Shown here: positions 1 through 64,000 of the stretch, piece by piece
Numbering within the stretch: the stretch's first letter is position 1
Layout: each line of letters starts with the position of its first letter
Origin: Gemmatimonadales bacterium
GTDB lineage: Bacteria > Gemmatimonadota > Gemmatimonadetes > Longimicrobiales > Gaopeijiaceae
Direction: 5' to 3'
Assembly (NCBI GenBank): GCA_007692665.1
Contig: REBP01000109.1
Location: 36,135 to 100,134 of the forward strand
Length of the DNA: 64,000 bases
Made by a program: the position numbers and the translations under genes
The notes under the pieces: generated by a model
Told to the model about the DNA's origin: nothing
What the model saw: only the letters and a program-made list of their open reading frames with translations
Database searches by the model: none

Positions 1-2287
1 TGAACTGGAGCCACTGGAGCTGGATAGGCGCACCACCGCCCAGGCTCACGATCCGGTTCTCGTTCGTGGAATAGTTGATCGTGGCGTCCCATCCAAAGCT
101 CCGGGCCTCGATCACCGTGCCCCGGAGTCCCACTTCCCACCCCTTGTTCTCGATCTCTCCCACGTTCCGGAGCTGGGTGGAGAGGAACCCGAGCGAGGGG
201 GGTTCGCGCACCGCGTACAGGGCATCGGTCGTTCTCTGGTCAAACCGGGTGACCTCGAGACGCATCCGATCCTCGAGGAGCCCCATGTCGATCCCGAATT
301 CGATTTCCGTGCTGATTTCCGCGGTGAGGTCCGGATTTCCGAGGTTGCCCGGGCGGACAGCGGGCTGCCCCCCCACGGCCGACTCCGGGAGCCACGTCCG
401 GACTGCCGAGAAGTTCGAGGGCTGCTGACCCGCCGTTCCATAGGAGGCCCGCACGCGAAGGGACGAGAAGACCGTCGGGAGTGACACCTGGTCCGACAGC
501 ACGTAGGAAACGTCGGCCTTGGGGTAGATGGCGTAGTCCACGTCCTCCCCGAAGGCGGAGTGTCCGTCCGCGCGAGCGCCCAGCGTGACGAACAGGGCAT
601 CGCCGAACCCGAACTGCTGTTCCGCGAAGAATCCTGCGCTCCGCTCCTTGAGACGCCCCTCGGCGCCGCTCGTGGAGAGGGCGGCACTCACGGTCTCGAG
701 GCCGATGAAGGGGAAGCCGTTCCCGATGGAAGAACTCCAGCCCTGGTCGCGGTTGAAGTACTGGAACCCGGCGGAGGTGGTGGACCGGATGCCGTCGGTG
801 AGCTGCCCGCGGAGGGTCGCGGCGTAGTCGACGTTCAGGTTCAGGTTCTGCCTCCGGTAGTTGCTCCGGTACCCCGCGATGAAGTTGTTGATGGCCCCGA
901 ACGGGAAGAGCTGGAACTCGTCGGAGTTGAAGATGTCGGCGCCGAAGGTCAGACGGTGCGACAGCGCCTGGGTCGGCTGGTGTTCCGCCGTGAGACCGCC
1001 GGTGAAGCGATTGCCGTTCTGGAAGGCCTCGATGACCGTGTGGTCGCGGGTGGGCGTCCCGAACTGTCCGGCCGGGCCACCGACGAGACCGTTGATCGTG
1101 TAGCCCCGGGTGTTGTTGGCGTCGGGCGTGTGCTGAACCGAGCGACGGGTGAACCCGGAGCTCAGGCGGAGGGTCACATCCTGACGGGGCACGACGGAGA
1201 GGTTCAGCCGGGCGGAGTACGCGTCCTCACCCCCGTTCGGCAGGATCCCGTCTTCGGTACGACCGGTCAGTGCGGCGTAATACGAGAAGTTCTGACCACC
1301 GCCCGTGACCGAAACCTGGTGCGACTGGGTAGCGCCGCGCTGCACCATTTCGTCGTGGAACCAGGCCGAGTAGGCGGAGATGTCCCACCAGTCCAGGGGG
1401 GTGGACAGGACCCCGTAGTCGGCGTTGTACCGCCACTGCGTGATGCCTTCCCGGCCTCGCCGGGTGAAGATCTGGATCACGCCGGCCGAGGCCTCGGTGC
1501 CGTAGAGGGTCGCTGCCGACGCCCCGCGGATGATCTCGATGCGCTCGATGTCGGCGGGGTTGATGTCGTCGAGTCCCGACCAGGAGGCACCTGCCGTGGT
1601 GGTTTCGATTCCGCTCGAGCTCGAGTTGTCGATGCGGATTCCGTCCACGTAGATCAGCGGCTCGTTGGACTGGCTGATCGATGCGGCACCACGGAGCACG
1701 ATGCGGCTCCCCTGGCCGGACTTTCCGCCGCCGGGCATCACGTTCACGCCGGGTGCACGGGCTGCCAGGAGCTGAGAGAGGTTGTTGATGGGGGCCGACT
1801 CGAGGGCGGTGACGTCCACGGAGGCGATGGAAGTGCCGATCTCGCGGCGGGCGATGCCCGCGGCCTGACCCGTGACGACCACTTCGTCCAGCGCCACGGC
1901 GCTGACCGAAAGCGTGAAGTCGAGGGTCGCGGTCTGGCCGGCCTGGATCGTCGCGGTCTGCGTGACCGAGCGGTAACCGAGCGACGTGACACGGATCTCC
2001 TGCGATCCGGTGGCGACGTTCTGGAACGTGTACTGACCGCGGGCGTTCGTGGTTCCGGAGCGGTTCGTCGCCTGGATGGTCACGAAGGCGTTGGCAATGG
2101 GCTGGCCCGAGGTGTTCACCACCGTGCCGGTCAGCGTGCCGGTCTGCGCTTCGACACCGCCGGCCAGGGGCGGGGCGAGCAGACCCAGAGAGAGGAGAAG
2201 TGCGGAGCAGAGGGCGAGGACGCCGAATCGATGTCGGCGACCGCCTCCGTTCCCTTCGCGGACGGGGCGCGTACCCGTGTAGGACAT
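1..2287 (-). CDS. SusC/RagA-family TonB-linked outer membrane receptor, 3' end truncated by the window start
   Basis: Reverse-strand translation from ATG at 2287 is open to base 1 (absent from the ORF track because no stop is in the window): signal peptide, carboxypeptidase-like repeat (TGTVVNTSGQPIANAFVTIQ), plug domain (VVVTGQAAGIARREIGTS...GVNVMPGGGKSGQGSRIVLRGAASISQSNEPLIYVDGIRID...IEIIRGASAATLYGTEASAGVIQIFTRRG). Confidence 0.9.
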   Translation of the reverse strand, partial: MSYTGTRPVREGNGGGRRHRFGVLALCSALLLSLGLLAPPLAGGVEAQTGTLTGTVVNTSGQPIANAFVTIQATNRSGTTNARGQYTFQNVATGSQEIRVTSLGYRSVTQTATIQAGQTATLDFTLSVSAVALDEVVVTGQAAGIARREIGTSIASVDVTALESAPINNLSQLLAARAPGVNVMPGGGKSGQGSRIVLRGAASISQSNEPLIYVDGIRIDNSSSSGIETTTAGASWSGLDDINPADIERIEIIRGASAATLYGTEASAGVIQIFTRRGREGITQWRYNADYGVLSTPLDWWDISAYSAWFHDEMVQRGATQSHQVSVTGGGQNFSYYAALTGRTEDGILPNGGEDAYSARLNLSVVPRQDVTLRLSSGFTRRSVQHTPDANNTRGYTINGLVGGPAGQFGTPTRDHTVIEAFQNGNRFTGGLTAEHQPTQALSHRLTFGADIFNSDEFQLFPFGAINNFIAGYRSNYRRQNLNLNVDYAATLRGQLTDGIRSTTSAGFQYFNRDQGWSSSIGNGFPFIGLETVSAALSTSGAEGRLKERSAGFFAEQQFGFGDALFVTLGARADGHSAFGEDVDYAIYPKADVSYVLSDQVSLPTVFSSLRVRASYGTAGQQPSNFSAVRTWLPESAVGGQPAVRPGNLGNPDLTAEISTEIEFGIDMGLLEDRMRLEVTRFDQRTTDALYAVREPPSLGFLSTQLRNVGEIENKGWEVGLRGTVIEARSFGWDATINYSTNENRIVSLGGGAPIQLQWLQF

Positions 2288-2348
2288 GGCACCACCTGGA
2301 TGCAGGAGCGGACAGGGAACCGGAAGGGTTCCCCAGGGGAACAAGCGC

Positions 2349-2380
2349 GCAACATACGACGGTACATTCGCATGCCACAA
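2349..2380 (-). promoter_or_regulatory. Candidate promoter of the truncated SusC gene (TTGTG-N19-TATGTTGC)
   Basis: Reverse strand TTGTGGCATGCGAATGTACCGTCGTATGTTGC; same element and identical 19 nt spacing upstream of the second SusC gene (7018-7049). Confidence 0.45.
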
Positions 2381-2441
2381 GCCTCCGCAGCCTTGCATCC
2401 GAGGCGGTGCGCGAGATCGCACGCAAACATGTATACAGGCT

Positions 2442-2470
2442 GGGTTCCGGCACGGGGTTCCGGCACGGGG
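2442..2470. repeat. 13-bp tandem repeat GGGTTCCGGCACG, two copies plus 3 nt
   Basis: Direct reading: GGGTTCCGGCACG|GGGTTCCGGCACG|GGG. Confidence 0.9.
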
Positions 2471-2487
2471 TCCCGTCACCCGAAACG

Positions 2488-2526
2488 TTTCACCCCCCGG
2501 CGGCTGGATGCCACCGGGGGGTGAAA
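2488..2526 (-). terminator. Hairpin terminator candidate downstream of the SusCD unit
   Basis: Perfect 13-bp inverted repeat TTTCACCCCCCGG / CCGGGGGGTGAAA, 13-nt loop, between the SusD stop and the next SusC promoter; only a short T-run. Confidence 0.6.
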
Positions 2527-2614
2527 GGATTTCGGATCGAATCGTTGGCCCCGCACCTCGCGAGGCGGCGGAACCGCCGACGGGCCGATCAGAAGCGCGG
2601 CCCGTCGGCCCTGC

Positions 2615-3991
2615 TCAGTTGCCGATGTTCGGATTGGAGTTGCGCTCGTCCCGACTGATGGGCAGACACAGTTCGCCCATGGGGTTGTCGAGCACGTTCC
2701 GCACCTGGTCGGCCGTGGTCGGCTGATCCGCGCTGGCTTCGACCCTCACGACGTCGAAGTCGGCGTAGCCGGGCGTGGAGGCCCAGCGGCGAAGATCGGA
2801 AAGCCTGCGCCCTTCCGCGTAGAGCTCGATGCCCCGCTCCCGCTGGAGTACGTACCAGGCTTCGGTCTCGGAGGCCGCGCTCACGTTGGCCATGCCGTGG
2901 AAGCTGCGGAGTTCGTTGATCTTGCCCATCGCACCGTTGACGTCCCCACCAACCAGCAGGGCCTCGGCCTCGATCAACCGCATCTCGGCTCCCCGGGCGA
3001 TGGGATGGTTGCTGTTCCGGGACTCGTACTTCAGAACCCGCCATGTCTCCCTGCGCCCGTCACCACCGATGAGGACATCGCCGGCCGGGGTCCGCGAACG
3101 GTATTCGAGGCGTGGGTCCCCGTCGGTGTCCTGCACGCCGGAGAGGTCCGTTCCAAAGGCGGCGAACGGGGTTCCCCAGAGGGAGGCCTGGTTTTCGATC
3201 ATGAAGGCCACGTGCAGGCCGTTGTTTTCCACCGTGGTGTTGTCGGACATGCGGACATCGTGAACGAAGTCGGTGGGCACCTGCCCTGCGTCCGACACGG
3301 CACCGCTCCAGTTGCCCAGCATCATCCGGACCTGGGCGCGGCCAGCGTGGGCGGCTCTCACCAGCTGGGTGTTGTTCGCCGCCTGGGCGATGGTGATGGC
3401 CTCGCCGAACTGCTGCTCGGCTCGCTCGTAGAAGGCGGAGACCGGCTCGATGGGCCCGCCCTCGATGACCGCATCACAGAAGCTGTCACCCAGGAGCCGG
3501 TTCGAGAACCCGGCCCAGGCGAGCGAGGTTGCGATGGGGACGCTTGCCCCGGGATTGCCCCCCTCGTTCTCGAGGATCACGCGGATGATGTCCGCCGCCT
3601 CCTCCGCCGTCTTGCGGGCGTTCTGGGCGTGGCTCCAGCGGGTGACGGTTTCGGCCACGTCGTCGTTCACGACGACGGCGGCGCTCCATTCCTCCATTCC
3701 CACCCACTGGCCCGAGTGGACGATTTCGTCCGTCAGGTAGGCCTGTGCGCCGAAGACGCCGCCATGGGGAGCGGCCCCGCCACTGATGGCTCGACCCAGG
3801 TTCCGCTCGGCCCCGATGACCAGGGGCTGGATGGCGGCGGGATCGAAGAGGTCGTCGCCCTCGATGGTGCCCGGATCGAAGACGCCCAGGTCACAGCCGG
3901 CGAGCAGCAGCGCTCCCACGCTGGCCGCGACCATCGGACCGAACCCGCGTCGGGTTCGCTTTGTCGATTTTCTCGTTGTGTCATTTGGCAT
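2615..3991 (-). CDS. SusD/RagB-like outer membrane lipoprotein
   Basis: Lipobox-like GALLLAGCD after a basic N-terminus; SusD-like body with C-terminal ...RRLSDLRRWASTPGYADF...CLPISRDERNSNPNIGN; directly follows a SusC gene. Confidence 0.88.
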   Translation of the reverse strand: MPNDTTRKSTKRTRRGFGPMVAASVGALLLAGCDLGVFDPGTIEGDDLFDPAAIQPLVIGAERNLGRAISGGAAPHGGVFGAQAYLTDEIVHSGQWVGMEEWSAAVVVNDDVAETVTRWSHAQNARKTAEEAADIIRVILENEGGNPGASVPIATSLAWAGFSNRLLGDSFCDAVIEGGPIEPVSAFYERAEQQFGEAITIAQAANNTQLVRAAHAGRAQVRMMLGNWSGAVSDAGQVPTDFVHDVRMSDNTTVENNGLHVAFMIENQASLWGTPFAAFGTDLSGVQDTDGDPRLEYRSRTPAGDVLIGGDGRRETWRVLKYESRNSNHPIARGAEMRLIEAEALLVGGDVNGAMGKINELRSFHGMANVSAASETEAWYVLQRERGIELYAEGRRLSDLRRWASTPGYADFDVVRVEASADQPTTADQVRNVLDNPMGELCLPISRDERNSNPNIGN

Positions 3992-4001
3992 GATGGTCTC
4001 C

Positions 4002-6956
4002 TCAGAGTTCGATGGAGAAGCCGAGGATGAACTGCTGCGGCATCGGGGTGGGGAAGAAGGAGTGATGCTGGAGCGTCGACTGTGAATTCAGGTTGGCCTC
4101 GGGCTCGAGCCCCGGCGTCGTCTGGGTCCTCCAGAGATTCCGGCCGGCCATCGTCACGGTGGCGGCGCTGAGACCTACCCGCTCCGGCCACGCCGACGGC
4201 ATGCGGTAGGAGAACGTCACCTCGCGGAGACGCCAGAAGTCGGCGGGCACGGCGAACTCGCCGTGGCCGAGGACGGAGTTCCGGCCGCAGATGGCCTCAT
4301 CCAGCGAGCCCTCGGCGGCGTCTCGGCACCGGTTCGATACCGGCCCGGGGGTAACCCCGTATTGTGCGTGGCGGGCAGCCTGGTCCTCACTCACGACCCG
4401 GTTCGGAGCCATGGTCCAGCGCATGGTGTGATCGTGGCGGAAATGCCCACCCTGGTGATCGAAGGAGAACCCGAAGCTCATCTGGTTCCCGACAGAGAAG
4501 TCGCTCCCCAGCTGTAGCGAGAGCGTCGGCTGTGCGGGCCCGATGTATTCCTCGGCGTCGGTGCAGTTGCCGGGGTCGGCGCAGAGGGTCTGCTTGTTCA
4601 CGACCTCGCCATCCACCTCGATGAGGTGATTGCTGGCGAAGAAGCCACCCATGGGGAAGCCTTCCCGGATGTGCTGAAGCCAGCGCACGGTGAGGGGAGC
4701 TTCGCCGGACAGGCTCACCACCTCGTTCTGGGTCGTGGAAATGTTGGCCCGTGCATCCCAGCGGAAGCCCTCCATCTCGAGGATCGCCGCGTTCAGGCCG
4801 AGCTCGATGCCGGAGTTGTGGACCTCTCCGACGTTGCGGAGCTGCGTTCCGAGCACGCCCTGCGACGGAATGTTCCGTGCCTGGAAGAGGGCGTCCCTGG
4901 TGGTCTGGTCGAACCAGGTGAATTCCACCCCGACCCGGTCACCGAACAGCGTGGCATCGAAGCCCAGTTCGAGCTCCTGGCTCACCTCGGGGCGGAGGTT
5001 CGGATTCCCCACGTTGCTGGCCACGATGGCCGGCAACCCGCCGGCTCCCGAGACCGCGCCGTAGGTCCGGACGGCCGAGAAGGCGCCGGGCTGCATGCCG
5101 GCCATGCCGTAGGCCCCCCGAAGCCGCATCGAGCCCCAGTCCGGGCTCCAGAAGTCGTGCTCCGAGATCACGTAGGAAACGTCAACCTTGGGGTAGACTT
5201 CGAAGTCCACCTCTTCTCCGAAGGCGCTGTGCCCGTCGGCCCGGAGGCCTCCGGTCACGAAGAACCGATCGCCGAGGCCGACCTGCTGCTCCATGAACAC
5301 GCCGAACATCCGCTCCTCGGAGCGCGATTCGCCGGCGACGAAGCCGGACGACGTCGCGTTGACCACCCGCAGGCCGCGGAAGGCGAAGTCCTGGCCGTAG
5401 GCGCTCTGGATGCTCGACTGGGTCTGGAACCACTGAACCCCTGCCGAGGTCGAGGACCTGATGTCGGGGGTGATGTCGGTGGCGAAGGTGCTGGTCATGT
5501 CCACGTTCAGGTTCTGGGCGAGACGCCGATAGTTTCCGGCGTAGCCCCCGCTCCAGCGGGCGACAACCTCGGGCGGCAGGTACTCTGTATTGTCCGAGTT
5601 GAAGAAGTCTCCGCCGAGGGTGAGGCGGTGCGTCCACTGATCACCGGGGCGGTAGGTCGCATTCACGCTCGAGGTGAAGCGGTACCCGCGCTGGAACATC
5701 TCCAGCTGGCGGATGCCCTCCGTGGGGGTGAACTGACCGTCGGCACCCTGCATCAGCGCGTTGATCAGGAACCCCTCCTGGTTGTTGCCCTGTCCCGGAA
5801 CCATGACCTCGCGGGAGCTGTACCCGGTGGACACGTTGACCGTGAGGTTGTCGGTGGCCCGGATTCCAAGGTTCGCCCGGAAGGCAGCGTAGTCCTCCTG
5901 GCTGTTCGGCTCGATCCCGCCGGTGCCGCGCATGGTGCCCGACACGTAGTAGTCCATTCCCTCGGTGCCCCCGGAAACGGACAGCTGGTTGCTCAGGTAA
6001 TCGCCCCTCTGGGCGAATTCCTGCGCGTAGTAGTCGGAAAAGACCGACCCCGATTCCCTCCAGTACGCGTCGGGAACCCGGTTGGCCCCGACCTCGGAGC
6101 GCAGGCGCCAGACGGGGGCGCCCGTGGTCCCGCGCCGGGTGGTGATGTTGATGACGCCGGCTGCGGCCTCGGTGCCGTAGAGGGTGGCGGCCGAGGCCCC
6201 GCGCACGATCTCGATGCTCTCGATGTCGGCGGGATTGATGTCGTCGAAGCCGGCCCAGGACGCACCGGTGGTTTCGATCCCCCGGAAGGGGGAGTCGTCC
6301 ATCCGGACGCCGTCGACGTAGATGACCGGCGTGTTGGACTGGGAGAGGCTCGCGAGCCCCCGCAGCACGATCCGGCTTCCCTGGCCCGGCTGACCGCCGC
6401 TGCCGTGGATGTGCACGCCCGGCGAACGGGCCTGGAGCAGGTTGGACATGCTCGTGATGGGAGCCGCTTCCATTTCGGCGGCACTGATTCGTGCCACCGA
6501 GGTTCCGATCTCGCGTCGGGCGGTTCCGGTTCCACGGCCCGTGACCACGATGTCATCGAGCATCACGGCACGGGTCGGTAGCACGAAGACGACCTCGGCG
6601 CTGCCGTCTGCGGGCACGTTCACCGTCCGGGTCGTGGTCCGGTGCCCGATGAGTTCGGCCCGGATTTCGCGTTCGCCTGCCGGCACGTTCGGGATGCGAA
6701 AGGATCCGTCGGTGGAGGACCCGACGCGCAGTTCGGTGCCGACCACCGACACCTGTGCATTCACGAGCGCCTGCCCGTCGAGGGACTGGACGGTTCCGGT
6801 GACGGTTCCGGTCTGCGCCTCCACGCCGCCGGCGAGGGGCGGAGAGAGAAGGCCGAGGGAGAGGAGAAGCGAGGAACAGAGCGCGGGAACGCCGAATCGA
6901 AGTCGGCGACCGCCTCCGTTCCCGTTGTTCACAGGGGACTTACGGGGGATGCACAT
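4002..6956 (-). CDS. SusC/RagA-family TonB-linked outer membrane receptor
   Basis: Start MCIPRKSPVNNGNGGGRR (ATG at 6956; the 7550 ORF extension lacks support). Carboxypeptidase-like domain, plug (DDIVVTGRGTGTARREIGTS..., GSRIVLRGLASLSQSNTPVIYVDGVRMDD) and beta-barrel. Confidence 0.93.
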   Translation of the reverse strand: MCIPRKSPVNNGNGGGRRLRFGVPALCSSLLLSLGLLSPPLAGGVEAQTGTVTGTVQSLDGQALVNAQVSVVGTELRVGSSTDGSFRIPNVPAGEREIRAELIGHRTTTRTVNVPADGSAEVVFVLPTRAVMLDDIVVTGRGTGTARREIGTSVARISAAEMEAAPITSMSNLLQARSPGVHIHGSGGQPGQGSRIVLRGLASLSQSNTPVIYVDGVRMDDSPFRGIETTGASWAGFDDINPADIESIEIVRGASAATLYGTEAAAGVINITTRRGTTGAPVWRLRSEVGANRVPDAYWRESGSVFSDYYAQEFAQRGDYLSNQLSVSGGTEGMDYYVSGTMRGTGGIEPNSQEDYAAFRANLGIRATDNLTVNVSTGYSSREVMVPGQGNNQEGFLINALMQGADGQFTPTEGIRQLEMFQRGYRFTSSVNATYRPGDQWTHRLTLGGDFFNSDNTEYLPPEVVARWSGGYAGNYRRLAQNLNVDMTSTFATDITPDIRSSTSAGVQWFQTQSSIQSAYGQDFAFRGLRVVNATSSGFVAGESRSEERMFGVFMEQQVGLGDRFFVTGGLRADGHSAFGEEVDFEVYPKVDVSYVISEHDFWSPDWGSMRLRGAYGMAGMQPGAFSAVRTYGAVSGAGGLPAIVASNVGNPNLRPEVSQELELGFDATLFGDRVGVEFTWFDQTTRDALFQARNIPSQGVLGTQLRNVGEVHNSGIELGLNAAILEMEGFRWDARANISTTQNEVVSLSGEAPLTVRWLQHIREGFPMGGFFASNHLIEVDGEVVNKQTLCADPGNCTDAEEYIGPAQPTLSLQLGSDFSVGNQMSFGFSFDHQGGHFRHDHTMRWTMAPNRVVSEDQAARHAQYGVTPGPVSNRCRDAAEGSLDEAICGRNSVLGHGEFAVPADFWRLREVTFSYRMPSAWPERVGLSAATVTMAGRNLWRTQTTPGLEPEANLNSQSTLQHHSFFPTPMPQQFILGFSIEL

Positions 6957-7017
6957 TGCACCTCCTGGATGCAGGAGCGTTGCGGGAACCCTGGGGTCCC
7001 CGTGAGGTCTCATGCAG

Positions 7018-7049
7018 GAAACATAGGGCGAATCATTTAGATCCCACAA
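7018..7049 (-). promoter_or_regulatory. Candidate promoter of SusC gene 4002-6956 (TTGTG-N19-TATGTTTC)
   Basis: Reverse strand TTGTGGGATCTAAATGATTCGCCCTATGTTTC; conserved with 2349-2380. Confidence 0.45.
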
Positions 7050-7114
7050 GCATTGGATGCGCTTGCATCCCGTGCGGAATGCGTAATCGCACGCAGATAT
7101 GGATACAATCTTGC

Positions 7115-7186
7115 GGGCTCTGACGCGGGCTCTGACGCGGGCTCTGACGCAGATGCTGACGCGGGTGCGGAGGCGGTTACTGACGC
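7115..7186. repeat. 12-bp tandem repeat array, three perfect GGGCTCTGACGC units plus three degenerate units
   Basis: GGGCTCTGACGC x3, AGATGCTGACGC, GGGTGCGGAGGC, GGTTACTGACGC. Confidence 0.9.
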
Positions 7187-7252
7187 GGGTGCCGTGGAAA
7201 GGTCCCGGGGCCGTTCCGGACCTCCGGTTCCTCAGTCGATCCTCTCCGGTCT

Positions 7253-7777
7253 TCAGTCCCCCGGAGGCAGTCCCGCTCCCCCCGGCCCGGCCCCGCCGTC
7301 GATCCGCCGGAGGTACTCCCAGAGCGCACGTACCTGGAGGTCGTTCACCCCCTGGATCGGCATGGCCACGCGGTAGATCTCGGCGAGGTCGCGGGCCACC
7401 GGGTCCATGCGGATCATCGAGTCGGGGCGGAGGACCATGGCCCGGAACCACTCGTAGTCGCGCCGGATGGTGACCCCGTTCAGGTAGGGCCCGGCCACGT
7501 CCACCCCGTCCACCCTGTGGCAGGCGAGGCACCCCCGCACGCGGAACCACCGTTCTCCGGCGTCGGCCATCTCCATGTCGATGGGGTCACCGCGGTCCGG
7601 CGCCGCCAGGACCTGGGCGGCCATGGGGTGGTTCGGATCCCACCCCTCCTCGAAGGGAGCCCATTCTTCTCCGGAGTCACAGGCCACGGCCAGCACGATC
7701 ACGGCGAGAAAGGCCGCGGCGGCGGCGGGGCGGCCCAGGGGCGCGAGGCGACGGGAGTTCGGGGTCGGGAGATCCAT
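7253..7777 (-). CDS. Class I cytochrome c-type lipoprotein
   Basis: MDLPTPNSRR... with lipobox-like VLAVACDSG, one CxxCH heme motif (CLACHRVDG) and distal Met-containing segment (YRVAMPIQGV). Confidence 0.75.
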   Translation of the reverse strand: MDLPTPNSRRLAPLGRPAAAAAFLAVIVLAVACDSGEEWAPFEEGWDPNHPMAAQVLAAPDRGDPIDMEMADAGERWFRVRGCLACHRVDGVDVAGPYLNGVTIRRDYEWFRAMVLRPDSMIRMDPVARDLAEIYRVAMPIQGVNDLQVRALWEYLRRIDGGAGPGGAGLPPGD

Positions 7778-8148
7778 CGGAACCGGGGGCTTGAAGACAA
7801 CGGCGAGGTGGTCCGTAATGTAGTGCATGGGGAAGCATGGGGAGGGCCCGGGGGCGCTGGACGCGCGGGGACCGGAGGAAATACGGTCTCGTTCGTTGAC
7901 AGGACCCGTACCCGCCTGCACAATGACGTCGGAGCCGCGGCCCCGCCCTCCATGGTCATGCCCCCGCCGGGGGCGCAACCTTCGGAGATGGAGGCGGGCC
8001 CGGAGGCAACCGGATGGGGACACCTCCGCATCGCACCTCCCGGTCCCCACGGGATGACATTCATGCCGCGTTTTCCAGGGGCTCCTCGATCGTGGCCCGA
8101 TCCCCTGCCATCCCTCTCGCGATTCTCCCACCTCTCCCGGTGTCTTCC

Positions 8149-9339
8149 ATGAAGCTCTCGCGTTCCGTGCTCAGTCTGCTGACGGTCTTCCTCGTTCTTG
8201 CCGTGGTGGGTGGCGGAGTGGTCTGGAAACTCATGGCCGATGACACCGCCTCGGCGGCGACCCGCCCTGACCTCCCCGACACCGAGGGGGTCGAGGTGGC
8301 ATCTGCCGGACAGTTCGGTGGTGCCCAGCCCGTGCGCGGCGAGGCCGTGGTGCAGGATACGCTCTGGATCCACGTGGTGGCCTCGGGGCAGGCCGAGGCG
8401 TACCGGAGGAGCACGGTGGCGACCCGGGGCTCGGGGATTGTCATGGAGGTCCTCGTGCGGGAGAACCAGCGCGTCCAGGCCGGTGACCTCCTGGTCCGCC
8501 TCGATACGCTGGAGGCGGCGATGGAGCTGGCCCAGGCCCGCGCAGGCATGGTCCAGGCGCAGGCCGACTTCCAGGAGCGAATGCTCTTCTCCGGAGACAT
8601 TCTCGACGAGCAGGCCCGCCTCGAGCGGGAGCGCATCATCCGGGCCTCGTCGGGGCTCGACCAGGCCGAGGTCTCCATCCAGCGGGCCGAACTCGGCATG
8701 GCCAACACCGAGGTCCGTGCACCGTTCGCGGGCCGGGTGGCGGACCTCCGGGTCGTGGAGGGCGCGTTCCTGGGCGGAGGGGCCGAGGCGCTCACGCTGG
8801 CGCAGCTCGCGCCCATCAAGGTGGAGGTGAACGTGGGCGAGGCCGAAATCGCCTTTCTGGATGCAGGGCGCACGGCCCGCGTCCGCTTCGCCGGTCTCCC
8901 GGGGGAGAACTTCACCGGCCGCGTCGAATCCGTGAACCCGCTGGTGGACCCGGAGACCCGGTCCGCGAGGGTGACCCTCGTGCTGAACAATGCCGACGAA
9001 CGGATCAAGCCGGGGATGTACGCCTGGGCCAGCCTCGACGCGCGCTCGTACCCGGACCGCGTCATCGTTCCCCGGGAGGCGCTGGTGGAGCGGGACCGGC
9101 GGCCGGTGGTGTTCATGGCGAACAACGTGGATGAGGAGGGGAACGGTGTCTCCGAGTGGCGCTACGTGACCCCGGGGCACCGGAACGAGACCCACGTGGA
9201 GATCGTGCCCACCGATGAAACCCAGGGCCTCCAGCCCGGCGAGATCGTGCTCGTCGACGGGCATCACACGCTGGCCCACCAGGTGAGGATTCGCCTTGTC
9301 GAAAACGTCGTGGTGGCGGGCGGGAGACCGGGTCGATGA
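8149..9339 (+). CDS. RND efflux periplasmic adaptor (HlyD/MFP family)
   Basis: MKLSRSVLSLLTVFLV; GIVMEVLVRENQRVQAGDLLVRLDTLEAAMELAQARAG and ANTEVRAPFAGRVADLRVVEGAFL; first gene of the efflux operon. Confidence 0.93.
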   Translation: MKLSRSVLSLLTVFLVLAVVGGGVVWKLMADDTASAATRPDLPDTEGVEVASAGQFGGAQPVRGEAVVQDTLWIHVVASGQAEAYRRSTVATRGSGIVMEVLVRENQRVQAGDLLVRLDTLEAAMELAQARAGMVQAQADFQERMLFSGDILDEQARLERERIIRASSGLDQAEVSIQRAELGMANTEVRAPFAGRVADLRVVEGAFLGGGAEALTLAQLAPIKVEVNVGEAEIAFLDAGRTARVRFAGLPGENFTGRVESVNPLVDPETRSARVTLVLNNADERIKPGMYAWASLDARSYPDRVIVPREALVERDRRPVVFMANNVDEEGNGVSEWRYVTPGHRNETHVEIVPTDETQGLQPGEIVLVDGHHTLAHQVRIRLVENVVVAGGRPGR

Positions 9340-10790
9340 TGCGGAGAGCGCCGGTCCTCCTGGCCGCGTTCCTGGCCCTGGGCGTTGCGGGCCCGACCCT
9401 TGGACCTGCCGAGGCCCGGGCGCAGGAGACCACCCTGACGCTGGAGGAAGCGATCCGCCTCGCGGAGCGGAACAACCCGGCCTACCGGCAGACCGTGAAC
9501 GACCTGGAGCGGAACCGGCTGGACCGCTCCGATGCCTGGCTCACCCTCCTTCCCACGCCCCAGGTCACCGCACTCTCCACCGGCCTGGCATGGAACCTCC
9601 AGACGCTGGGGACGGACAACTTCGGGAACCCCATCGGGAACCCCGAGGCCCGCATGATCCAGAGTTCCACCTCCACCCAGCGAGTCGGCGTCGCATTCCA
9701 GTTCGATTTCCGGAACCTGCTGAACCTCCGGCAGCAGGAAACGCAGGCGGCGCTCCGCGACATCACGGCGCTCACGCAGGTGCGCGGGCTCCGGGCCGAC
9801 GTGGCACGTGCCTTCCTGGATGCGCAGGAGCGGGAGGTGACGCTGGCGCTGGAAGAGGAGCTCCTGCAGACGGCGGAGCAGAACCTCGATCTCACCATGC
9901 GGCTGTACCGGCTGGCTCGGCGCGACCGCATGGATCTCCTCTCGGCCGAACTCGACCTGGCAGAGCGGGAGAGCCAGCTCGAGAGCGCCCGGACCGACCT
10001 GCAGGACGCTCGCCGAACGCTCCGGAACCTGATCGGCGACGAGACGCTGGCGGACATCCGGATCGTCCCGCGGGAGATCCGGGTCTTCGACCCTGCAGGC
10101 CTCGACGACGACGTGCTGGTTGCGGAAGCCCTGGTCGGAAGCCCCCGGGTGGAGCAGGCCAGGGCCTCCATCGAGAGTGCCAGTCGCGGGGTGTCCACCC
10201 AGCGGGCCCAGTGGCTCCCGACCCTGTCGCTCTCCATGAACACGGCCCGCCAGGAGTTCGAGCGCGGAGGAAGCAGTGCCTTCCTGAGCCCGCTCCCCGA
10301 GGGAGACTGGAGTCGGAACGTGGCGGTACAGCTCAACTTCCCGGACCTGGGCCAGTACTTCAGCATCCGGAACAGCACGAGTCGGTCCCGCATCGACGTG
10401 CGGAACCAGGAGGAGGCCATGCGGCAGACCCGCCTGGAGCTGGAAGGTGAGGTCCGGACCCTGGCACAGGAACTCCGCCAGACCGAGCGCACCCTCCGCC
10501 TCCAGGAGCGCCGGGCCGAACTCGCGGAGGAGCGGAGGGAACTGCAGTTCCAGGCCTACGGCATGGGTCGGGGGAGCTATCTCGAGCTCCAGAACGCCTC
10601 GGAACAGGCGGCGAGCGCCCAGCGCTCGGCGCTCCAGGCCCGCTACGCCTTCGAGCGGGCCCGGATCAACCTGGAGCGTTCGCTGGGGCGTCCGCTCACC
10701 TCCCGCGAGACGGGGGGCGAGGGGGAGGGCCCGGTGGCCGGCGGCGAGGCGGGAGCCGACGGCGACGCCTCCCGTCTCCCGGAGGGCTGA
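9336..10790 (+). CDS. TolC-family outer membrane efflux protein
   Basis: ATGA overlap with the MFP gene; signal peptide; LTLEEAIRLAERNNPAYRQTVNDLERNRLDRSDAWLTLLP and coiled-coil repeats. Confidence 0.92.
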   Translation: MMRRAPVLLAAFLALGVAGPTLGPAEARAQETTLTLEEAIRLAERNNPAYRQTVNDLERNRLDRSDAWLTLLPTPQVTALSTGLAWNLQTLGTDNFGNPIGNPEARMIQSSTSTQRVGVAFQFDFRNLLNLRQQETQAALRDITALTQVRGLRADVARAFLDAQEREVTLALEEELLQTAEQNLDLTMRLYRLARRDRMDLLSAELDLAERESQLESARTDLQDARRTLRNLIGDETLADIRIVPREIRVFDPAGLDDDVLVAEALVGSPRVEQARASIESASRGVSTQRAQWLPTLSLSMNTARQEFERGGSSAFLSPLPEGDWSRNVAVQLNFPDLGQYFSIRNSTSRSRIDVRNQEEAMRQTRLELEGEVRTLAQELRQTERTLRLQERRAELAEERRELQFQAYGMGRGSYLELQNASEQAASAQRSALQARYAFERARINLERSLGRPLTSRETGGEGEGPVAGGEAGADGDASRLPEG

Positions 10791-10793
10791 CCC

Positions 10794-13700
10794 TTGTCCC
10801 TCTCCCGCCTGTCGGTGCGGCGCCCGGTCGCCGTTTCCATGTTCTTCCTGGCGGTGGTCCTGCTGGGGCTCATTTCCCTGACGCGGCTCCCCATCGACCT
10901 GCTTCCGGACGTGAGCTACCCGCGGCTCGTCATCTACACGGCCATGCCCCAGACCTCGTCCACCGAGGTCGAACGCCTGGTCACCGAGCGCGTGGAGGCC
11001 CAGGTGGCCTCGGCGCCGGGGATCGAGCGGATCACGTCGGTCTCCCGCGACGGGGTCAGCCTCGTCACCCTCCGGTTCGGGTGGGGGACGAACATGGACT
11101 TCGCCATGCTCAACGTGAGGGAACGGCTGGATCAGGTCCGGCAGACCCTCCCCGTCACGGCGAGCCGGCCCCAGATCCTGCGGGTGGACCCGGATTCCGA
11201 GCCGATCATGACGCTCTCGGTGGCGGGGCCGGATCTGTGGGAAACGAAGGAACTCGCCGAGAACGTGTTCCGACGGCGCCTGGAGCAACTCGACGGCGTG
11301 GCCCAGGCGCAGGTCTCGGGGGGGCTCGACCGCGAGATCGTCGTGGAGGTGGACCTGGAGACGCTGGAGGCCAACGGGCTCACCATGCAGTCGGTGGCCA
11401 CGGCGCTGGACCAGGCGAACCGTGCCAGCGCCGGCGGAACGATCCTCGAGGGGCGAACCCGGTACCCTCTCCGGACCCTGGGCGAGTTCCGGATGGTGGC
11501 CGAGATCAGCGACGTGGTCGTGGCCCAGCAGCGGACCGCCGCGGGAGGGACCCGGACGATCCGGGTGAGCGACGTCGGGGTCGTCGTGGACGGGTTTGCC
11601 GACCGGGAGGTGCTTGCGCGGTACAACGGGCGGGAGTCCGTGGGGCTCCTGGTCTTCAAGGAGAGCGGGGCCAACACCGTGCAGGTGGCCCGCGACGTCG
11701 AGGAAGTGGTGGGCCTCCTCCAGGCGGAGTTCCCCGAGGTGACCATCGACGTGGCGAACTCCCAGGCGGGGTTCATTGCCGAGTCCATCGACAACGTGCT
11801 CTCGGCCCTGATCCTGGGAGGGATGCTGGCCTTCCTGGTCCTCTTCCTCTTCCTGCGCCAGCCCCGGTACCCGGTGGCGGTGGCGCTGGCGATCCCGATC
11901 TCGGTGGTGGGCACCTTCGCGCTGATGGAGGCCTTCGGGGTCTCGCTGAACATCATGTCGCTGGGCGGGCTGGCGCTGGGTGTGGGGATGCTCGTCGACA
12001 ACTCCATCATCGTCCTCGAGAACATCTTCCGACACCGGGAGTCCGGTGCGGATGCCCTGGACGGCTCGGCCACGGGGGCGGAGGAGGTTTCGGGGGCGAT
12101 CACGGCGTCCACCCTCACGACGATCTCGGTCTTCGCCCCGATCATCTACGTGGAAGGCGTGGCGGGAGAACTCTTCCGGGACCTCAGCCTGGCGGTGGCC
12201 TTCTCGCTCCTCACGTCGCTCGCCGTGGCCCTCACCCTCCTCCCCACGGTGGCGGCCCGCTTCCGCATCGGCGCCCGCCCGGAGATCCGGGGACCCGGTG
12301 AACTCCGCCCCGGCCCCCGGCCCGCAGGGTTCCTCCGCACGGCCGCGTGGGGTGGGCGGGTGGCCTGGCGCGCTCCGTTCTGGGCCCTTCGGGGCGGGTG
12401 GGGTGTGGGTCGCTCCCTCGTCCGCTTCTGGGGCGACGGCGCGGGCCGTGGTCTCTCCACCGTGTTCGGCCCCCCTCTCCGGGCCTTTGACCGGGGATTC
12501 GACCGTTTCGCCGGGAGGTACCACCGGGCGCTGGACTGGGCCCTGGACCACCGGGGACTGGTCCTCGCCATGGCCGGGGGTGCCATGGCCGTGACGATCC
12601 TCGGCGCACTGCTCCTGGACCGCGACCTCCTCCCGAGGGTGGACCAGGGGGCCTTCGACGTTGCCGTGGAGCTTCCCGAGGGAACAGCGCTCCACCGGAC
12701 CAACGAGGTGGCGGCGGAACTGGAGCGGATCCTCCTCGCCGACGACGGGGTGGAGGCGGTGTTCGGAACCGTGGGCCGGGATGTTCGCCGGTTCGCGCAG
12801 TCCGACGATGCGTCGGGGCTGCACACGGCCCGGTTCCAGGTCCGCATCCGCGACGGGGTGGCCACCCAGCCCGTGCTGGAACGGCTCCGGCGACCCCTGG
12901 TGGCCGCCGGGGGCGAGGGCCAGGTCACGATCCAGGCCGGGCAGTCCTCGGCGCTGGGCCAGATCCTCGGCGGGTCGGACGCCGACATCTCGGTCCGGGT
13001 TCGCGGACAGAACCTCGAGGCGGCCTTCGACTACGCCGACCAGGTGGCGGCGGCCCTCGAGGGGAGCGAGCGGGTCATGAACGTGCGGGTGGGGACGGAG
13101 CGGGGGCAGCCCCAGATCGAGGTGCAGGTGCTCCGGGAGGAGATCGCCCGGTACGGGCTCCAGGCCTCGGCCGTGGCCGGCGCCGTGGACCAGGCCATGC
13201 GCGGCATTCCCGCAACGGAGTACGTGGCCTTCGACCGGAAGGTGCCGGTGACGGTCCGTCTCCCCGACGCCGAGCGCTTCAGCGCCGGAACACTGGACCG
13301 CATCCGCGTCAGCGGGGTGCCGCTTCGGCAGCTGATCACGGTGGAGCAGGTGCGCGCTCCGTCGGAGGTCCGCCGAGAGGAGCAGGGCAGGGTGGTCACC
13401 GTGCTCGCCGACGTGGCTTCCGGAGGGCTGGACCGGGCCATCGGCGAGGTGGAGGAGGCGCTGGCCGGCATCGCGGTGCCGCAGAACTTCCGCGTGGAGG
13501 TGGGGGGCGAAAACGAGGAGATGCGCAGGTCGTTCCGGGACCTGGCCTTCGCCTTCGGGCTGGCGATGATCCTGGTCTACATGATCCTCGCCGCCCAGTT
13601 CGAATCCTTCCTTCACCCGGGCACGATCCTCGCGGCCGTCCCCCTGGCGCTCATCGGGGCCGTTCTGGCGCTCCTCGTGGCCGGGGAGGGGCTGAACACG

Positions 13701-14240
13701 ATGTCCCTCATCGGGATCGTGATCCTCGTGGGGATCGTCGTGAACGACTCCATCGTGAAGGTGGACTTCATCGTCCAGGCCCGGGCCCGGGGCGCCGAGC
13801 TCCGCGAGGCCATCCTGGAGGCCGGGCGGGTGCGCCTCCGGCCCATCATCATGACCACGGTGACCACGGTGCTGGGGCTGACCCCCATGGCGCTGGGGAT
13901 CGGCCGGGGTGCGGACCTCCGCGCCCCCCTCGCCATCGCCGTCATCGGGGGGCTTATCGTGGCCACCCTGCTGACGCTCATCATCGTGCCGGTGCTCTTC
14001 TCGGTGGTGGAGACCGCGCGGCTGGCGCTGGTGGGTGACGGCCTCCGGATCCGGGGAGCCGACGACGCGGGGCGGGCCGGCGCCCCCGAGCCCGCGGGTG
14101 CCATGGCCAGGGCGGGAGTCGACCCGGTTCCGGGCCCGATGACGGGCCAGCGTGCGGGCCAGCGTGCGGGCCGGACCGCCGGACCGCCTGGCACCGGCCC
14201 CGAGCCGGGCGGGGGCCCGAGCCCGGAGCCCCTGGGATGA
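10794..14240 (+). CDS. RND-family efflux transporter permease (1)
   Basis: TTG start, MSLSRLSVRRPVAVSMFFLAVVLLGLISLTRLPIDLLPDVSYPRLVI; GMLVDNSIIVLENIFRH; GIVVNDSIVKVDFI. Confidence 0.95.
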   Translation: MSLSRLSVRRPVAVSMFFLAVVLLGLISLTRLPIDLLPDVSYPRLVIYTAMPQTSSTEVERLVTERVEAQVASAPGIERITSVSRDGVSLVTLRFGWGTNMDFAMLNVRERLDQVRQTLPVTASRPQILRVDPDSEPIMTLSVAGPDLWETKELAENVFRRRLEQLDGVAQAQVSGGLDREIVVEVDLETLEANGLTMQSVATALDQANRASAGGTILEGRTRYPLRTLGEFRMVAEISDVVVAQQRTAAGGTRTIRVSDVGVVVDGFADREVLARYNGRESVGLLVFKESGANTVQVARDVEEVVGLLQAEFPEVTIDVANSQAGFIAESIDNVLSALILGGMLAFLVLFLFLRQPRYPVAVALAIPISVVGTFALMEAFGVSLNIMSLGGLALGVGMLVDNSIIVLENIFRHRESGADALDGSATGAEEVSGAITASTLTTISVFAPIIYVEGVAGELFRDLSLAVAFSLLTSLAVALTLLPTVAARFRIGARPEIRGPGELRPGPRPAGFLRTAAWGGRVAWRAPFWALRGGWGVGRSLVRFWGDGAGRGLSTVFGPPLRAFDRGFDRFAGRYHRALDWALDHRGLVLAMAGGAMAVTILGALLLDRDLLPRVDQGAFDVAVELPEGTALHRTNEVAAELERILLADDGVEAVFGTVGRDVRRFAQSDDASGLHTARFQVRIRDGVATQPVLERLRRPLVAAGGEGQVTIQAGQSSALGQILGGSDADISVRVRGQNLEAAFDYADQVAAALEGSERVMNVRVGTERGQPQIEVQVLREEIARYGLQASAVAGAVDQAMRGIPATEYVAFDRKVPVTVRLPDAERFSAGTLDRIRVSGVPLRQLITVEQVRAPSEVRREEQGRVVTVLADVASGGLDRAIGEVEEALAGIAVPQNFRVEVGGENEEMRRSFRDLAFAFGLAMILVYMILAAQFESFLHPGTILAAVPLALIGAVLALLVAGEGLNTMSLIGIVILVGIVVNDSIVKVDFIVQARARGAELREAILEAGRVRLRPIIMTTVTTVLGLTPMALGIGRGADLRAPLAIAVIGGLIVATLLTLIIVPVLFSVVETARLALVGDGLRIRGADDAGRAGAPEPAGAMARAGVDPVPGPMTGQRAGQRAGRTAGPPGTGPEPGGGPSPEPLG
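14144..14172. repeat. 12-bp tandem repeat GGGCCAGCGTGC (2.4 copies) in the 3' end of RND gene 1
   Basis: GGGCCAGCGTGC|GGGCCAGCGTGC|GGGCC; encodes ...GQRAGQRAGR... Confidence 0.85.
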
Positions 14241-17200
14241 TCCGGCTCTCCATCCGTCGGCCGGTGGCGGTGGCCATGGTCTATGCGTCGGTGGCCCTGC
14301 TCGGGGTGGCGGCGTGGCGCGGGATCCCGGTGGAGCTCCTTCCGAGCACCGAGTTTCCCCGCCTCAACGTCGCGATCTCGTGGCCCGGCGCCTCGCCCGA
14401 GACCGTGGAGGCCTTTGCAACGTCGCCGGTGGAAGCGTCCATCCAGCAGATCGGCGGCGTGGAGGAACTCTCGTCGACGAGCCGCGAGAACGGGGCCAGC
14501 ATCGAGATCCGCTTCACGCGCGAGACCGACATGGACTTTGCGCGGCTGGAGCTCTCGGAGCGGATCGCGAACCTCGAGGAGGAGCTGCCGCCGGGGGTCC
14601 AGCCTCTCCGCGTCTCCACCTGGATCCCCCAGGAGTTCCGAAGGCAGGCCGAGCGTCCCTTCCTGGCCTACACGCTGACCGGCCCCTTCCTTCTCGAGGC
14701 GCTCCGGGCTCACCTGGAGGACGTGGTGGAGCCCGAGATCCTGCAGATCCGGGGTGTGTCCGAGATCGTCATCGAGGGTGCGCGGAACCGACTCCTCGAG
14801 GTGGAGCTGGACCCGGACCGGATCGCGGCGCTGGGGCTCCGGCCCGAGGACGTGCAGAACGCCCTCCTCGGTCTCGACCTGGTCCGGGAGGCGGGGTCGG
14901 TGCGCCAGGGCGACCAGGAATGGGCCATGACGATCCGCTCCCGGCCCGCGACGGCGCTGGATATCCGGCAGGCGCTCCTCACGGTGCCGGGGGGCGGCGC
15001 CGGCGCCACCCTCGTCCGCGTGGAGGACGTGGGCGTCATTCGCGACACCTTCGAGGAGCCGCGGGCCCATTTCCGCATCAACGGCATGCCCACGGTGCGC
15101 TTCACCGTGCAGAAGGAAGCGGGCGTCAACACCGTCCGGCTGGCGGAGGCGGTGAAGACGCGGATGAACGAACTGGAGCGAAGCAATCCGCCCGGCTCCG
15201 AGCTGATCCTGGTCGACGACCAGAGCGAGGACATCAACCGCGAGATCACGGACCTGCGCACCCGGGCGGGATTCGCCGCCGTCGTGATCTTCCTTGTCCT
15301 GCTCGGCTTTCTCCGGTCCTTCCGGACGGCAGGGATCGTCTTCGCCACCATCGCCTTCTCGATCCTCATCACGCTGAACCTCATCTACTTCGGCGGGCTC
15401 ACGCTGAACCTGCTGACGCTGATGGGACTCGCGCTGGGGTTCGGGCTCATCGTGGACAACTCCATCGTCGTGCTGGAGAACATCTACCGCAGGTGGCAGG
15501 AGGGGGACGCGCCGGAACGGGCCGCCGAGAAGGGGGCGCGGGACGTGATTCTCCCGATCCTCGCCTCCACGGCCACGACCCTCATCGTGCTCGTGCCGTT
15601 CGTCTACCTCCGGGGTGAACTCCGGATCATGTACCTCCCCCTCGCCATCGTGGTGGGGCTGACCCTCGTGGCCTCCATCTTCGTGGCCTTCACCTTCATC
15701 CCGGCGCTGGCGGCGCGGCTGCTGGGGCACCGTGGTCCGAAGCGGCCGGCGGCCCTCGCGTCGACGGGAACGGTACCGGTGCCTCCCCCGGCGGAGCCCG
15801 GCGTGCATGGGGAGCCCCGCGCGCCCGCCGACCCGCTCCTGGCGCTCCCTGCCTACCGGGACCGGACACCTCCGCTCTACATCCGGTTCTACGCGGGGCT
15901 CCTCGAAGCCACGCTCCGGTTCCCGTGGGCCACGGTGGCGGTGGCCGCGGTGTGTTTTGCCGCCTCCTGGTGGGTCTTCGACAACAATGTGAGCCGAGGG
16001 CAGATCTGGGCCGGCGGCTTCGGGCAGCAGCGGTCCTTCGTGCAGATCTTCATCGACATGCCCCGGGGCTCGGACCTGGAGCGCCTGGACGACCTCTCCC
16101 GGCACTTCGAGGAGCGTCTGGCCCGCATGCCCGAGATCGAGAAATTCACGGCCAACGTCATGGACACCCGCGCGTCCATCCGCGTGGACTTTCCCGTCGA
16201 GATGGAATACACGGCGGTGCCCCTGGTCATCGAGGAGGAGATCCGGGCCTATGCCGTGACCTTCACCGGTGCCAACGTCCGCGTCATCGGACAGGGTCCG
16301 TCGTTCGGGAGTGGCGGGGGCGGGGGAGCTGCGCCCAACTACACCATCACCTTCCTCGGGTACAATTACGACCGGCTGGCCGAGATCGCCGAGGACTTCG
16401 GCCGGCGGATCGAGGGCAATGCCCGGGTTCACGAGGTGGACACGAACGCCTCGGCCGGGTTCTTCGTCCGGGACCGGGCCACGGAGTTCGTGGCGCACAT
16501 CGACCGGGAGTCCGCGGCGCGCCTCGGGATCACGGTCCGGGAGGCCACCGACCTGGTCCGCTCCTCGCTTCGGGGAACCGGCCCCCAGGGGAGCGTGGTG
16601 CTGGGCGAGGAGCCCGTACGGTTCGAGGTCAAGCTCGCCGGGTACCGACAGGCGGACGTCCAGGACCTGAAGGAAACGGTCGTGGCCACCTCCGGGGGGA
16701 ACCAGATCCGCCTCGGCGACCTCGTGCAGGTGGAGGAGCGCCGGGTCCTCACCCAGATCCGGCGGGAGAACCAGCAGTACGAGCGCTCCGTGGCCTACGA
16801 GTTCCGGGGACCGAGACCCCTGGGCGACATCGTCCGCGACGAGCAGGTCGCCCTGACGATCCTTCCCCCGGGGTATTCCATCCGGGAGCGTTCTCCCTGG
16901 CGCGTTCCCGAGGACCAGGCCCGGCAGTTCACCTTCCTCCTCCTCGTGTCCATCGGGCTGATCTTCATGGTCACCGCCGGGCTGTTCGAGTCGGTTCGTC
17001 AGCCGCTGGCCGTGCTGCTGGCGGTGCCCATGGCCCTCATCGGTGTCTTCCTCACCTTCTACTTCGTGGGGGCGGTGTTCACCCGGGAGGCGTACATCGG
17101 GGTGATCATGATGGGGGGGATCGTCGTGAACAACGCCATTCTCCTGGTGGACCACATCAACCGCGTGCGCCTGGAGTCCGAGGCGGACCTCGCGGCGGCG

Positions 17201-17509
17201 ATCCTGCGGGGGACGCTGGAACGGGTGCGCCCCATCCTGATGACCACGGCCACCACCGTGCTGGGGCTCCTGCCGCTCGTGCTCTTCACGCAGTCGGCGG
17301 ACTCGACGATCTGGAATGCACTGACCTATTCGCTCATCGGGGGGCTCCTCTCCTCGACCATCTTCGTGCTGACGACGACCCCGGCGCTCTACCTGATCTT
17401 CGAGCGGATGGGTCGCGCCCCCGACGAGGTGCAGGCACCCGCCGTCGTGCCCCCCCCGAAACCGGCCCCTCCGGGGAGCGGGACTTTACAGCCGGTGGGA
17501 CCGGGATGA
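14237..17509 (+). CDS. RND-family efflux transporter permease (2)
   Basis: ATGA overlap with RND gene 1; MIRLSIRRPVAVAMVYASVALLGVAAWRGIPVELLPSTEFPRL; GLIVDNSIVVLENIYRRW; GGIVVNNAILLVDHINRVR. Confidence 0.95.
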   Translation: MIRLSIRRPVAVAMVYASVALLGVAAWRGIPVELLPSTEFPRLNVAISWPGASPETVEAFATSPVEASIQQIGGVEELSSTSRENGASIEIRFTRETDMDFARLELSERIANLEEELPPGVQPLRVSTWIPQEFRRQAERPFLAYTLTGPFLLEALRAHLEDVVEPEILQIRGVSEIVIEGARNRLLEVELDPDRIAALGLRPEDVQNALLGLDLVREAGSVRQGDQEWAMTIRSRPATALDIRQALLTVPGGGAGATLVRVEDVGVIRDTFEEPRAHFRINGMPTVRFTVQKEAGVNTVRLAEAVKTRMNELERSNPPGSELILVDDQSEDINREITDLRTRAGFAAVVIFLVLLGFLRSFRTAGIVFATIAFSILITLNLIYFGGLTLNLLTLMGLALGFGLIVDNSIVVLENIYRRWQEGDAPERAAEKGARDVILPILASTATTLIVLVPFVYLRGELRIMYLPLAIVVGLTLVASIFVAFTFIPALAARLLGHRGPKRPAALASTGTVPVPPPAEPGVHGEPRAPADPLLALPAYRDRTPPLYIRFYAGLLEATLRFPWATVAVAAVCFAASWWVFDNNVSRGQIWAGGFGQQRSFVQIFIDMPRGSDLERLDDLSRHFEERLARMPEIEKFTANVMDTRASIRVDFPVEMEYTAVPLVIEEEIRAYAVTFTGANVRVIGQGPSFGSGGGGGAAPNYTITFLGYNYDRLAEIAEDFGRRIEGNARVHEVDTNASAGFFVRDRATEFVAHIDRESAARLGITVREATDLVRSSLRGTGPQGSVVLGEEPVRFEVKLAGYRQADVQDLKETVVATSGGNQIRLGDLVQVEERRVLTQIRRENQQYERSVAYEFRGPRPLGDIVRDEQVALTILPPGYSIRERSPWRVPEDQARQFTFLLLVSIGLIFMVTAGLFESVRQPLAVLLAVPMALIGVFLTFYFVGAVFTREAYIGVIMMGGIVVNNAILLVDHINRVRLESEADLAAAILRGTLERVRPILMTTATTVLGLLPLVLFTQSADSTIWNALTYSLIGGLLSSTIFVLTTTPALYLIFERMGRAPDEVQAPAVVPPPKPAPPGSGTLQPVGPG

Positions 17510-17615
17510 TCGTAAGACCGCTCCGGGACGGGTACCGTCGGCGGGGCCGACACCCCCCCATCCCCGGAGCATGCCTCCAGGGCCAGGCTCCACTGCTCCT
17601 TCCCGGTTCCCTGCA

Positions 17616-19070
17616 ATGTCCCTTCGTGTCCGATTCGCCCCGTCTCCCACCGGTTACCTCCATGTCGGGGGCGCGAGGACCGCGCTCTTCAACTGGTTCG
17701 TGGCCCGACAGGCCGGGGGCGTCTTCATGCTCCGCATCGAGGATACGGACCAGGCAAGGTCGTCGGAGGCGCATACCCGGGCGATCCTCGACGGGATGAG
17801 ATGGCTGGGCATGGACTGGGACGAGGGTCCGGTGTTCCAGAGCGAGGGTGTCGACCGGCACCGCGCCGACGCGCTCCGGCTCCTGGCCGAGGGGAAGGCC
17901 TACCGGGACTTCGCCGATCCGGCGGAGCTGGCGGCGCTGCGGGAGAGCGATCCCGACCGCGTGATCCGGTTTCCCCGGGAGGCGGCGGACGCGCTGGGAG
18001 CGGAGGCTGCGGAGGCCCGGGCGGCAGGGGGTGAGCCCCACGCCATCCGCTTCCGGGTTCCCGCAGGCGAGACCACGTGGGAGGACCGGGTGCACGGGTC
18101 CATGCGGTTCAGGAACGAGGGGATCGAGGACCTCGTGATCCTGCGCTCCGACGGAACGCCGACCTACAACCTCGCCGTCGTGTCCGATGACGCCGACGGA
18201 CGCATCACCCTCGTGATCCGGGGCGATGACCACCTCTCGAACACGCCCAAGCAGATCCTGCTTCACGCGGCGCTGGGAAACCCGGTGCCCGACTTCGCCC
18301 ACGTGCCCATGATCCTCGGGCCCGACGGCAAGCGTCTCTCCAAGCGGCACGGGGCCACGGCGGTGGGCGACTACCGGTCCCAGGGGATTCTGCCCGAGGC
18401 CATGGTGAACTTCCTCTCCCTCCTGGGCTGGAACCCCGGCACGGAGGAGGAGGTCTTCCCGGCCGAGGAACTCTGCGAGCGATTCTCGCTGGACCGGGTG
18501 CAGAAGAAGAGCGCGGTTTTCGACCTGGCGAAGCTGGAGTGGCTGAACGGCCGGCACCTGGCGGCGGCGCCGGTGGATCGCGTGGCCGCCGAAGTGCGCG
18601 CCCTCATGGGGGAGCTTCCCCCCGCAGAGGGGACGCGGGTCAGCGCCGGGGACGGCGCCTGGTTTCTCGGGCTGGTCGAGCTCCTGAAAGTGCGGGCGCG
18701 TACCGTCACCGAGATCGCGGAGGTGGCGCGGATCTATACCGGGGACGAACCCCCGGTGGATGCGGACGCCGCGGCGAAGCACTTGTTCCGGGACCCGGGG
18801 GCGGCGCGGGGCCATCTCGAGGCGCTGGAGGCGGCGCTGGCAGCGCTCGACCCCTGGGAACTCGGGCCCCTGGAGGTCACGGTCCGGAGTGTGGCGGAGG
18901 CGCGGGGAGTGGGGGCGGGGAAGCTCATTCACCCCCTCCGGGTGGCCCTCACCGGGCAGGCCTCGAGCCCCGGGATCTTCGAGGTCATGGCCCTGCTCGG
19001 GCGGGAACGGAGCCTCGCCCGGATCGCGGGCGCCGCCCGTCGGGTGCGCCTCGAAGCGCCGGAGGGGTGA
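17616..19070 (+). CDS. gltX: Glutamyl-tRNA synthetase
   Basis: MSLRVRFAPSPTGYLHVGGARTALFNW (HIGH-type motif) and KRLSKRHGA (KMSKS-type motif). Confidence 0.96.
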   Translation: MSLRVRFAPSPTGYLHVGGARTALFNWFVARQAGGVFMLRIEDTDQARSSEAHTRAILDGMRWLGMDWDEGPVFQSEGVDRHRADALRLLAEGKAYRDFADPAELAALRESDPDRVIRFPREAADALGAEAAEARAAGGEPHAIRFRVPAGETTWEDRVHGSMRFRNEGIEDLVILRSDGTPTYNLAVVSDDADGRITLVIRGDDHLSNTPKQILLHAALGNPVPDFAHVPMILGPDGKRLSKRHGATAVGDYRSQGILPEAMVNFLSLLGWNPGTEEEVFPAEELCERFSLDRVQKKSAVFDLAKLEWLNGRHLAAAPVDRVAAEVRALMGELPPAEGTRVSAGDGAWFLGLVELLKVRARTVTEIAEVARIYTGDEPPVDADAAAKHLFRDPGAARGHLEALEAALAALDPWELGPLEVTVRSVAEARGVGAGKLIHPLRVALTGQASSPGIFEVMALLGRERSLARIAGAARRVRLEAPEG

Positions 19071-19073
19071 GGA

Positions 19074-19120
19074 CACGGTAACAGCATGCTTGACTGGACC
19101 TTTCCGGGAGCGTTACCGTG
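19074..19120. promoter_or_regulatory. Inverted repeat between gltX and the LexA-like gene (candidate operator or terminator)
   Basis: Perfect 9-bp arms CACGGTAAC / GTTACCGTG with 29-nt spacer containing AGCATGCT and TTGACT. Confidence 0.4.
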
Positions 19121-19193
19121 ACCTTGGCAAACATCTGTTGTTCTAGGCTTTCTCGATTCGCGCCCGATGCACGGGCCCTGGGGGGAGACATCC

Positions 19194-19847
19194 ATGCCCG
19201 CGGTACTAAGCGACCTGGAGCGTGACATCCTGGAGTACATGGTCACGTACCTCAGGACCCACACGTACCAGCCTTCGATTCGCGAAATCGGAGAGGAGTT
19301 CGGCATCAGGAGCACGAAGACCGTGTCCGAGTACCTGAGTGCGCTGGCGGCGAAGGGGTACCTGGAGCGGGACCCGTCGAGGTCGCGCGGGATCCGGATC
19401 CTCGGCGTGGACCTGAACCCCCACACCGTCTCGATCCCCTGTTTCTCCGAGCTCCCCGCTTCCGCCCGCGGATTCGAGTCCGACGGCGTCGAATCGTGGC
19501 TCTCGGTGGACCGGCGACTGGGCGCGGCTCGCGGGTCCTACTTCCTGAAGGTTCGGGAGCCCCGGTGGCAGGGCTTCGGGGTCGAGGTAGGGGATCTGCT
19601 GCTGGTGGAACCGGCCGCTGTCCCCGACCTGAAGGACAGGGACCTCGCCATGGTGCACCTGGGGGAGCGCCCGGACCTGTACCGGGTCCAGCGGGCGGGG
19701 TTGTCCCTGAGGCTGCAGGCCGTGGGGGATCGGGGCGAGGCCATGGCCGTGGAGGACCCTGCGCGGCTCGTGGTGGGGGGCAGGGTGGCGGGGCTCCACC
19801 GCCGCTTCGACGATACCCCGCTCCCGACCTCGACCACCACCCACTGA
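19194..19847 (+). CDS. LexA-like transcriptional regulator (winged-helix plus degenerate S24-type domain)
   Basis: MPAVLSDLERDILEYMVTYLRTHTYQPSIREIGEEFGIRSTKTVSEYLSALAAKGYLERDPSRSRGIRIL matches the LexA DNA-binding domain; C-terminal GVEVGDLLLVEPA resembles the LexA/S24 fold. Confidence 0.8.
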   Translation: MPAVLSDLERDILEYMVTYLRTHTYQPSIREIGEEFGIRSTKTVSEYLSALAAKGYLERDPSRSRGIRILGVDLNPHTVSIPCFSELPASARGFESDGVESWLSVDRRLGAARGSYFLKVREPRWQGFGVEVGDLLLVEPAAVPDLKDRDLAMVHLGERPDLYRVQRAGLSLRLQAVGDRGEAMAVEDPARLVVGGRVAGLHRRFDDTPLPTSTTTH

Positions 19848-19972
19848 CGGGCCGGGCGCCTCCGGTGTCCGGGGTGGACCCACGGCTCCCGGGTGTCGAT
19901 CAGCCCCTGGACCGGCCGGGTGGCCCGCAGGTTGCACGCCTCGAACCATCGCGGCCCGGCGACCGGGGCTGG

Positions 19973-20419
19973 ATGGCCCGGGCCCTCGAGCAGGCCCGGC
20001 GGGCGGCGCTCGTCGGGGAGGTCCCGGTGGGCGCCATCCTGGTCAGGGGCTCGGTTCTCCTGGCGGAGGGGCACAACCGTACGGTAACCCGCCCGGACCC
20101 GACGGCCCACGCCGAGGTGGAGGTGCTCCGGCGGGCGGCGGCGCGGGTTGGGGACTGGCGCCTCGGGGGCTGCACCCTTTTCGTCACGCTCGAACCCTGC
20201 GCCCAGTGCGCCGGTGCCATCGTGCTCGCGCGGATCGACCGGGTCGTCTACGCGGCTGCCGACCCCAAGGCCGGCATGGCCGGGAGCCTGGGCAACCTTC
20301 TCCAGGACGCCCGGCTGAACCACCGGGCGGAGCTCACGGCGGGGGTGCTTGCCGACGAAGCGAGCCGGCTTCTCCGATCCTTCTTCCGCGCTCGACGAAA
20401 TCAACTGGATGCGAAATGA
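19973..20419 (+). CDS. tadA: tRNA adenosine(34) deaminase
   Basis: AHAEVEVLRRAAARVGDWRL (HAE) and TLEPCAQCAGAIVLARIDRVVYAAADPKAGMAGSLGNLLQDARLNH. An upstream GTG start is possible. Confidence 0.9.
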   Translation: MARALEQARRAALVGEVPVGAILVRGSVLLAEGHNRTVTRPDPTAHAEVEVLRRAAARVGDWRLGGCTLFVTLEPCAQCAGAIVLARIDRVVYAAADPKAGMAGSLGNLLQDARLNHRAELTAGVLADEASRLLRSFFRARRNQLDAK

Positions 20420-21894
20420 CGAGGCTCTGGAGGAGAAGGTCAACCCGGGGGGTGGGCGCGGCCGTGCTCATCTTCGTCTCTGCCTGCACCCTCGCCACGA
20501 CCCCGATTCCGTCGACGGCTCCCCCCGATCTCCCGCCACCTTCCAGCGACCGTCCCCGTCCGGAGGCGCCGCCGGCACCTGAGCGGGAGCCCGTTCCGCC
20601 CCCGGTCGCGGCCCCCGCTCCGCCGCCTCCTCCCTCGACCGCCCCCGCGTCTCCGGCAGGGACCCCGCGGGGCCCTGGGGCAACCACGCTGACAACCCGG
20701 CCCCTTCCCGCCGGCCTCCCCTCGCAGGTTCGGGCCCTGTGGGTCGTGCGGACCGCCCTGGTCCATCCGGATTCGGTGCGCGCCGTGGTCCGAAGGGCCG
20801 AGGCGGGGGGCTTCAACACCCTCCTCGTGCAGGTCCGAGGTCGGGGCGACGCCTGGTACCGCTCGAGCTGGGAGCCCAGGGCCGTGCAGCTTGCCCATCT
20901 CTCACCGGACTTCGACCCGCTCCAGCTTCTCCTGGACGAGGCCCGACCCCGGGGGATCCAGATCCACGCCTGGATCAACGTCCACGTGGTGGCGAGTGCG
21001 GAGATGCCCCCCCTCGACCCCCTTCACCTCATGCGGACGGATCCGGAGTGGCTGGCGCTGCCCCGGGCCCTGGTGGGCGAACTCCACGGTGTCTCGCCCC
21101 GGGATCCCCGCTACCTGGACACCCTCCTCCGGTGGACGCGGGCGAATGCGGCGCAGGTGGAAGGGCTCTATTCGAGCCCGGCGCATCCCGCCGTGAGGCA
21201 GCGGGTGGCGGCGGTTGCGCAGGAACTCCTGGACCGGTATCCGCTGGAGGGGATCCATCTGGACTACGTGCGGTTCCCGTCCCCACAGTTCGACTACTCG
21301 GCGGAGGCACTGCGCTCGTTCCGGTTCTGGCTCGCGGGGCAGTCCCCGGAGCGAAACCGGTTCGCGGAGGCGGAGGCCCGAGCGGCGAGGGACCCCGTTG
21401 CCCTCGCCGATGCCTTCCCGCAGGAGTGGGCCCGCTTCCGCGAGATGCAGGTCACCGAACTGGTCCTCGATGTGGCGCACATGATCCGGGAGCGCGCCCC
21501 GCACGCGCTCCTCTCCACCGCCGTCTTTCCCGATCCGGAGGATGCCCGTACCGGTCGCCACCAGGCCTGGGAAAGCTGGCTTGCCAACGGATGGATCGAC
21601 GTCGTGGTTCCCATGGCCTACACGGACTCGGACGCCGTCTTCCTGACCCAGGTGCGTCGGGCCTCGGCGGTGGCGGGACCCCGACGGGTATGGGCCGGCG
21701 TCGGGATCTACCGGAACACCTTCGCAGGATCCACGAGCAAGGGAAGGGCGGCGTTCCGGGAGGGCGCGGGGGGCGTTGTGCTCTTCTCCTACGACTGGGC
21801 CGTGGGCGCCGAGGGTGCGGCGTCCGCAGCGCGGGGCGGCGGGGCAGGGAGCTACCTGGAACGCTGGGCCCGCGAAGTCTGGGACGACCGGTAG
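20416..21894 (+). CDS. Family 10 glycosylhydrolase-like (GHL10/DUF187-type) lipoprotein
   Basis: ATGA overlap with tadA; lipobox-like FVSACTLA, Pro-rich linker, VRALWVVRTALVHPDSVRAVVRRAEAGGFNTLLVQVRGRGDAWY, GIQIHAWINVHV, GIHLDYVRFPSPQFDYS, WIDVVVPMAYTDSDAVF. Confidence 0.85.
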   Translation: MTRLWRRRSTRGVGAAVLIFVSACTLATTPIPSTAPPDLPPPSSDRPRPEAPPAPEREPVPPPVAAPAPPPPPSTAPASPAGTPRGPGATTLTTRPLPAGLPSQVRALWVVRTALVHPDSVRAVVRRAEAGGFNTLLVQVRGRGDAWYRSSWEPRAVQLAHLSPDFDPLQLLLDEARPRGIQIHAWINVHVVASAEMPPLDPLHLMRTDPEWLALPRALVGELHGVSPRDPRYLDTLLRWTRANAAQVEGLYSSPAHPAVRQRVAAVAQELLDRYPLEGIHLDYVRFPSPQFDYSAEALRSFRFWLAGQSPERNRFAEAEARAARDPVALADAFPQEWARFREMQVTELVLDVAHMIRERAPHALLSTAVFPDPEDARTGRHQAWESWLANGWIDVVVPMAYTDSDAVFLTQVRRASAVAGPRRVWAGVGIYRNTFAGSTSKGRAAFREGAGGVVLFSYDWAVGAEGAASAARGGGAGSYLERWAREVWDDR

Positions 21895-21908
21895 GGGGGG
21901 GAGGGGAA

Positions 21909-22976
21909 ATGTCCGTGGAGCCGGCCGTCTACCGATGGCTCGTCCTGATCCTGCTGGTGGCGGCGTTCATGGTGCTCATGACCTCCGCATGGATGACGGA
22001 CCGGCTGATCTTCCTTCCCGATGCTTCCGATCCCGGGGCGCCTCCGACCCTGAGGGGCGGGGTCACCGGTGAGGTGATCGGTGAAGAGGTGATCCTGGAG
22101 GCCGCCGACGGCGTGTCGCTCCGCGCCTGGTGGTTCGACGCGGGAGAAGGTGCGCCGGCCGTCCTCTTCCTTCACGGCAACGCCGGTCACTACGGACACC
22201 GCGTCTTCCAGGCCGAGGGCATGCTCGGGGAAGGGGTGTCGGTCCTTCTCCTGGGGTACCGGGGGTACGGGCGATCGGGGGTGGGAAGCCGGCCCACCGA
22301 GGGAGGGGTCGGACTGGATGCGGATGCAGGCTACCGGTGGCTGGCTGCCCGGGTGGGTGGCCCGGACCGCTTGGTGGTTCATGGTCGGTCCGTCGGGGGC
22401 GCCGTGGCGGGAGGGCTCCTTCGGGATGCAGAGGTCGCGCCCGCCGGAGTGATCCTCGAATCCACCTTCACCGATCTGGAGGGGATCGCCGGGGCCGTAT
22501 ACCCGTGGCTGGTTCGAGTTCTTCCCTCCTTCCTTCTGCGCCGGATCCACGGGCGTTTCGACGTGCGGGGAGCCCTGGCCGAGTTTTCTCCCACCCCGGG
22601 GCCGGGGCCGGGGTCGGGGCCGGGGGCTCCGGGTGAACGGGAGCCTCCGGCGCCCATGCCCCTCCTCGTGATCCACGGCGAGGCCGACAGGCTGATCCCC
22701 GTCGAGATGGGCCGGGCACTCCACGAGGTGGCACGTGAGAACCCCGCCCTCGAAACCCGACCGTTCCTCGGCGTGCCCGGGGCGGGACACAACGATCTCC
22801 CGATGACCATGGGGGCCGGGTACTTCGCTCGGGTCGGGGCGTTTGTCCGTTCCGCTACCGGGGAGGCTCCGCCGACGGGACGAGAAGGACGGTCGCCGAC
22901 GCCTGGCGAACCACCTGGCGGCTCTGGCTCCCGAGAACGATCTCCGGAAGAAAGCCCCGGCCCTGGGTCCCCATGA
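21909..22976 (+). CDS. Alpha/beta hydrolase, membrane-anchored
   Basis: N-terminal TM; VLFLHGNAGHYGHRVFQAEGML, VHGRSVGGAVAGGLL (GxSxG), IHGEADRLIPVEMG, PGAGHNDL. Confidence 0.88.
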   Translation: MSVEPAVYRWLVLILLVAAFMVLMTSAWMTDRLIFLPDASDPGAPPTLRGGVTGEVIGEEVILEAADGVSLRAWWFDAGEGAPAVLFLHGNAGHYGHRVFQAEGMLGEGVSVLLLGYRGYGRSGVGSRPTEGGVGLDADAGYRWLAARVGGPDRLVVHGRSVGGAVAGGLLRDAEVAPAGVILESTFTDLEGIAGAVYPWLVRVLPSFLLRRIHGRFDVRGALAEFSPTPGPGPGSGPGAPGEREPPAPMPLLVIHGEADRLIPVEMGRALHEVARENPALETRPFLGVPGAGHNDLPMTMGAGYFARVGAFVRSATGEAPPTGREGRSPTPGEPPGGSGSRERSPEESPGPGSP

Positions 22977-23712
22977 TGACGAGGCTGTGGTAGTCCCTCC
23001 CTCCCACGTTCAGGATCTCTTCCGCCGCCGTGCCGCCACGGACCTCGACTTCGACGTTCGTCGCGCCGGCTTCGGTGATCTGATGGGCAAGTGCCTCCAG
23101 ACGGACGCGCCCCTCGGCCCTCCCCTCGTCATTCCCTACCGCGTGTACATGCAGGAGGGTGAAATTCGGGACCCCGGCGCGTGCCATTCCGAGGACCCAG
23201 GGGAAGGCACGCTCCGCGACTTCCGAGAAGTCGGTAGGGTGGACCACCTTTTCCGGAAGCCCGCTCCCGCGGATCTCCAGGGCGCCCTCGGGGTCGTGAC
23301 GTGACGCCTCGATGCGCTTCAGAAGAACCGGAACCCTGGAGCGCCGAACCACTTCCCACGCGACCGATCCGACGAAGGCATCCCGGATCCGGGCGTGGCT
23401 CCTGGATCCGACAACGATCAGGTCGACCGCTCGTTCCTCCGCTTCCCGGGCAACCTCGGCGGCAGCAGCGCCGATGGGCACGTCGACCACGACCTGGAAT
23501 CCCTGGGCCTCGAGGGAGGCCTGGAGGCGACCCAGTCGCTGGCGCACGAGGTCCACCTCGGCAATGGACTGGGACACCGGATAGGTCACCGGCTTGGCGA
23601 CATGGACGAGGACGATCTCCTCCACGCCGTAGTCCCGAAGGCCGGGCAATCCGGCCACGAGGGCCTCCGTGGCCGGGGAGAGATCCATGGAGACCAGGGC
23701 GCGCTTGAACAT
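22855..23712 (-). CDS. Tandem-domain universal stress protein (UspA family)
   Basis: MFKRALVSMDLSPATEALVAGL...VDLIVVGSRSHARIRDAFVGSVAWEVVRRSRVPVLL; second domain VIMGTQGRGFLPEIVLGSQSRQVVRQASATVLLV. Confidence 0.92.
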   Translation of the reverse strand: MFKRALVSMDLSPATEALVAGLPGLRDYGVEEIVLVHVAKPVTYPVSQSIAEVDLVRQRLGRLQASLEAQGFQVVVDVPIGAAAAEVAREAEERAVDLIVVGSRSHARIRDAFVGSVAWEVVRRSRVPVLLKRIEASRHDPEGALEIRGSGLPEKVVHPTDFSEVAERAFPWVLGMARAGVPNFTLLHVHAVGNDEGRAEGRVRLEALAHQITEAGATNVEVEVRGGTAAEEILNVGGRDYHSLVIMGTQGRGFLPEIVLGSQSRQVVRQASATVLLVPSAEPPR

Positions 23713-23982
23713 GTTTACTCCTCGAAGGGGCAGGGTGCATCAGGCTCTGCTGATGACTGGCGTGGCGGCCTACCCCTGGTTGGAAGGTCTGTGCCACGGC
23801 CACGTCGTATGCCCGTCGGGACCGTATCCGGCCCCCTTGCCTCCCGGAAACCCAGCCCCGGGACCATTTCGCGGCGTCTCCCGGTCCTGCGAAGCACGCC
23901 GGTCCACCCCGGCCCCTCCGCGCCCCGTCCGGGTGCTCCGACTCCTCAGTGGGACAAAGAACCCCGATAGGGACAAGGTGTC

Positions 23983-25719
23983 CTACCCGCCCGGGGTCAG
24001 CCCCGGCGAGCCCGTACCCGCCGGAGCCGCACCCTGCGGCCTCGCACCGTACGGTGCCACATCCCTCGGGGCCATCCCCTGCGGGACCGTCCCTTCCGGA
24101 GCCGGGTCCTTCCCGAAGATGCGGAGGATCCCGTAGAGCAGCACGATTCCGATGAGGATCGACCAGACCGGGTGAATCCACTCGGCTGCGGCCGGGATCT
24201 CTCCCACGAGCAGCGCCACGGCGGCGACCACGAGAGCGTAGGGGAGCTGGGTCCGCACGTGGTCTACCAGGTCGCATGCCGAGGACATGGACGAAAGGAC
24301 CGTCGTGTCCGAGATCGGGGACGAGTGATCGCCGAACACCGCCCCCGCCATGACGGAGCTCATGGTGCCGAGGAGAATCGCGTAGTGCTCTCCTCCGGCG
24401 AAGCCAACCCCCGCGCCCATGGCCACCGCCAGCGGGATCACCACGGGGAAGAGGATGGCCATGGTCCCCCAGGACGTCCCGGTGGAGAAGGCGGTGACCG
24501 CTGCCACGAGGAAGACCAGTCCGGGGAGGAGGGTCAGGGGAAGGGTGTCCTGAAGGAGGGAAGCGAGGTACGGCCCGGTTCCCATGGCTCCGGTCACCCC
24601 GCCCAGTCCCCACGCCAGGACCAGGATCACCACCGCCATGAGCATGGACTGGATCCCGCCCAGCCACGCGGCCAGCGCACCCTGCACGGTGAGGATCCGC
24701 TGTCCGACCACGAGCGCGATGGCGACGACGCATCCGGCAAAGGAGGCCCAGAGCAGCGCCTTGAAGGGGTCCGCGTCCCCGATGACCGCCACGATCGTCC
24801 GGTCTTCCGGGGCCAGCCCTGCCGCTCCCGTCCCCCAGAGGGAGGCGATGGCGACGCCCACCACGACGAGGACAGGGACCGCCGCGTTGTACCACCGGCG
24901 CGGCGCGTCCGCAGGCGGCTGGAGGGAGGGATCCGTGGGGTCGGATGCCGGAACCGAGCCGGGGCGAATGAGCCCCCCGCCGCTGGCAGCCCGTCGCTCC
25001 GCGTGGTACATGGGGCCGAAATCCCGCTTCATCAGTACGACCATGAGCACGAAGATCAGCGCCAGGATCGGGTAGAAGAGGTAGGGGATCGAGTGGAGCA
25101 CCATGAGAAAGGCATTGTCGGCCCCCGCCTGCAGCATGGCCGCCTCCGTCGGATCGGTGGCTCGCTCGGCAAGGCTCCCCATGGCGTCCCGGACCTGCGT
25201 GATCTGGAACCCGATCCAGGTCGTCACCACCGCGCTCACCGCCAGCGGGGCCGCCGTGGAGTCGACGATGTAGGCCAGCTTCTCGCGGGAGATGCTGAGG
25301 CGGTCCGTCATCGGCCGCAGCGCGTTCCCCCGGATCAGCGTGTTCGCATAGTCATCGAAGAAGATGAACCCTGCCGAAATCCAGCTCAGGAACTGTCCGC
25401 GGGTCCTGTTGGTGGCGACAATCTCCAGCTTGTCCACGATTCCCTGGGTGCCGCCGCTCCTGGCCATGACGCCCACCATCCCGCCCAGGAAGAGCGAGAA
25501 GACGATGATGGCCATGTGATCGGGGTCGATCATCGCATCCAGCAGGAAATCCAGCGCGCCCGCCGTCCCCGTCAGGGGATTGAGTCCGGCCAGGATCAGC
25601 GCACCCGCCCATACGCCGGCGAAGAGCGAGAGCACCACCTCCCGCGTCAGCAGGGCAAGGGCGATGGCCACAAGGGGCGGCAGCAGGCTGAGCCACCCCG
25701 GCTCGATGTGTGGCGGCAT
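23983..25719 (-). CDS. NhaC-family Na+/H+ antiporter
   Basis: MPPHIEPGWLSLLPPLVAIALALLTREVVLSLFAGVWAGALI...; GTSWGTMAILFPVVIPLA; GAVFGDHSSPISDTTVLSSMSSACDLVDHVRTQLPYAL. Confidence 0.9.
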   Translation of the reverse strand: MPPHIEPGWLSLLPPLVAIALALLTREVVLSLFAGVWAGALILAGLNPLTGTAGALDFLLDAMIDPDHMAIIVFSLFLGGMVGVMARSGGTQGIVDKLEIVATNRTRGQFLSWISAGFIFFDDYANTLIRGNALRPMTDRLSISREKLAYIVDSTAAPLAVSAVVTTWIGFQITQVRDAMGSLAERATDPTEAAMLQAGADNAFLMVLHSIPYLFYPILALIFVLMVVLMKRDFGPMYHAERRAASGGGLIRPGSVPASDPTDPSLQPPADAPRRWYNAAVPVLVVVGVAIASLWGTGAAGLAPEDRTIVAVIGDADPFKALLWASFAGCVVAIALVVGQRILTVQGALAAWLGGIQSMLMAVVILVLAWGLGGVTGAMGTGPYLASLLQDTLPLTLLPGLVFLVAAVTAFSTGTSWGTMAILFPVVIPLAVAMGAGVGFAGGEHYAILLGTMSSVMAGAVFGDHSSPISDTTVLSSMSSACDLVDHVRTQLPYALVVAAVALLVGEIPAAAEWIHPVWSILIGIVLLYGILRIFGKDPAPEGTVPQGMAPRDVAPYGARPQGAAPAGTGSPGLTPGG

Positions 25720-25963
25720 GAAGCGTCGTCCGGTTGCAGGATGATGCGGTGGGGTGGGGGAGGGGGATGCGACGCCCCGGGTTCGCCGAGGGTCTTCGGT
25801 CGCGTCCCACCCGTTTACCCGGCGGTGGTTTCGGACCGCAAGTTTGCGGATCTTCCGCCGCACCGCAAATCCCTGTCCAGCCGATCCGGCCTCCAGGGGC
25901 CTTGTCTCTCCCGGTGGCCCCCCGCCATCTTTGCCCGGCCAACGTTCCCCCAACGACATCGGA

Positions 25964-26542
25964 ATGCCCATGACCACGCCGGCGGAATCCCCCGAGGATC
26001 GCACGGTCCTGATGGACGCCGAGGCGGTCCGCCTCGCGCTGGGCCGAATGGCGCGACGCGCCGTGGAGCTTGCCGGTGGCACCGATGGCCTGATCCTGCT
26101 GGGGATCCGGCGGCGCGGCGTGGAGCTCGCCGAGCGGCTCCGCGCCGCCATCGAGAAGGATGAAGGCCGGCGGGTTCCCTTCGGCATCCTCGACATCACG
26201 CTCTACCGCGACGACCTGCAGGAGATCGGGCTCCGCCCCGTGGTCGGTGAGTCCCAGCTCCCCCTAGAAGGGGTGGACGGACAGACGGTCGTTCTCGTGG
26301 ACGATGTCCTCTTCACCGGGCGAACGGTTCGGGCCGCGCTGAACGAACTCATGGACTGGGGCCGCCCGGCCCGCATCCTCCTCTGCGTCCTGGTGGACCG
26401 GGAGGGGCGGGAACTCCCCATCCAGGCGGATATCGTCGGTCGGACCGTAAGCGTGCTCCCGCGCCAGCGGGTGGAGGTCCTGGTCCCCGAGGAAGACGGG
26501 CGCCTGGCGGTGGAAATTGCCACGCGGGGAGGCACGGCGTGA
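25964..26542 (+). CDS. pyrR: Bifunctional pyr regulator / uracil phosphoribosyltransferase
   Basis: [57 protein letters not shown]; followed by pyrB. Confidence 0.94.
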
Positions 26543-27603
26543 GTGAACCCACGCCCCCTTCGAGCTCTCCGAGGGAGGGCCCGAACCAGGGCCTGAACGA
26601 CGGCCCGTCCCAGGGTTCGCCCCAGGGTTCGCCCCAGGGTCCCTCCCGGGCGGCTGCATCCCTCGGCAAGGACCTCATCGGCCTGCAGGATCTCTCGGCA
26701 GGGCAGATCCTGTCGATCCTGGACACCGCCGAGCCCTTCAAGGAGATCTCGGAGCGGCGCATCAAGAAGGTCCCGGTGCTGCGGGGGAAGACGATCGTGA
26801 ACCTGTTCATGGAGCCGTCGACCCGAACGCGGATCTCGTTCGAGTTCGCCGAGAAGCGGCTCTCCGCGGACACCGTGAACATCTCTGCCTCGGGGTCGTC
26901 GGTGCAGAAGGGCGAGACGCTGGTGGACACCGCCCGGAACCTGGAAGCCATGCGGATCGACATGGTGGTGATCCGGCACTGGGCGTCCGGGGCCGCACGT
27001 TTTCTCGCCGAACGCATCGCCTCCAACGTCATCAACGCCGGCGACGGCGCCAGCGAGCATCCCACGCAGGGACTTCTGGACCTCCTCACCCTGCGTGACC
27101 ACCTGGGTAATCTCGAGGGGAAGCGAATCTGCGTGGTGGGCGACATCCTGCACTCCCGGGTCGCTCGGTCCAACATCTGGGGACTGTTGAAACTCGGTGC
27201 CGATGTGGGTGTGTGCGCGCCGCGGACGCTCCTTCCGCCGGGCATCGAATCCTTCGGCGTCGAGGTGTTCCGTCGGATCGAGGAAGCCATCGAGTGGGCC
27301 GACGCCCTGAACATCCTCCGCCTCCAGCTGGAGCGAATGCAGGGCGGCTTCGTGCCGTCGCTTCGGGAGTACAACCGGATCTACGGGGTCACCCGGGCCC
27401 GGCTTGAAGCGGCCCCCCGCGACGTGCTGATTCTCCACCCGGGTCCCATGAACCGGGGCGTGGAGATCGACTCGGACGTGGCCGACGGACCCCATTCCCT
27501 GATCCTGGAGCAGGTCACGAATGGTGTGGCTGTGCGAATGGCCGTGCTCTACCTCCTGGCCGGCGGCGTCCCCGAGGGGGCGGAAGCCGCCAAGAAGGGG
27601 TGA
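26539..27603 (+). CDS. pyrB: Aspartate carbamoyltransferase catalytic subunit
   Basis: GTG start overlapping pyr[84 protein letters not shown]. Confidence 0.96.
26609..26641. repeat. 12-bp tandem repeat CCCAGGGTTCGC (2.7 copies) in the 5' end of pyrB
   Basis: CCCAGGGTTCGC|CCCAGGGTTCGC|CCCAGGGTC; encodes [11 protein letters not shown] in the N-terminal extension. Confidence 0.85.
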
Positions 27604-27762
27604 TGACGATGGCCTGCGCGGCACGCTCCGGAATGGACAGAAGATCCGACTGAAGTCTCAGGAACCCTCGCCAACAGCTTCCGCGAACAGTCGCGGAGGG
27701 GGCCCCGGCATCACCTGCCGCGCCCTGAACAGGTCCTCCGGGACCGAAACCGGGAACGCCAC

Positions 27763-29139
27763 ATGTCCGATCGTCCAGTTCTGCTTCGCGGTGGCCGCGT
27801 TGTTGATCCCTCGCAGGGGATCGACGCCGTCCATGACCTCCTTCTTCTGGATGGGAAGGTGGCCCGCCTCGCCCCCTCGGGTTCCCTGGACGGGGATCTG
27901 CCGGAGGGAACCGAGGTGGTGGAGTGCGCCGGCCTCGTCGTGACGCCGGGGCTGGTGGACGTCCACGTGCACCTCCGGGAGCCGGGCGGCGAACACAAGG
28001 AGACCATCGCCTCGGGGGCCCGGGCAGCGGCGGCCGGGGGGTTCACGGCCATCTGTGCCATGCCCAACACCGACCCGGTCATCGATTCCCCCGCCACCGT
28101 GGGCTTCGTGGCCGCCGCGGGGCGGGCGGCAGGCGCGGCGCGGGTGTATCCCGTCGGGGCGCTCTCCATGGGCCAGAAGGGCGAACGCCTCACCGAGATC
28201 GGAGAACTGGTGGAGGCTGGCGCGGTGGGGATCACCGACGACGGCCTTCCCGTCATGGACTCCGGGCTCATGCGACGCGCGCTCGAATACACGCTCGCCT
28301 TCGACATTCCTGTGGCCGACCATGCGGAGGACGTGGGACTGTCCCGCGGAGGGGTGATGAACGAGGGCGCCGTGTCTGCACGCCTCGGACTGCGGGGCAA
28401 GCCCAACGCCGCCGAAGATGTCCACGTGGCCCGCGACCTGGTGGTCGCCGAGCTCACCGGGGGTCACATCCACCTCCAGCACGTTTCCACCCGCCACGGC
28501 GTGGAGCTGATCCGTCAGGCGAAGGCCCGGGGGGTCCGTGTCACCGCCGAAGCCACGCCGCACCATCTCCTCCTCACGGACGATGCCGTGAAGGGGTACG
28601 ATACCAACGCCAAGATGAACCCCCCCCTTCGCACGGAAACCGACCGCCTCGCGGTGGTGGAGGGCTTCCTGGATGGGACGCTCGACACCCTTGCCACGGA
28701 CCACGCGCCACATCATTACGACGAGAAGGAACAGGCCTTCGATGACGCGCCCTTCGGCATCGTGGGGCTGGAGACCGTCGTGGGCCTGATTCTGACGCAC
28801 TTCGTGCACGAGCGCGAGGAGGCAGCGGATGAGGCAGGCGCGCGGCACCCCGGCACCATGAACCTCTCGACCTTCGTGGAGCGGGCAAGCGCGGCGCCGG
28901 CCCGCGCGTTTCATCTTCCCGGGGGGACGCTGGCCGAGGGAAGCCCGGCCGACGTGACGATCCTCGACCTCGACCACCGGTGGACCGTGGATCCGAGCCG
29001 GTTCCTCTCCCTGAGCAGGAACACCCCGTTTACCGGGTGGAAGCTGCGGGGTCGGGCCGTGCGGACCATCGTCGGGGGCCGGAGCGTCTTCGTGGCAGAG
29101 ACGGAGGCGAAGGCGGAGGCGGGGGCCGGTCCGAGCTGA
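27763..29139 (+). CDS. pyrC: Dihydroorotase
   Basis: GLVDVHVHLREPGGEHKETIASGARAAAAGGFTAICAMPNTDPVID; DTLATDHAPHHYDEKEQAF. Confidence 0.95.
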   Translation: MSDRPVLLRGGRVVDPSQGIDAVHDLLLLDGKVARLAPSGSLDGDLPEGTEVVECAGLVVTPGLVDVHVHLREPGGEHKETIASGARAAAAGGFTAICAMPNTDPVIDSPATVGFVAAAGRAAGAARVYPVGALSMGQKGERLTEIGELVEAGAVGITDDGLPVMDSGLMRRALEYTLAFDIPVADHAEDVGLSRGGVMNEGAVSARLGLRGKPNAAEDVHVARDLVVAELTGGHIHLQHVSTRHGVELIRQAKARGVRVTAEATPHHLLLTDDAVKGYDTNAKMNPPLRTETDRLAVVEGFLDGTLDTLATDHAPHHYDEKEQAFDDAPFGIVGLETVVGLILTHFVHEREEAADEAGARHPGTMNLSTFVERASAAPARAFHLPGGTLAEGSPADVTILDLDHRWTVDPSRFLSLSRNTPFTGWKLRGRAVRTIVGGRSVFVAETEAKAEAGAGPS

Positions 29140-29167
29140 CCTCGTCAGCGCCGGTCGCCGGTGGGTA

Positions 29168-29234
29168 CACGAAAACCCGGTCCCTGTGGCAACCCTGATG
29201 GAGACCGGGGCTGCGGGGAGGGACCGGGTTCGTG
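29168..29234. terminator. Long hairpin between convergent pyrC and rpsT
   Basis: CACGAAAACCCGGTCCCT / AGGGACCGGGTTCGTG: 16 paired bases with a 2-nt bulge, 33-nt loop. Confidence 0.5.
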
Positions 29235-29264
29235 CGGGATCCTGTGCGGATCCTCGAGCAGGCG

Positions 29265-29528
29265 TCAGGCGGAGGCGCGCATCTCGTTCATGAACGTCTG
29301 CAGCTGCGACTTGGCGCGGGCCACCTTGTTCGGGTGGAAAAGCCGGCGGCGGGCGGCGCGGTCCAGGAGCGCGACCGCCGTCCGGTGGCGCGCCTCGGCG
29401 GTTTCGAGGTCTTCCGCAGTGCGCACCTGCTTGATGGCGGTGCGGATCCGGGAGCGGACGGCGCGGTTGCGGGCCTGGGCGTCGCGGCTGAGCTGCATCC
29501 GCTTCTTGGCACTCTTGATATTGGGCAT
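29265..29528 (-). CDS. rpsT: 30S ribosomal protein S20
   Basis: MPNIKSAKKRMQLSRDAQARNRAVRSRIRTAIKQVRTAEDLETAE...RRLFHPNKVARAKSQL. Confidence 0.96.
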   Translation of the reverse strand: MPNIKSAKKRMQLSRDAQARNRAVRSRIRTAIKQVRTAEDLETAEARHRTAVALLDRAARRRLFHPNKVARAKSQLQTFMNEMRASA

Positions 29529-29699
29529 TCGACAACATTCCGATGTGCAGGGTTAATGCAGAGTCCGGAAAGATACATGCCTCGGGTCAGCAGTTCAAGC
29601 GGCCGGGGCCGGCGGTGAACCATGGGCGGGCGCTGGAAGGTCCGCATCCGGCCGGCCCGGGGTGGCTTCCCGCCGGTGTGCCGGGTAGCTTCGCATCCA

Positions 29700-30482
29700 A
29701 TGGCAACGAACTCCGCATCTACCTTCGCCCCTGCTGACGACGGCGTCTACGTCATCGAGATCGAGCGCTTTCACGGGCCGCTCGACCTGCTCCTGCACCT
29801 GATCCGGCAGCAGGACATCGACGTGTTCGACATCCCCATTGCCCGGATCACCCGGCAGTTTCTCGAGGCGATCCAGGGGATCGGGCCCGGCGACCTGGAT
29901 CAGGCCGGCGAATTCCTCGAGATGGCCGCGACGCTGATCCGGATCAAGGCCCAGCTCCTCCTCCCCCGGCCGGAGTCGGACGACGACGAGGATCCCCGGG
30001 CCGAACTTGTGCGTCGCCTTCTCGAGTACGAGCAGATCCGTGAGATCTCCCAGCGCCTGGAACGGGCCGAAGCCGATCGGGCTCGGCGAAGGGTGCGCGG
30101 CTACGTCCCGCCCCGGCCACGGGCGGTGGTGGAGGAGACTCCGCTCGAGACGACATGGGACGAGGTCTACGAAGCCGCACTTGGCGTTTCGCTCCCGGAA
30201 TCCAGGGTGAGCGAGCACCGGGTCACCCCCCGCACCGTGTCCATGGATTCCAGGGTCGCACTGATCCTGGACCGCCTGGGCCGGGGCGCGGGGCTCCCGT
30301 TCACGAGCTTCCTCGGGGCCGGCGAGAACCGCATGCACGGAGTCATGACGCTTCTCGCCGGGCTGGAACTCACGCGGCGTCGTGCGATCTTTCTGAGGCA
30401 GACCGCTCCCTTCCACGAGCTCTGGCTCTACCGCCGCGAGGACGATGACCCCGAGGTCCTGGCAGAGGAGGAGCCGGCGTGA
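29700..30482 (+). CDS. scpA: Segregation and condensation protein A
   Basis: YVIEIERFHGPLDLLLHLIRQQDIDVFDIPIARITRQFLE...LDQAGEFLEMAATLIRIKAQLLLPR. Confidence 0.95.
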   Translation: MATNSASTFAPADDGVYVIEIERFHGPLDLLLHLIRQQDIDVFDIPIARITRQFLEAIQGIGPGDLDQAGEFLEMAATLIRIKAQLLLPRPESDDDEDPRAELVRRLLEYEQIREISQRLERAEADRARRRVRGYVPPRPRAVVEETPLETTWDEVYEAALGVSLPESRVSEHRVTPRTVSMDSRVALILDRLGRGAGLPFTSFLGAGENRMHGVMTLLAGLELTRRRAIFLRQTAPFHELWLYRREDDDPEVLAEEEPA

Positions 30483-30492
30483 GGCTTTCAGC

Positions 30493-31104
30493 ATGAGACC
30501 CGAACAGATCGTCGAGGCGATCCTCTTCGCCAGCGATGCGCCGCTCCGGGCCGAGGAGATCGCCCGGGCCGACGAAGCACTGGACGAGGACCAGGTGGAG
30601 GTCGCGATCCAGCAGCTGCGCCAGCTCTATCTGGAATCCGAACGGGCATTCGACCTCGTGGAGGTGGCCGGCGGCCACCAGCTCCTGACCCGCCCGGAGT
30701 TTGCCGGGTACCTGGAGCGCTTCGACACCATCCCCCGGCCTTCCAGGCTTTCCGGGCCTGCGCTGGAGACGCTGGCGATCATTGCCTACCGGCAGCCCAT
30801 CGGGCGCCTCGAGGTCGAGTACGTGAGGGGGGTGGGGGCCTCGGGGGTGATCCGCACGCTCCAGGAACGGGGGCTCGTTGACGTGGTCGGCCGGGGGGAA
30901 GGCATCGGGCGCCCCCTCCTCTACGGGACGACCCAGCGATTCCTCGAGCACTTCGGGTTCGAGTCCATGGAATCGCTACCCCGACCCGACGAACTCCCGG
31001 TGGTCCTTCGCGACCGGTCCATGACCATCCTCCCGGATGAAAGCCCGGAGGATCCGGACCAGGAGGAACTCCCCCTCGACGACCCGACCGGAGAACACCG
31101 ATGA
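30493..31104 (+). CDS. scpB: Segregation and condensation protein B
   Basis: [19 protein letters not shown]...[62 protein letters not shown]. Confidence 0.95.
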
Positions 31105-31883
31105 CCGAAGAAATGCGTCTCCAGAAGTACCTCTCCCGCGCGGGCGTTGCGTCGCGCCGCGAGGCCGAGCGACTGATCCTCCAGGGTCGGGTGCGCATGA
31201 ATGGCGAGCGCGTCGTGGAGCTGGGGACCAGGGTCGACCCGGCGACAGACCGGGTGGAGGTGGACGGAAAGGCCGTGGGGCTCCAGGCCACGCGCTGGAT
31301 CCTCCTCCACAAGCCCCGGGGCGTGCTCACGACCCGGCGGGATCCGGAGGGGCGGCCCACCGTGTACAGCCTCCTGCCGGAGAATGCCCGGGACCTCCCG
31401 TACCTCGGGCGCCTGGACCGGAACACCGAGGGGCTTCTCGTCTTCACGAACTCGGGCGATGCGCTCCACGCGCTCACGCACCCGTCGTCCCGGGTGCCGC
31501 GCCGCTACCTCGCCCGCGTGGTTGGGGTTCCCGACGCGGGAGCGATCCAGGCCCTCGAGGCGGGGGTGGAGCTGGAAGACGGGATCGCCCGGTTCGAGGA
31601 CGTGGCCGTCGTTCGGAAGCTCTCCGAGGAGAGCGCGCTCCTGAAGCTGACGCTCCGGGAGGGTCGAAAGCGGGAGGTGCGGCGGGCCATGGAGGCGGTG
31701 GGCCACCCGGTTCGGGGCCTCCGGCGCACAGCCTTCGGCCCCCTGCGGCTGGGGGATCTTCCCTCGGGGTCGTGGCGGGACCTGACTCCCCAGGAGATCT
31801 CGGCCCTCCGCCAGGCCGGAGGGATGTCGGCCCGGCCGGCGAACAAGCCGGCGAACAAGCCGGCGAACAGGAAAGGGTCATGA
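31101..31883 (+). CDS. RsuA/RluB-family rRNA pseudouridine synthase
   Basis: ATGA overlap with scpB; S4 domain [79 protein letters not shown]. Confidence 0.94.
31835..31870. repeat. 12-bp tandem repeat GCCGGCGAACAA (3 copies) at the 3' end of the pseudouridine synthase gene
   Basis: GCCGGCGAACAA|GCCGGCGAACAA|GCCGGCGAACAG; encodes ...[12 protein letters not shown].... Confidence 0.9.
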
Positions 31884-32530
31884 CCCGGAACCCCGACGGA
31901 ACCGATGCCCTCACGGTCCTGGATCACCCCCTCGTCCAGCACAAGCTCTCCCATCTCCGGGCCCGCTCCACGACCAAGAAGCAGTTCAGGGAACTCGTGG
32001 ACGAGATCGCCACCCTGATGGCCTACGAGGTCACCCGCGAACTCCCGCTGGAGGAGGTGGAAGTCCAGACGCCGCTGGAGCGGACGACCACGCGGCGGAT
32101 CCGGGGGAAGAAGCTCGTGGTGGTGCCGATTCTCAGGGCGGGTCTCGGCATGGTGGACGGGATCCTGCGCCTCGTGCCGGGCGCGCGGGTGGGGCACGTC
32201 GGGCTCTACCGGGACGAGGAAACCCTGGAGCCGGTGACGTATTATCTTAAGATTCCGGGCGGTGCAGCGAATCGGGACTTCATCGTTGTCGACCCCATGC
32301 TCGCCACCGGGGGTTCGGCTGCGGAAGCGGTCCGGCTCCTCAAGGTTCGGGGTGCAACCTCCATCCGGTTCATGTGCCTGGTGGCGGCGCCGGAGGGGGT
32401 GCATTTCCTCTCCGAGGCGCACCCCGACGTGCCGATCTTCGCGGCTGCACTGGACCGGCAGCTGGATGATCGGGGTTATATCCTCCCCGGGCTGGGCGAC
32501 GCCGGGGACCGACTGTTCGGGACGCGTTGA
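31880..32530 (+). CDS. upp: Uracil phosphoribosyltransferase
   Basis: [79 protein letters not shown]. Confidence 0.95.
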
Positions 32531-32602
32531 ACATGGGAGGGGCCCGTGGCCCGTCCCGGACAGAACGCAAGTCCAGACCTGTTCTCACGACCAAGGAGTG
32601 CC

Positions 32603-33691
32603 ATGCTTAACCACGACGAACTGGTGGATATCTACCGAGGCAATCGCGACCGCAGGGTCCTGAGCGTCTACCTCGACGGCAAGGCCACCGACTTTGCCGA
32701 ACGGAATGCCTGGCGCCGCCGGCTGGAGCAGGCGCTGGTGGAGGCACGAGGCGCGGTCAACGGCGAACCCGAAGAGGCGTCGGCCTTCGAGAAGGCCCAG
32801 AAGGCGGTGGAGGGTGCCCTCGCCGAGTACTCCAACTTCCTTCCCGATCGCGGATGGGTGGGGTTTGCCACGGCCGACGGGATGATCCATTCCGGGGCGG
32901 TCCGGGTGCCCATGCCGGACCTGATCCGGTGGGAAAACGGCATCCGGGTGGCTCCGTACGTCCGGGCGCTCAAGCAGGAGCGCATGGTGGTCACGGTTCT
33001 CGTGGATTCTCGCCGCGCGAGAATCTTCGAGTACGTGGGCGGTGAACTGACCGAGCCGGAGAACCTGAACGCCGAAACATTCCTCGGCGATCTTACCGAC
33101 ATCAACCAGTCCAAGCGCCCCACGGGCCACTCGGGGATGCGGGGGCAGACCGGCACCGACGCGGCACAGAAATTCCTGGGCGTCGGTTCGGAGCGCATGA
33201 TGAAGAAGCTGGCGGAGCGGGTCGTGGAGCGGGTCGGCACCGACGGCCACCTGGTGGTGGGCGGCACTCCGGAGGCCGTGGCCCAGGCCCGGGACCACCT
33301 CCCCGACGGGCTCGCCACCCGGACCATCGAATGGTCATCGCTTCGGGTGGAGATGCCCGAGGCGGAGGTTCGCGAAGCGGTGGAAGCTGCCGCGTCCAAG
33401 CTCAACCAGGCCCACCAGGAGCGCCACCTTTCGGAGGTCATCGACCTGGCGCGAAGCGGGGGCAAGGGCGCACTTGGTGCCGACCCGGTCCTGAAGGCGC
33501 TCCGCGAGTCTCGCGTGGACACGCTCTTCCTGACCCGCGGATTCATCCGCGCGAACCCGGAATACGCCGATCACATGGTGGGGACCGCCTTCGAGCAGCA
33601 CGCCGAGGTGGAGGAACTCTCGTTCGAGGGCGCCGAACGCCTCGACACCGCCGGCGAGGGCGTGGCCGCCCGCCTGAGATACACGATCTGA
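32603..33691 (+). CDS. Bacterial eRF1-like (baeRF / Vms1-type) domain protein
   Basis: AAGGAG 5 nt upstream of ATG; VTVLVDSRRARIFEYVGGELTE, GHSGMRGQTGTDAAQKFLG...ERMMKKLAERVVE, HLVVGGTPEAVAQARDHLPDGL, and C-terminal VDTLFLTRGF match the eRF1-like layout. Confidence 0.75.
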   Translation: MLNHDELVDIYRGNRDRRVLSVYLDGKATDFAERNAWRRRLEQALVEARGAVNGEPEEASAFEKAQKAVEGALAEYSNFLPDRGWVGFATADGMIHSGAVRVPMPDLIRWENGIRVAPYVRALKQERMVVTVLVDSRRARIFEYVGGELTEPENLNAETFLGDLTDINQSKRPTGHSGMRGQTGTDAAQKFLGVGSERMMKKLAERVVERVGTDGHLVVGGTPEAVAQARDHLPDGLATRTIEWSSLRVEMPEAEVREAVEAAASKLNQAHQERHLSEVIDLARSGGKGALGADPVLKALRESRVDTLFLTRGFIRANPEYADHMVGTAFEQHAEVEELSFEGAERLDTAGEGVAARLRYTI

Positions 33692-33715
33692 CCCATACCC
33701 TCGAATCTACCGGTC

Positions 33716-33753
33716 CTGACACCGTGGGGGCTCCGCAGTCCCCACGGTGTCAG
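33716..33753 (+). terminator. Strong hairpin between the baeRF gene and wecB
   Basis: Perfect 14-bp inverted repeat CTGACACCGTGGGG / CCCCACGGTGTCAG, 10-nt loop, 25 nt after the upstream stop codon. Confidence 0.7.
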
Positions 33754-33782
33754 CCGTGTTTCCATACTCCGGAGTCACGCGA

Positions 33783-34892
33783 ATGCGAGTGATGCTCGTG
33801 GCCGGCGCTCGGCCGAACTTCATGAAGGTCGCCCCCATCCTGGCCAACCTGGAATCTCGCGGGATCGAGAGCATCCTGGTCCACACGGGGCAGCACTACG
33901 ACGCGGCGCTCTCCGACGCCTTCTTCCGCGACCTGGAGATCAAGGCGCCGGATCACCACCTGGAGGTGGGCTCGGGATCCCACGCCGTCCAGACGGCCCG
34001 GGTCATGGAGGCCTTCGAGCCGGTACTGCTCGACGAGGCGCCGGACTGGGTCGTCGTCGTGGGGGATGTGAATTCGACGCTGGCGACGGCCCTGGTCGCC
34101 TCGAAGCTGAAGGCGGAGGTGGGCTGCCATGTTGCCCACGTCGAGGCCGGCCTCCGGAGCCGGGACTGGCGCATGCCCGAGGAGGTGAACCGGGTGCTCA
34201 CCGACCAGCTGGCGGACCTCCTGCTCACGCCAAGCCGCGACGCCCGCCAGCACCTGGAGGCGGAGGGCATCGACGCGGCCCGGATTCGCTTTGTCGGAAA
34301 CGTCATGATCGACACGCTGCTCCGGCGGCTTCCGGCGGCCCGGGAACGTGCGACCCCCGCCGCCCACGGCCTCCGCGCCCACGAGTACGCCGTGGCCACC
34401 GTACATCGTCCCTCGAACGTGGACGGTGCCGGGGAGCTGCGCACGATCCTGGAGTCGCTCGGTGCCGTGGCCCGGAGTCTCCCGGTCGTTCTGCCCCTGC
34501 ACCCTCGCACCGCGGGGAGCATCGAACGGCACGGCCTGGGGGGACTCCTGGAGCCCCTCACCATCACCCCGCCGCTGGGCTACCTCGACATGCTGGGCCT
34601 CCTGGACCAGGCCCGGGTGGTGCTCACCGATTCCGGTGGCATCCAGGAGGAGACCACGGCCCTCGGCATCCCCTGTGTGACCCTGCGCGAGCAGACGGAG
34701 CGCCCCATCACGGTGACGGAGGGTACGAACCGCCTCGCGCCCTGGCCGCTTTCCGAGGCCGGTGTACTCGAGGCGTTCTCCGCCGCCATGGCCGACGGCG
34801 CGGAGCGGAGGCCTGCCCCCGACGGATGGGACGGAAAGGCGGCCGTGCGCATCGTGGACGCGCTCCTCGACCCGGGGGCCGGGGCCCGCTGA
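33783..34892 (+). CDS. wecB: UDP-N-acetylglucosamine 2-epimerase (non-hydrolysing)
   Basis: MLVAGARPNFMKVAPILANLE, VHTGQHYD, GDVNSTLATALVASKL, VAHVEAGLRSRDWRMPEEVNRVLTDQLADLLLTPS, TDSGGIQEETTALGIPCVTLREQTERPITVTEGTN. Confidence 0.95.
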   Translation: MRVMLVAGARPNFMKVAPILANLESRGIESILVHTGQHYDAALSDAFFRDLEIKAPDHHLEVGSGSHAVQTARVMEAFEPVLLDEAPDWVVVVGDVNSTLATALVASKLKAEVGCHVAHVEAGLRSRDWRMPEEVNRVLTDQLADLLLTPSRDARQHLEAEGIDAARIRFVGNVMIDTLLRRLPAARERATPAAHGLRAHEYAVATVHRPSNVDGAGELRTILESLGAVARSLPVVLPLHPRTAGSIERHGLGGLLEPLTITPPLGYLDMLGLLDQARVVLTDSGGIQEETTALGIPCVTLREQTERPITVTEGTNRLAPWPLSEAGVLEAFSAAMADGAERRPAPDGWDGKAAVRIVDALLDPGAGAR

Positions 34893-34901
34893 TCGGGCGG
34901 C

Positions 34902-35114
34902 CTAGTCGTCGCCGTTCCGCCTGCGCCGCAGGGCCATCATGCCCACGGGGATCGCGATCATGCCCGCGAGGGCCGCGCCGGCTCGGGTCGTGAACAGGCC
35001 CTTCGCGCCCTTCGCTGCCACCAGTGCCTTGGTCCCCTTGATGGGGTGGCGGACCATGAAGGTGGCCTTCGGTGCCTTGGCATATCCAACGAGCTTCGCA
35101 ATTCTGCTCAGCAT
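34902..35114 (-). CDS. Small basic single-TM protein of unknown function (70 aa)
   Basis: MLSRIAKLVGYAKAPKATFMVRHPIKGTKALVAAKGAKGLFTTRAGAALAGMIAIPVGMMALRRRRNGDD; GGAG upstream of ATG; co-directional with the ATP-grasp gene. Confidence 0.6.
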   Translation of the reverse strand: MLSRIAKLVGYAKAPKATFMVRHPIKGTKALVAAKGAKGLFTTRAGAALAGMIAIPVGMMALRRRRNGDD

Positions 35115-35185
35115 GACGGTTCTCCGGTTTCTGGTTCGGGATGTTGTGCTCACCCCTGCCAGATGCAACAACCGTGCAAGCCGTC

Positions 35186-36640
35186 TCAGGTCTCCAGCCG
35201 GTCCAGAAACCACCGGGTGAGGCTGATCCAGACGGAATCCCCTTCCGCCGCGTCCTCCACACCGTGGTCCAGGTTGGGGTTGTCGTTGACCTCGATGACC
35301 ACGACCCCCTCCGGCGTCTCCTTGAGATCCACCCCGTAGAAGCCGCTCCCGATGCAGCGGGCGGCCCGGAGCCCCACGTCGAGCACCTCGGGAGGCGTCT
35401 CGGAGAGCGGAATGGTGCGGAAGCCCCCTTCGATGGGAGCCCTGCCCGCCCGGTGGTTCACGATCTGCCAGTGCTGCTTCGCCATGAGGTACTGGACTGC
35501 GAAGAGAGGGCGACCATCGAGGACCCCCAGGCGCCAGTCAAACGACGTGGGCATGAATTTCTGCGCGATGAGGATATCCGAAGCCTCCATCCAGGCCCGG
35601 GCCAGCGTCGTGAACTCGGCCATCGATCCAACTTTCTTCACGCCGCGCGAGAAGGAGGAGTCGGGGATCTTGAGCACCAGCGGGAAGCCCAGTTCATCCG
35701 CCGCCCGCTGGAAATCCTCCTCCTCCGCGATCATTCGAGTGGGCGGCACCGCGATCCCGTTCGCCGTCATCAACTCGTTCAGGTAGACCTTGTTCGTGCA
35801 GCGGATCATGGAGGCGGGATCATCGATGACAGGCATCCCCTCCTGGACGGCCCGCCGGGCAAAGCGGTAGGTGTGGTTCGAAATCGAGGTGGTTTCGCGG
35901 ATGAAGAGCGCATCGAAATTAGCGAGGCGCGAAAGGTCCCGCCGTCCGATGGGTTCCACCTCCACCCCCAGGCGCGCCGCGATGCGCGCCCAGTGCCTGA
36001 GGGAAGCCATTGACGAGGGCGGAAGCTCCTCCTTCGGGTCGCAGAGCGTCGCGAAAGAGTATCGAGCCGGCGTGCGCTGTCGTGGGTCCCGCCACTGGCG
36101 AGCGGTGAACGTCGCCATGGCGGCCATGAATCGGACCCTCTCCTCCGGCCCGATCTTCATCAGGGGAACGAAGGCGATCTTCTGGATCTTCGCCCACGTT
36201 CCCGGAACGACGGTGACCTCGAGGGCCGGCGCCCGGAACCAGTCGAACAGGAGCCTCCCGAACCGCTCGAACCTGGGATCCGCCGCGTACCCAAAGTGGA
36301 TTCTGAGCGTCCACGGTGCCGGGCTCATCTCGCCGCTCAGCGCGCGGTTCAGCGAAGCCTCGAGTTCGGGGAGGGCATTTTCGTACAGTTTCCGCTCGGA
36401 GAGATCGATCATCGTCTCCACCGAGGGGATGACCCGGTGTCCGCGGGCTTCGGCGAGAAGCGATGCGTAATAGCCCCGGCTCTGGTAGCTGTAGGATCTC
36501 GAGAGGTTGATGACCTTGGGGCGCTGGCCCCGGAAGAGCCCGGGCTGCGCGAGGTATTCGCGGCTCGTGATGACCCTGTGCGGCGTGGAACCGGAGTCGA
36601 GATCGGTGAGCTTGCCCGTGAGAACAACCCAGATGGCCAT
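35186..36640 (-). CDS. RimK-like ATP-grasp ligase with RLAN-type N-terminal domain
   Basis: MAIWVVLTGKLTDLDSG... N-terminal region; ATP-grasp core FPLVLKIPDSSFSRGVKKV...DWRLGVLDGRPLFAVQYLM...GSGFYGVDLKETPEGVVVIEVNDNPNLDHGVED. Confidence 0.88.
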   Translation of the reverse strand: MAIWVVLTGKLTDLDSGSTPHRVITSREYLAQPGLFRGQRPKVINLSRSYSYQSRGYYASLLAEARGHRVIPSVETMIDLSERKLYENALPELEASLNRALSGEMSPAPWTLRIHFGYAADPRFERFGRLLFDWFRAPALEVTVVPGTWAKIQKIAFVPLMKIGPEERVRFMAAMATFTARQWRDPRQRTPARYSFATLCDPKEELPPSSMASLRHWARIAARLGVEVEPIGRRDLSRLANFDALFIRETTSISNHTYRFARRAVQEGMPVIDDPASMIRCTNKVYLNELMTANGIAVPPTRMIAEEEDFQRAADELGFPLVLKIPDSSFSRGVKKVGSMAEFTTLARAWMEASDILIAQKFMPTSFDWRLGVLDGRPLFAVQYLMAKQHWQIVNHRAGRAPIEGGFRTIPLSETPPEVLDVGLRAARCIGSGFYGVDLKETPEGVVVIEVNDNPNLDHGVEDAAEGDSVWISLTRWFLDRLET

Positions 36641-36641
36641 G

Positions 36642-37799
36642 TCAGCGCCCACCATCCAGCAGGACGGCCGCCCGGAGCCCCGGCCGCCCGAACCGGGCCA
36701 TGCGGTCGAACACCGCGTGGGGCACGGGGAGATTTGCGGCGTCGGCCGTGGTCTCGCCTTCCTCGTCGTCGACCCAGGGGTCGTGGATCAGGATGTGGCG
36801 CCCGTCGTCGCCATGGGCGAGCACCCAGTGCGGCACCCGCTTGCCGAACATGTAGTATCCGCTCACGAGGACGATGGCCATGCCCCCCGCCCGGATCACT
36901 CCCCGGATCTCGTTCAGCGTGAAGGCGCGACGCTCCACCGGAATACGGTACGCCTTTGCCCGGACCCGGAAATCCGCCTGCGCGAGTGCCATGACCTGCT
37001 TCTTTTCCACGCTCCGCACCGAGTCCATGAACAGGAGGTCCCCGGTGGATACGAGGATCCTGGGCCTCAGGCCCCGCTCGTGGGCTGCCACCGCCAGGCC
37101 GAACGGTTCGCAGCCCCCCATCCCCGACATCATGAACACGGTCGTGGACTCCCGCCACAGCCGGATCTCGAGCACGGGACCTGCGTCCAGGGCGGGGTTC
37201 TCCCGGGCCAGCGCCATCATCAGGCAGGCGGGGCCACAGGTGAAGTCGGTGGTCTGCTCGAAGTAGGGGGTTCCCGAGGCCAGCGGGGTGTCGCCGCGAA
37301 GCGTCTTCTCGAACCGGAGCGCGGCCGTCCCGTCGGCGTAGTAGTCGGGGGCGCGGCCGATGGGACGGTACCCGCGGCTCTCGTAGAGCGCGATGGCACC
37401 GGGATTGTCCTCCCTCACCTCCAGCCTCAGCAGCATCCGGTCGTGGTCGAACGCGGCTTCTTCCGCGGCCTCGAGCAGGACGCCACCGTACCCCCGGCCC
37501 GCCGCGTCCGGGTGAACGGCGATGGAGTACAGCCGCGCGAGGGCCGTACCCCGGCGAAAGAGGACCATGGCGTACCCCAGGACAACCGCGTCCTCACCGG
37601 CGCCCGGACGGGCCTTGATGACCAGGGTCTCGGCCGTCTCCCGGTCAATGAGCGCCCGGAACGATCGTCGGGAGATCCGGTCCGCCGGGAAGGCGGCCTC
37701 CTCGATGGCCACCAGCCGATCGAGATCTGCTGCCGTGGCGTTCCGAACGGCGTGCCCCCCCGGGGGGCGCGAAAGGGAGCGGGAAGGGAGAACGTTCAC
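36642..37799 (-). CDS. GNAT N-acetyltransferase fused to a C39-like cysteine peptidase
   Basis: GNAT: LYSIAVHPDAAGRGYGGVLLEAAEEAA...LRLEVREDNPGAIALYESRGYRPIGRAPDYYADG; peptidase: PYFEQTTDFTCGPACLMMAL (Cys), VPHWVLAHGDDGRHILIHDPW (His/Asp). Confidence 0.9.
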   Translation of the reverse strand: MNVLPSRSLSRPPGGHAVRNATAADLDRLVAIEEAAFPADRISRRSFRALIDRETAETLVIKARPGAGEDAVVLGYAMVLFRRGTALARLYSIAVHPDAAGRGYGGVLLEAAEEAAFDHDRMLLRLEVREDNPGAIALYESRGYRPIGRAPDYYADGTAALRFEKTLRGDTPLASGTPYFEQTTDFTCGPACLMMALARENPALDAGPVLEIRLWRESTTVFMMSGMGGCEPFGLAVAAHERGLRPRILVSTGDLLFMDSVRSVEKKQVMALAQADFRVRAKAYRIPVERRAFTLNEIRGVIRAGGMAIVLVSGYYMFGKRVPHWVLAHGDDGRHILIHDPWVDDEEGETTADAANLPVPHAVFDRMARFGRPGLRAAVLLDGGR

Positions 37800-37853
37800 G
37801 AGTCAAAGATCGCGGATCCCCGCCGGCTTCACGAGGGCTCTACCCCCCCAGCG

Positions 37854-37882
37854 TTGACAGGGGCCCGCTCTCGCAACAACCT
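37854..37882 (+). promoter_or_regulatory. Candidate tRNA promoter (-35 TTGACA, 17 nt, -10 CAACCT)
   Basis: Exact TTGACA -35 hexamer; weak -10; followed 39 nt later by the tRNA. Confidence 0.4.
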
Positions 37883-37921
37883 TGCGGGGCCCCCGGCTTC
37901 CCTCTTGCCGATGTTCTTCAA

Positions 37922-37995
37922 GGGCCCGTAGCTCAGTTGGTCAGAGCAGGGGACTCATAATCCCACGGTCGCAGGTTCGAGCCCTGCCGGGCCCA
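37922..37995 (+). tRNA. tRNA with CAU anticodon (elongator Met or Ile2)
   Basis: GGGCCCG/CGGGCCC acceptor stem, TAGCTCAGTTGGTCAGAGCA D-arm, GGGGA-CTCATAA-TCCC anticodon arm, GCAGG-TTCGAGC-CCTGC T-arm, discriminator A; CCA not encoded. Confidence 0.93.
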
Positions 37996-38062
37996 TCACT
38001 CGAGGCCCGCCGGCACCCGGTGTCGGCGGGCCACCGTCATCCAGCTTTCCACCCCGAGCGCC

Positions 38063-38836
38063 ATGACGCCCTGGGTTCTCCGTCTCCTCATCGCAAACTG
38101 CATCGTCTTCCTCCTCCAGGGGGCGATGTCACCCGGTCTCCTCAACTCGCTTGTCCTGGTGCCGGCGCTCCTGCCGGTTCGGCCCTGGACGATCATCACG
38201 TACCAGTTCCTGCATGGCGGGCTCTGGCACCTTGCGTTCAACATGCTGGCGCTCTTCTTCTTCGGGCCGAGGCTGGAGGCGCGGCTCGGAGGCTCCCGCT
38301 TCCTTGGCCTCTACCTGGTAAGCGGCATGGGGGGGGCAATGCTTTCGCTCCTGACCCCGACCTCCGCCATCATCGGAGCCTCCGGCGCCGTCTTCGGGGT
38401 GCTCCTGGCCTTCGCGCGGTACTACCCGAAGGAACGGATCTTCATCTGGGGGATCCTTCCCATCGAGTCACGCATCCTGGTCATCCTCCTCGCGGTCTTC
38501 TCGCTATGGGCCGGGTTCGGGGGCGCGCAGGCGGGCACCGCCCACTTCGCCCACCTGGGAGGGTTCGTCGGGGGGTGGATCTTTCTCAGGATCCAGGAAA
38601 GATATTCCCCTGCCGAGCGCTTCCGGCGCCGGGTCGAAGAGGCGGCGGTGCCTTCCAGGCCCCCGGGGCTGGGAGGGCTGGGAGGCGACCTGAAGCGCTG
38701 GAAGGCGGTGGACGCGAGCGGCCTGCATCCCCTGAACCGCGAGGAATACGAGCGGATCCTCTCCAAGGCAGAGGGACAGGGAGTCAGCGCCCTGAGCCTC
38801 CAGGAGCGGGCCTTCATGGAGCGAATGGCAGGCTGA
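38063..38836 (+). CDS. Rhomboid-family intramembrane serine protease
   Basis: TYQFLHGGLWHLAFNMLALFFFG, IIGASGAVFGVLLAFA (GxSG), GTAHFAHLGGFVGGWIF. Confidence 0.92.
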   Translation: MTPWVLRLLIANCIVFLLQGAMSPGLLNSLVLVPALLPVRPWTIITYQFLHGGLWHLAFNMLALFFFGPRLEARLGGSRFLGLYLVSGMGGAMLSLLTPTSAIIGASGAVFGVLLAFARYYPKERIFIWGILPIESRILVILLAVFSLWAGFGGAQAGTAHFAHLGGFVGGWIFLRIQERYSPAERFRRRVEEAAVPSRPPGLGGLGGDLKRWKAVDASGLHPLNREEYERILSKAEGQGVSALSLQERAFMERMAG

Positions 38837-38875
38837 GCGCCGGCCGCCGACCGGGAGGCGGGGAAGGGTGGGGGC

Positions 38876-39229
38876 TCACTCGTCCCTGGACGGAGGCTTC
38901 CGCCTGGCCTTCTTTTCCGACTGCGCCCGCTTCTCCCTGAGCCGCCGGGCCTTTTCCCTCTTCGGGATACGGGTGCCGAGCCTGGGCTTCTTCCGCTGCT
39001 GCTGCTCCCGGATCTTTCGTCGGAGCCGGTCCAGTGCCACGCGCCGGTTCTGGAGCTGGCTGCGCTGCTCGCGGGCCGTCACCACGATTCCCGTTGGAAG
39101 ATGGGTCAGTCGAACGCCGCTGTCCGTGGTGTTCTGATGCTGGCCTCCCTTGCCGCCGGAGCGGAAGGTGTCCACCCGGCACTGTGCCAGAAGCTCGGCG
39201 TCCGAGGTGCTTCCTTCCCCTCCGTTCAT
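38876..39229 (-). CDS. Stand-alone peptide chain release factor-like (RF-1 domain) protein
   Basis: [51 protein letters not shown] (GGQ motif) with basic C-terminal tail. Confidence 0.88.
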
Positions 39230-40359
39230 CAGCCGCCGGGTGCCAGCATGGCCAGCACCGACTGAAGGCTTCCACCCCGGCCCGTGACCGCGGCGAGCGT
39301 CAGTTTCTGCACTTCGTCCGAGCCGTCCTCACGGATGATCCGGACTTCCCGGACGCACCGGTCCCGGCTCCCGCCGGCGATCTCCTCGAAGGCTCGGGCC
39401 ACCCGGTCCTGGTCCGAAGGGTGCACCACGGTCCAGAGCCCACTCGCCACGAGTCCATCCAGATCCTCTCCGAGCTGGTCCAATGCCACCTGGTTCGCCC
39501 ACCGAATCTGGCCATCCGGATCTGCTCGAAGGAGGGCGCTGGGGGTGATCGCGGAAAGCGTGCGGAAACACCCGGCGTCCTCCTCCATCTCATGCTCGGA
39601 GGCGGATCCCGTCAGGTCCTCCACGGTCCCCTCGATGTACTCCGCCGACCCGAGGGAGCCGCGGTGCACCCTGGCGCTGACGCGGAGTCGCAGGGTTCGC
39701 CCGCTGCCGGACTGCACCATGGACTCGAAACCCGTGACCTCGCCCTTCTCTTCCAGGGTCCGCAGCAGTCGCGGATGATCCCGCTCTCCGACGAAGCAGT
39801 GGCGAGCCAGCCGGTCCCCCAGGGTCGTGCGGTCCGGGTTCTCGAGGATCCGGATGAGGGCCGGGTTCGCCTCCAGGTACTCCCCGTCCATCGTCACCCG
39901 GAACAGTCCGAGAGGAAGATGGTCGAACATTCCCCGATTCCGCTCCTCGCTGCTGCGGAGTTCCTCCTGGGCACGATGACGTTCCACTGCGTACCGCAGG
40001 GCGCGTTCCAGGGCTTCGGGATCAATGGCTCCCTTCTGCAGGTAGTCCACCGCTCCCGCGCGCATGGCCTCGAGGTCCACCCGCCGGGACCCCTTTCCGG
40101 TCAGCAGGATCACCGGCGTCCTCACGGCCTGGGACCGGGCCCGCTTCAGCACGTCGAGCCCCGTTTCCTCTCCCATGTGGTAGTCGAGCAGGCACACGTC
40201 GTGACGCCGTTCGAGAAGGGCCCCCAGGCCCCCGGCAGGGGTGGGTGCCCACTCCACGTCGGTGCGTGTGTCCGGAAGGTTCTGGAGGAGGGCTCGCGTC
40301 ATGAGGGCGTCTTCCTCCTGGTCCTCGACGAGGAGGACACGCAGGGTGGCCGTGGTCAT
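39229..40359 (-). CDS. Response regulator receiver fused to two PAS domains
   Basis: [20 protein letters not shown]...[19 protein letters not shown]...[10 protein letters not shown]; two PAS modules ([49 protein letters not shown]); no kinase or GGDEF domain. Confidence 0.82.
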
Positions 40360-40709
40360 GAAATGTCCGGGGGTCTCTGGGAGGGATGCGGAGGAGGGCC
40401 GGCCGGGTGGATGGTGGCACCCGGTGCGGCGGCGGCGGAACCGTGGACGATGCGTCTGGACCCACCGCCGCAGCACCTACCGGTGAGCAGGGATCTTCCA
40501 AACCTGCATCAAGGTACGCCGAAGAGGGGCTGCGTGGGAAGGCGAGCCGGATTCGCGGTTCCCGCAAGGCTTCCTGTCGGCCCCCTGCGGCCCCGCACGG
40601 GCCCCCGGCCGGTGCGCCGGACCGTCGGAAGTGATACCTTCGAACATCATCCAGCAACCCTCCAATTCCCGCCCGACGCAGCGGCGGGGGCAGAGTCATC
40701 CCACACCTC

Positions 40710-41825
40710 ATGACGGAGAAATCCGAGTTCCTGGGCCCGGGTGCACGATTCCTCGTGGTCATGGCCAGTGCAACGGTGGTGGTTGCGGGCCTGCGCGCAG
40801 CGGCCCCGATCCTCCTGCCGTTTTCCCTGGCCCTGTTCATCGCGGTCCTGTCACTTCCCATCATGCTCTGGCTCCAGCGTCAGGGGGTGAGACCCGGTCT
40901 TGCCATCGTGATGGCGGTTCTTGCGGATCTCGCCGTGATCGGAATCCTGGTCTTCCTGGTCATGCAGTCGGTGGCGGATTTCCAGGAACGCGGCGCGATG
41001 TATGCCGCCCGACTCCAGAATCTCTTCCGGTCCTGGATCGACGGGCTTCAGGCCAGGGGAATTCCTGCGGGAGAGTACGTCTCCTCCGAACTGGTGTCCG
41101 CTTCGGCGATCATGGACCTTGCCGGGGGAACGATCTCCCGAATCGCTTCCTTTCTCTCGAACACCTTTCTCGTGATCCTGATCATGGTCTTCATCCTCGC
41201 GGAGGCCTCGGTGTTCCCGGGGAAGTTCCGTGCGGCACTGGAGGCGGGAGACGGAAACGGGGACGTGAGCCGGTTCGCCAAGATCCTCGACGAGGTCCTG
41301 GGGTACCTCGCCATCAAGACGCTGGTGAGCCTGGCGACGGGATTCGCCATTGGTCTCTTCGCCTGGGTGATGGGCCTGGACTTTCCCGTCCTTCTCGGCC
41401 TGATCGGCTTCGCGCTGAACTACGTCCCCACCATCGGGTCGATCCTGGCTGCAATCCCGGCGGTGATCCTGTCGCTCATCCAGTTCGGCGGCCTCGCACC
41501 CGCCGCCTTCGTGGCCCTGGGCTATCTTGGAATCAACATCATCTTCGGCAATTTCATCGAGCCCCATCTCCTGGGACGTCGACTGGGCCTGTCTACCCTG
41601 GTCGTCATTCTGTCTCTCCTCTTCTGGGCCTGGATCTGGGGCCCCGTCGGCGCTCTCCTCGCCGTTCCGCTGACCATGGTCGTCAAGATCATGCTGGAAA
41701 ACACGAAGGACCTGCGCTGGATCGCGCTCCTGCTGGACAAGGAGGCCCCCCAGGATCCCCGCAGAGAGGTGCCCGGTCCCGCCAGGTCGGCGGAACCAGC
41801 GCCCGATCCCGCGACAGGACTGTAA
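40710..41825 (+). CDS. AI-2E family transporter (PerM/TqsA-type)
   Basis: Multi-TM; AILLPFSLALFIAVLSLPIMLWLQRQGVRPGLAIVM; FPVLLGLIGFALNYVPTIGSILAAIPAVILSLIQFG; GNFIEPHLLGRRLGLS. Confidence 0.9.
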   Translation: MTEKSEFLGPGARFLVVMASATVVVAGLRAAAPILLPFSLALFIAVLSLPIMLWLQRQGVRPGLAIVMAVLADLAVIGILVFLVMQSVADFQERGAMYAARLQNLFRSWIDGLQARGIPAGEYVSSELVSASAIMDLAGGTISRIASFLSNTFLVILIMVFILAEASVFPGKFRAALEAGDGNGDVSRFAKILDEVLGYLAIKTLVSLATGFAIGLFAWVMGLDFPVLLGLIGFALNYVPTIGSILAAIPAVILSLIQFGGLAPAAFVALGYLGINIIFGNFIEPHLLGRRLGLSTLVVILSLLFWAWIWGPVGALLAVPLTMVVKIMLENTKDLRWIALLLDKEAPQDPRREVPGPARSAEPAPDPATGL

Positions 41826-41838
41826 ACCAAAGGAAGGA

Positions 41839-42363
41839 ATGGACCTGATGAACGTGGAATCACCCGATGTGGTCGCGTCGGAATTCAGCGGAATGCCAGA
41901 CTCGTCGAGGATCTGGATCTTCGGCGTGAGCCGCGCTCTGGACGTGGGCGAGGAGGCCCTGCTTCTGAAGCGAGTGGACGCTTTCGTCGCCCACTGGGCC
42001 GCGCATGGTCACCCCCTGGCGGCGGGAAGGGCCTGGAGAGACGGCCGGTTCCTGATCGTGGCGGTGGACGACAGCCTCACGCCGCCCTCCGGATGTTCCA
42101 CGGACTCCCTGATTCGGGAGCTCCGCAGCCTCGAGACCGAGCTCGACGTGCAGATCGTGGGAAACGCACCTGTCTGGTACCGCGGAGCCAGGGGAGAACC
42201 GGTTCGTGTTACTCGCCGGGAATTCCGCGACCTCTCCGATCAGGGGATCGTGGACCTCTCCTCCCGTGTCTTCGATCTGAGTCTCACCCGTCTCGAGGAC
42301 TTCCGGAAAGGTCGCTTCGAGGGTCCCGTCCGAGAGCATTGGCACCGGCGCCTTCTCGAGTGA
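41839..42363 (+). CDS. Conserved hypothetical protein
   Basis: MDLMNVESPDVVASEFSGMPDSSRIWIFGVSRALDVGEEALLLKRVDAFVAHWAAHGHPL...; coding-like, no confident family. Confidence 0.6.
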   Translation: MDLMNVESPDVVASEFSGMPDSSRIWIFGVSRALDVGEEALLLKRVDAFVAHWAAHGHPLAAGRAWRDGRFLIVAVDDSLTPPSGCSTDSLIRELRSLETELDVQIVGNAPVWYRGARGEPVRVTRREFRDLSDQGIVDLSSRVFDLSLTRLEDFRKGRFEGPVREHWHRRLLE

Positions 42364-42458
42364 GGTTTCGCGCCTGGGCGTCCCCGCCCCGCACGGGCTG
42401 GAGGCTGCCGCCCCGCTGCCTTCCCGTCGAGGGGGTGGAGATCCTCATCCAGCTGGGC

Positions 42459-43627
42459 GACTGATCGCGGAGAGTGTTGGCCGTTGCGGTGGCGACGTCG
42501 GAGTCGCGCGGTCCCCCGGTTTCGGTCCAACACATTCGGGAGCTAGGGCTGGAGGAGGCAGGCGAGAATCCGGATCCCCCTGCGAAAAGGGATGGGGCCG
42601 GCGGAGACCGAAACGCCCGCCGGCCGCATGAGATCCCTGCGCCCAAGCAGTCGCCACTGCAGGTAGTGGTCGGCGTATCTGGCGGAAACCCCCCGGAATC
42701 TTCCGATCCACCGGCGGAATCCCTCGCAGGCAGACCTTGCCGCTGCGGCGTCCCGGTGGAGCGGTGCGCCGGTGATTCCGCAGGCGCCCCACCGACCCGA
42801 GTCGCCCGATGGCGCAAGGCTCCGGTACCGGAAGCGTTTCCTGCGGGCACGAACCGCGGTGGGTCCGAGGGGGCCCTCGTGTGCCCAGACCGTACCCTGG
42901 GCTCCCACGAAGTCCGTGAACCGGCCGGATGCGGCGGAGAGCCAGCTCCGGCGATCCCGCCCAAGCGCACCGAGGTGGAGTCCGCCCGCCTGGCGATCCC
43001 GATCCCTGCCCACCACACCGACGATCCAGAACCTCCCCTTCCTGGCACGGCCATGGGGGGGAGGGTAGAAGCGGGAAGAAATCGTGCCGTGGGAGCCCAT
43101 CCCGGCCGGCTCGACAAACGGCAGGGCGTGCCGGTGAAGAACCGCCGTGGACGCCCACGGTCGAATCGCCCTGCTCGAGACGGTTTCGAGAATTCGGTGA
43201 CGCCACCGAAACCCCGTGGATGGGTGGATTCCCGCAGCCCTCGATCCCGCGCGCACCGTGGCGATCCGATCCACTTCGACCAGATGCGCAGGCCAGCGGG
43301 CGAGCCGCTTGGTCCGCGCAAGCGGGGTGCCCGTCAAGTCGCTGTAGGTGCGACGGCACCCTCGGCATCGATAGCGCTGTCGGCCGGCGAAGCTGCCCCA
43401 CCGGACCACCCCGGTGTGCCCGCAGCGAATGCATCGTGAAGAGAAACCTCCGAATCTAAGCTGACGAATACATTCAAGCAGCAGGTCTCGAGATACGGGC
43501 TCGGAGGTCACGATGCGGGCCTGGATTGGGGGGACGCGAAGCGGTCAGATCAAGCTCCTCCCCGGAAAGGGGCGTCTGAATGGCGGGAACGGCCCGCACT
43601 CTCCCCCAACAGTCTCCGCCACCAGTC
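42459..43627 (-). mobile_element. Old IS1595-like insertion element (about 1.17 kb) with imperfect 22-bp TIRs
   Basis: Left GACTGATCGCGGAGAGTGTTGG (42459-42480) vs right reverse complement GACTGGTGGCGGAGACTGTTGG (43606-43627): 19/22 matches, flanking one transposase-like ORF; no TSD seen. Confidence 0.7.
42543..43511 (-). CDS. IS1595-family transposase-like protein, catalytic residues apparently degenerate
   Basis: Zinc ribbon CIRCGHTGVVRWGSFAGRQRYRCRGCRRTYSDLTGTPLARTKRL and C-terminal FRRWIGRFRGVSARYADHYLQWR match IS1595-type transposases. Confidence 0.75.
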   Translation of the reverse strand: MTSEPVSRDLLLECIRQLRFGGFSSRCIRCGHTGVVRWGSFAGRQRYRCRGCRRTYSDLTGTPLARTKRLARWPAHLVEVDRIATVRAGSRAAGIHPSTGFRWRHRILETVSSRAIRPWASTAVLHRHALPFVEPAGMGSHGTISSRFYPPPHGRARKGRFWIVGVVGRDRDRQAGGLHLGALGRDRRSWLSAASGRFTDFVGAQGTVWAHEGPLGPTAVRARRKRFRYRSLAPSGDSGRWGACGITGAPLHRDAAAARSACEGFRRWIGRFRGVSARYADHYLQWRLLGRRDLMRPAGVSVSAGPIPFRRGIRILACLLQP

Positions 43628-43781
43628 ATCGATCGCCTTCAGGGTTCCCCTCACCAGTGCCCCGAGGATGTGCAACAGAAGCAAAAGGGAAGGGGGCTCG
43701 ACGAGAGCCAACCCTCGCCGAGCCCCCTGGTTCTCCGGAGCCGCATGAACGCCCGGCGTCGAGCCCGGGGCTTCAGGACCT

Positions 43782-45026
43782 CTAGAGACCCGTGGGAAGG
43801 TCTCTCATCAGGTCTGCGAGGGAAATCGCCCGGTAGGTGGAGAGTTCCGCCAGAGGATCCCCTGGCGCCGCCGAAGTGGAAAAGGAGGGGTTCTCCTTCA
43901 CGGACGTGATGCGGAGCATGGGTCGGACACGGGGCGGCGCGGCTTCCGGCTCCTCGTCAGCACCGCCACGTCCCATGAGGCCGCGTGTGAGGCCCCGGAC
44001 GGCACCGCGGGCGGCGTCCTGTGCTGCCCCGCGCGCTGCATCGCCTGCCTGGGAACGGAGCTGATCTCCCATGGAATTCGGCTCCCAGGCGAGGAGCTCG
44101 TTTCGGTCGAAGGTCGCGCCCGGCTCCACGAGGGCCACCAGGGTCCTGCTTTCGACAGTGGTGCCCTCGATGGCTTCCATCGCTTCCATCACCTGCTTGA
44201 CTCCGGCGGCAATCCGCGGGTCCCAGACGGCGAGAACTTCCGCGCTCGCGTCACCTGTCACGGGCTCCAGCGACTCGGAAAGGTCACGAGCCAGCGCCTG
44301 CATGGCAGGGTCCGAAGCCATTTCCTGAGCCCACTCTTCCATGAAACGATCGAGATCCGGGAAATCCGGGCTCTGCCAGAGGTCGACGACGAACACGATC
44401 TGACCTCCGGCCGCCTCTTCCATCCCCTCGATCCCCTCCCGTGCTTCAAGTTCGGCGGTGATCAGGTGACGCTCTGCGCTCATCTCCCCGATCGTGCGCC
44501 GCTCGCCCGTGGCCTCCGACCGGACCCTGAAGGTCATGGCCTCCTGCATCGCGTCCATGCTGCTCCGGAGTTCCGCCAGAGCTTCGTCGCGCTCGGCCTG
44601 GGCTTCACGAAGGGCGTCATCTGCCCCGGCGCGTGCTTCGGAAAGGACCTCCCCCATGTCGCGGGCAAGCTGCGCCGACTCCTCGAACGTGAACTCGATG
44701 TAAGTCTGATCCTCATGATCCACGGAGACGAATCTCCGGTTCTCCGCATCGAAGATCACGGAAGTCGACCCGTCGTCCTGGCGGAGTATCGACCCGTGCA
44801 GGTGCATTCCATGATCCGTTCGCCGTTCGCCCAGGGCGCCGGTGGCGCGCAGGATGGTGCCCATGGCCCCCGGCATCTCGATCGACGTTACCTGGGTCCA
44901 CGTCAGTGATCGCGCCTGCGCCTCCACGCAGCTGAAGGAGCCCAGGACGCCCGCCAGAAGAAGCGCGGGCGCGGCTACGAGACGGGCCGGATTCGGGAGA
45001 CAGGGAGGTCGACTTGTCATTCGCAT
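43782..45026 (-). CDS. Secreted/periplasmic hypothetical protein
   Basis: Signal-peptide-like LVAAPALLLAGVLGSFSCVEAQA; ...TWTQVTSIEMPGAMGTILRATGALGERRTDHGMHLHGSILRQDDGSTSVIFDAENRRFVSVDHEDQTYIEFTFEE; Glu/Ala-rich middle. Confidence 0.65.
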   Translation of the reverse strand: MRMTSRPPCLPNPARLVAAPALLLAGVLGSFSCVEAQARSLTWTQVTSIEMPGAMGTILRATGALGERRTDHGMHLHGSILRQDDGSTSVIFDAENRRFVSVDHEDQTYIEFTFEESAQLARDMGEVLSEARAGADDALREAQAERDEALAELRSSMDAMQEAMTFRVRSEATGERRTIGEMSAERHLITAELEAREGIEGMEEAAGGQIVFVVDLWQSPDFPDLDRFMEEWAQEMASDPAMQALARDLSESLEPVTGDASAEVLAVWDPRIAAGVKQVMEAMEAIEGTTVESRTLVALVEPGATFDRNELLAWEPNSMGDQLRSQAGDAARGAAQDAARGAVRGLTRGLMGRGGADEEPEAAPPRVRPMLRITSVKENPSFSTSAAPGDPLAELSTYRAISLADLMRDLPTGL

Positions 45027-45458
45027 ACCTCGAGACGGGGAGTGGGGAATCACACGCGTGAGATTCGCTGCAAGGACGGGACCGGGAGCGCTGCTCCTGC
45101 CTGGAACGACGGGTGGGTGCCCGGGACGAGATACCCCGGCACGGTGTCGGGTACCTCGCGTCGTGAGCCGGATGGTAGTCATTATCCGGACGTTCCGCAC
45201 GGGGGGGGGGCGGCCAGGCTCCATCCCGTATCGTCGTTGTGTCGACCGAGCCTAGCACCCTGCCGGGCCCGATGTCGGCCTGGCGCGTGGTGCTCGCAGC
45301 CCGAAATGTTGCAGGACGCCCACAGTTCTCCCTGGAAGGGACGCCCGGCGAAATCTTCGCATTCGCCCGGCCGAATGATAGCTTCTCCGACCACCAGCGC
45401 CACGAAATCGGCGAGGTCCTTTCCGTCCCGTGCTTTCTTCCCCCGGTCCGGCCCCGGC

Positions 45459-46406
45459 ATGAAAGACGTTTCTCCTGTATCCCGCCCCCCCGTACCTCCG
45501 GCGCTGGCCCTGGGGGTCTCGGTGCTGGCGTTCTCGTGGGCGGGGCCTCTCGTCCGGTTTACGGAGGCGCCGGCCCTCGCGATCTCGCTCTGGCGCCTGC
45601 TCATCGCGGTGGGGATCCTGGCCGTCGTGGTGAGCCTTCGGCGGGAAGGGTGGGGGCCGCTTCGGAAGCTCCCCCCGCGGGCGTGGGCGCTCGGCTCACT
45701 CGCCGGAGGGCTGCTTGCCCTTCACTTCTGGAGCTGGATCGCCTCGGTCCAGTACACGAGCATCGCCTCCTCCGTCGTGCTGGTCTCGACTCAGCCCCTC
45801 TGCGTCGCGCTCCTCTCGGCACTCTTCCTGAGGGAGCATCCGCGACGTCGCGAGTGGGTCGGGCTCATGATCGCAGTCGTGGGCGCCGCATGGATCGGAC
45901 TGGGGGATCTGGCCATCGGGGGTACCGCCCTGCTTGGCGATGCCCTCGCCCTCTCGGCCGCCGTCCTCGCTGCCGCCTACTATATCGTGGGGCGCGCCCT
46001 GCGGCCTCACGTGGATATCTGGAGCTATGTGCTCCTGGTGTACGGAACAGCGGCCCTCGTTCTGCTGGCTGCCGTCCTCCTCCACCCTGGCGTTGCCCTG
46101 GTGGAAGGCTACGAGCGTCGGGACTGGTGGGTCTTCCTCGCGCTGGCGCTTGGCCCGATGCTGCTCGGTCACACCGGGGTGAACTACGCCCTGCGCTATG
46201 TCCGAGCCTACATCGCGAACCTCGCGGTGCTGGGAGAACCTATCGGGGCCACGGTCATCGCGTGGCTCCTGCCCGCCATCGCAGAGCGTCCGCCTCTTCC
46301 GACACTGATCGGCGGCGGGCTCATCCTGCTGGGGATCGCGGTCGCACTTCAGGGAGGAAGGCCCAGCCGGGATGGGAGTCCTCAGGAACGACCCGGGGGC
46401 GGCTGA
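45459..46406 (+). CDS. DMT-superfamily (EamA) transporter
   Basis: Ten hydrophobic segments; FTEAPALAISLWRLLIAVGILA, ASVQYTSIASSVVLVSTQPLCVALLSALFLREHPRRREWVGLMIAVVGAAWIG, NLAVLGEPIGATVIAWLL. Confidence 0.9.
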   Translation: MKDVSPVSRPPVPPALALGVSVLAFSWAGPLVRFTEAPALAISLWRLLIAVGILAVVVSLRREGWGPLRKLPPRAWALGSLAGGLLALHFWSWIASVQYTSIASSVVLVSTQPLCVALLSALFLREHPRRREWVGLMIAVVGAAWIGLGDLAIGGTALLGDALALSAAVLAAAYYIVGRALRPHVDIWSYVLLVYGTAALVLLAAVLLHPGVALVEGYERRDWWVFLALALGPMLLGHTGVNYALRYVRAYIANLAVLGEPIGATVIAWLLPAIAERPPLPTLIGGGLILLGIAVALQGGRPSRDGSPQERPGGG

Positions 46407-47869
46407 AGGAGATCTTCCTCGTCGGATTCGAGGTGCTCCCGCGCGATTTCCTCTTCGATGGTGGTGTCGGGCGAGATATCCGCATTCGGATCAGGCTCCA
46501 GGTCTCGCGCTGGATCGCCTGCGCAAGCGGCCGCTTCTCCCGCAGGGCGAACGGCGCCGGGGTCTGCGGGGCGACCGGCGGGACGCTCCGGGGTTCCCGC
46601 GCGGAATGCGTCCTCATGGGAGTTCCCCAGGATCCGGATTCCGAACTCGGGGGGAGGCGTCTCGATGCCGGCGTCCTCGAAGGCCTCCTTCACGGCCCGA
46701 AGCGATCGGCTTCGGACCTTGCCGAAGTCACTCTGGGTCTGATCCACCCACCCGCTGATTCGGAGCGCGGTGGCCGAATCCTGGAGTTCCTGGAGACGCA
46801 CGGCAACCGGCGGATGCTCGAGAATGCCGGGTACCCCTGCCACCGCATCCCGAGCGGTGGCAATGGCCCTCCCAACGCGCTCCGATGGGGCGATTCCGAT
46901 GTCGAAGAGGAAGCGGCGGCGGGGGTTCCGGGTCATGTTGGTGATGACGGACTTGAAGACGGTCGCGTTGGGGATCCGCACATGGTTGCCGTCCAGCGTC
47001 ATGAGGACGGTTTCCCGTCCGGTCAGGCGAGCGACTCTGCCCTCCTCGCCGGCGATCTGTACATGATCATGGGGGGCGAAGGGCTGCCGGAGGGAGAGCA
47101 GGATTCCGGCCAGGTAGTTCTCGACGATGTCACGGAAGGCGAACCCGATGGCGATCCCGGCGACACCCGCCGCGCCCAGGACCGCGCCCACGAGGGCGGT
47201 GACACCCATGAGGTCGAGCGCGAGCAGGAGCGCGGTGAGAAAGACGACGGTTCGTACCGCCTGGCGGAGCAGGTTCCGAGCGAACGGATTCCGCGCCACC
47301 CGGTCGAAGAGGAACTTGCGATTGCTCAGCCACGCGGCCGCAAGAGCGCCCAGGACGAGGATCAGGAACCCCAGGATCAGGGTGGGCACGAACCGGAGAA
47401 AGGCGAGTCCCTTTTCCTGGATCCGATCCACCACGGGCTCGAGACGACGGCGAGGGTCGGTCTCCACCACCAGCGCGCTTGCGTCCACGAAGGCGACATC
47501 CGGGACCACCTCCCGGGCCCGCTCGACCGCCGCTTCCCGGACGTCCGCCGAGATGGCGGTGCCCCAGATCTCGAGGATCCCGCCGGACAGGGTGATTCGA
47601 ACATCCCTGAGCCCCGGCATCCGACGGTAGATGGCGAGGAGTCGCTGGACCCCCTCGAGCCGGGCCCTCTCCTCGTCCGTGAGGTCCGGACTTTCGCCGA
47701 AGCCTTCGGGAAGGGCCTGTTCGAGGTCCTCGCCAAGCGCCGATGGCCCAGGGGTGTCAGGGATCGCCGCATCCTGCCACGCGGGGGCCGCGGGGGCCGC
47801 GGAGGACTCCGGGAAGGACGCCGGACCGGAAAGACAGAGGAAGGCGGTGAGGGCGAAGAGGAGAGTCAT
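46382..47869 (-). CDS. MscS-family mechanosensitive channel with periplasmic BON-like N-terminal region
   Basis: GAVLGAAGVAGIAIGFAFRDIVENYLAGILLSLRQPFAPHDHVQIAGEEGRVARLTGRETVLMTLDGNHVRIPNATVF. Confidence 0.9.
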   Translation of the reverse strand: MTLLFALTAFLCLSGPASFPESSAAPAAPAWQDAAIPDTPGPSALGEDLEQALPEGFGESPDLTDEERARLEGVQRLLAIYRRMPGLRDVRITLSGGILEIWGTAISADVREAAVERAREVVPDVAFVDASALVVETDPRRRLEPVVDRIQEKGLAFLRFVPTLILGFLILVLGALAAAWLSNRKFLFDRVARNPFARNLLRQAVRTVVFLTALLLALDLMGVTALVGAVLGAAGVAGIAIGFAFRDIVENYLAGILLSLRQPFAPHDHVQIAGEEGRVARLTGRETVLMTLDGNHVRIPNATVFKSVITNMTRNPRRRFLFDIGIAPSERVGRAIATARDAVAGVPGILEHPPVAVRLQELQDSATALRISGWVDQTQSDFGKVRSRSLRAVKEAFEDAGIETPPPEFGIRILGNSHEDAFRAGTPERPAGRPADPGAVRPAGEAAACAGDPARDLEPDPNADISPDTTIEEEIAREHLESDEEDLLQPPPGRS

Positions 47870-47920
47870 CCCCGGAAACTAGACCCCCGTCCCCGAGTTC
47901 GCGAGGGACTTCCGGCGGAT

Positions 47921-48997
47921 TCAGTGGTTGGGAAGCCGAACGCGGAAGGACATTCTCGTCCCCTCACCCACCGTCGAATCGCAGACCAGTTCAGACTCGA
48001 GGGTCGCGAGGAGCCGTCGGACGATCACCAGGCCCAGCCCTGATCCAATGAAGCGAACACCGTGTCGGTCCTGAGCGGGCTCGAAAACATCGAAGATCGC
48101 CTCCTCCCGGGCCGAATCGATCCCCGGGCCCGTGTCCTCGACCAGGATCTCCACGATGCCCGGATCCCATTCTCTCGCCTCGATCCGGACTTCCCCGTCG
48201 CGCGTGAACTTCACCGCGTTGGTCGTGAGATTCAGCAGGATCCGGGTGAGCACGGTGGGATGCCCCCTGCGTCGGTCGGAGTGCGCCAGCTCCATTCGCG
48301 TGCGAAGGGCCAGCCCCTTGGCGTCGGCCATTGGCTGAACCGTGCGGCGGGTGGACTCCAGCAGATCCTGCACCGAGAACACCGTCGGGTCGGCCTCGAC
48401 CTGGCCGTCCCGACTCTCCGACAGCTCCATGAAGTTGTTTACCACGTTGAGCATCGTCAGTGCACCGCTGTAGATCATGCTCAGCTGCCGGACCTGCTGG
48501 GCGTCGTCGCGAATGCCGGGAGAATCTCGCAGTGTCTCCGAGAGAAAGAGGACCGAGGTCAGGGGAGACCGAAGGTCGTGGCCGACCTCGGCCAGGATCT
48601 CGTGGGCGTGGGGACCGGACAGGGAAGCTCCCACCTGCTCGTCGGGCCTCGGGTCGAGGGCGTCCCGGACCTCCTCGAAGCGAGCCATCTGTCGAACAAT
48701 CGCGTCACCTGCCCCGGGGGCGCCGGGATCGCGGCCCGGACGCTGCAGTTCGTCCACGAAGCTCCGGCGGAGGCAGTCGAGGAGTTCCCTGCGCACGTGC
48801 AGAAGCGTGGACGGGGAGCGCAGCCCTTCAGGCAACGGGGAGCCGGGGGGACCCGCGGCGGCTTCGACGAGCGTCCGGAGAGACGCATCCAGCGCCGGGC
48901 CGGTAATCGTGCCCGGATATCGGCGGTTCCAGTACTGCCTGGCGGCAGCTGCAGAATCCTCGAGCGAAGCCGCCGGTGAGCCCCGGGGCTCAGTCAT
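47921..48997 (-). CDS. Sensor histidine kinase
   Basis: HEILAEVGHDLRSPLTSVLFLSETLRD (H-box), LNLTTNAVKFT (N-box), VEDTGPGID, GSGLGLVIVRRLL. Confidence 0.92.
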   Translation of the reverse strand: MTEPRGSPAASLEDSAAAARQYWNRRYPGTITGPALDASLRTLVEAAAGPPGSPLPEGLRSPSTLLHVRRELLDCLRRSFVDELQRPGRDPGAPGAGDAIVRQMARFEEVRDALDPRPDEQVGASLSGPHAHEILAEVGHDLRSPLTSVLFLSETLRDSPGIRDDAQQVRQLSMIYSGALTMLNVVNNFMELSESRDGQVEADPTVFSVQDLLESTRRTVQPMADAKGLALRTRMELAHSDRRRGHPTVLTRILLNLTTNAVKFTRDGEVRIEAREWDPGIVEILVEDTGPGIDSAREEAIFDVFEPAQDRHGVRFIGSGLGLVIVRRLLATLESELVCDSTVGEGTRMSFRVRLPNH

Positions 48998-50495
48998 CCG
49001 GCATGTCGTCCTTGGACAGCTCATGCTTCTGCATGAGCCGATACAGCGTCGTCCGGTCGACACCCGCCATTCGGGCGGCCTCCGACTTGTTGCCGTCGGC
49101 CCGGCGGATGATCTCCCTCAGGTACTGCTGCTCGAATTCCGCAACGACCCGGTCCCGAGCCTCGTGGTACGGTTCTCCCAGGACATCGTCGATGGCGACG
49201 CTCCCCCGGGACGAGGACTCTCCTCCATCGAGCACCGGGATGTCATCCGGGCCGAGGTCCCGGCCCGGTTCGAGGACGACCACGGCGTGCTCGAGCACAT
49301 TCTGAAGCTCCCGGACATTGCCGTGCCAGGGCCGCCGCTGAAGCGCCTCCATGCCTTCCGGTGTGATCCCGGGGGTGGGAAAGCCCTCGTGGGAGCGGTG
49401 CCGTTTCCAGAACTGCGCGAGAAAGTGCTCGGCAAGGATGGGGATGTCCGAGGCCCGCTCCCGCAGTGGCGGAAGGTGAATGGGGACCACGCGGAGTCGG
49501 TAGTACAGGTCCTTCCGGAGATGGCCTTCCCGCATGGCCTCGGCGGGATCACGGTTGGTGGCGACCACGAACCTGACGTTCACGAGGGCGCTGGTCACGC
49601 TGCTTCCCACCCGGCGGACGACCCCATCCTGGATCGCGCGAAGGAGCTTCGCCTGGATGGCCAGGGACATTTCGGTCAGTTCGTCCAGGAACAGTGTTCC
49701 ACCGTCTGCCTGTTCGAGCAGCCCCGGATGATCGCTCACGGCGCCGGTGAAGGCGCCCTTCACGTGCCCGAAGACCTCGGACTCGAGGAGCGTTTCGGGG
49801 AGGGCGGCGCAATTGATGGCAACCATCTTCCGGGCGCTCCGCCGGCTGTAGGCGTGAATCAGCTGGGCCACCAGTTCCTTGCCTGTGCCGCTGTCGCCGG
49901 TGATGAACACGGACGCGTCGGTGGGCGCCACCCTCTGCGCGAGTTCGATGGCCTTGCGGAAGGCCGGCGATTTTCCGAGCACCGGCACCCGGTCCGAAAG
50001 CTCGTGCGCCTGACGGAACTCGTCCCGGGCGACCTCCGAGTCCCGCGAGATCTGGACGGAATGTGTCGCTCTTCCGATGAGGATGCTGAGCTGAGTGGCG
50101 GAAAAGGGCTTCGACAGATAGTCCCAGGCGCCTGCCTGGAAGGCCTCGATGCTGGAATCGACGGAAGGCTTGCCCGTCATGACGATCACGAGCGTGGCCG
50201 GGGACCGCCCATGGATCTCCCGGAGGACTTCCATGCCGCCCATGCCCTTCATGTAGAGGTCGAGGAGAACGATGTCGAAGGTGCGACGTCGCATCATCTG
50301 AAGGGCTTCCTCTCCCTTCGCCGCGACGGACACCTGGTAGCCGGATTGCCGGAGAAGCGAAGCGCAGCTCTCGCGAACCGTCAGTTCATCGTCGACGATG
50401 AGAACGCTGATCGAGCCCGTGACCTCCCTGTCGGACGGGAGCGAAAGTCCGCCGGCCTTGGAAGGGGGCGGGGAGGCGCCAGGAGGGGAGGTCAC
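48990..50495 (-). CDS. Sigma-54-dependent NtrC-family response regulator
   Basis: Receiver SVLIVDDELTVRESCA...DIVLLDLYMKGMGG; AAA+ FITGDSGTGKELVAQLIH, VKGAFTGAVSDHPGLLEQADGGTLFLDEL; Fis-type C-terminus KSEAARMAGVDRTTLYRLMQKH. Confidence 0.95.
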   Translation of the reverse strand: MTSPPGASPPPSKAGGLSLPSDREVTGSISVLIVDDELTVRESCASLLRQSGYQVSVAAKGEEALQMMRRRTFDIVLLDLYMKGMGGMEVLREIHGRSPATLVIVMTGKPSVDSSIEAFQAGAWDYLSKPFSATQLSILIGRATHSVQISRDSEVARDEFRQAHELSDRVPVLGKSPAFRKAIELAQRVAPTDASVFITGDSGTGKELVAQLIHAYSRRSARKMVAINCAALPETLLESEVFGHVKGAFTGAVSDHPGLLEQADGGTLFLDELTEMSLAIQAKLLRAIQDGVVRRVGSSVTSALVNVRFVVATNRDPAEAMREGHLRKDLYYRLRVVPIHLPPLRERASDIPILAEHFLAQFWKRHRSHEGFPTPGITPEGMEALQRRPWHGNVRELQNVLEHAVVVLEPGRDLGPDDIPVLDGGESSSRGSVAIDDVLGEPYHEARDRVVAEFEQQYLREIIRRADGNKSEAARMAGVDRTTLYRLMQKHELSKDDMPDD

Positions 50496-50567
50496 CGGTC
50501 AGGACTCGGCTGAGGAGGAACGTGGGGGCCGGCTCACCCGCGCGGGGGGCTGCGCGAGCAAACCCGG

Positions 50568-50632
50568 GAGACCGTCAGGGGAGACAATCACGGGAGACAA
50601 TCACGGGAGACAATCACGGGAGACGACACCGA
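50568..50632. repeat. 13-bp tandem repeat GAGACAATCACGG (3 perfect, 2 degenerate units) in the NtrC/HK operon leader
   Basis: GAGACCGTCAGGG|GAGACAATCACGG x3|GAGACGACACCGA. Confidence 0.9.
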
Positions 50633-50714
50633 ACTGGATAATGATGCAGCCTCGCAACACTTTTGCGCAAGGGGGGGGTGCACGGCGTGCCTTTCATCGT
50701 TCCGGGAGACAGTC

Positions 50715-51953
50715 TCAGGTGGGGACCGAGGCATCCTCCAGCATGGCCCCGAAGACTTCGCAGATCTGTTCCTGGTAACTGATTTCCACGCCGGAATGGG
50801 TGGGGAGCGTCAGGATGCGGGCCGCGACATCCACGGCGCCGGGCGTCGGAAGCATGCCGGTCGCAAGGTGTGGGCCAAGCGCATCAACGTCCGCAATACT
50901 CCGGGGGTAGGACGCCGTCGCACCCAGGCCGCGGGCGGTGAGGGCGTCGAGCAGACGGTCCCTGGCTTCCGCGTTCGGCGCGAGGACCGGCAGGCGCAGG
51001 GCGACGCCGGCACTCTTCCCCTGTGCCGAAGGGAAGTGGACGCCGGGAAGGCCCTCCAGTCGGTTCCGAAGGGAGCGGCCACGCTCCGCCCGGTCCCGAT
51101 TGAGCTCGTCGAGCCGTCGGAAGAGCAGGAGCGCCATGGGTGCAAGACGGTCCGGGTAGCGCTCGAGCGGAAAGTCCGGATCGTAGACGGTCTCTCCGAG
51201 CCTGACGATCCGGCGCACGACTCCAAAGAGATGGGGCTCCTGGAGCGATGCGAATCCGGCGAGGCGCACGAGGTCCCCTCCGACCTCGGCAAACCCGGCT
51301 CCCGGGAGCGCGTCGATCCGCTCGGCAAGCCGCCGCGACAGGTCGTCGTCCCGGGTGACCAGCACTCCGCCGCGGAGCGATGTGATGTTCTTCCCCTTGT
51401 CGAGACTGAAGAGTCCCGCCGTGCCGAACGTGCCGACGGGTCTTCCATCGACGGTGGCACCCATGGACTGCGCGGCATCGTCGACGAGGAAAATTCCCCG
51501 TTTCCGGGCAAAGGCCTCCAGCGCCGAGAGGTCGCCCGGGATACCGAAGAGATTTCCACTGACGATGGCCAGGACCCGATCGGCCTGGAGGCCGGCCAGC
51601 GCCTCCGGGGCGTAGTCCAGGGTTGCCGGATCGATGTCCAGCGGGCGGACCCTGAGGCCGGCGCGCACGACGGCCGCCGCCACCGAATAGCAGGTATATC
51701 CGGGGATGGCCACCTCCATGCGCCCGGGTCGCCGGCGCGCCAGTTCCTCGAGGAGAAGGCTCAGAAGGCCCCGTCCCGACGACATCATGAGGACGTGGGG
51801 GACCTCGAACCGCTGCCGGACGCCCTCCTCGAAAGCGGAGCGGGCCCGGAGGGACGGCCCCAGGGAGGGGGACAGCGCCCGGGCCGCCCACCGGGCGACT
51901 TCAGCCGCCCGGATCGGCGTACCGGCCGGGGGAAGCGTGCGAAGGCGACTCAC
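50715..51953 (-). CDS. DegT/DnrJ/EryC1/StrS-family PLP aminotransferase-like protein
   Basis: MEVAIPGYTCYSVAAAVVRAGLRVRPLDIDPATLDYAPEAL, GIFLVDDAAQSMGATVDGRPVGTFGTAGLFSLDKGKNITSLRGGVLVT. GTG start at 51953 chosen; ATG at 52040 also in frame. Confidence 0.85.
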   Translation of the reverse strand: MSRLRTLPPAGTPIRAAEVARWAARALSPSLGPSLRARSAFEEGVRQRFEVPHVLMMSSGRGLLSLLLEELARRRPGRMEVAIPGYTCYSVAAAVVRAGLRVRPLDIDPATLDYAPEALAGLQADRVLAIVSGNLFGIPGDLSALEAFARKRGIFLVDDAAQSMGATVDGRPVGTFGTAGLFSLDKGKNITSLRGGVLVTRDDDLSRRLAERIDALPGAGFAEVGGDLVRLAGFASLQEPHLFGVVRRIVRLGETVYDPDFPLERYPDRLAPMALLLFRRLDELNRDRAERGRSLRNRLEGLPGVHFPSAQGKSAGVALRLPVLAPNAEARDRLLDALTARGLGATASYPRSIADVDALGPHLATGMLPTPGAVDVAARILTLPTHSGVEISYQEQICEVFGAMLEDASVPT

Positions 51954-51996
51954 GGGAAAGGCACCCAGCCCGACGCCCTCCCCCGGGGGGGAGGAT

Positions 51997-53013
51997 TCAA
52001 ACCCCCGCCCCGGGATCCGCGCCCCATTCCCACTCGACATCAACGGATTCCTTCTGCCAGGCGGAGATCTCCTCACCGGGGAGTTGCCGGGTCTGGCTCC
52101 GCCGCAGGGCTCCCGCCGCCCGACCCACGAGCTGGGAGGGTCTCATGGCCGCAGGGGCGTGGGTGGGAGGCGCGAAATAGCCGGCCCGCATTTCGACCGC
52201 GGTTTCTCCCTCGCCGGCGGGGATGCTGAGACCCTGCATTTCCGAGAGCATGCGCCGGCTGAGCTTGATCGCCCCTTCCTCGTCCGTGGAGGGGGCCACC
52301 ACGATGAACTCGTTCGGATTCAGGCGGCCGATCACGTCGGACCTTCTCCCCATGCGGCGGAAGATTCGCTCGAGGCCCGCTTCCAGTTCCGGGGAGGTTC
52401 GGAGCATCTCGTCGGTGATGGCGGGGTCCGCCGACCCGCCGGCAGGCAGCGAGGGCCCGAACACGACGCACGCCAGGGCCCGCTGGAAACGGTTGGCCTC
52501 CGCCGTCTCCTCCTCGGCTCGCCGAAGGAGGCCGTTGAGGTTGTAGAAGCCGCTCATCCCGTCGAGCATACGCTCATCGCGGGCCACATCGGAAAGTGAC
52601 TTCGCATCCACGAACCGGGCGATCTTGAGCCGGAACTCCTCCGCCTTCGCCGGAAGCCGGATGGTGTCCCAGGCCCCGGCGCGAAGGTTCTTCATGTGGG
52701 CGGTCTCGTCGATGAGTTCCGACGAGGTGACGAGGATCGGCGTTGCAGGGTTGAAGGAAGGGTGCGCCCTCAGCAGCGAGATGATCTCGGGAGCCGAGAG
52801 GTCCGGGAGCGCGTCACTCACCAGCACCAGGTCGGGTCCGAGGGAACTCACATGTTCGAGGAGTTCGTCGGAACTGCGCGCCTGGAGGACCTCGAAGCCG
52901 TCGGGCTCGAGGACCGTGACCAGCGCTCGGAACGTCCACTCGTTCGGTTCCCCAAGCACGGCGAAATGCCGGTTGGGGACACGAGGCAGTTCCCAGGGTT
53001 TCTGGTGGGGCAT
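51997..53013 (-). CDS. Response regulator with degenerate GGDEF-like domain
   Basis: Receiver-like HFAVLGEPNEWTFRALVTVLEPDGFEVLQARSSDELLEHV...DLVLVSDALPDLSAPEII; RRSDVIGRLNPNEFIVVAPSTDEEGAIKLSRRM aligns with RxGGDEF but reads LNPNEF. Confidence 0.72.
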   Translation of the reverse strand: MPHQKPWELPRVPNRHFAVLGEPNEWTFRALVTVLEPDGFEVLQARSSDELLEHVSSLGPDLVLVSDALPDLSAPEIISLLRAHPSFNPATPILVTSSELIDETAHMKNLRAGAWDTIRLPAKAEEFRLKIARFVDAKSLSDVARDERMLDGMSGFYNLNGLLRRAEEETAEANRFQRALACVVFGPSLPAGGSADPAITDEMLRTSPELEAGLERIFRRMGRRSDVIGRLNPNEFIVVAPSTDEEGAIKLSRRMLSEMQGLSIPAGEGETAVEMRAGYFAPPTHAPAAMRPSQLVGRAAGALRRSQTRQLPGEEISAWQKESVDVEWEWGADPGAGV

Positions 53014-53356
53014 TCCGTTGGATCCCGGCGCGTCTGAAGTGGTAATGTGAGCCGGAGCCGTGGAGCGTCGGCGTCGGGTCGGGGTGAGCGGCCAGCGTTT
53101 CGCATGAGGTGTGGCGACCTGAGGCGGACGTGGTAACGCCGCCACAGTTCTGTGGCACTTGTCCGCACCCCGGGCAGTGCGGTGGGGCGAGACCCTGTGC
53201 TGCAAAGTCGCGGGACTCGTTGCCGCAGCATGCGTTCCGGTGGTGGCACGGCCAGTATCGCTGTTTGTTGCCACGCATTTATTCGCAAGATTGGAGCCAT
53301 CCGCCACGAGCGAACCTCGCCAGGCGATACTTGCAAGCAGAAAAAGGGATTCATCC

Positions 53357-53485
53357 GTGATCGATTCCTCGTTTTCCCTCGCGGCACTGAAGGCGGGCCT
53401 GACCCTCCTGGTGATTGCAGTGGTCTTCGGCTTCCTCGTCCGGGATGCGCTGCGGAACCGTCCGGACCGGCGACCTCCGGACTGA
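53357..53485 (+). CDS. Possible 42-aa single-TM protein
   Basis: GTG start: VIDSSFSLAALKAGLTLLVIAVVFGFLVRDALRNRPDRRPPD; purine-rich AAAAAGGGA upstream. Confidence 0.3.
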   Translation: MIDSSFSLAALKAGLTLLVIAVVFGFLVRDALRNRPDRRPPD

Positions 53486-53616
53486 CGGGGGGGCGATTTG
53501 CACGGCGGCTTCCTCGGGATTAGAGTAGGGGACATGCGGTCGTGAAACGTCCCGATATCGCTATCTGAGCGTTTCGGGCGTTCCGAGAGGTGAGGCGGAA
53601 GGGTGGAGGTACCCCG

Positions 53617-54087
53617 ATGACATGGAGAACCGGAGAGGTCTCGGTCCTGACCCTGCTTGCGGTTGCAGCGGTGGGTCTGGCCCTGGGAATGGGCGGGCTC
53701 TCGTTTCACTACGGCGAGGGCACGGCCTACCTCTCGGATGATCCGGCGGCCTGCGTAAACTGCCACATCATGCAGGAGCAATTCGACTCCTGGGTGAAGA
53801 GTTCCCATCACATCGCGGCCACCTGCAACTCCTGTCACCTCCCCGAGGGACCCATTCACAAATGGGTCTCCAAGGCCGACAACGGGTTCTTCCACTCGTG
53901 GGCCTTCACCTTCCGGAATCATCCCGATCCGATCCGCATCAAGCCGAGGAACCGGAACATCGTGCACGCGAATTGCGTGTCCTGTCATGCCGACCTCGTG
54001 CACGAGGTCCTCCCCGACCAGCTCGACGGTCGGGGTGCAACCTGTCTTCACTGCCACAAGGATGTCGGACATGCTGCCTGGCGATAG
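53617..54087 (+). CDS. nrfH: Cytochrome c nitrite reductase small subunit
   Basis: N-terminal TM plus four heme motifs: CVNCH, CNSCH, CVSCH, CLHCH; overlaps nrfA. Confidence 0.93.
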   Translation: MTWRTGEVSVLTLLAVAAVGLALGMGGLSFHYGEGTAYLSDDPAACVNCHIMQEQFDSWVKSSHHIAATCNSCHLPEGPIHKWVSKADNGFFHSWAFTFRNHPDPIRIKPRNRNIVHANCVSCHADLVHEVLPDQLDGRGATCLHCHKDVGHAAWR

Positions 54088-55624
54088 AGCGAGCTTCCTT
54101 CCCGCCGGCCGGCGGGGTGTCTCGAACACCACACTCCTCGCCTCCGTCTTCCTGGGCGGGGTGCTGGTGGCCGTGGTCGTGGGCGCCCTCCTCGTCACCA
54201 TCGGCGAGCGGAAGGGAGAGGGCCGCCAGCCCTACGACCTCCTGGTCCCCGTGGACGACCAGACCACCGATCCCGCGGTCTGGGGGATCAACTGGCCCAG
54301 CCAGTACGAGAGCTACCTGCGCACCACCGACTGGGAGCGCACGCGGTACGGCGGGAGCGACGCGATCCCGGTGCAGAAGCTGAACACCTACCCCTGGCTC
54401 CGCGCCATGTGGTCGGGCTATGCCTTCTCCATCGACTACCGGGAGTCCCGCGGGCACGCCTTCACCCTCCACGACCAGGACCACACGCAGCGGGTGCTCC
54501 AGCGGGAGCAGCCGGGCGCCTGCCTGCACTGCCATGCCGCCGTCATTCCGCTGTACGAGTACGTGGGACGGGGCGACATCATGGCCGGCTTCGTGGAAGT
54601 GTCGGGCATGTCGTGGGAGGAAGCCCGCTTCATGATGGACGACCACGGCGATCCGCTCGTGGAGCACCCGGTGAGCTGCATGGACTGCCACACGCCGGAG
54701 ACCATGGAACTCCGGATCACCCGCCCGGCCTTCAAGGTGGGGATCGCCGCCCTCAAGGCCCACGAGGGGCAGGCGAACTACGACGTGAACCGGGATGCTT
54801 CCCGCCAGGAGATGCGCTCCTTCGTCTGTGCCCAGTGCCACGTCGAGTACTACTTCGACCCCGACAACAACCGGGCCGTCACCTACCCGTGGTCCATGGG
54901 AATTCGGGTCGAGGAGCAGGAGGCCTACTACGACGCCATCGGCTTCAGCGACTGGACCCACGGGGCCACCGGGGGCGGCATGATCAAGGCCCAGCACCCC
55001 GAGTTCGAGCTCTGGAGCCAGGGTACCCACGCCGCCGCCGGCGTCGCCTGTGCCGACTGCCACATGCCGTACCAGCGGGAAGGGGCGCGAAAGGTCTCGG
55101 ACCACCATGTCCGGAGCCCCATGCTGAACGTGAACCGCTCCTGCCAGACCTGTCACAGCATTGCCGAAGGGGAGCTGATGAACCGGGTGGCCGCGATCCA
55201 GGACCGCACCACGGCCCTGGTCGATCGCTCGGCAGCTGCCGTCACCGACCTCATCACCGTCCTCGCCGCCGCCCGTGCCCTGGGCGCCGACGACGAGGCC
55301 CTCGCCGAGGCAATCCAGATGCAGCGCAGCGCCCAGTGGCGCCTGGACTGGATCTTCTCCGAGGGGTCCCGGGGCTTCCACGCTCCCCAGGAATCCGCCC
55401 GGATCCTGGGCGAGGCCATCGACTTTGCCCGCCAGGGAGAGCGGATGGTCGTGGAGCGCTACGCCGGGCGCCTGGACCGGGCCGCCGTGGACATCATGCC
55501 GCCGGAAGGGGTGACGCCGGACGAGCTGGCGCCCACCCGCACCGGCCCCACCGTGCCCGGCAGCCCTGGACCGGATCGCCCCGGCCCCGATCGCCCCGGG
55601 CCCACGGTGCCGAACGGGAACTGA
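54062..55624 (+). CDS. nrfA: Ammonia-forming cytochrome c nitrite reductase catalytic subunit, CxxCH at heme 1
   Basis: Five heme motifs CLHCH, CMDCH, CAQCH, CADCH, CQTCH; ESRGH, QCHVEYYFDPDNN, MIKAQHPEFELW match NrfA active-site and Ca2+ motifs. Confidence 0.93.
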   Translation: MSDMLPGDRASFLPAGRRGVSNTTLLASVFLGGVLVAVVVGALLVTIGERKGEGRQPYDLLVPVDDQTTDPAVWGINWPSQYESYLRTTDWERTRYGGSDAIPVQKLNTYPWLRAMWSGYAFSIDYRESRGHAFTLHDQDHTQRVLQREQPGACLHCHAAVIPLYEYVGRGDIMAGFVEVSGMSWEEARFMMDDHGDPLVEHPVSCMDCHTPETMELRITRPAFKVGIAALKAHEGQANYDVNRDASRQEMRSFVCAQCHVEYYFDPDNNRAVTYPWSMGIRVEEQEAYYDAIGFSDWTHGATGGGMIKAQHPEFELWSQGTHAAAGVACADCHMPYQREGARKVSDHHVRSPMLNVNRSCQTCHSIAEGELMNRVAAIQDRTTALVDRSAAAVTDLITVLAAARALGADDEALAEAIQMQRSAQWRLDWIFSEGSRGFHAPQESARILGEAIDFARQGERMVVERYAGRLDRAAVDIMPPEGVTPDELAPTRTGPTVPGSPGPDRPGPDRPGPTVPNGN

Positions 55625-55696
55625 CGGCCCGTTCGCCGGGGCCCGGGAGGCGGTGATCCCGCGCGGGCACGCGGCTGAACCGGTTGCATCCCCCGA

Positions 55697-56554
55697 TCAG
55701 GCCGCGTCTCCCGGCACCGGCATCGGCACCTGGTGCAGGTGCACGTCCCGCTGCGGGTAGGGGATGTTGCAGCCTGCCGCCTCGAGCTCCTCCTTGAGGG
55801 CGCGGAGGAGGTCCCACCTCAGGGCCCAGTAGTCGGTGGCCGCACACCAGGGGCGCACGATGAAGTCCACCGAGGAGTCGCCCAGCTCCGCCACCTGGAC
55901 GTTGGGGGCCGGATCCTCGAGGACCCGGCTGTCGGAGGTCAGGACCCGGAGCATGGTCTCCTTCGCCACCTGGAGGTTGTCGTCGTATCCCACCCCGATG
56001 ACCAGGTCGATGCGCCGGGTCGGGTTCGCCGAGTAGTTCCGGATCGTCTGCCCGTAGACCTGCGAGTTCGGAACGACAACCCGGATGTTGTCGCCGGTGT
56101 GGAGGATCGTGCTGAAGATGCTGATCTCCTTCACGGTGCCCGCGGTGCCGCCGATCTCCACCCAGTGCCCCACGCTGAACGGGCGGAAGAGGAGGAGCAT
56201 GACCCCGGCCGCGAAGTTGGACAGCGTCCCCTGGAGTGCCAGGCCGATGGCAAGGCCGGCGGCGCCCAATACGACGACGAACTGGGCGATGGGCACCCCG
56301 AGCACTCCCACCACCGCGATGAGGACGAAGGCGATCAGCCCCGCGTACAGGAGCTTGGCCACGAAGGGGACCAGCGTCGGGTCCACGTTGGCCCTGCCCA
56401 GGTGGTTCTGCACGAGGTTTCGCACACGCTTCGAAATCCAGACGCCCACGACCAGGAGAACCACGCCACCGACGATCTTGAGCCCGAACTCCGTGATGAA
56501 GGCGGTAAGGGTGGCGAGAGCAGTGTCCAGCGAGAGGTTCGAGGTGTCATCCAT
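55697..56554 (-). CDS. Small-conductance mechanosensitive channel (MscS family)
   Basis: VVVLGAAGLAIGLALQGTLSNFAAGVMLLLFRPFSVGHWVEIGGTAGTVKEISIFSTILHTGDNIRVVVPNSQVYG. Confidence 0.95.
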   Translation of the reverse strand: MDDTSNLSLDTALATLTAFITEFGLKIVGGVVLLVVGVWISKRVRNLVQNHLGRANVDPTLVPFVAKLLYAGLIAFVLIAVVGVLGVPIAQFVVVLGAAGLAIGLALQGTLSNFAAGVMLLLFRPFSVGHWVEIGGTAGTVKEISIFSTILHTGDNIRVVVPNSQVYGQTIRNYSANPTRRIDLVIGVGYDDNLQVAKETMLRVLTSDSRVLEDPAPNVQVAELGDSSVDFIVRPWCAATDYWALRWDLLRALKEELEAAGCNIPYPQRDVHLHQVPMPVPGDAA

Positions 56555-56773
56555 GGATCGGCAGACTCCGGGTACGTGAAACGGATGTGAATCAGGTCAG
56601 GGCACAGCCCCCCGGGACCCCGTTCGACGGCCCGGGTTCCAACCGTCGCGTGCGGGCTGGTGCCCCGCGTCCACGGGTGGCGGTTCGGCCCGAAAACTGT
56701 GACTTTGAGCCAGGTGGTCCGTCGGGCGCGGACCGGGGGAAACGCGAGGAAACCTGGCCAGAGTGAGGGCGGA

Positions 56774-58435
56774 GTGACGGCAGATCAAGGCAGGAGCGAC
56801 GGCGGCGGCGGCAGCAACGGGGGCGGCAACACCGGCAGAAGCGCGGTCGGCGTGTACGGGTGGGGCATCGTGGCGCCCCGATCGCCCGACATCGAGACCT
56901 TCGCCCGCAACCTGGCCGGGGCCGAGAGCTGGCTCACCCCCTTCAACGGTTTCGGTCCGGACAACTTCCTGGTGGGTGAGCCCACGTTCGACTTCGAGCG
57001 CTACCGGGCGTGGATCGAGGCACGCTTTCCGGCCAACCGCTTTTCGCAGCTCACCGGCAAGATGGACCCCACGACGCTCTACGCGGTGGGGGCATTCCTG
57101 CAGTCGCTGGAGCAGAACGAGGGAATGGAGGCGCTCCTCCGGGAGCTGGGGACCGAAGCTCACGTGTACGTGGGAACCGGCCTGGGGGCCCTCCCCACCC
57201 TCCACGACGCCTCGCTGGCCCTGGCGAGGGCCCAGCGGAGCTGGGACCGATTCTGGACCGACCCGGCGCGGAATCCGGCGCACGCCCGCTACCTGGAGGC
57301 GCCCGAAGAGGCTCGGGCCGACGATCCCTCCATGCCCACCGACCCGGCGGGCCTCGAGGATGCCGACGACGCCGCCGACGCCCGCGTGGCCTGGTACGCC
57401 TGGTGGGCCGCCCGATCCGAAGGACTCCGGGAGTTCCTGACGGAGCTGGGCGCCATCGAGGGGATCTCCATCGGGGGGAAGGTGGAGGGCGGAAAGATCG
57501 CCGTCATCCGGGGGAAGGAGCGGAGCAAGGCCCGCCTCATCGAACGGTGGGGGGCGCCCACGCCGCCCTGGAGTTCGGTCTCGGCCAACGTCCTCTGGAA
57601 CATCCAGAACACGCCGGCCTCGCAGATCTCCATGCTGGGCCACATCACCGGGCTCGCCTACGCCCCGGTGGCGGCCTGCTCGACCTTCGGGGTCTGCCTG
57701 AAGCTGGCGCTGGACGCGATCCACAGGGGCGAGGCGAAGGTGGTCGTCGTGGGCGCCACGGATCCGCCCCCTCACCCGCTGAGCGTGGGTGCGTTCTACA
57801 GTGCCCGCGTCCTCTCTGCCGACGGGGGCACGTCCAAGCCCCTCACCGGACTGCGCGGGACGCACGTGGCGGGGGGCTCGGTGGTCTGGATTGTCGGGGA
57901 CCGGGACTTCATGGAGTCCCGGGGAATGCGCCCCCTCGGCATGGAGCCGGTGGCCGTCGGCGTCTCGTCCGATGCGGACCACATCATCACCCCCTCCAAG
58001 GAGGGTCCGGGCGAGGCGATCCGCATGGCGCTCTCCCAGGCGGGGGTCGACGCCGCGGAGCTGGGCAGCTGGGACCTGCACGCCACGGCCACGCCCGGCG
58101 ACTTCATGGAGGTGGACACGCTCCGGGACCTCGTTCCGGACCAGGTCCTCGTGACGGCCCGGAAGGGGACCTTCGGCCACGGCATGAGTGCCGGAGGGGG
58201 GTGGGAGCTCACGGCCCAGTACCTGGGCATGGAACGGGGGGTTCTCTTCCCCACGCCCCTGACGCCCGGAGAGCTGAACACCGAGATTGCCGAGATCCAT
58301 GGATCGTGGGTATTCGGCGACACGTGTCCGGCCCCCCGGGCGCCCATGGGGAAGCTGAGCATGGGCGTGGGCGGCGTGAACGCCTGCATCGTGTCCCGCC
58401 CGCTGGACGTCCCGGGGGAAAGCCAGTCCGGGTAA
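56774..58435 (+). CDS. Stand-alone beta-ketoacyl synthase-like protein
   Basis: VAACSTFGVCLKLALDAIHRGEAKVVVVGATD (Cys), DLHATATPGDFMEVDTL (His), KGTFGHGMSAGGGWELTAQYLGM (Lys/His). Start uncertain (upstream ATG at 56660 possible). Confidence 0.82.
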   Translation: MTADQGRSDGGGGSNGGGNTGRSAVGVYGWGIVAPRSPDIETFARNLAGAESWLTPFNGFGPDNFLVGEPTFDFERYRAWIEARFPANRFSQLTGKMDPTTLYAVGAFLQSLEQNEGMEALLRELGTEAHVYVGTGLGALPTLHDASLALARAQRSWDRFWTDPARNPAHARYLEAPEEARADDPSMPTDPAGLEDADDAADARVAWYAWWAARSEGLREFLTELGAIEGISIGGKVEGGKIAVIRGKERSKARLIERWGAPTPPWSSVSANVLWNIQNTPASQISMLGHITGLAYAPVAACSTFGVCLKLALDAIHRGEAKVVVVGATDPPPHPLSVGAFYSARVLSADGGTSKPLTGLRGTHVAGGSVVWIVGDRDFMESRGMRPLGMEPVAVGVSSDADHIITPSKEGPGEAIRMALSQAGVDAAELGSWDLHATATPGDFMEVDTLRDLVPDQVLVTARKGTFGHGMSAGGGWELTAQYLGMERGVLFPTPLTPGELNTEIAEIHGSWVFGDTCPAPRAPMGKLSMGVGGVNACIVSRPLDVPGESQSG

Positions 58436-58461
58436 CGAGGCCGGCAGCCCCGTTACCCGGA
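58427..58461. terminator. Hairpin between convergent KAS and glutamine synthetase genes
   Basis: Perfect 11-bp inverted repeat TCCGGGTAACG / CGTTACCCGGA with inner GGC/GCC pairs; KAS stop TAA lies inside the stem. Confidence 0.65.
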
Positions 58462-58500
58462 TTCGTCCAGATGCACCCCCCGGCTTGATGCAGCCCCGGG

Positions 58501-60690
58501 CTACCGGATGAAGAGCATTTCCCGGTAGCTGGGGAAGGGCCGGAGATCCTCGGGGATGATCCGCTCCATGCGGTCCGCGATCTCCCGTACCCGCGTCATG
58601 GCCGGAAGGATGTTCTCCTTCATGTGCACGGCCTTGGAGCTGTACTCGTCGCCTCCGAGTTCGGCGTTCTGCTCCTGGAGTTCGCGGATGGCCGCGTCCA
58701 TGTCGTCCACCAGCTCCCCCAGTTCCTTCGCGATGCGGTTCGGCGCCCCGACCTTGATGCCCGCTTCCCGGACCCGCGCGCCGGCCTCGAGGAGATCGTT
58801 CAGGTACCGGATCGCCGCCGGGAGGACCATGGTCGCGGCCATGTCGGCGGAGGTTTCACCCTCGATGTTGATGGCGTGGAAGTACTGCCCCAGCGCGATC
58901 TCGTAGCGGGATTCCAGCTCCCGCTGCGAGAGAACCTGGTAGCGCTCGAAGAGACGGGCGTTCTTCTCCCGGACGAGGTGCGGCAGGGCGTCCAGCGTGG
59001 CCGGCAGGTTCAGGAGCCCTCGCTCGGCCGCCTCGTCCTGCCAGTTGTCGGAGTATCCGTCGCCGTTGAAGATGATGTGCCGGATCCCGGGTACCACGTT
59101 GGCCAGCACCTTGCCCAGCGCGTCGGAGAGCGAGGTGTCTCCCTCCATCTCGCGCTCGAGCTTCGTCGCCAGCTCGTCCACCGCCTCGGCCACGATGGTG
59201 TTCACGATGGTGGCGGCAAACGAGATCGACTGCGACGCCCCCAGCGCCCGGAACTCGAACTTGTTTCCGGTGAAGGCGAAGGGGCTCGTGCGGTTCCGGT
59301 CCCCGGCATGCTTCGGCAGCTTCGGCAGCACCTGCACACCCAGTCCCAGGATCCCGCCCTGCTTCGAGCTCTTCGCCGTGCCCAGCTCGGCAATCTGGTC
59401 GAAGATGTCGGTGAGCTGGTCCCCCAGGAAGACCGAGAAGATCGCGGGCGGCGCCTCGTTCGCCCCCAGCCGGTGGTCGTTTCCGGCATAGGCCACGGTC
59501 GCCCGGAGGAGGTCCTGGTGGCGCTCCACCGCCGCCAGCACCGCCGTGCAGAAGAAGAGGAACTTCATGTTGTCGTGGGGCGTGTCGCCAGGTTCGAGGA
59601 GATTCGCATCCTCGGTGGCCATGGACCAGTTCAGGTGCTTCCCGCTCCCGTTCATGCCGGCGAAGGGCTTCTCGTGCATCAGGCACACGAGGCCGAACTT
59701 CCGGGCCACCCGGCGCAGCGTGGACATGGTGATCTGCTGGTGGTCGGCGGCGACGTTCGCCTCCTCGTACACCGGCGCCATCTCGAACTGCCCCGGCGCC
59801 ACCTCGTTGTGCCGGGTCTTGATGGGGACGCCCAGGCGGTAGAGCTCCTCCTCCACCTCCTGCATGTACTCGAGCACCCGGTCCGGGATCGATCCGAAGT
59901 AGTGGTCCTCGAGTTCCTGCCCCTTGGGAGGCCGTGCCCCGAAGAGGGTCCGCCCCGTGGTCAGGAGGTCGGCGCGGCGGTAGTAGAACTCCTGGTCCAC
60001 CAGGAAGAACTCCTGCTCCGGCCCGAGGGTGGCCCGGATCCGCGTGGGGTTCACTCCGAAAAGGGCGAGGGCCCGGCGCACCTGCACGCGGAGCGCGTGG
60101 ATCGACCGGAGGAGCGGGATCTTCTGGTCCAGCGCATCCCCGGCCCACGAAGAGTACGCGGTGGGCACGCACAGCGTCGCGCCTCCGGGGCCGTCGATGA
60201 TGAAGGCCGGCGAAGTCGGATCCCACGCCGTGTACCCCCGGGCCTCGAAGGTCGTGCGCAGTCCGCCCGAGGGGAGGGAGGAGGCATCCGGCTCGCCCTG
60301 GATCAGCTCCCGCCCCGTGAACTCCGTGATGGCCTTCCCGCCCTCGGAGGGCGACAGGAAGGAATCATGCTTCTCGGCGGTGAGCCCCGTCAGCGGCTGG
60401 AACCAGTGGGAATAGTGCAGCGCACCCCGGTCCAGTGCCCATTCCTTCATGGCCACGGCCACGGCGTCGGCCACCCCGGGATCCAGCTCGTTCCCGGACT
60501 CGATGGTGGTGAGCAGGCGCTTGTAGGTCTCCTTGGGGAGCCGGGCCTGCATTTCCGTGAGCCCGAACGTGTTCACCCCGAAGAAGCTGGCGGCACCGGC
60601 CCGCTGCTGCCCGCGACCCGCGCCGTCGGTCGGGGTCCAGGCGGTGGCGGCGGATACGGGGTCGAAGCGGGGGATGCTCGTCGTCGACAT
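58501..60690 (-). CDS. glnN: Glutamine synthetase type III
   Basis: FFGVNTFGLTEMQARLPKETYKRL, ATLGPEQEFFLVDQEFYYRRADL, TRHNEVAPGQFEMAPVYEEANVAADHQQ, GMNGSGKHLNWSM, GNDHRLGANEAPPAIFSVFLGDQLTDIFDQI. Confidence 0.95.
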   Translation of the reverse strand: MSTTSIPRFDPVSAATAWTPTDGAGRGQQRAGAASFFGVNTFGLTEMQARLPKETYKRLLTTIESGNELDPGVADAVAVAMKEWALDRGALHYSHWFQPLTGLTAEKHDSFLSPSEGGKAITEFTGRELIQGEPDASSLPSGGLRTTFEARGYTAWDPTSPAFIIDGPGGATLCVPTAYSSWAGDALDQKIPLLRSIHALRVQVRRALALFGVNPTRIRATLGPEQEFFLVDQEFYYRRADLLTTGRTLFGARPPKGQELEDHYFGSIPDRVLEYMQEVEEELYRLGVPIKTRHNEVAPGQFEMAPVYEEANVAADHQQITMSTLRRVARKFGLVCLMHEKPFAGMNGSGKHLNWSMATEDANLLEPGDTPHDNMKFLFFCTAVLAAVERHQDLLRATVAYAGNDHRLGANEAPPAIFSVFLGDQLTDIFDQIAELGTAKSSKQGGILGLGVQVLPKLPKHAGDRNRTSPFAFTGNKFEFRALGASQSISFAATIVNTIVAEAVDELATKLEREMEGDTSLSDALGKVLANVVPGIRHIIFNGDGYSDNWQDEAAERGLLNLPATLDALPHLVREKNARLFERYQVLSQRELESRYEIALGQYFHAINIEGETSADMAATMVLPAAIRYLNDLLEAGARVREAGIKVGAPNRIAKELGELVDDMDAAIRELQEQNAELGGDEYSSKAVHMKENILPAMTRVREIADRMERIIPEDLRPFPSYREMLFIR

Positions 60691-60824
60691 GCAGGACTCC
60701 TTGACGTCGTAAGGGTGGGGCCCCGGGCGGCCGGGGCGTTCGAACCCATGCAAGGTACCGCGGCGTCGAGTATTGGTGCAGGGGGTAGTGGGGGTTATTT
60801 TGCAGAAACACGTTTAACGTAATC

Positions 60825-62387
60825 ATGGATCTGCTAATTTGCAGGGAGGGTGCGGAGTTGCTCAGTCCATCTCCGGTGGTCGAGGTCCTGCGGGCCCGAA
60901 TCCGGACGCCCTGGCCCGCCCTGCACCTGCTGACCGGGCCCGCCGGCGTGGGGAAGACCGTGGTCCTGCGCCAGGCGCTGGCGGGGCACCCGGCCGCCCT
61001 CCACTGGGACGTCCCGCCCCTGGAGGAGGATGGCGCCCTGGAGGACCTGGACCGCCTCCTCTCCGCCGCGCTGGGGGAGCTTCCCTCCGTCCGTGCACGC
61101 CCCGACCTCCTCCCCCTGCCCGGTGCGGGGCTCCGGTGGCGGGAGCGCCTGGAGGGGGCCCTGATGGCGCTGGGGGCGCGGGGCGAGGCGGAGAGGGGAC
61201 CGGAGGGCGGGGCGCACGGCGGGGCAGGGGTCCTGGTCCTCGACGGCATGGGGGAACTGGCCGGCGCGCGCCGGCACCTTCCGGACGAGGTGCTCGAACT
61301 CTGGGGAGAGATCCGCGACCGGGGGCTGCCGGTGCACCTGGTCACGACCTGGAGGACCCCGCCCCCTGCAGAGTGGCGCCGCGAGGGGGAGCCCCTCGAG
61401 CTCTCGGCGCACCCGTTCCGTGCCGCGGCTCGAGCCCACGGGGCCCGGACCGCGGAGGAGGGGTTCCAGCGGTGGGCCATTTTCGGGCACCACCCCGCCC
61501 ACCTCCCGCGCACCCCGCCCCGTGGGAGCCACGCCGGCCGCGGCGACCGCGTGGGCCCTGACGGGGCCGCACTCCGCGACGCTGTCGTGGAGCGTATCCT
61601 GACCCCCGGGGGCGACCTTCACGACGCGCCCCTCCACCGGCTCGCCGCGCAGGTGCAGGTGCCCCGGCGCTACCTGGAAATCCTGGTGGCCCTCGCCCGG
61701 GGCGCGTCGGGGTGGGGAGGCATGGCCACCCGCGTCGCCGGCGGAGCGGGGAACCGTCTCGCCCCCTATCTCCGGCGCCTCGAGGCGGACGGATGGATCC
61801 GGGTGCTCCATCCCCTGGACGGCCGGGCCGGGGGGCGCCAGCGGCGCTACGCCCTGGCGGACCCCTTCAGCGCCTTCTGGTTCGGCCATGTCCTCCCCAT
61901 CCGGAGCCTCCTCCACCGCGAGGACCCCGGGCGGGTCTGGGACCGGCACCTGGCGCCGGCGCTTCCGGGGTACCTCGCTCTCCGGCTGCCGGAACTGGCG
62001 CGACTCTGGATCGAGGGTCACGCCACCGAGCGGCTCCCCGCCGCCGCCCGGGAGGTGGGGGCCCTCTGGACCGGAGATGTGGAGCTCGACGTGGCCGCCC
62101 GACTTGCCAATGGACAGGTCTGCTATGGAATCTGCCAGGGGCCCACGGGGGAGGGCGATCGGGACCCGCAGCCGGGGCCCGGTGGGACCGTCGCGGAGGA
62201 TGTGGCCCTCTTCATCGAGCTGGAGCGGAAGATGCGCGACGTCCGGTGGGGGATCGGCCGGGAGGCCCGCGCACCCCTCGTCTTCCTGGCCCGGAGACCC
62301 TCCGACGAACTGCGCCGGCGGGTGGCCCGGACCTCACTCGGACGCATCCTGACCCTCGACGACCTGATGGGAGAACTGAGGCCATGA
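60825..62387 (+). CDS. Archaeal-type (DUF234-like) P-loop ATPase
   Basis: Walker A GPAGVGKTVVLRQAL; VLVLDGMGEL Walker B-like; wHTH region PYLRRLEADGWIRVLHPLDG...RRYALADPFSAFWFGHVLPI. Start uncertain. Confidence 0.72.
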   Translation: MDLLICREGAELLSPSPVVEVLRARIRTPWPALHLLTGPAGVGKTVVLRQALAGHPAALHWDVPPLEEDGALEDLDRLLSAALGELPSVRARPDLLPLPGAGLRWRERLEGALMALGARGEAERGPEGGAHGGAGVLVLDGMGELAGARRHLPDEVLELWGEIRDRGLPVHLVTTWRTPPPAEWRREGEPLELSAHPFRAAARAHGARTAEEGFQRWAIFGHHPAHLPRTPPRGSHAGRGDRVGPDGAALRDAVVERILTPGGDLHDAPLHRLAAQVQVPRRYLEILVALARGASGWGGMATRVAGGAGNRLAPYLRRLEADGWIRVLHPLDGRAGGRQRRYALADPFSAFWFGHVLPIRSLLHREDPGRVWDRHLAPALPGYLALRLPELARLWIEGHATERLPAAAREVGALWTGDVELDVAARLANGQVCYGICQGPTGEGDRDPQPGPGGTVAEDVALFIELERKMRDVRWGIGREARAPLVFLARRPSDELRRRVARTSLGRILTLDDLMGELRP

Positions 62388-63208
62388 CATCCAGGACCGA
62401 AACCCCTTCATCTTCCGGGGCACCGTCGCCCGGCCGGGCGCTCGTGACGGGCGCTTCGTCGGGCATCGGCGACGCCATCGCCCGCGAACTCGCGTCCCGG
62501 GGGTGGGATCTCGTCCTCACGGCCCGTTCGGAGGAGCGACTCCATCGCCTGGCGGACGAACTCCGCGAGCGGCACGGGGTGGGCGTGCACGTGATCTCCG
62601 AGGACCTGTCGGATACGGAGGCGCCGGCCCGACTGGAGGCGCGGACCGAGGGCGCGGGCCTTCCCGTCGACCTCCTTGTGAACAACGCCGGTTTTGGCCG
62701 GATCGGGCCGCTCCTGGCGCAGGAGGCAGAGGATGCGAACGCCATGATCGCGGTGAATGTGACCGCGGTCACGGAACTCCTCCGCCGCTTTGCTCCCCAC
62801 ATGGTGGCCCGGGGAGGAGGCCGGATCCTGAACGTCGCGTCGACGGCCGCCTTCCAGCCCGGTCCCCTCATGGCCGTGTACTATGCCACGAAGGCCTATG
62901 TCGTCTCCTTCTCGGAGGCGGTCAGAAACGAGCTGGCGTCGTCCGGTGTGACGGTGACGACGCTCTGCCCCGGGGTGACGGGGTCGGAGTTCCACGAGCG
63001 CGCGGGGATGCACGGGGATTCGGTGCTCGAGCGACTCCGCCCCGCTTCGGCGGAAGAGGTGGCCCGGTTCGGCGTGGAGGCAGCGCTTCTGGGGAAGGGC
63101 GTGGTGATCCCCGGTCGGCTGAACCGGATCCTCGCCACCGCCGTGCGCTTCGTGCCCCGGAGCATCGTCCCCGCCATCGTTCGCCGCATCCAGGAGGGCC
63201 GGGGCTGA
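62384..63208 (+). CDS. Short-chain dehydrogenase/reductase
   Basis: ALVTGASSGIGDAIARELASRG, LLVNNAGFGRIG, YYATKAYVVSFSEAVRNEL (YxxxK); ATGA-type overlap with upstream gene. Confidence 0.94.
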   Translation: MTSRTETPSSSGAPSPGRALVTGASSGIGDAIARELASRGWDLVLTARSEERLHRLADELRERHGVGVHVISEDLSDTEAPARLEARTEGAGLPVDLLVNNAGFGRIGPLLAQEAEDANAMIAVNVTAVTELLRRFAPHMVARGGGRILNVASTAAFQPGPLMAVYYATKAYVVSFSEAVRNELASSGVTVTTLCPGVTGSEFHERAGMHGDSVLERLRPASAEEVARFGVEAALLGKGVVIPGRLNRILATAVRFVPRSIVPAIVRRIQEGRG

Positions 63209-63287
63209 ACGTCGGGGCTGAGAGTCTGGGCTGAGAGTCGGGGCTGAGAGTCTGGGCTGGGAGTCTGGGCTGGGAGTCTGGCTGGGG
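63198..63287. repeat. 13-bp tandem repeat array (about 7 units) spanning the SDR stop codon
   Basis: GCCGGGGCTGAAC|GTCGGGGCTGAGA|GTCTGGGCTGAGA|GTCGGGGCTGAGA|GTCTGGGCTGGGA x2|GTCTGGCTGGGG. Confidence 0.92.
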
Positions 63288-63383
63288 AGCGGGGCTTGAG
63301 GAGCGCGCCGGGGCCCACAGCCCTCGGACGACGGCGCCCCAGCGCCCGAAAGGCACCTCGTCGATCCGGGCGGGAGCTGCAGG

Positions 63384-64000
63384 TCATTCCTGGCGGACTC
63401 TCGAGGACTCACTCAGCCGGAGCAGGTTCTCGCGCATGAGTTCGCGGACGGGGAAGAGGCGGCGCTCGACGTCGAGGCGGGGGAGTTCGAAGCGGCCGTC
63501 GTAGTGGGTGCCGCCGTGGGGGTCGCGGAAGACGAGGCGGCCGCCTGGGAGCGCTTCCATCTTCCAGCCGCCCTCGTGAAGGAGGCGGTGGTGATGCAGG
63601 CAGATGAGGACGCAGTTCTCGAGCGAGGTTTCGCCCCCGTCGGCCCAGTGGCGGATGTGATGGGCCTCGGTGTAGCGGAGCCCGCAGCCGGGGAAGCGGC
63701 ACCCGCGGTCCCGAGCCTCGAGGGCGCGGCGGAGGGCGGGGCTCACGACGCGGCGGGCGTGCCCCGCGTCGGCGACCCGGCCCTCGGCATCGAGAAAGAG
63801 GGGCACCACGGTCGAATCGCAGCAAAGGCGCCGGGACGTTTCATGTGAAACGCGCACCCCGTCATCGAGGTGGGAACAGCCGGCGCCACAGGTGGGGTCG
63901 TCCTCGCGGAGGGCGTCCATTTCCACGTGCAGCATGACCTGGTAGCGCCCGGCGCGGGAGCCGGAGAGCGGGAAGGGGGTGGGAGCCGCGGGAGCCTCGG
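63384..64000 (-). CDS. HNH endonuclease-domain (DUF222-type) protein, 5' end beyond the window
   Basis: RYQVMLHVEMDAL...VVSPALRRALEARDRGCRFPGCGLRYTEAHHIRHWADGGETSLENCVLICLHHHRLLHEGGW; frame open to the window end. Confidence 0.88.
   Translation of the reverse strand, partial: EAPAAPTPFPLSGSRAGRYQVMLHVEMDALREDDPTCGAGCSHLDDGVRVSHETSRRLCCDSTVVPLFLDAEGRVADAGHARRVVSPALRRALEARDRGCRFPGCGLRYTEAHHIRHWADGGETSLENCVLICLHHHRLLHEGGWKMEALPGGRLVFRDPHGGTHYDGRFELPRLDVERRLFPVRELMRENLLRLSESSRVRQE

Follow-up and report, generated by a model that had tools for sequence, protein, structure and literature searches.

A gene for a fusion of an acetyltransferase with a papain-like peptidase, a gene for a ligase of the RLAN–ATP-grasp type and a gene for a small basic membrane protein follow one another on the minus strand of the window, by which we mean the whole 64,000-nucleotide stretch of DNA that was analysed. 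The sequence-only reading proposed that the small protein is the peptide that the enzymes ligate, acetylate or trim. Here we ask whether the small gene belongs with the enzyme pair and what such a pair may produce. The features concerned are listed below.

36642..37799, minus strand: GNAT N-acetyltransferase fused to a papain-like DUF3335 ('C39-like') domain; 385 aa, GTG start; PF00583 E 2.6e-15, PF11814 E 2.4e-78
35186..36640, minus strand: RLAN–RimK-like ATP-grasp ligase; 484 aa; PF14401 E 9e-43, PF08443 E 3.1e-8; fold matches to LysX/ArgX, Ddl and RimK
34902..35114, minus strand: 70-aa basic single-TM protein of a rare Gemmatimonadota family; homologues at unlinked sites in relatives; judged to lie outside the ligase system
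33783..34892, plus strand: non-hydrolysing UDP-GlcNAc 2-epimerase (WecB-like), a convergent neighbour given for context only; TIGR00236 279.8 bits, cut-off 210.15
37922..37995, plus strand: tRNA-Met (CAT), a divergent neighbour given for context only; found by ARAGORN; right edge of the stretch that synteny shows to be absent in the same-genus genome G001

The three minus-strand ORFs stand in the order fusion, ligase, 70-aa ORF. A single nucleotide separates the stop codon of the fusion from the start codon of the ligase (TGA-c-ATG on the minus strand), exactly as had been read from the letters. A longer in-frame ATG of the ligase exists at 36655, and the start at 36640 agrees with the starts of the relatives in the alignment. 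The fusion and the ligase are probably a self-contained, translationally coupled unit. The small ORF begins 71 nt past the ligase stop, and no terminator-like site was seen between the two; its earlier description as a same-strand, Lys/Arg-rich, single-TM ORF of 70 aa that ends in RRRRNGDD is accurate throughout.

Domains of the fusion protein and the ligase

Pfam confirms the enzyme identities that had been proposed (GNAT/C39-like and RLAN ATP-grasp), with matches to DUF3335, GNAT, RLAN and RimK. In the fusion protein a RimI-like GNAT part (about residues 17-165) is followed by the papain-like DUF3335 part (residues 177-381), which is the Pfam 'Peptidase_C39 like family' PF11814 and scores 262.8 bits against a cut-off of 25. 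Gln182, Cys188, His324 and Asp340 of the papain-like domain are invariant in 17 relatives, and the window fusion has the make-up of a GNAT–DUF3335 protein with a Cys-His-Asp triad. The nearest solved sequences to the GNAT part include N-terminal acetyltransferases. Membership of the N-acetylglutaminylglutamine synthetase family (TIGR03103) is not indicated, with a score of 21.6 bits against a cut-off of 569.

The ligase scores 146 bits for RLAN (cut-off 25) and 33.9 bits for RimK (cut-off 21). K324, R370, D438, E450 and N454, the catalytic and metal-binding residues of the ATP-grasp fold, are invariant in 26 relatives. The enzyme falls outside RimK proper, with 79.8 bits against 143.4 for rimK_fam and 27.9 against 331 for PRK10446. 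An AlphaFold2 model built on a four-row alignment has a mean pLDDT of 68.8, with a good ATP-grasp core and poor residues 74-190. As the RLAN region is modelled with low confidence, we draw no conclusion about its fold. The best structure matches of the model are LysX/ArgX, the D-Ala-D-Ala ligases (Ddl) and RimK, and the expectation of a peptide-ligase type of chemistry is upheld by this predicted fold. The model supports amino-acid or peptide ligation in general and cannot discriminate between small-molecule and protein substrates. A literature search for experimental work on RLAN or DUF3335 returned nothing.

The 70-aa protein and its relation to the ligase

Judged by its sequence, the 70-aa ORF is a real gene and not a chance ORF, because homologues in relatives match it with E values down to 6e-10 and its codon-position GC is coding-like (0.61/0.53/0.87). 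The homologues share its frame and start (MVGKILTAVGYVKAPKATTMLKHP...), and GGAG precedes the ATG. Of the 70 residues of the protein, 14 are K/R and 2 are D/E, and a single hydrophobic stretch spans about residues 44-62. Members of the family are recognised by Y-x-K/R-A-P-K/R close to the N-terminus, by H-P eight residues past that proline, and by a C-terminal part in which basic residues follow the hydrophobic stretch; nine members all keep Y11, A14, P15, H23, P24 and P56. The family is rare: of the 121 genomes in the taxonomic family 7 have a member, and 4 more genomes that have one belong to a sister family. A scan with a 5-row alignment gave three loci, all in Gemmatimonadota, two of them matching contigs found before.

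No Pfam family covers the 70-aa protein. Its match to NCBIfam CoaP_CTERM (21.9 bits, cut-off 35) was set aside as a chance match of a hydrophobic stretch plus arginines. We also gave up deriving a function from neighbours, as gene contexts differ everywhere. The only shared neighbour seen for the family is a glyoxalase-like gene, recognized by eye, that adjoins the family gene in two sister-family genomes (L038:8505-8762 and L041:5965-6180).

Linkage between this family and RLAN ligases was searched for in proteins of 39 relatives, by alignment in 298 genomes of the phylum, in proteins of 121 genomes of the family, with a local HMM over RLAN loci, and by an all-against-all comparison of the short ORFs beside the ligase–peptidase pair. 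By none of these searches does a 70-aa family gene lie beside another RLAN locus. The HMM matches the window and three control loci and nothing credible in other RLAN loci. No short gene recurs within 1.5 kb of the pair in the all-against-all comparison, which covered loci of architectures I and II described below; each of the few matches obtained links just two loci, and several of the matching ORFs overlap other genes or run opposite to them. A conserved precursor gene beside the ligase, the mark of a RiPP or graspetide system, is therefore not found at RLAN loci. It had been stated beforehand that the substrate proposal would be refuted if relatives did not keep the small ORF next to the ligase, and this is the outcome observed.

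Where both genes occur in one genome, they lie apart. In G005 the family genes are at C1:343,870 and 1,199,289 and the RLAN gene at 1,402,990; in G105 they are at C1:1,554,005 and 106,785, respectively. In three further genomes the 70-aa gene and the RLAN gene are on separate contigs (G018, C12/C27; G325, C25/C26; G031, C314/C10). No RLAN gene was detected in 5 of the 11 bearers of the 70-aa gene (G015 and G316, and G029, G033 and G035 of the sister family), some of these genomes being fragmentary; in the sister family this applies to three of four bearers. Within the family, RLAN is present in 5/7 bearer genomes vs 20/114 others (Fisher p 0.004, kinship ignored), and counted by genus in 4/5 vs 12/35 genera (p 0.14). 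The association is weak and does not extend to sister families, where both genes mostly occur apart.

That the 70-aa protein is a peptide substrate, ligated at an acidic C-terminus, acetylated or trimmed, would agree with its place on the same strand close behind the ligase, with the lack of a terminator-like site in the spacer, with the C-terminal DD of the window protein and with the weak phyletic co-occurrence with RLAN inside the family. We nevertheless consider this highly improbable. No homologue stands beside any other RLAN locus, the two genes are unlinked where both occur and a good part of the bearers show no RLAN, and the neighbours of the small gene differ each time. The family C-terminus is neither conserved nor acidic (AKA, AGR, SRE, ETD, ESS, HHEH, NHH, VEE and GEG), so that the acidic end once proposed as a ligation site of the RimK/LysX type does not hold for the family. 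The claim that the protein is ligated, acetylated or trimmed is thus left unsupported. If RLAN ligases acted on the membrane-tethered protein as a target or as an amino-group carrier, and its gene usually lay elsewhere and only here adjoined that of the enzyme, the weak co-occurrence (5/7 vs 20/114 genomes) would be accounted for; we see very little chance of this. The 70-aa protein appears to be an independent gene, incidental to the ligase–peptidase pair and very unlikely to be their raw material, and its position next to the ligase does not go beyond chance.

This adjacency is a feature of the window lineage. Positions 33701-37921 form a 4.2-kb stretch upstream of tRNA-Met that carries the UDP-GlcNAc 2-epimerase, the small ORF, the ligase and the GNAT–peptidase. 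In the same-genus genome G001 the release-factor-like gene that in the window stands upstream of this stretch is followed after ~80 bp by tRNA-Met and then by a rhomboid gene, with none of the genes of the 4.2-kb stretch at that place; the distance from the release-factor-like gene to tRNA-Met is about 65 bp in G015 and 155 bp in G016. An insertion signature was looked for and dismissed, since the stretch lacks convincing direct repeats at its flanks and has the same GC (0.68) as its surroundings, with no shift. The stretch is either present or absent as a block, or it was built by successive events. Elsewhere in the window (42543-43511, minus strand), a 322-aa ORF has an N-terminal C-x2-C ... 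C-x2-C zinc-ribbon-like stretch and looks by eye like an IS1595-type transposase, with no Pfam match.

Partners of the ligase–peptidase pair in relatives

In 2009, Iyer et al. reportedly described ligases of the RLAN–ATP-grasp type whose partners are papain-like and GNAT proteins. This coupling, which the sequence-only reading had named as established, is indeed tight among the genomes examined here. In 28 loci including that of Azospirillum, these being the loci where both genes could be read, the gene immediately before the RLAN ligase is a papain-like one, at a distance of -4 to +40 nt, and such a neighbour is what marks an RLAN–ATP-grasp ligase system. The Azospirillum pair is about 45-47% identical to the window proteins. 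RLAN itself is present in 25 of the 121 genomes of the taxonomic family.

Three architectures were distinguished. Architecture I consists of GNAT–DUF3335 and the ligase, and is seen in the window, L043, L047, L102, L105 and the Azospirillum locus L128. Architecture II comprises a papain-like gene (Pfam C39_2), the ligase and GCS2, usually with an N-formylglutamate-amidohydrolase-like enzyme (FGase). In architecture III a papain-like gene precedes the ligase, and GCS2 is either fused to the ligase or comes directly after it. No homologue of GCS2 or FGase is present in the examined flanks of the six architecture I loci, and the GNAT fusion and GCS2 occur together in no locus read. Across the whole window genome, GCS2 gives no more than a marginal match. 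All six GNAT–DUF3335 genes found in the taxonomic family are in RLAN-bearing genomes. The ligase tree largely tracks the partner set, with one clade for architecture III, two changes for II and three for I; the seven architecture changes in all compare with a mean of 17 after shuffling.

Two loci depart from this order. At L118:3519-5501 (G322) the ligase comes before GNAT-DUF3335 and seemingly lacks most of the RLAN domain; it is possibly a decaying copy. A plasmid record of Pseudomonas aeruginosa has a ligase without a papain-like neighbour.

RLAN-clade ATP-grasp ligases also occur on IMG/VR phage contigs, at 5977-6912 in L132 (and L133), 5932-6903 in L131 and 6001-7161 in L134, with 36-40% overall identity to the window ligase. 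In L132 a gap of 2 nt separates the ligase gene from the ORF ahead of it, which is terminase-like by eye and has no Pfam match, and an SU10-type portal gene comes shortly after the ligase. No homologue of the peptidase, GNAT or GCS2 was found beside the ligases of L131-L134. These phage ligases, one of them shortly before a portal gene, may be worth following in their own right.

Possible chemistry and comparison with known systems

GCS2 and FGase relatives are small-molecule enzymes. Because the partners at sister loci are of this type and no precursor gene recurs, the product is suggested to be a small peptide-like molecule. We give about even credence to a reading in which the ligase–peptidase unit builds or caps a small non-ribosomal peptide-like metabolite and the 70-aa protein is independent of it. 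The fold and conserved residues of the ATP-grasp ligase suggest that it would spend ATP on turning the carboxylate of an amino acid or short peptide into an activated acyl phosphate, which it would then join to an amine. With its intact triad, the papain-like domain may cleave or transfer an amide bond of the product or of a precursor by a Cys-His-Asp mechanism. The fused RimI-like GNAT would cap an amine of the product with acetyl-CoA. In the loci read the partner sets are exclusive, and the GNAT would apparently take the place that the GCS2 ligase and the FGase-like enzyme hold in sister lineages.

The main rival is that the ligase adds amino acids to a terminus or side chain of an unlinked protein, that the papain-like domain takes them off or trims them back, and that the GNAT acetylates the same target. 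LysX/ArgX and RimK are the nearest solved folds of the ligase, and the GNAT is similar to RimI and to acetyltransferases of protein N-termini; a ligase and a peptidase make a sensible writer–eraser pair, and the stand-alone phage ligases, including the one just before a portal gene, would fit. Nearest folds that act on protein C-termini and lone phage ligases of the RLAN clade fit protein modification about as well. The sister loci with GCS2 and the FGase-like enzyme point instead to small molecules, a recurring target gene is missing from the neighbourhoods, and the ligase scores far below the RimK model cut-offs; we rate modification of a protein in trans as less likely than a small-molecule product. 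It is very improbable that the pair is non-enzymatic or decaying, a recent lineage-specific gain without function in the host. The absence of the 4.2-kb stretch at the same position in a same-genus genome and the patchy distribution (25/121 genomes) would suit such a gain, but the open frames, the active sites and the coupled start are kept at 44-48% identity to relatives, and GC and codon-position use agree with the host.

For a widespread orphan ligase–peptidase pair, these results remove a substrate candidate that was attractive but poorly supported. A more testable clue takes its place: the partner of the core is either an acetyltransferase or GCS2 (usually together with the FGase-like enzyme), and no locus read combines the two. 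These exclusive partner sets narrow the chemistry worth assaying.

LysX acts on LysW and RimK acts on S6, in both cases at the protein C-terminus. LysX/ArgX with the carrier LysW and RimK with S6 are the nearest ATP-grasp folds to the window ligase, whereas identity to them is ~20% and the window ligase has an extra RLAN domain. Unlike LysW in the LysX–LysW system, the 70-aa neighbour in the window is a membrane protein of basic character and lacks a conserved acidic end. N-acetylglutaminylglutamine synthetase likewise joins a GNAT to ATP-grasp chemistry; there both are in one protein, while the window GNAT is fused to the peptidase. Graspetide RiPP clusters also have an ATP-grasp ligase with a short ORF nearby (PMC8939145), but loci of the window type have no recurring precursor and their papain-like domain does not belong to an ABC transporter. 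Members of PF11814 are often fused to GNAT and are close to Guanylate_cyc_2 (PMC10318531); these GNAT–DUF3335 papain-like proteins have the same domain order and catalytic triad as the window fusion, and no difference was seen. In the RLAN systems of Iyer et al. 2009 (cited in PMC8939145 and PMC7824862), the same RLAN and RimK-like ATP-grasp ligase is coupled with a papain-like–GNAT fusion. Nothing essential differs in the window, where a rare micro-protein follows apparently by chance, and the window pair is most likely a further case of this known kind of orphan amidoligase–peptidase pair.
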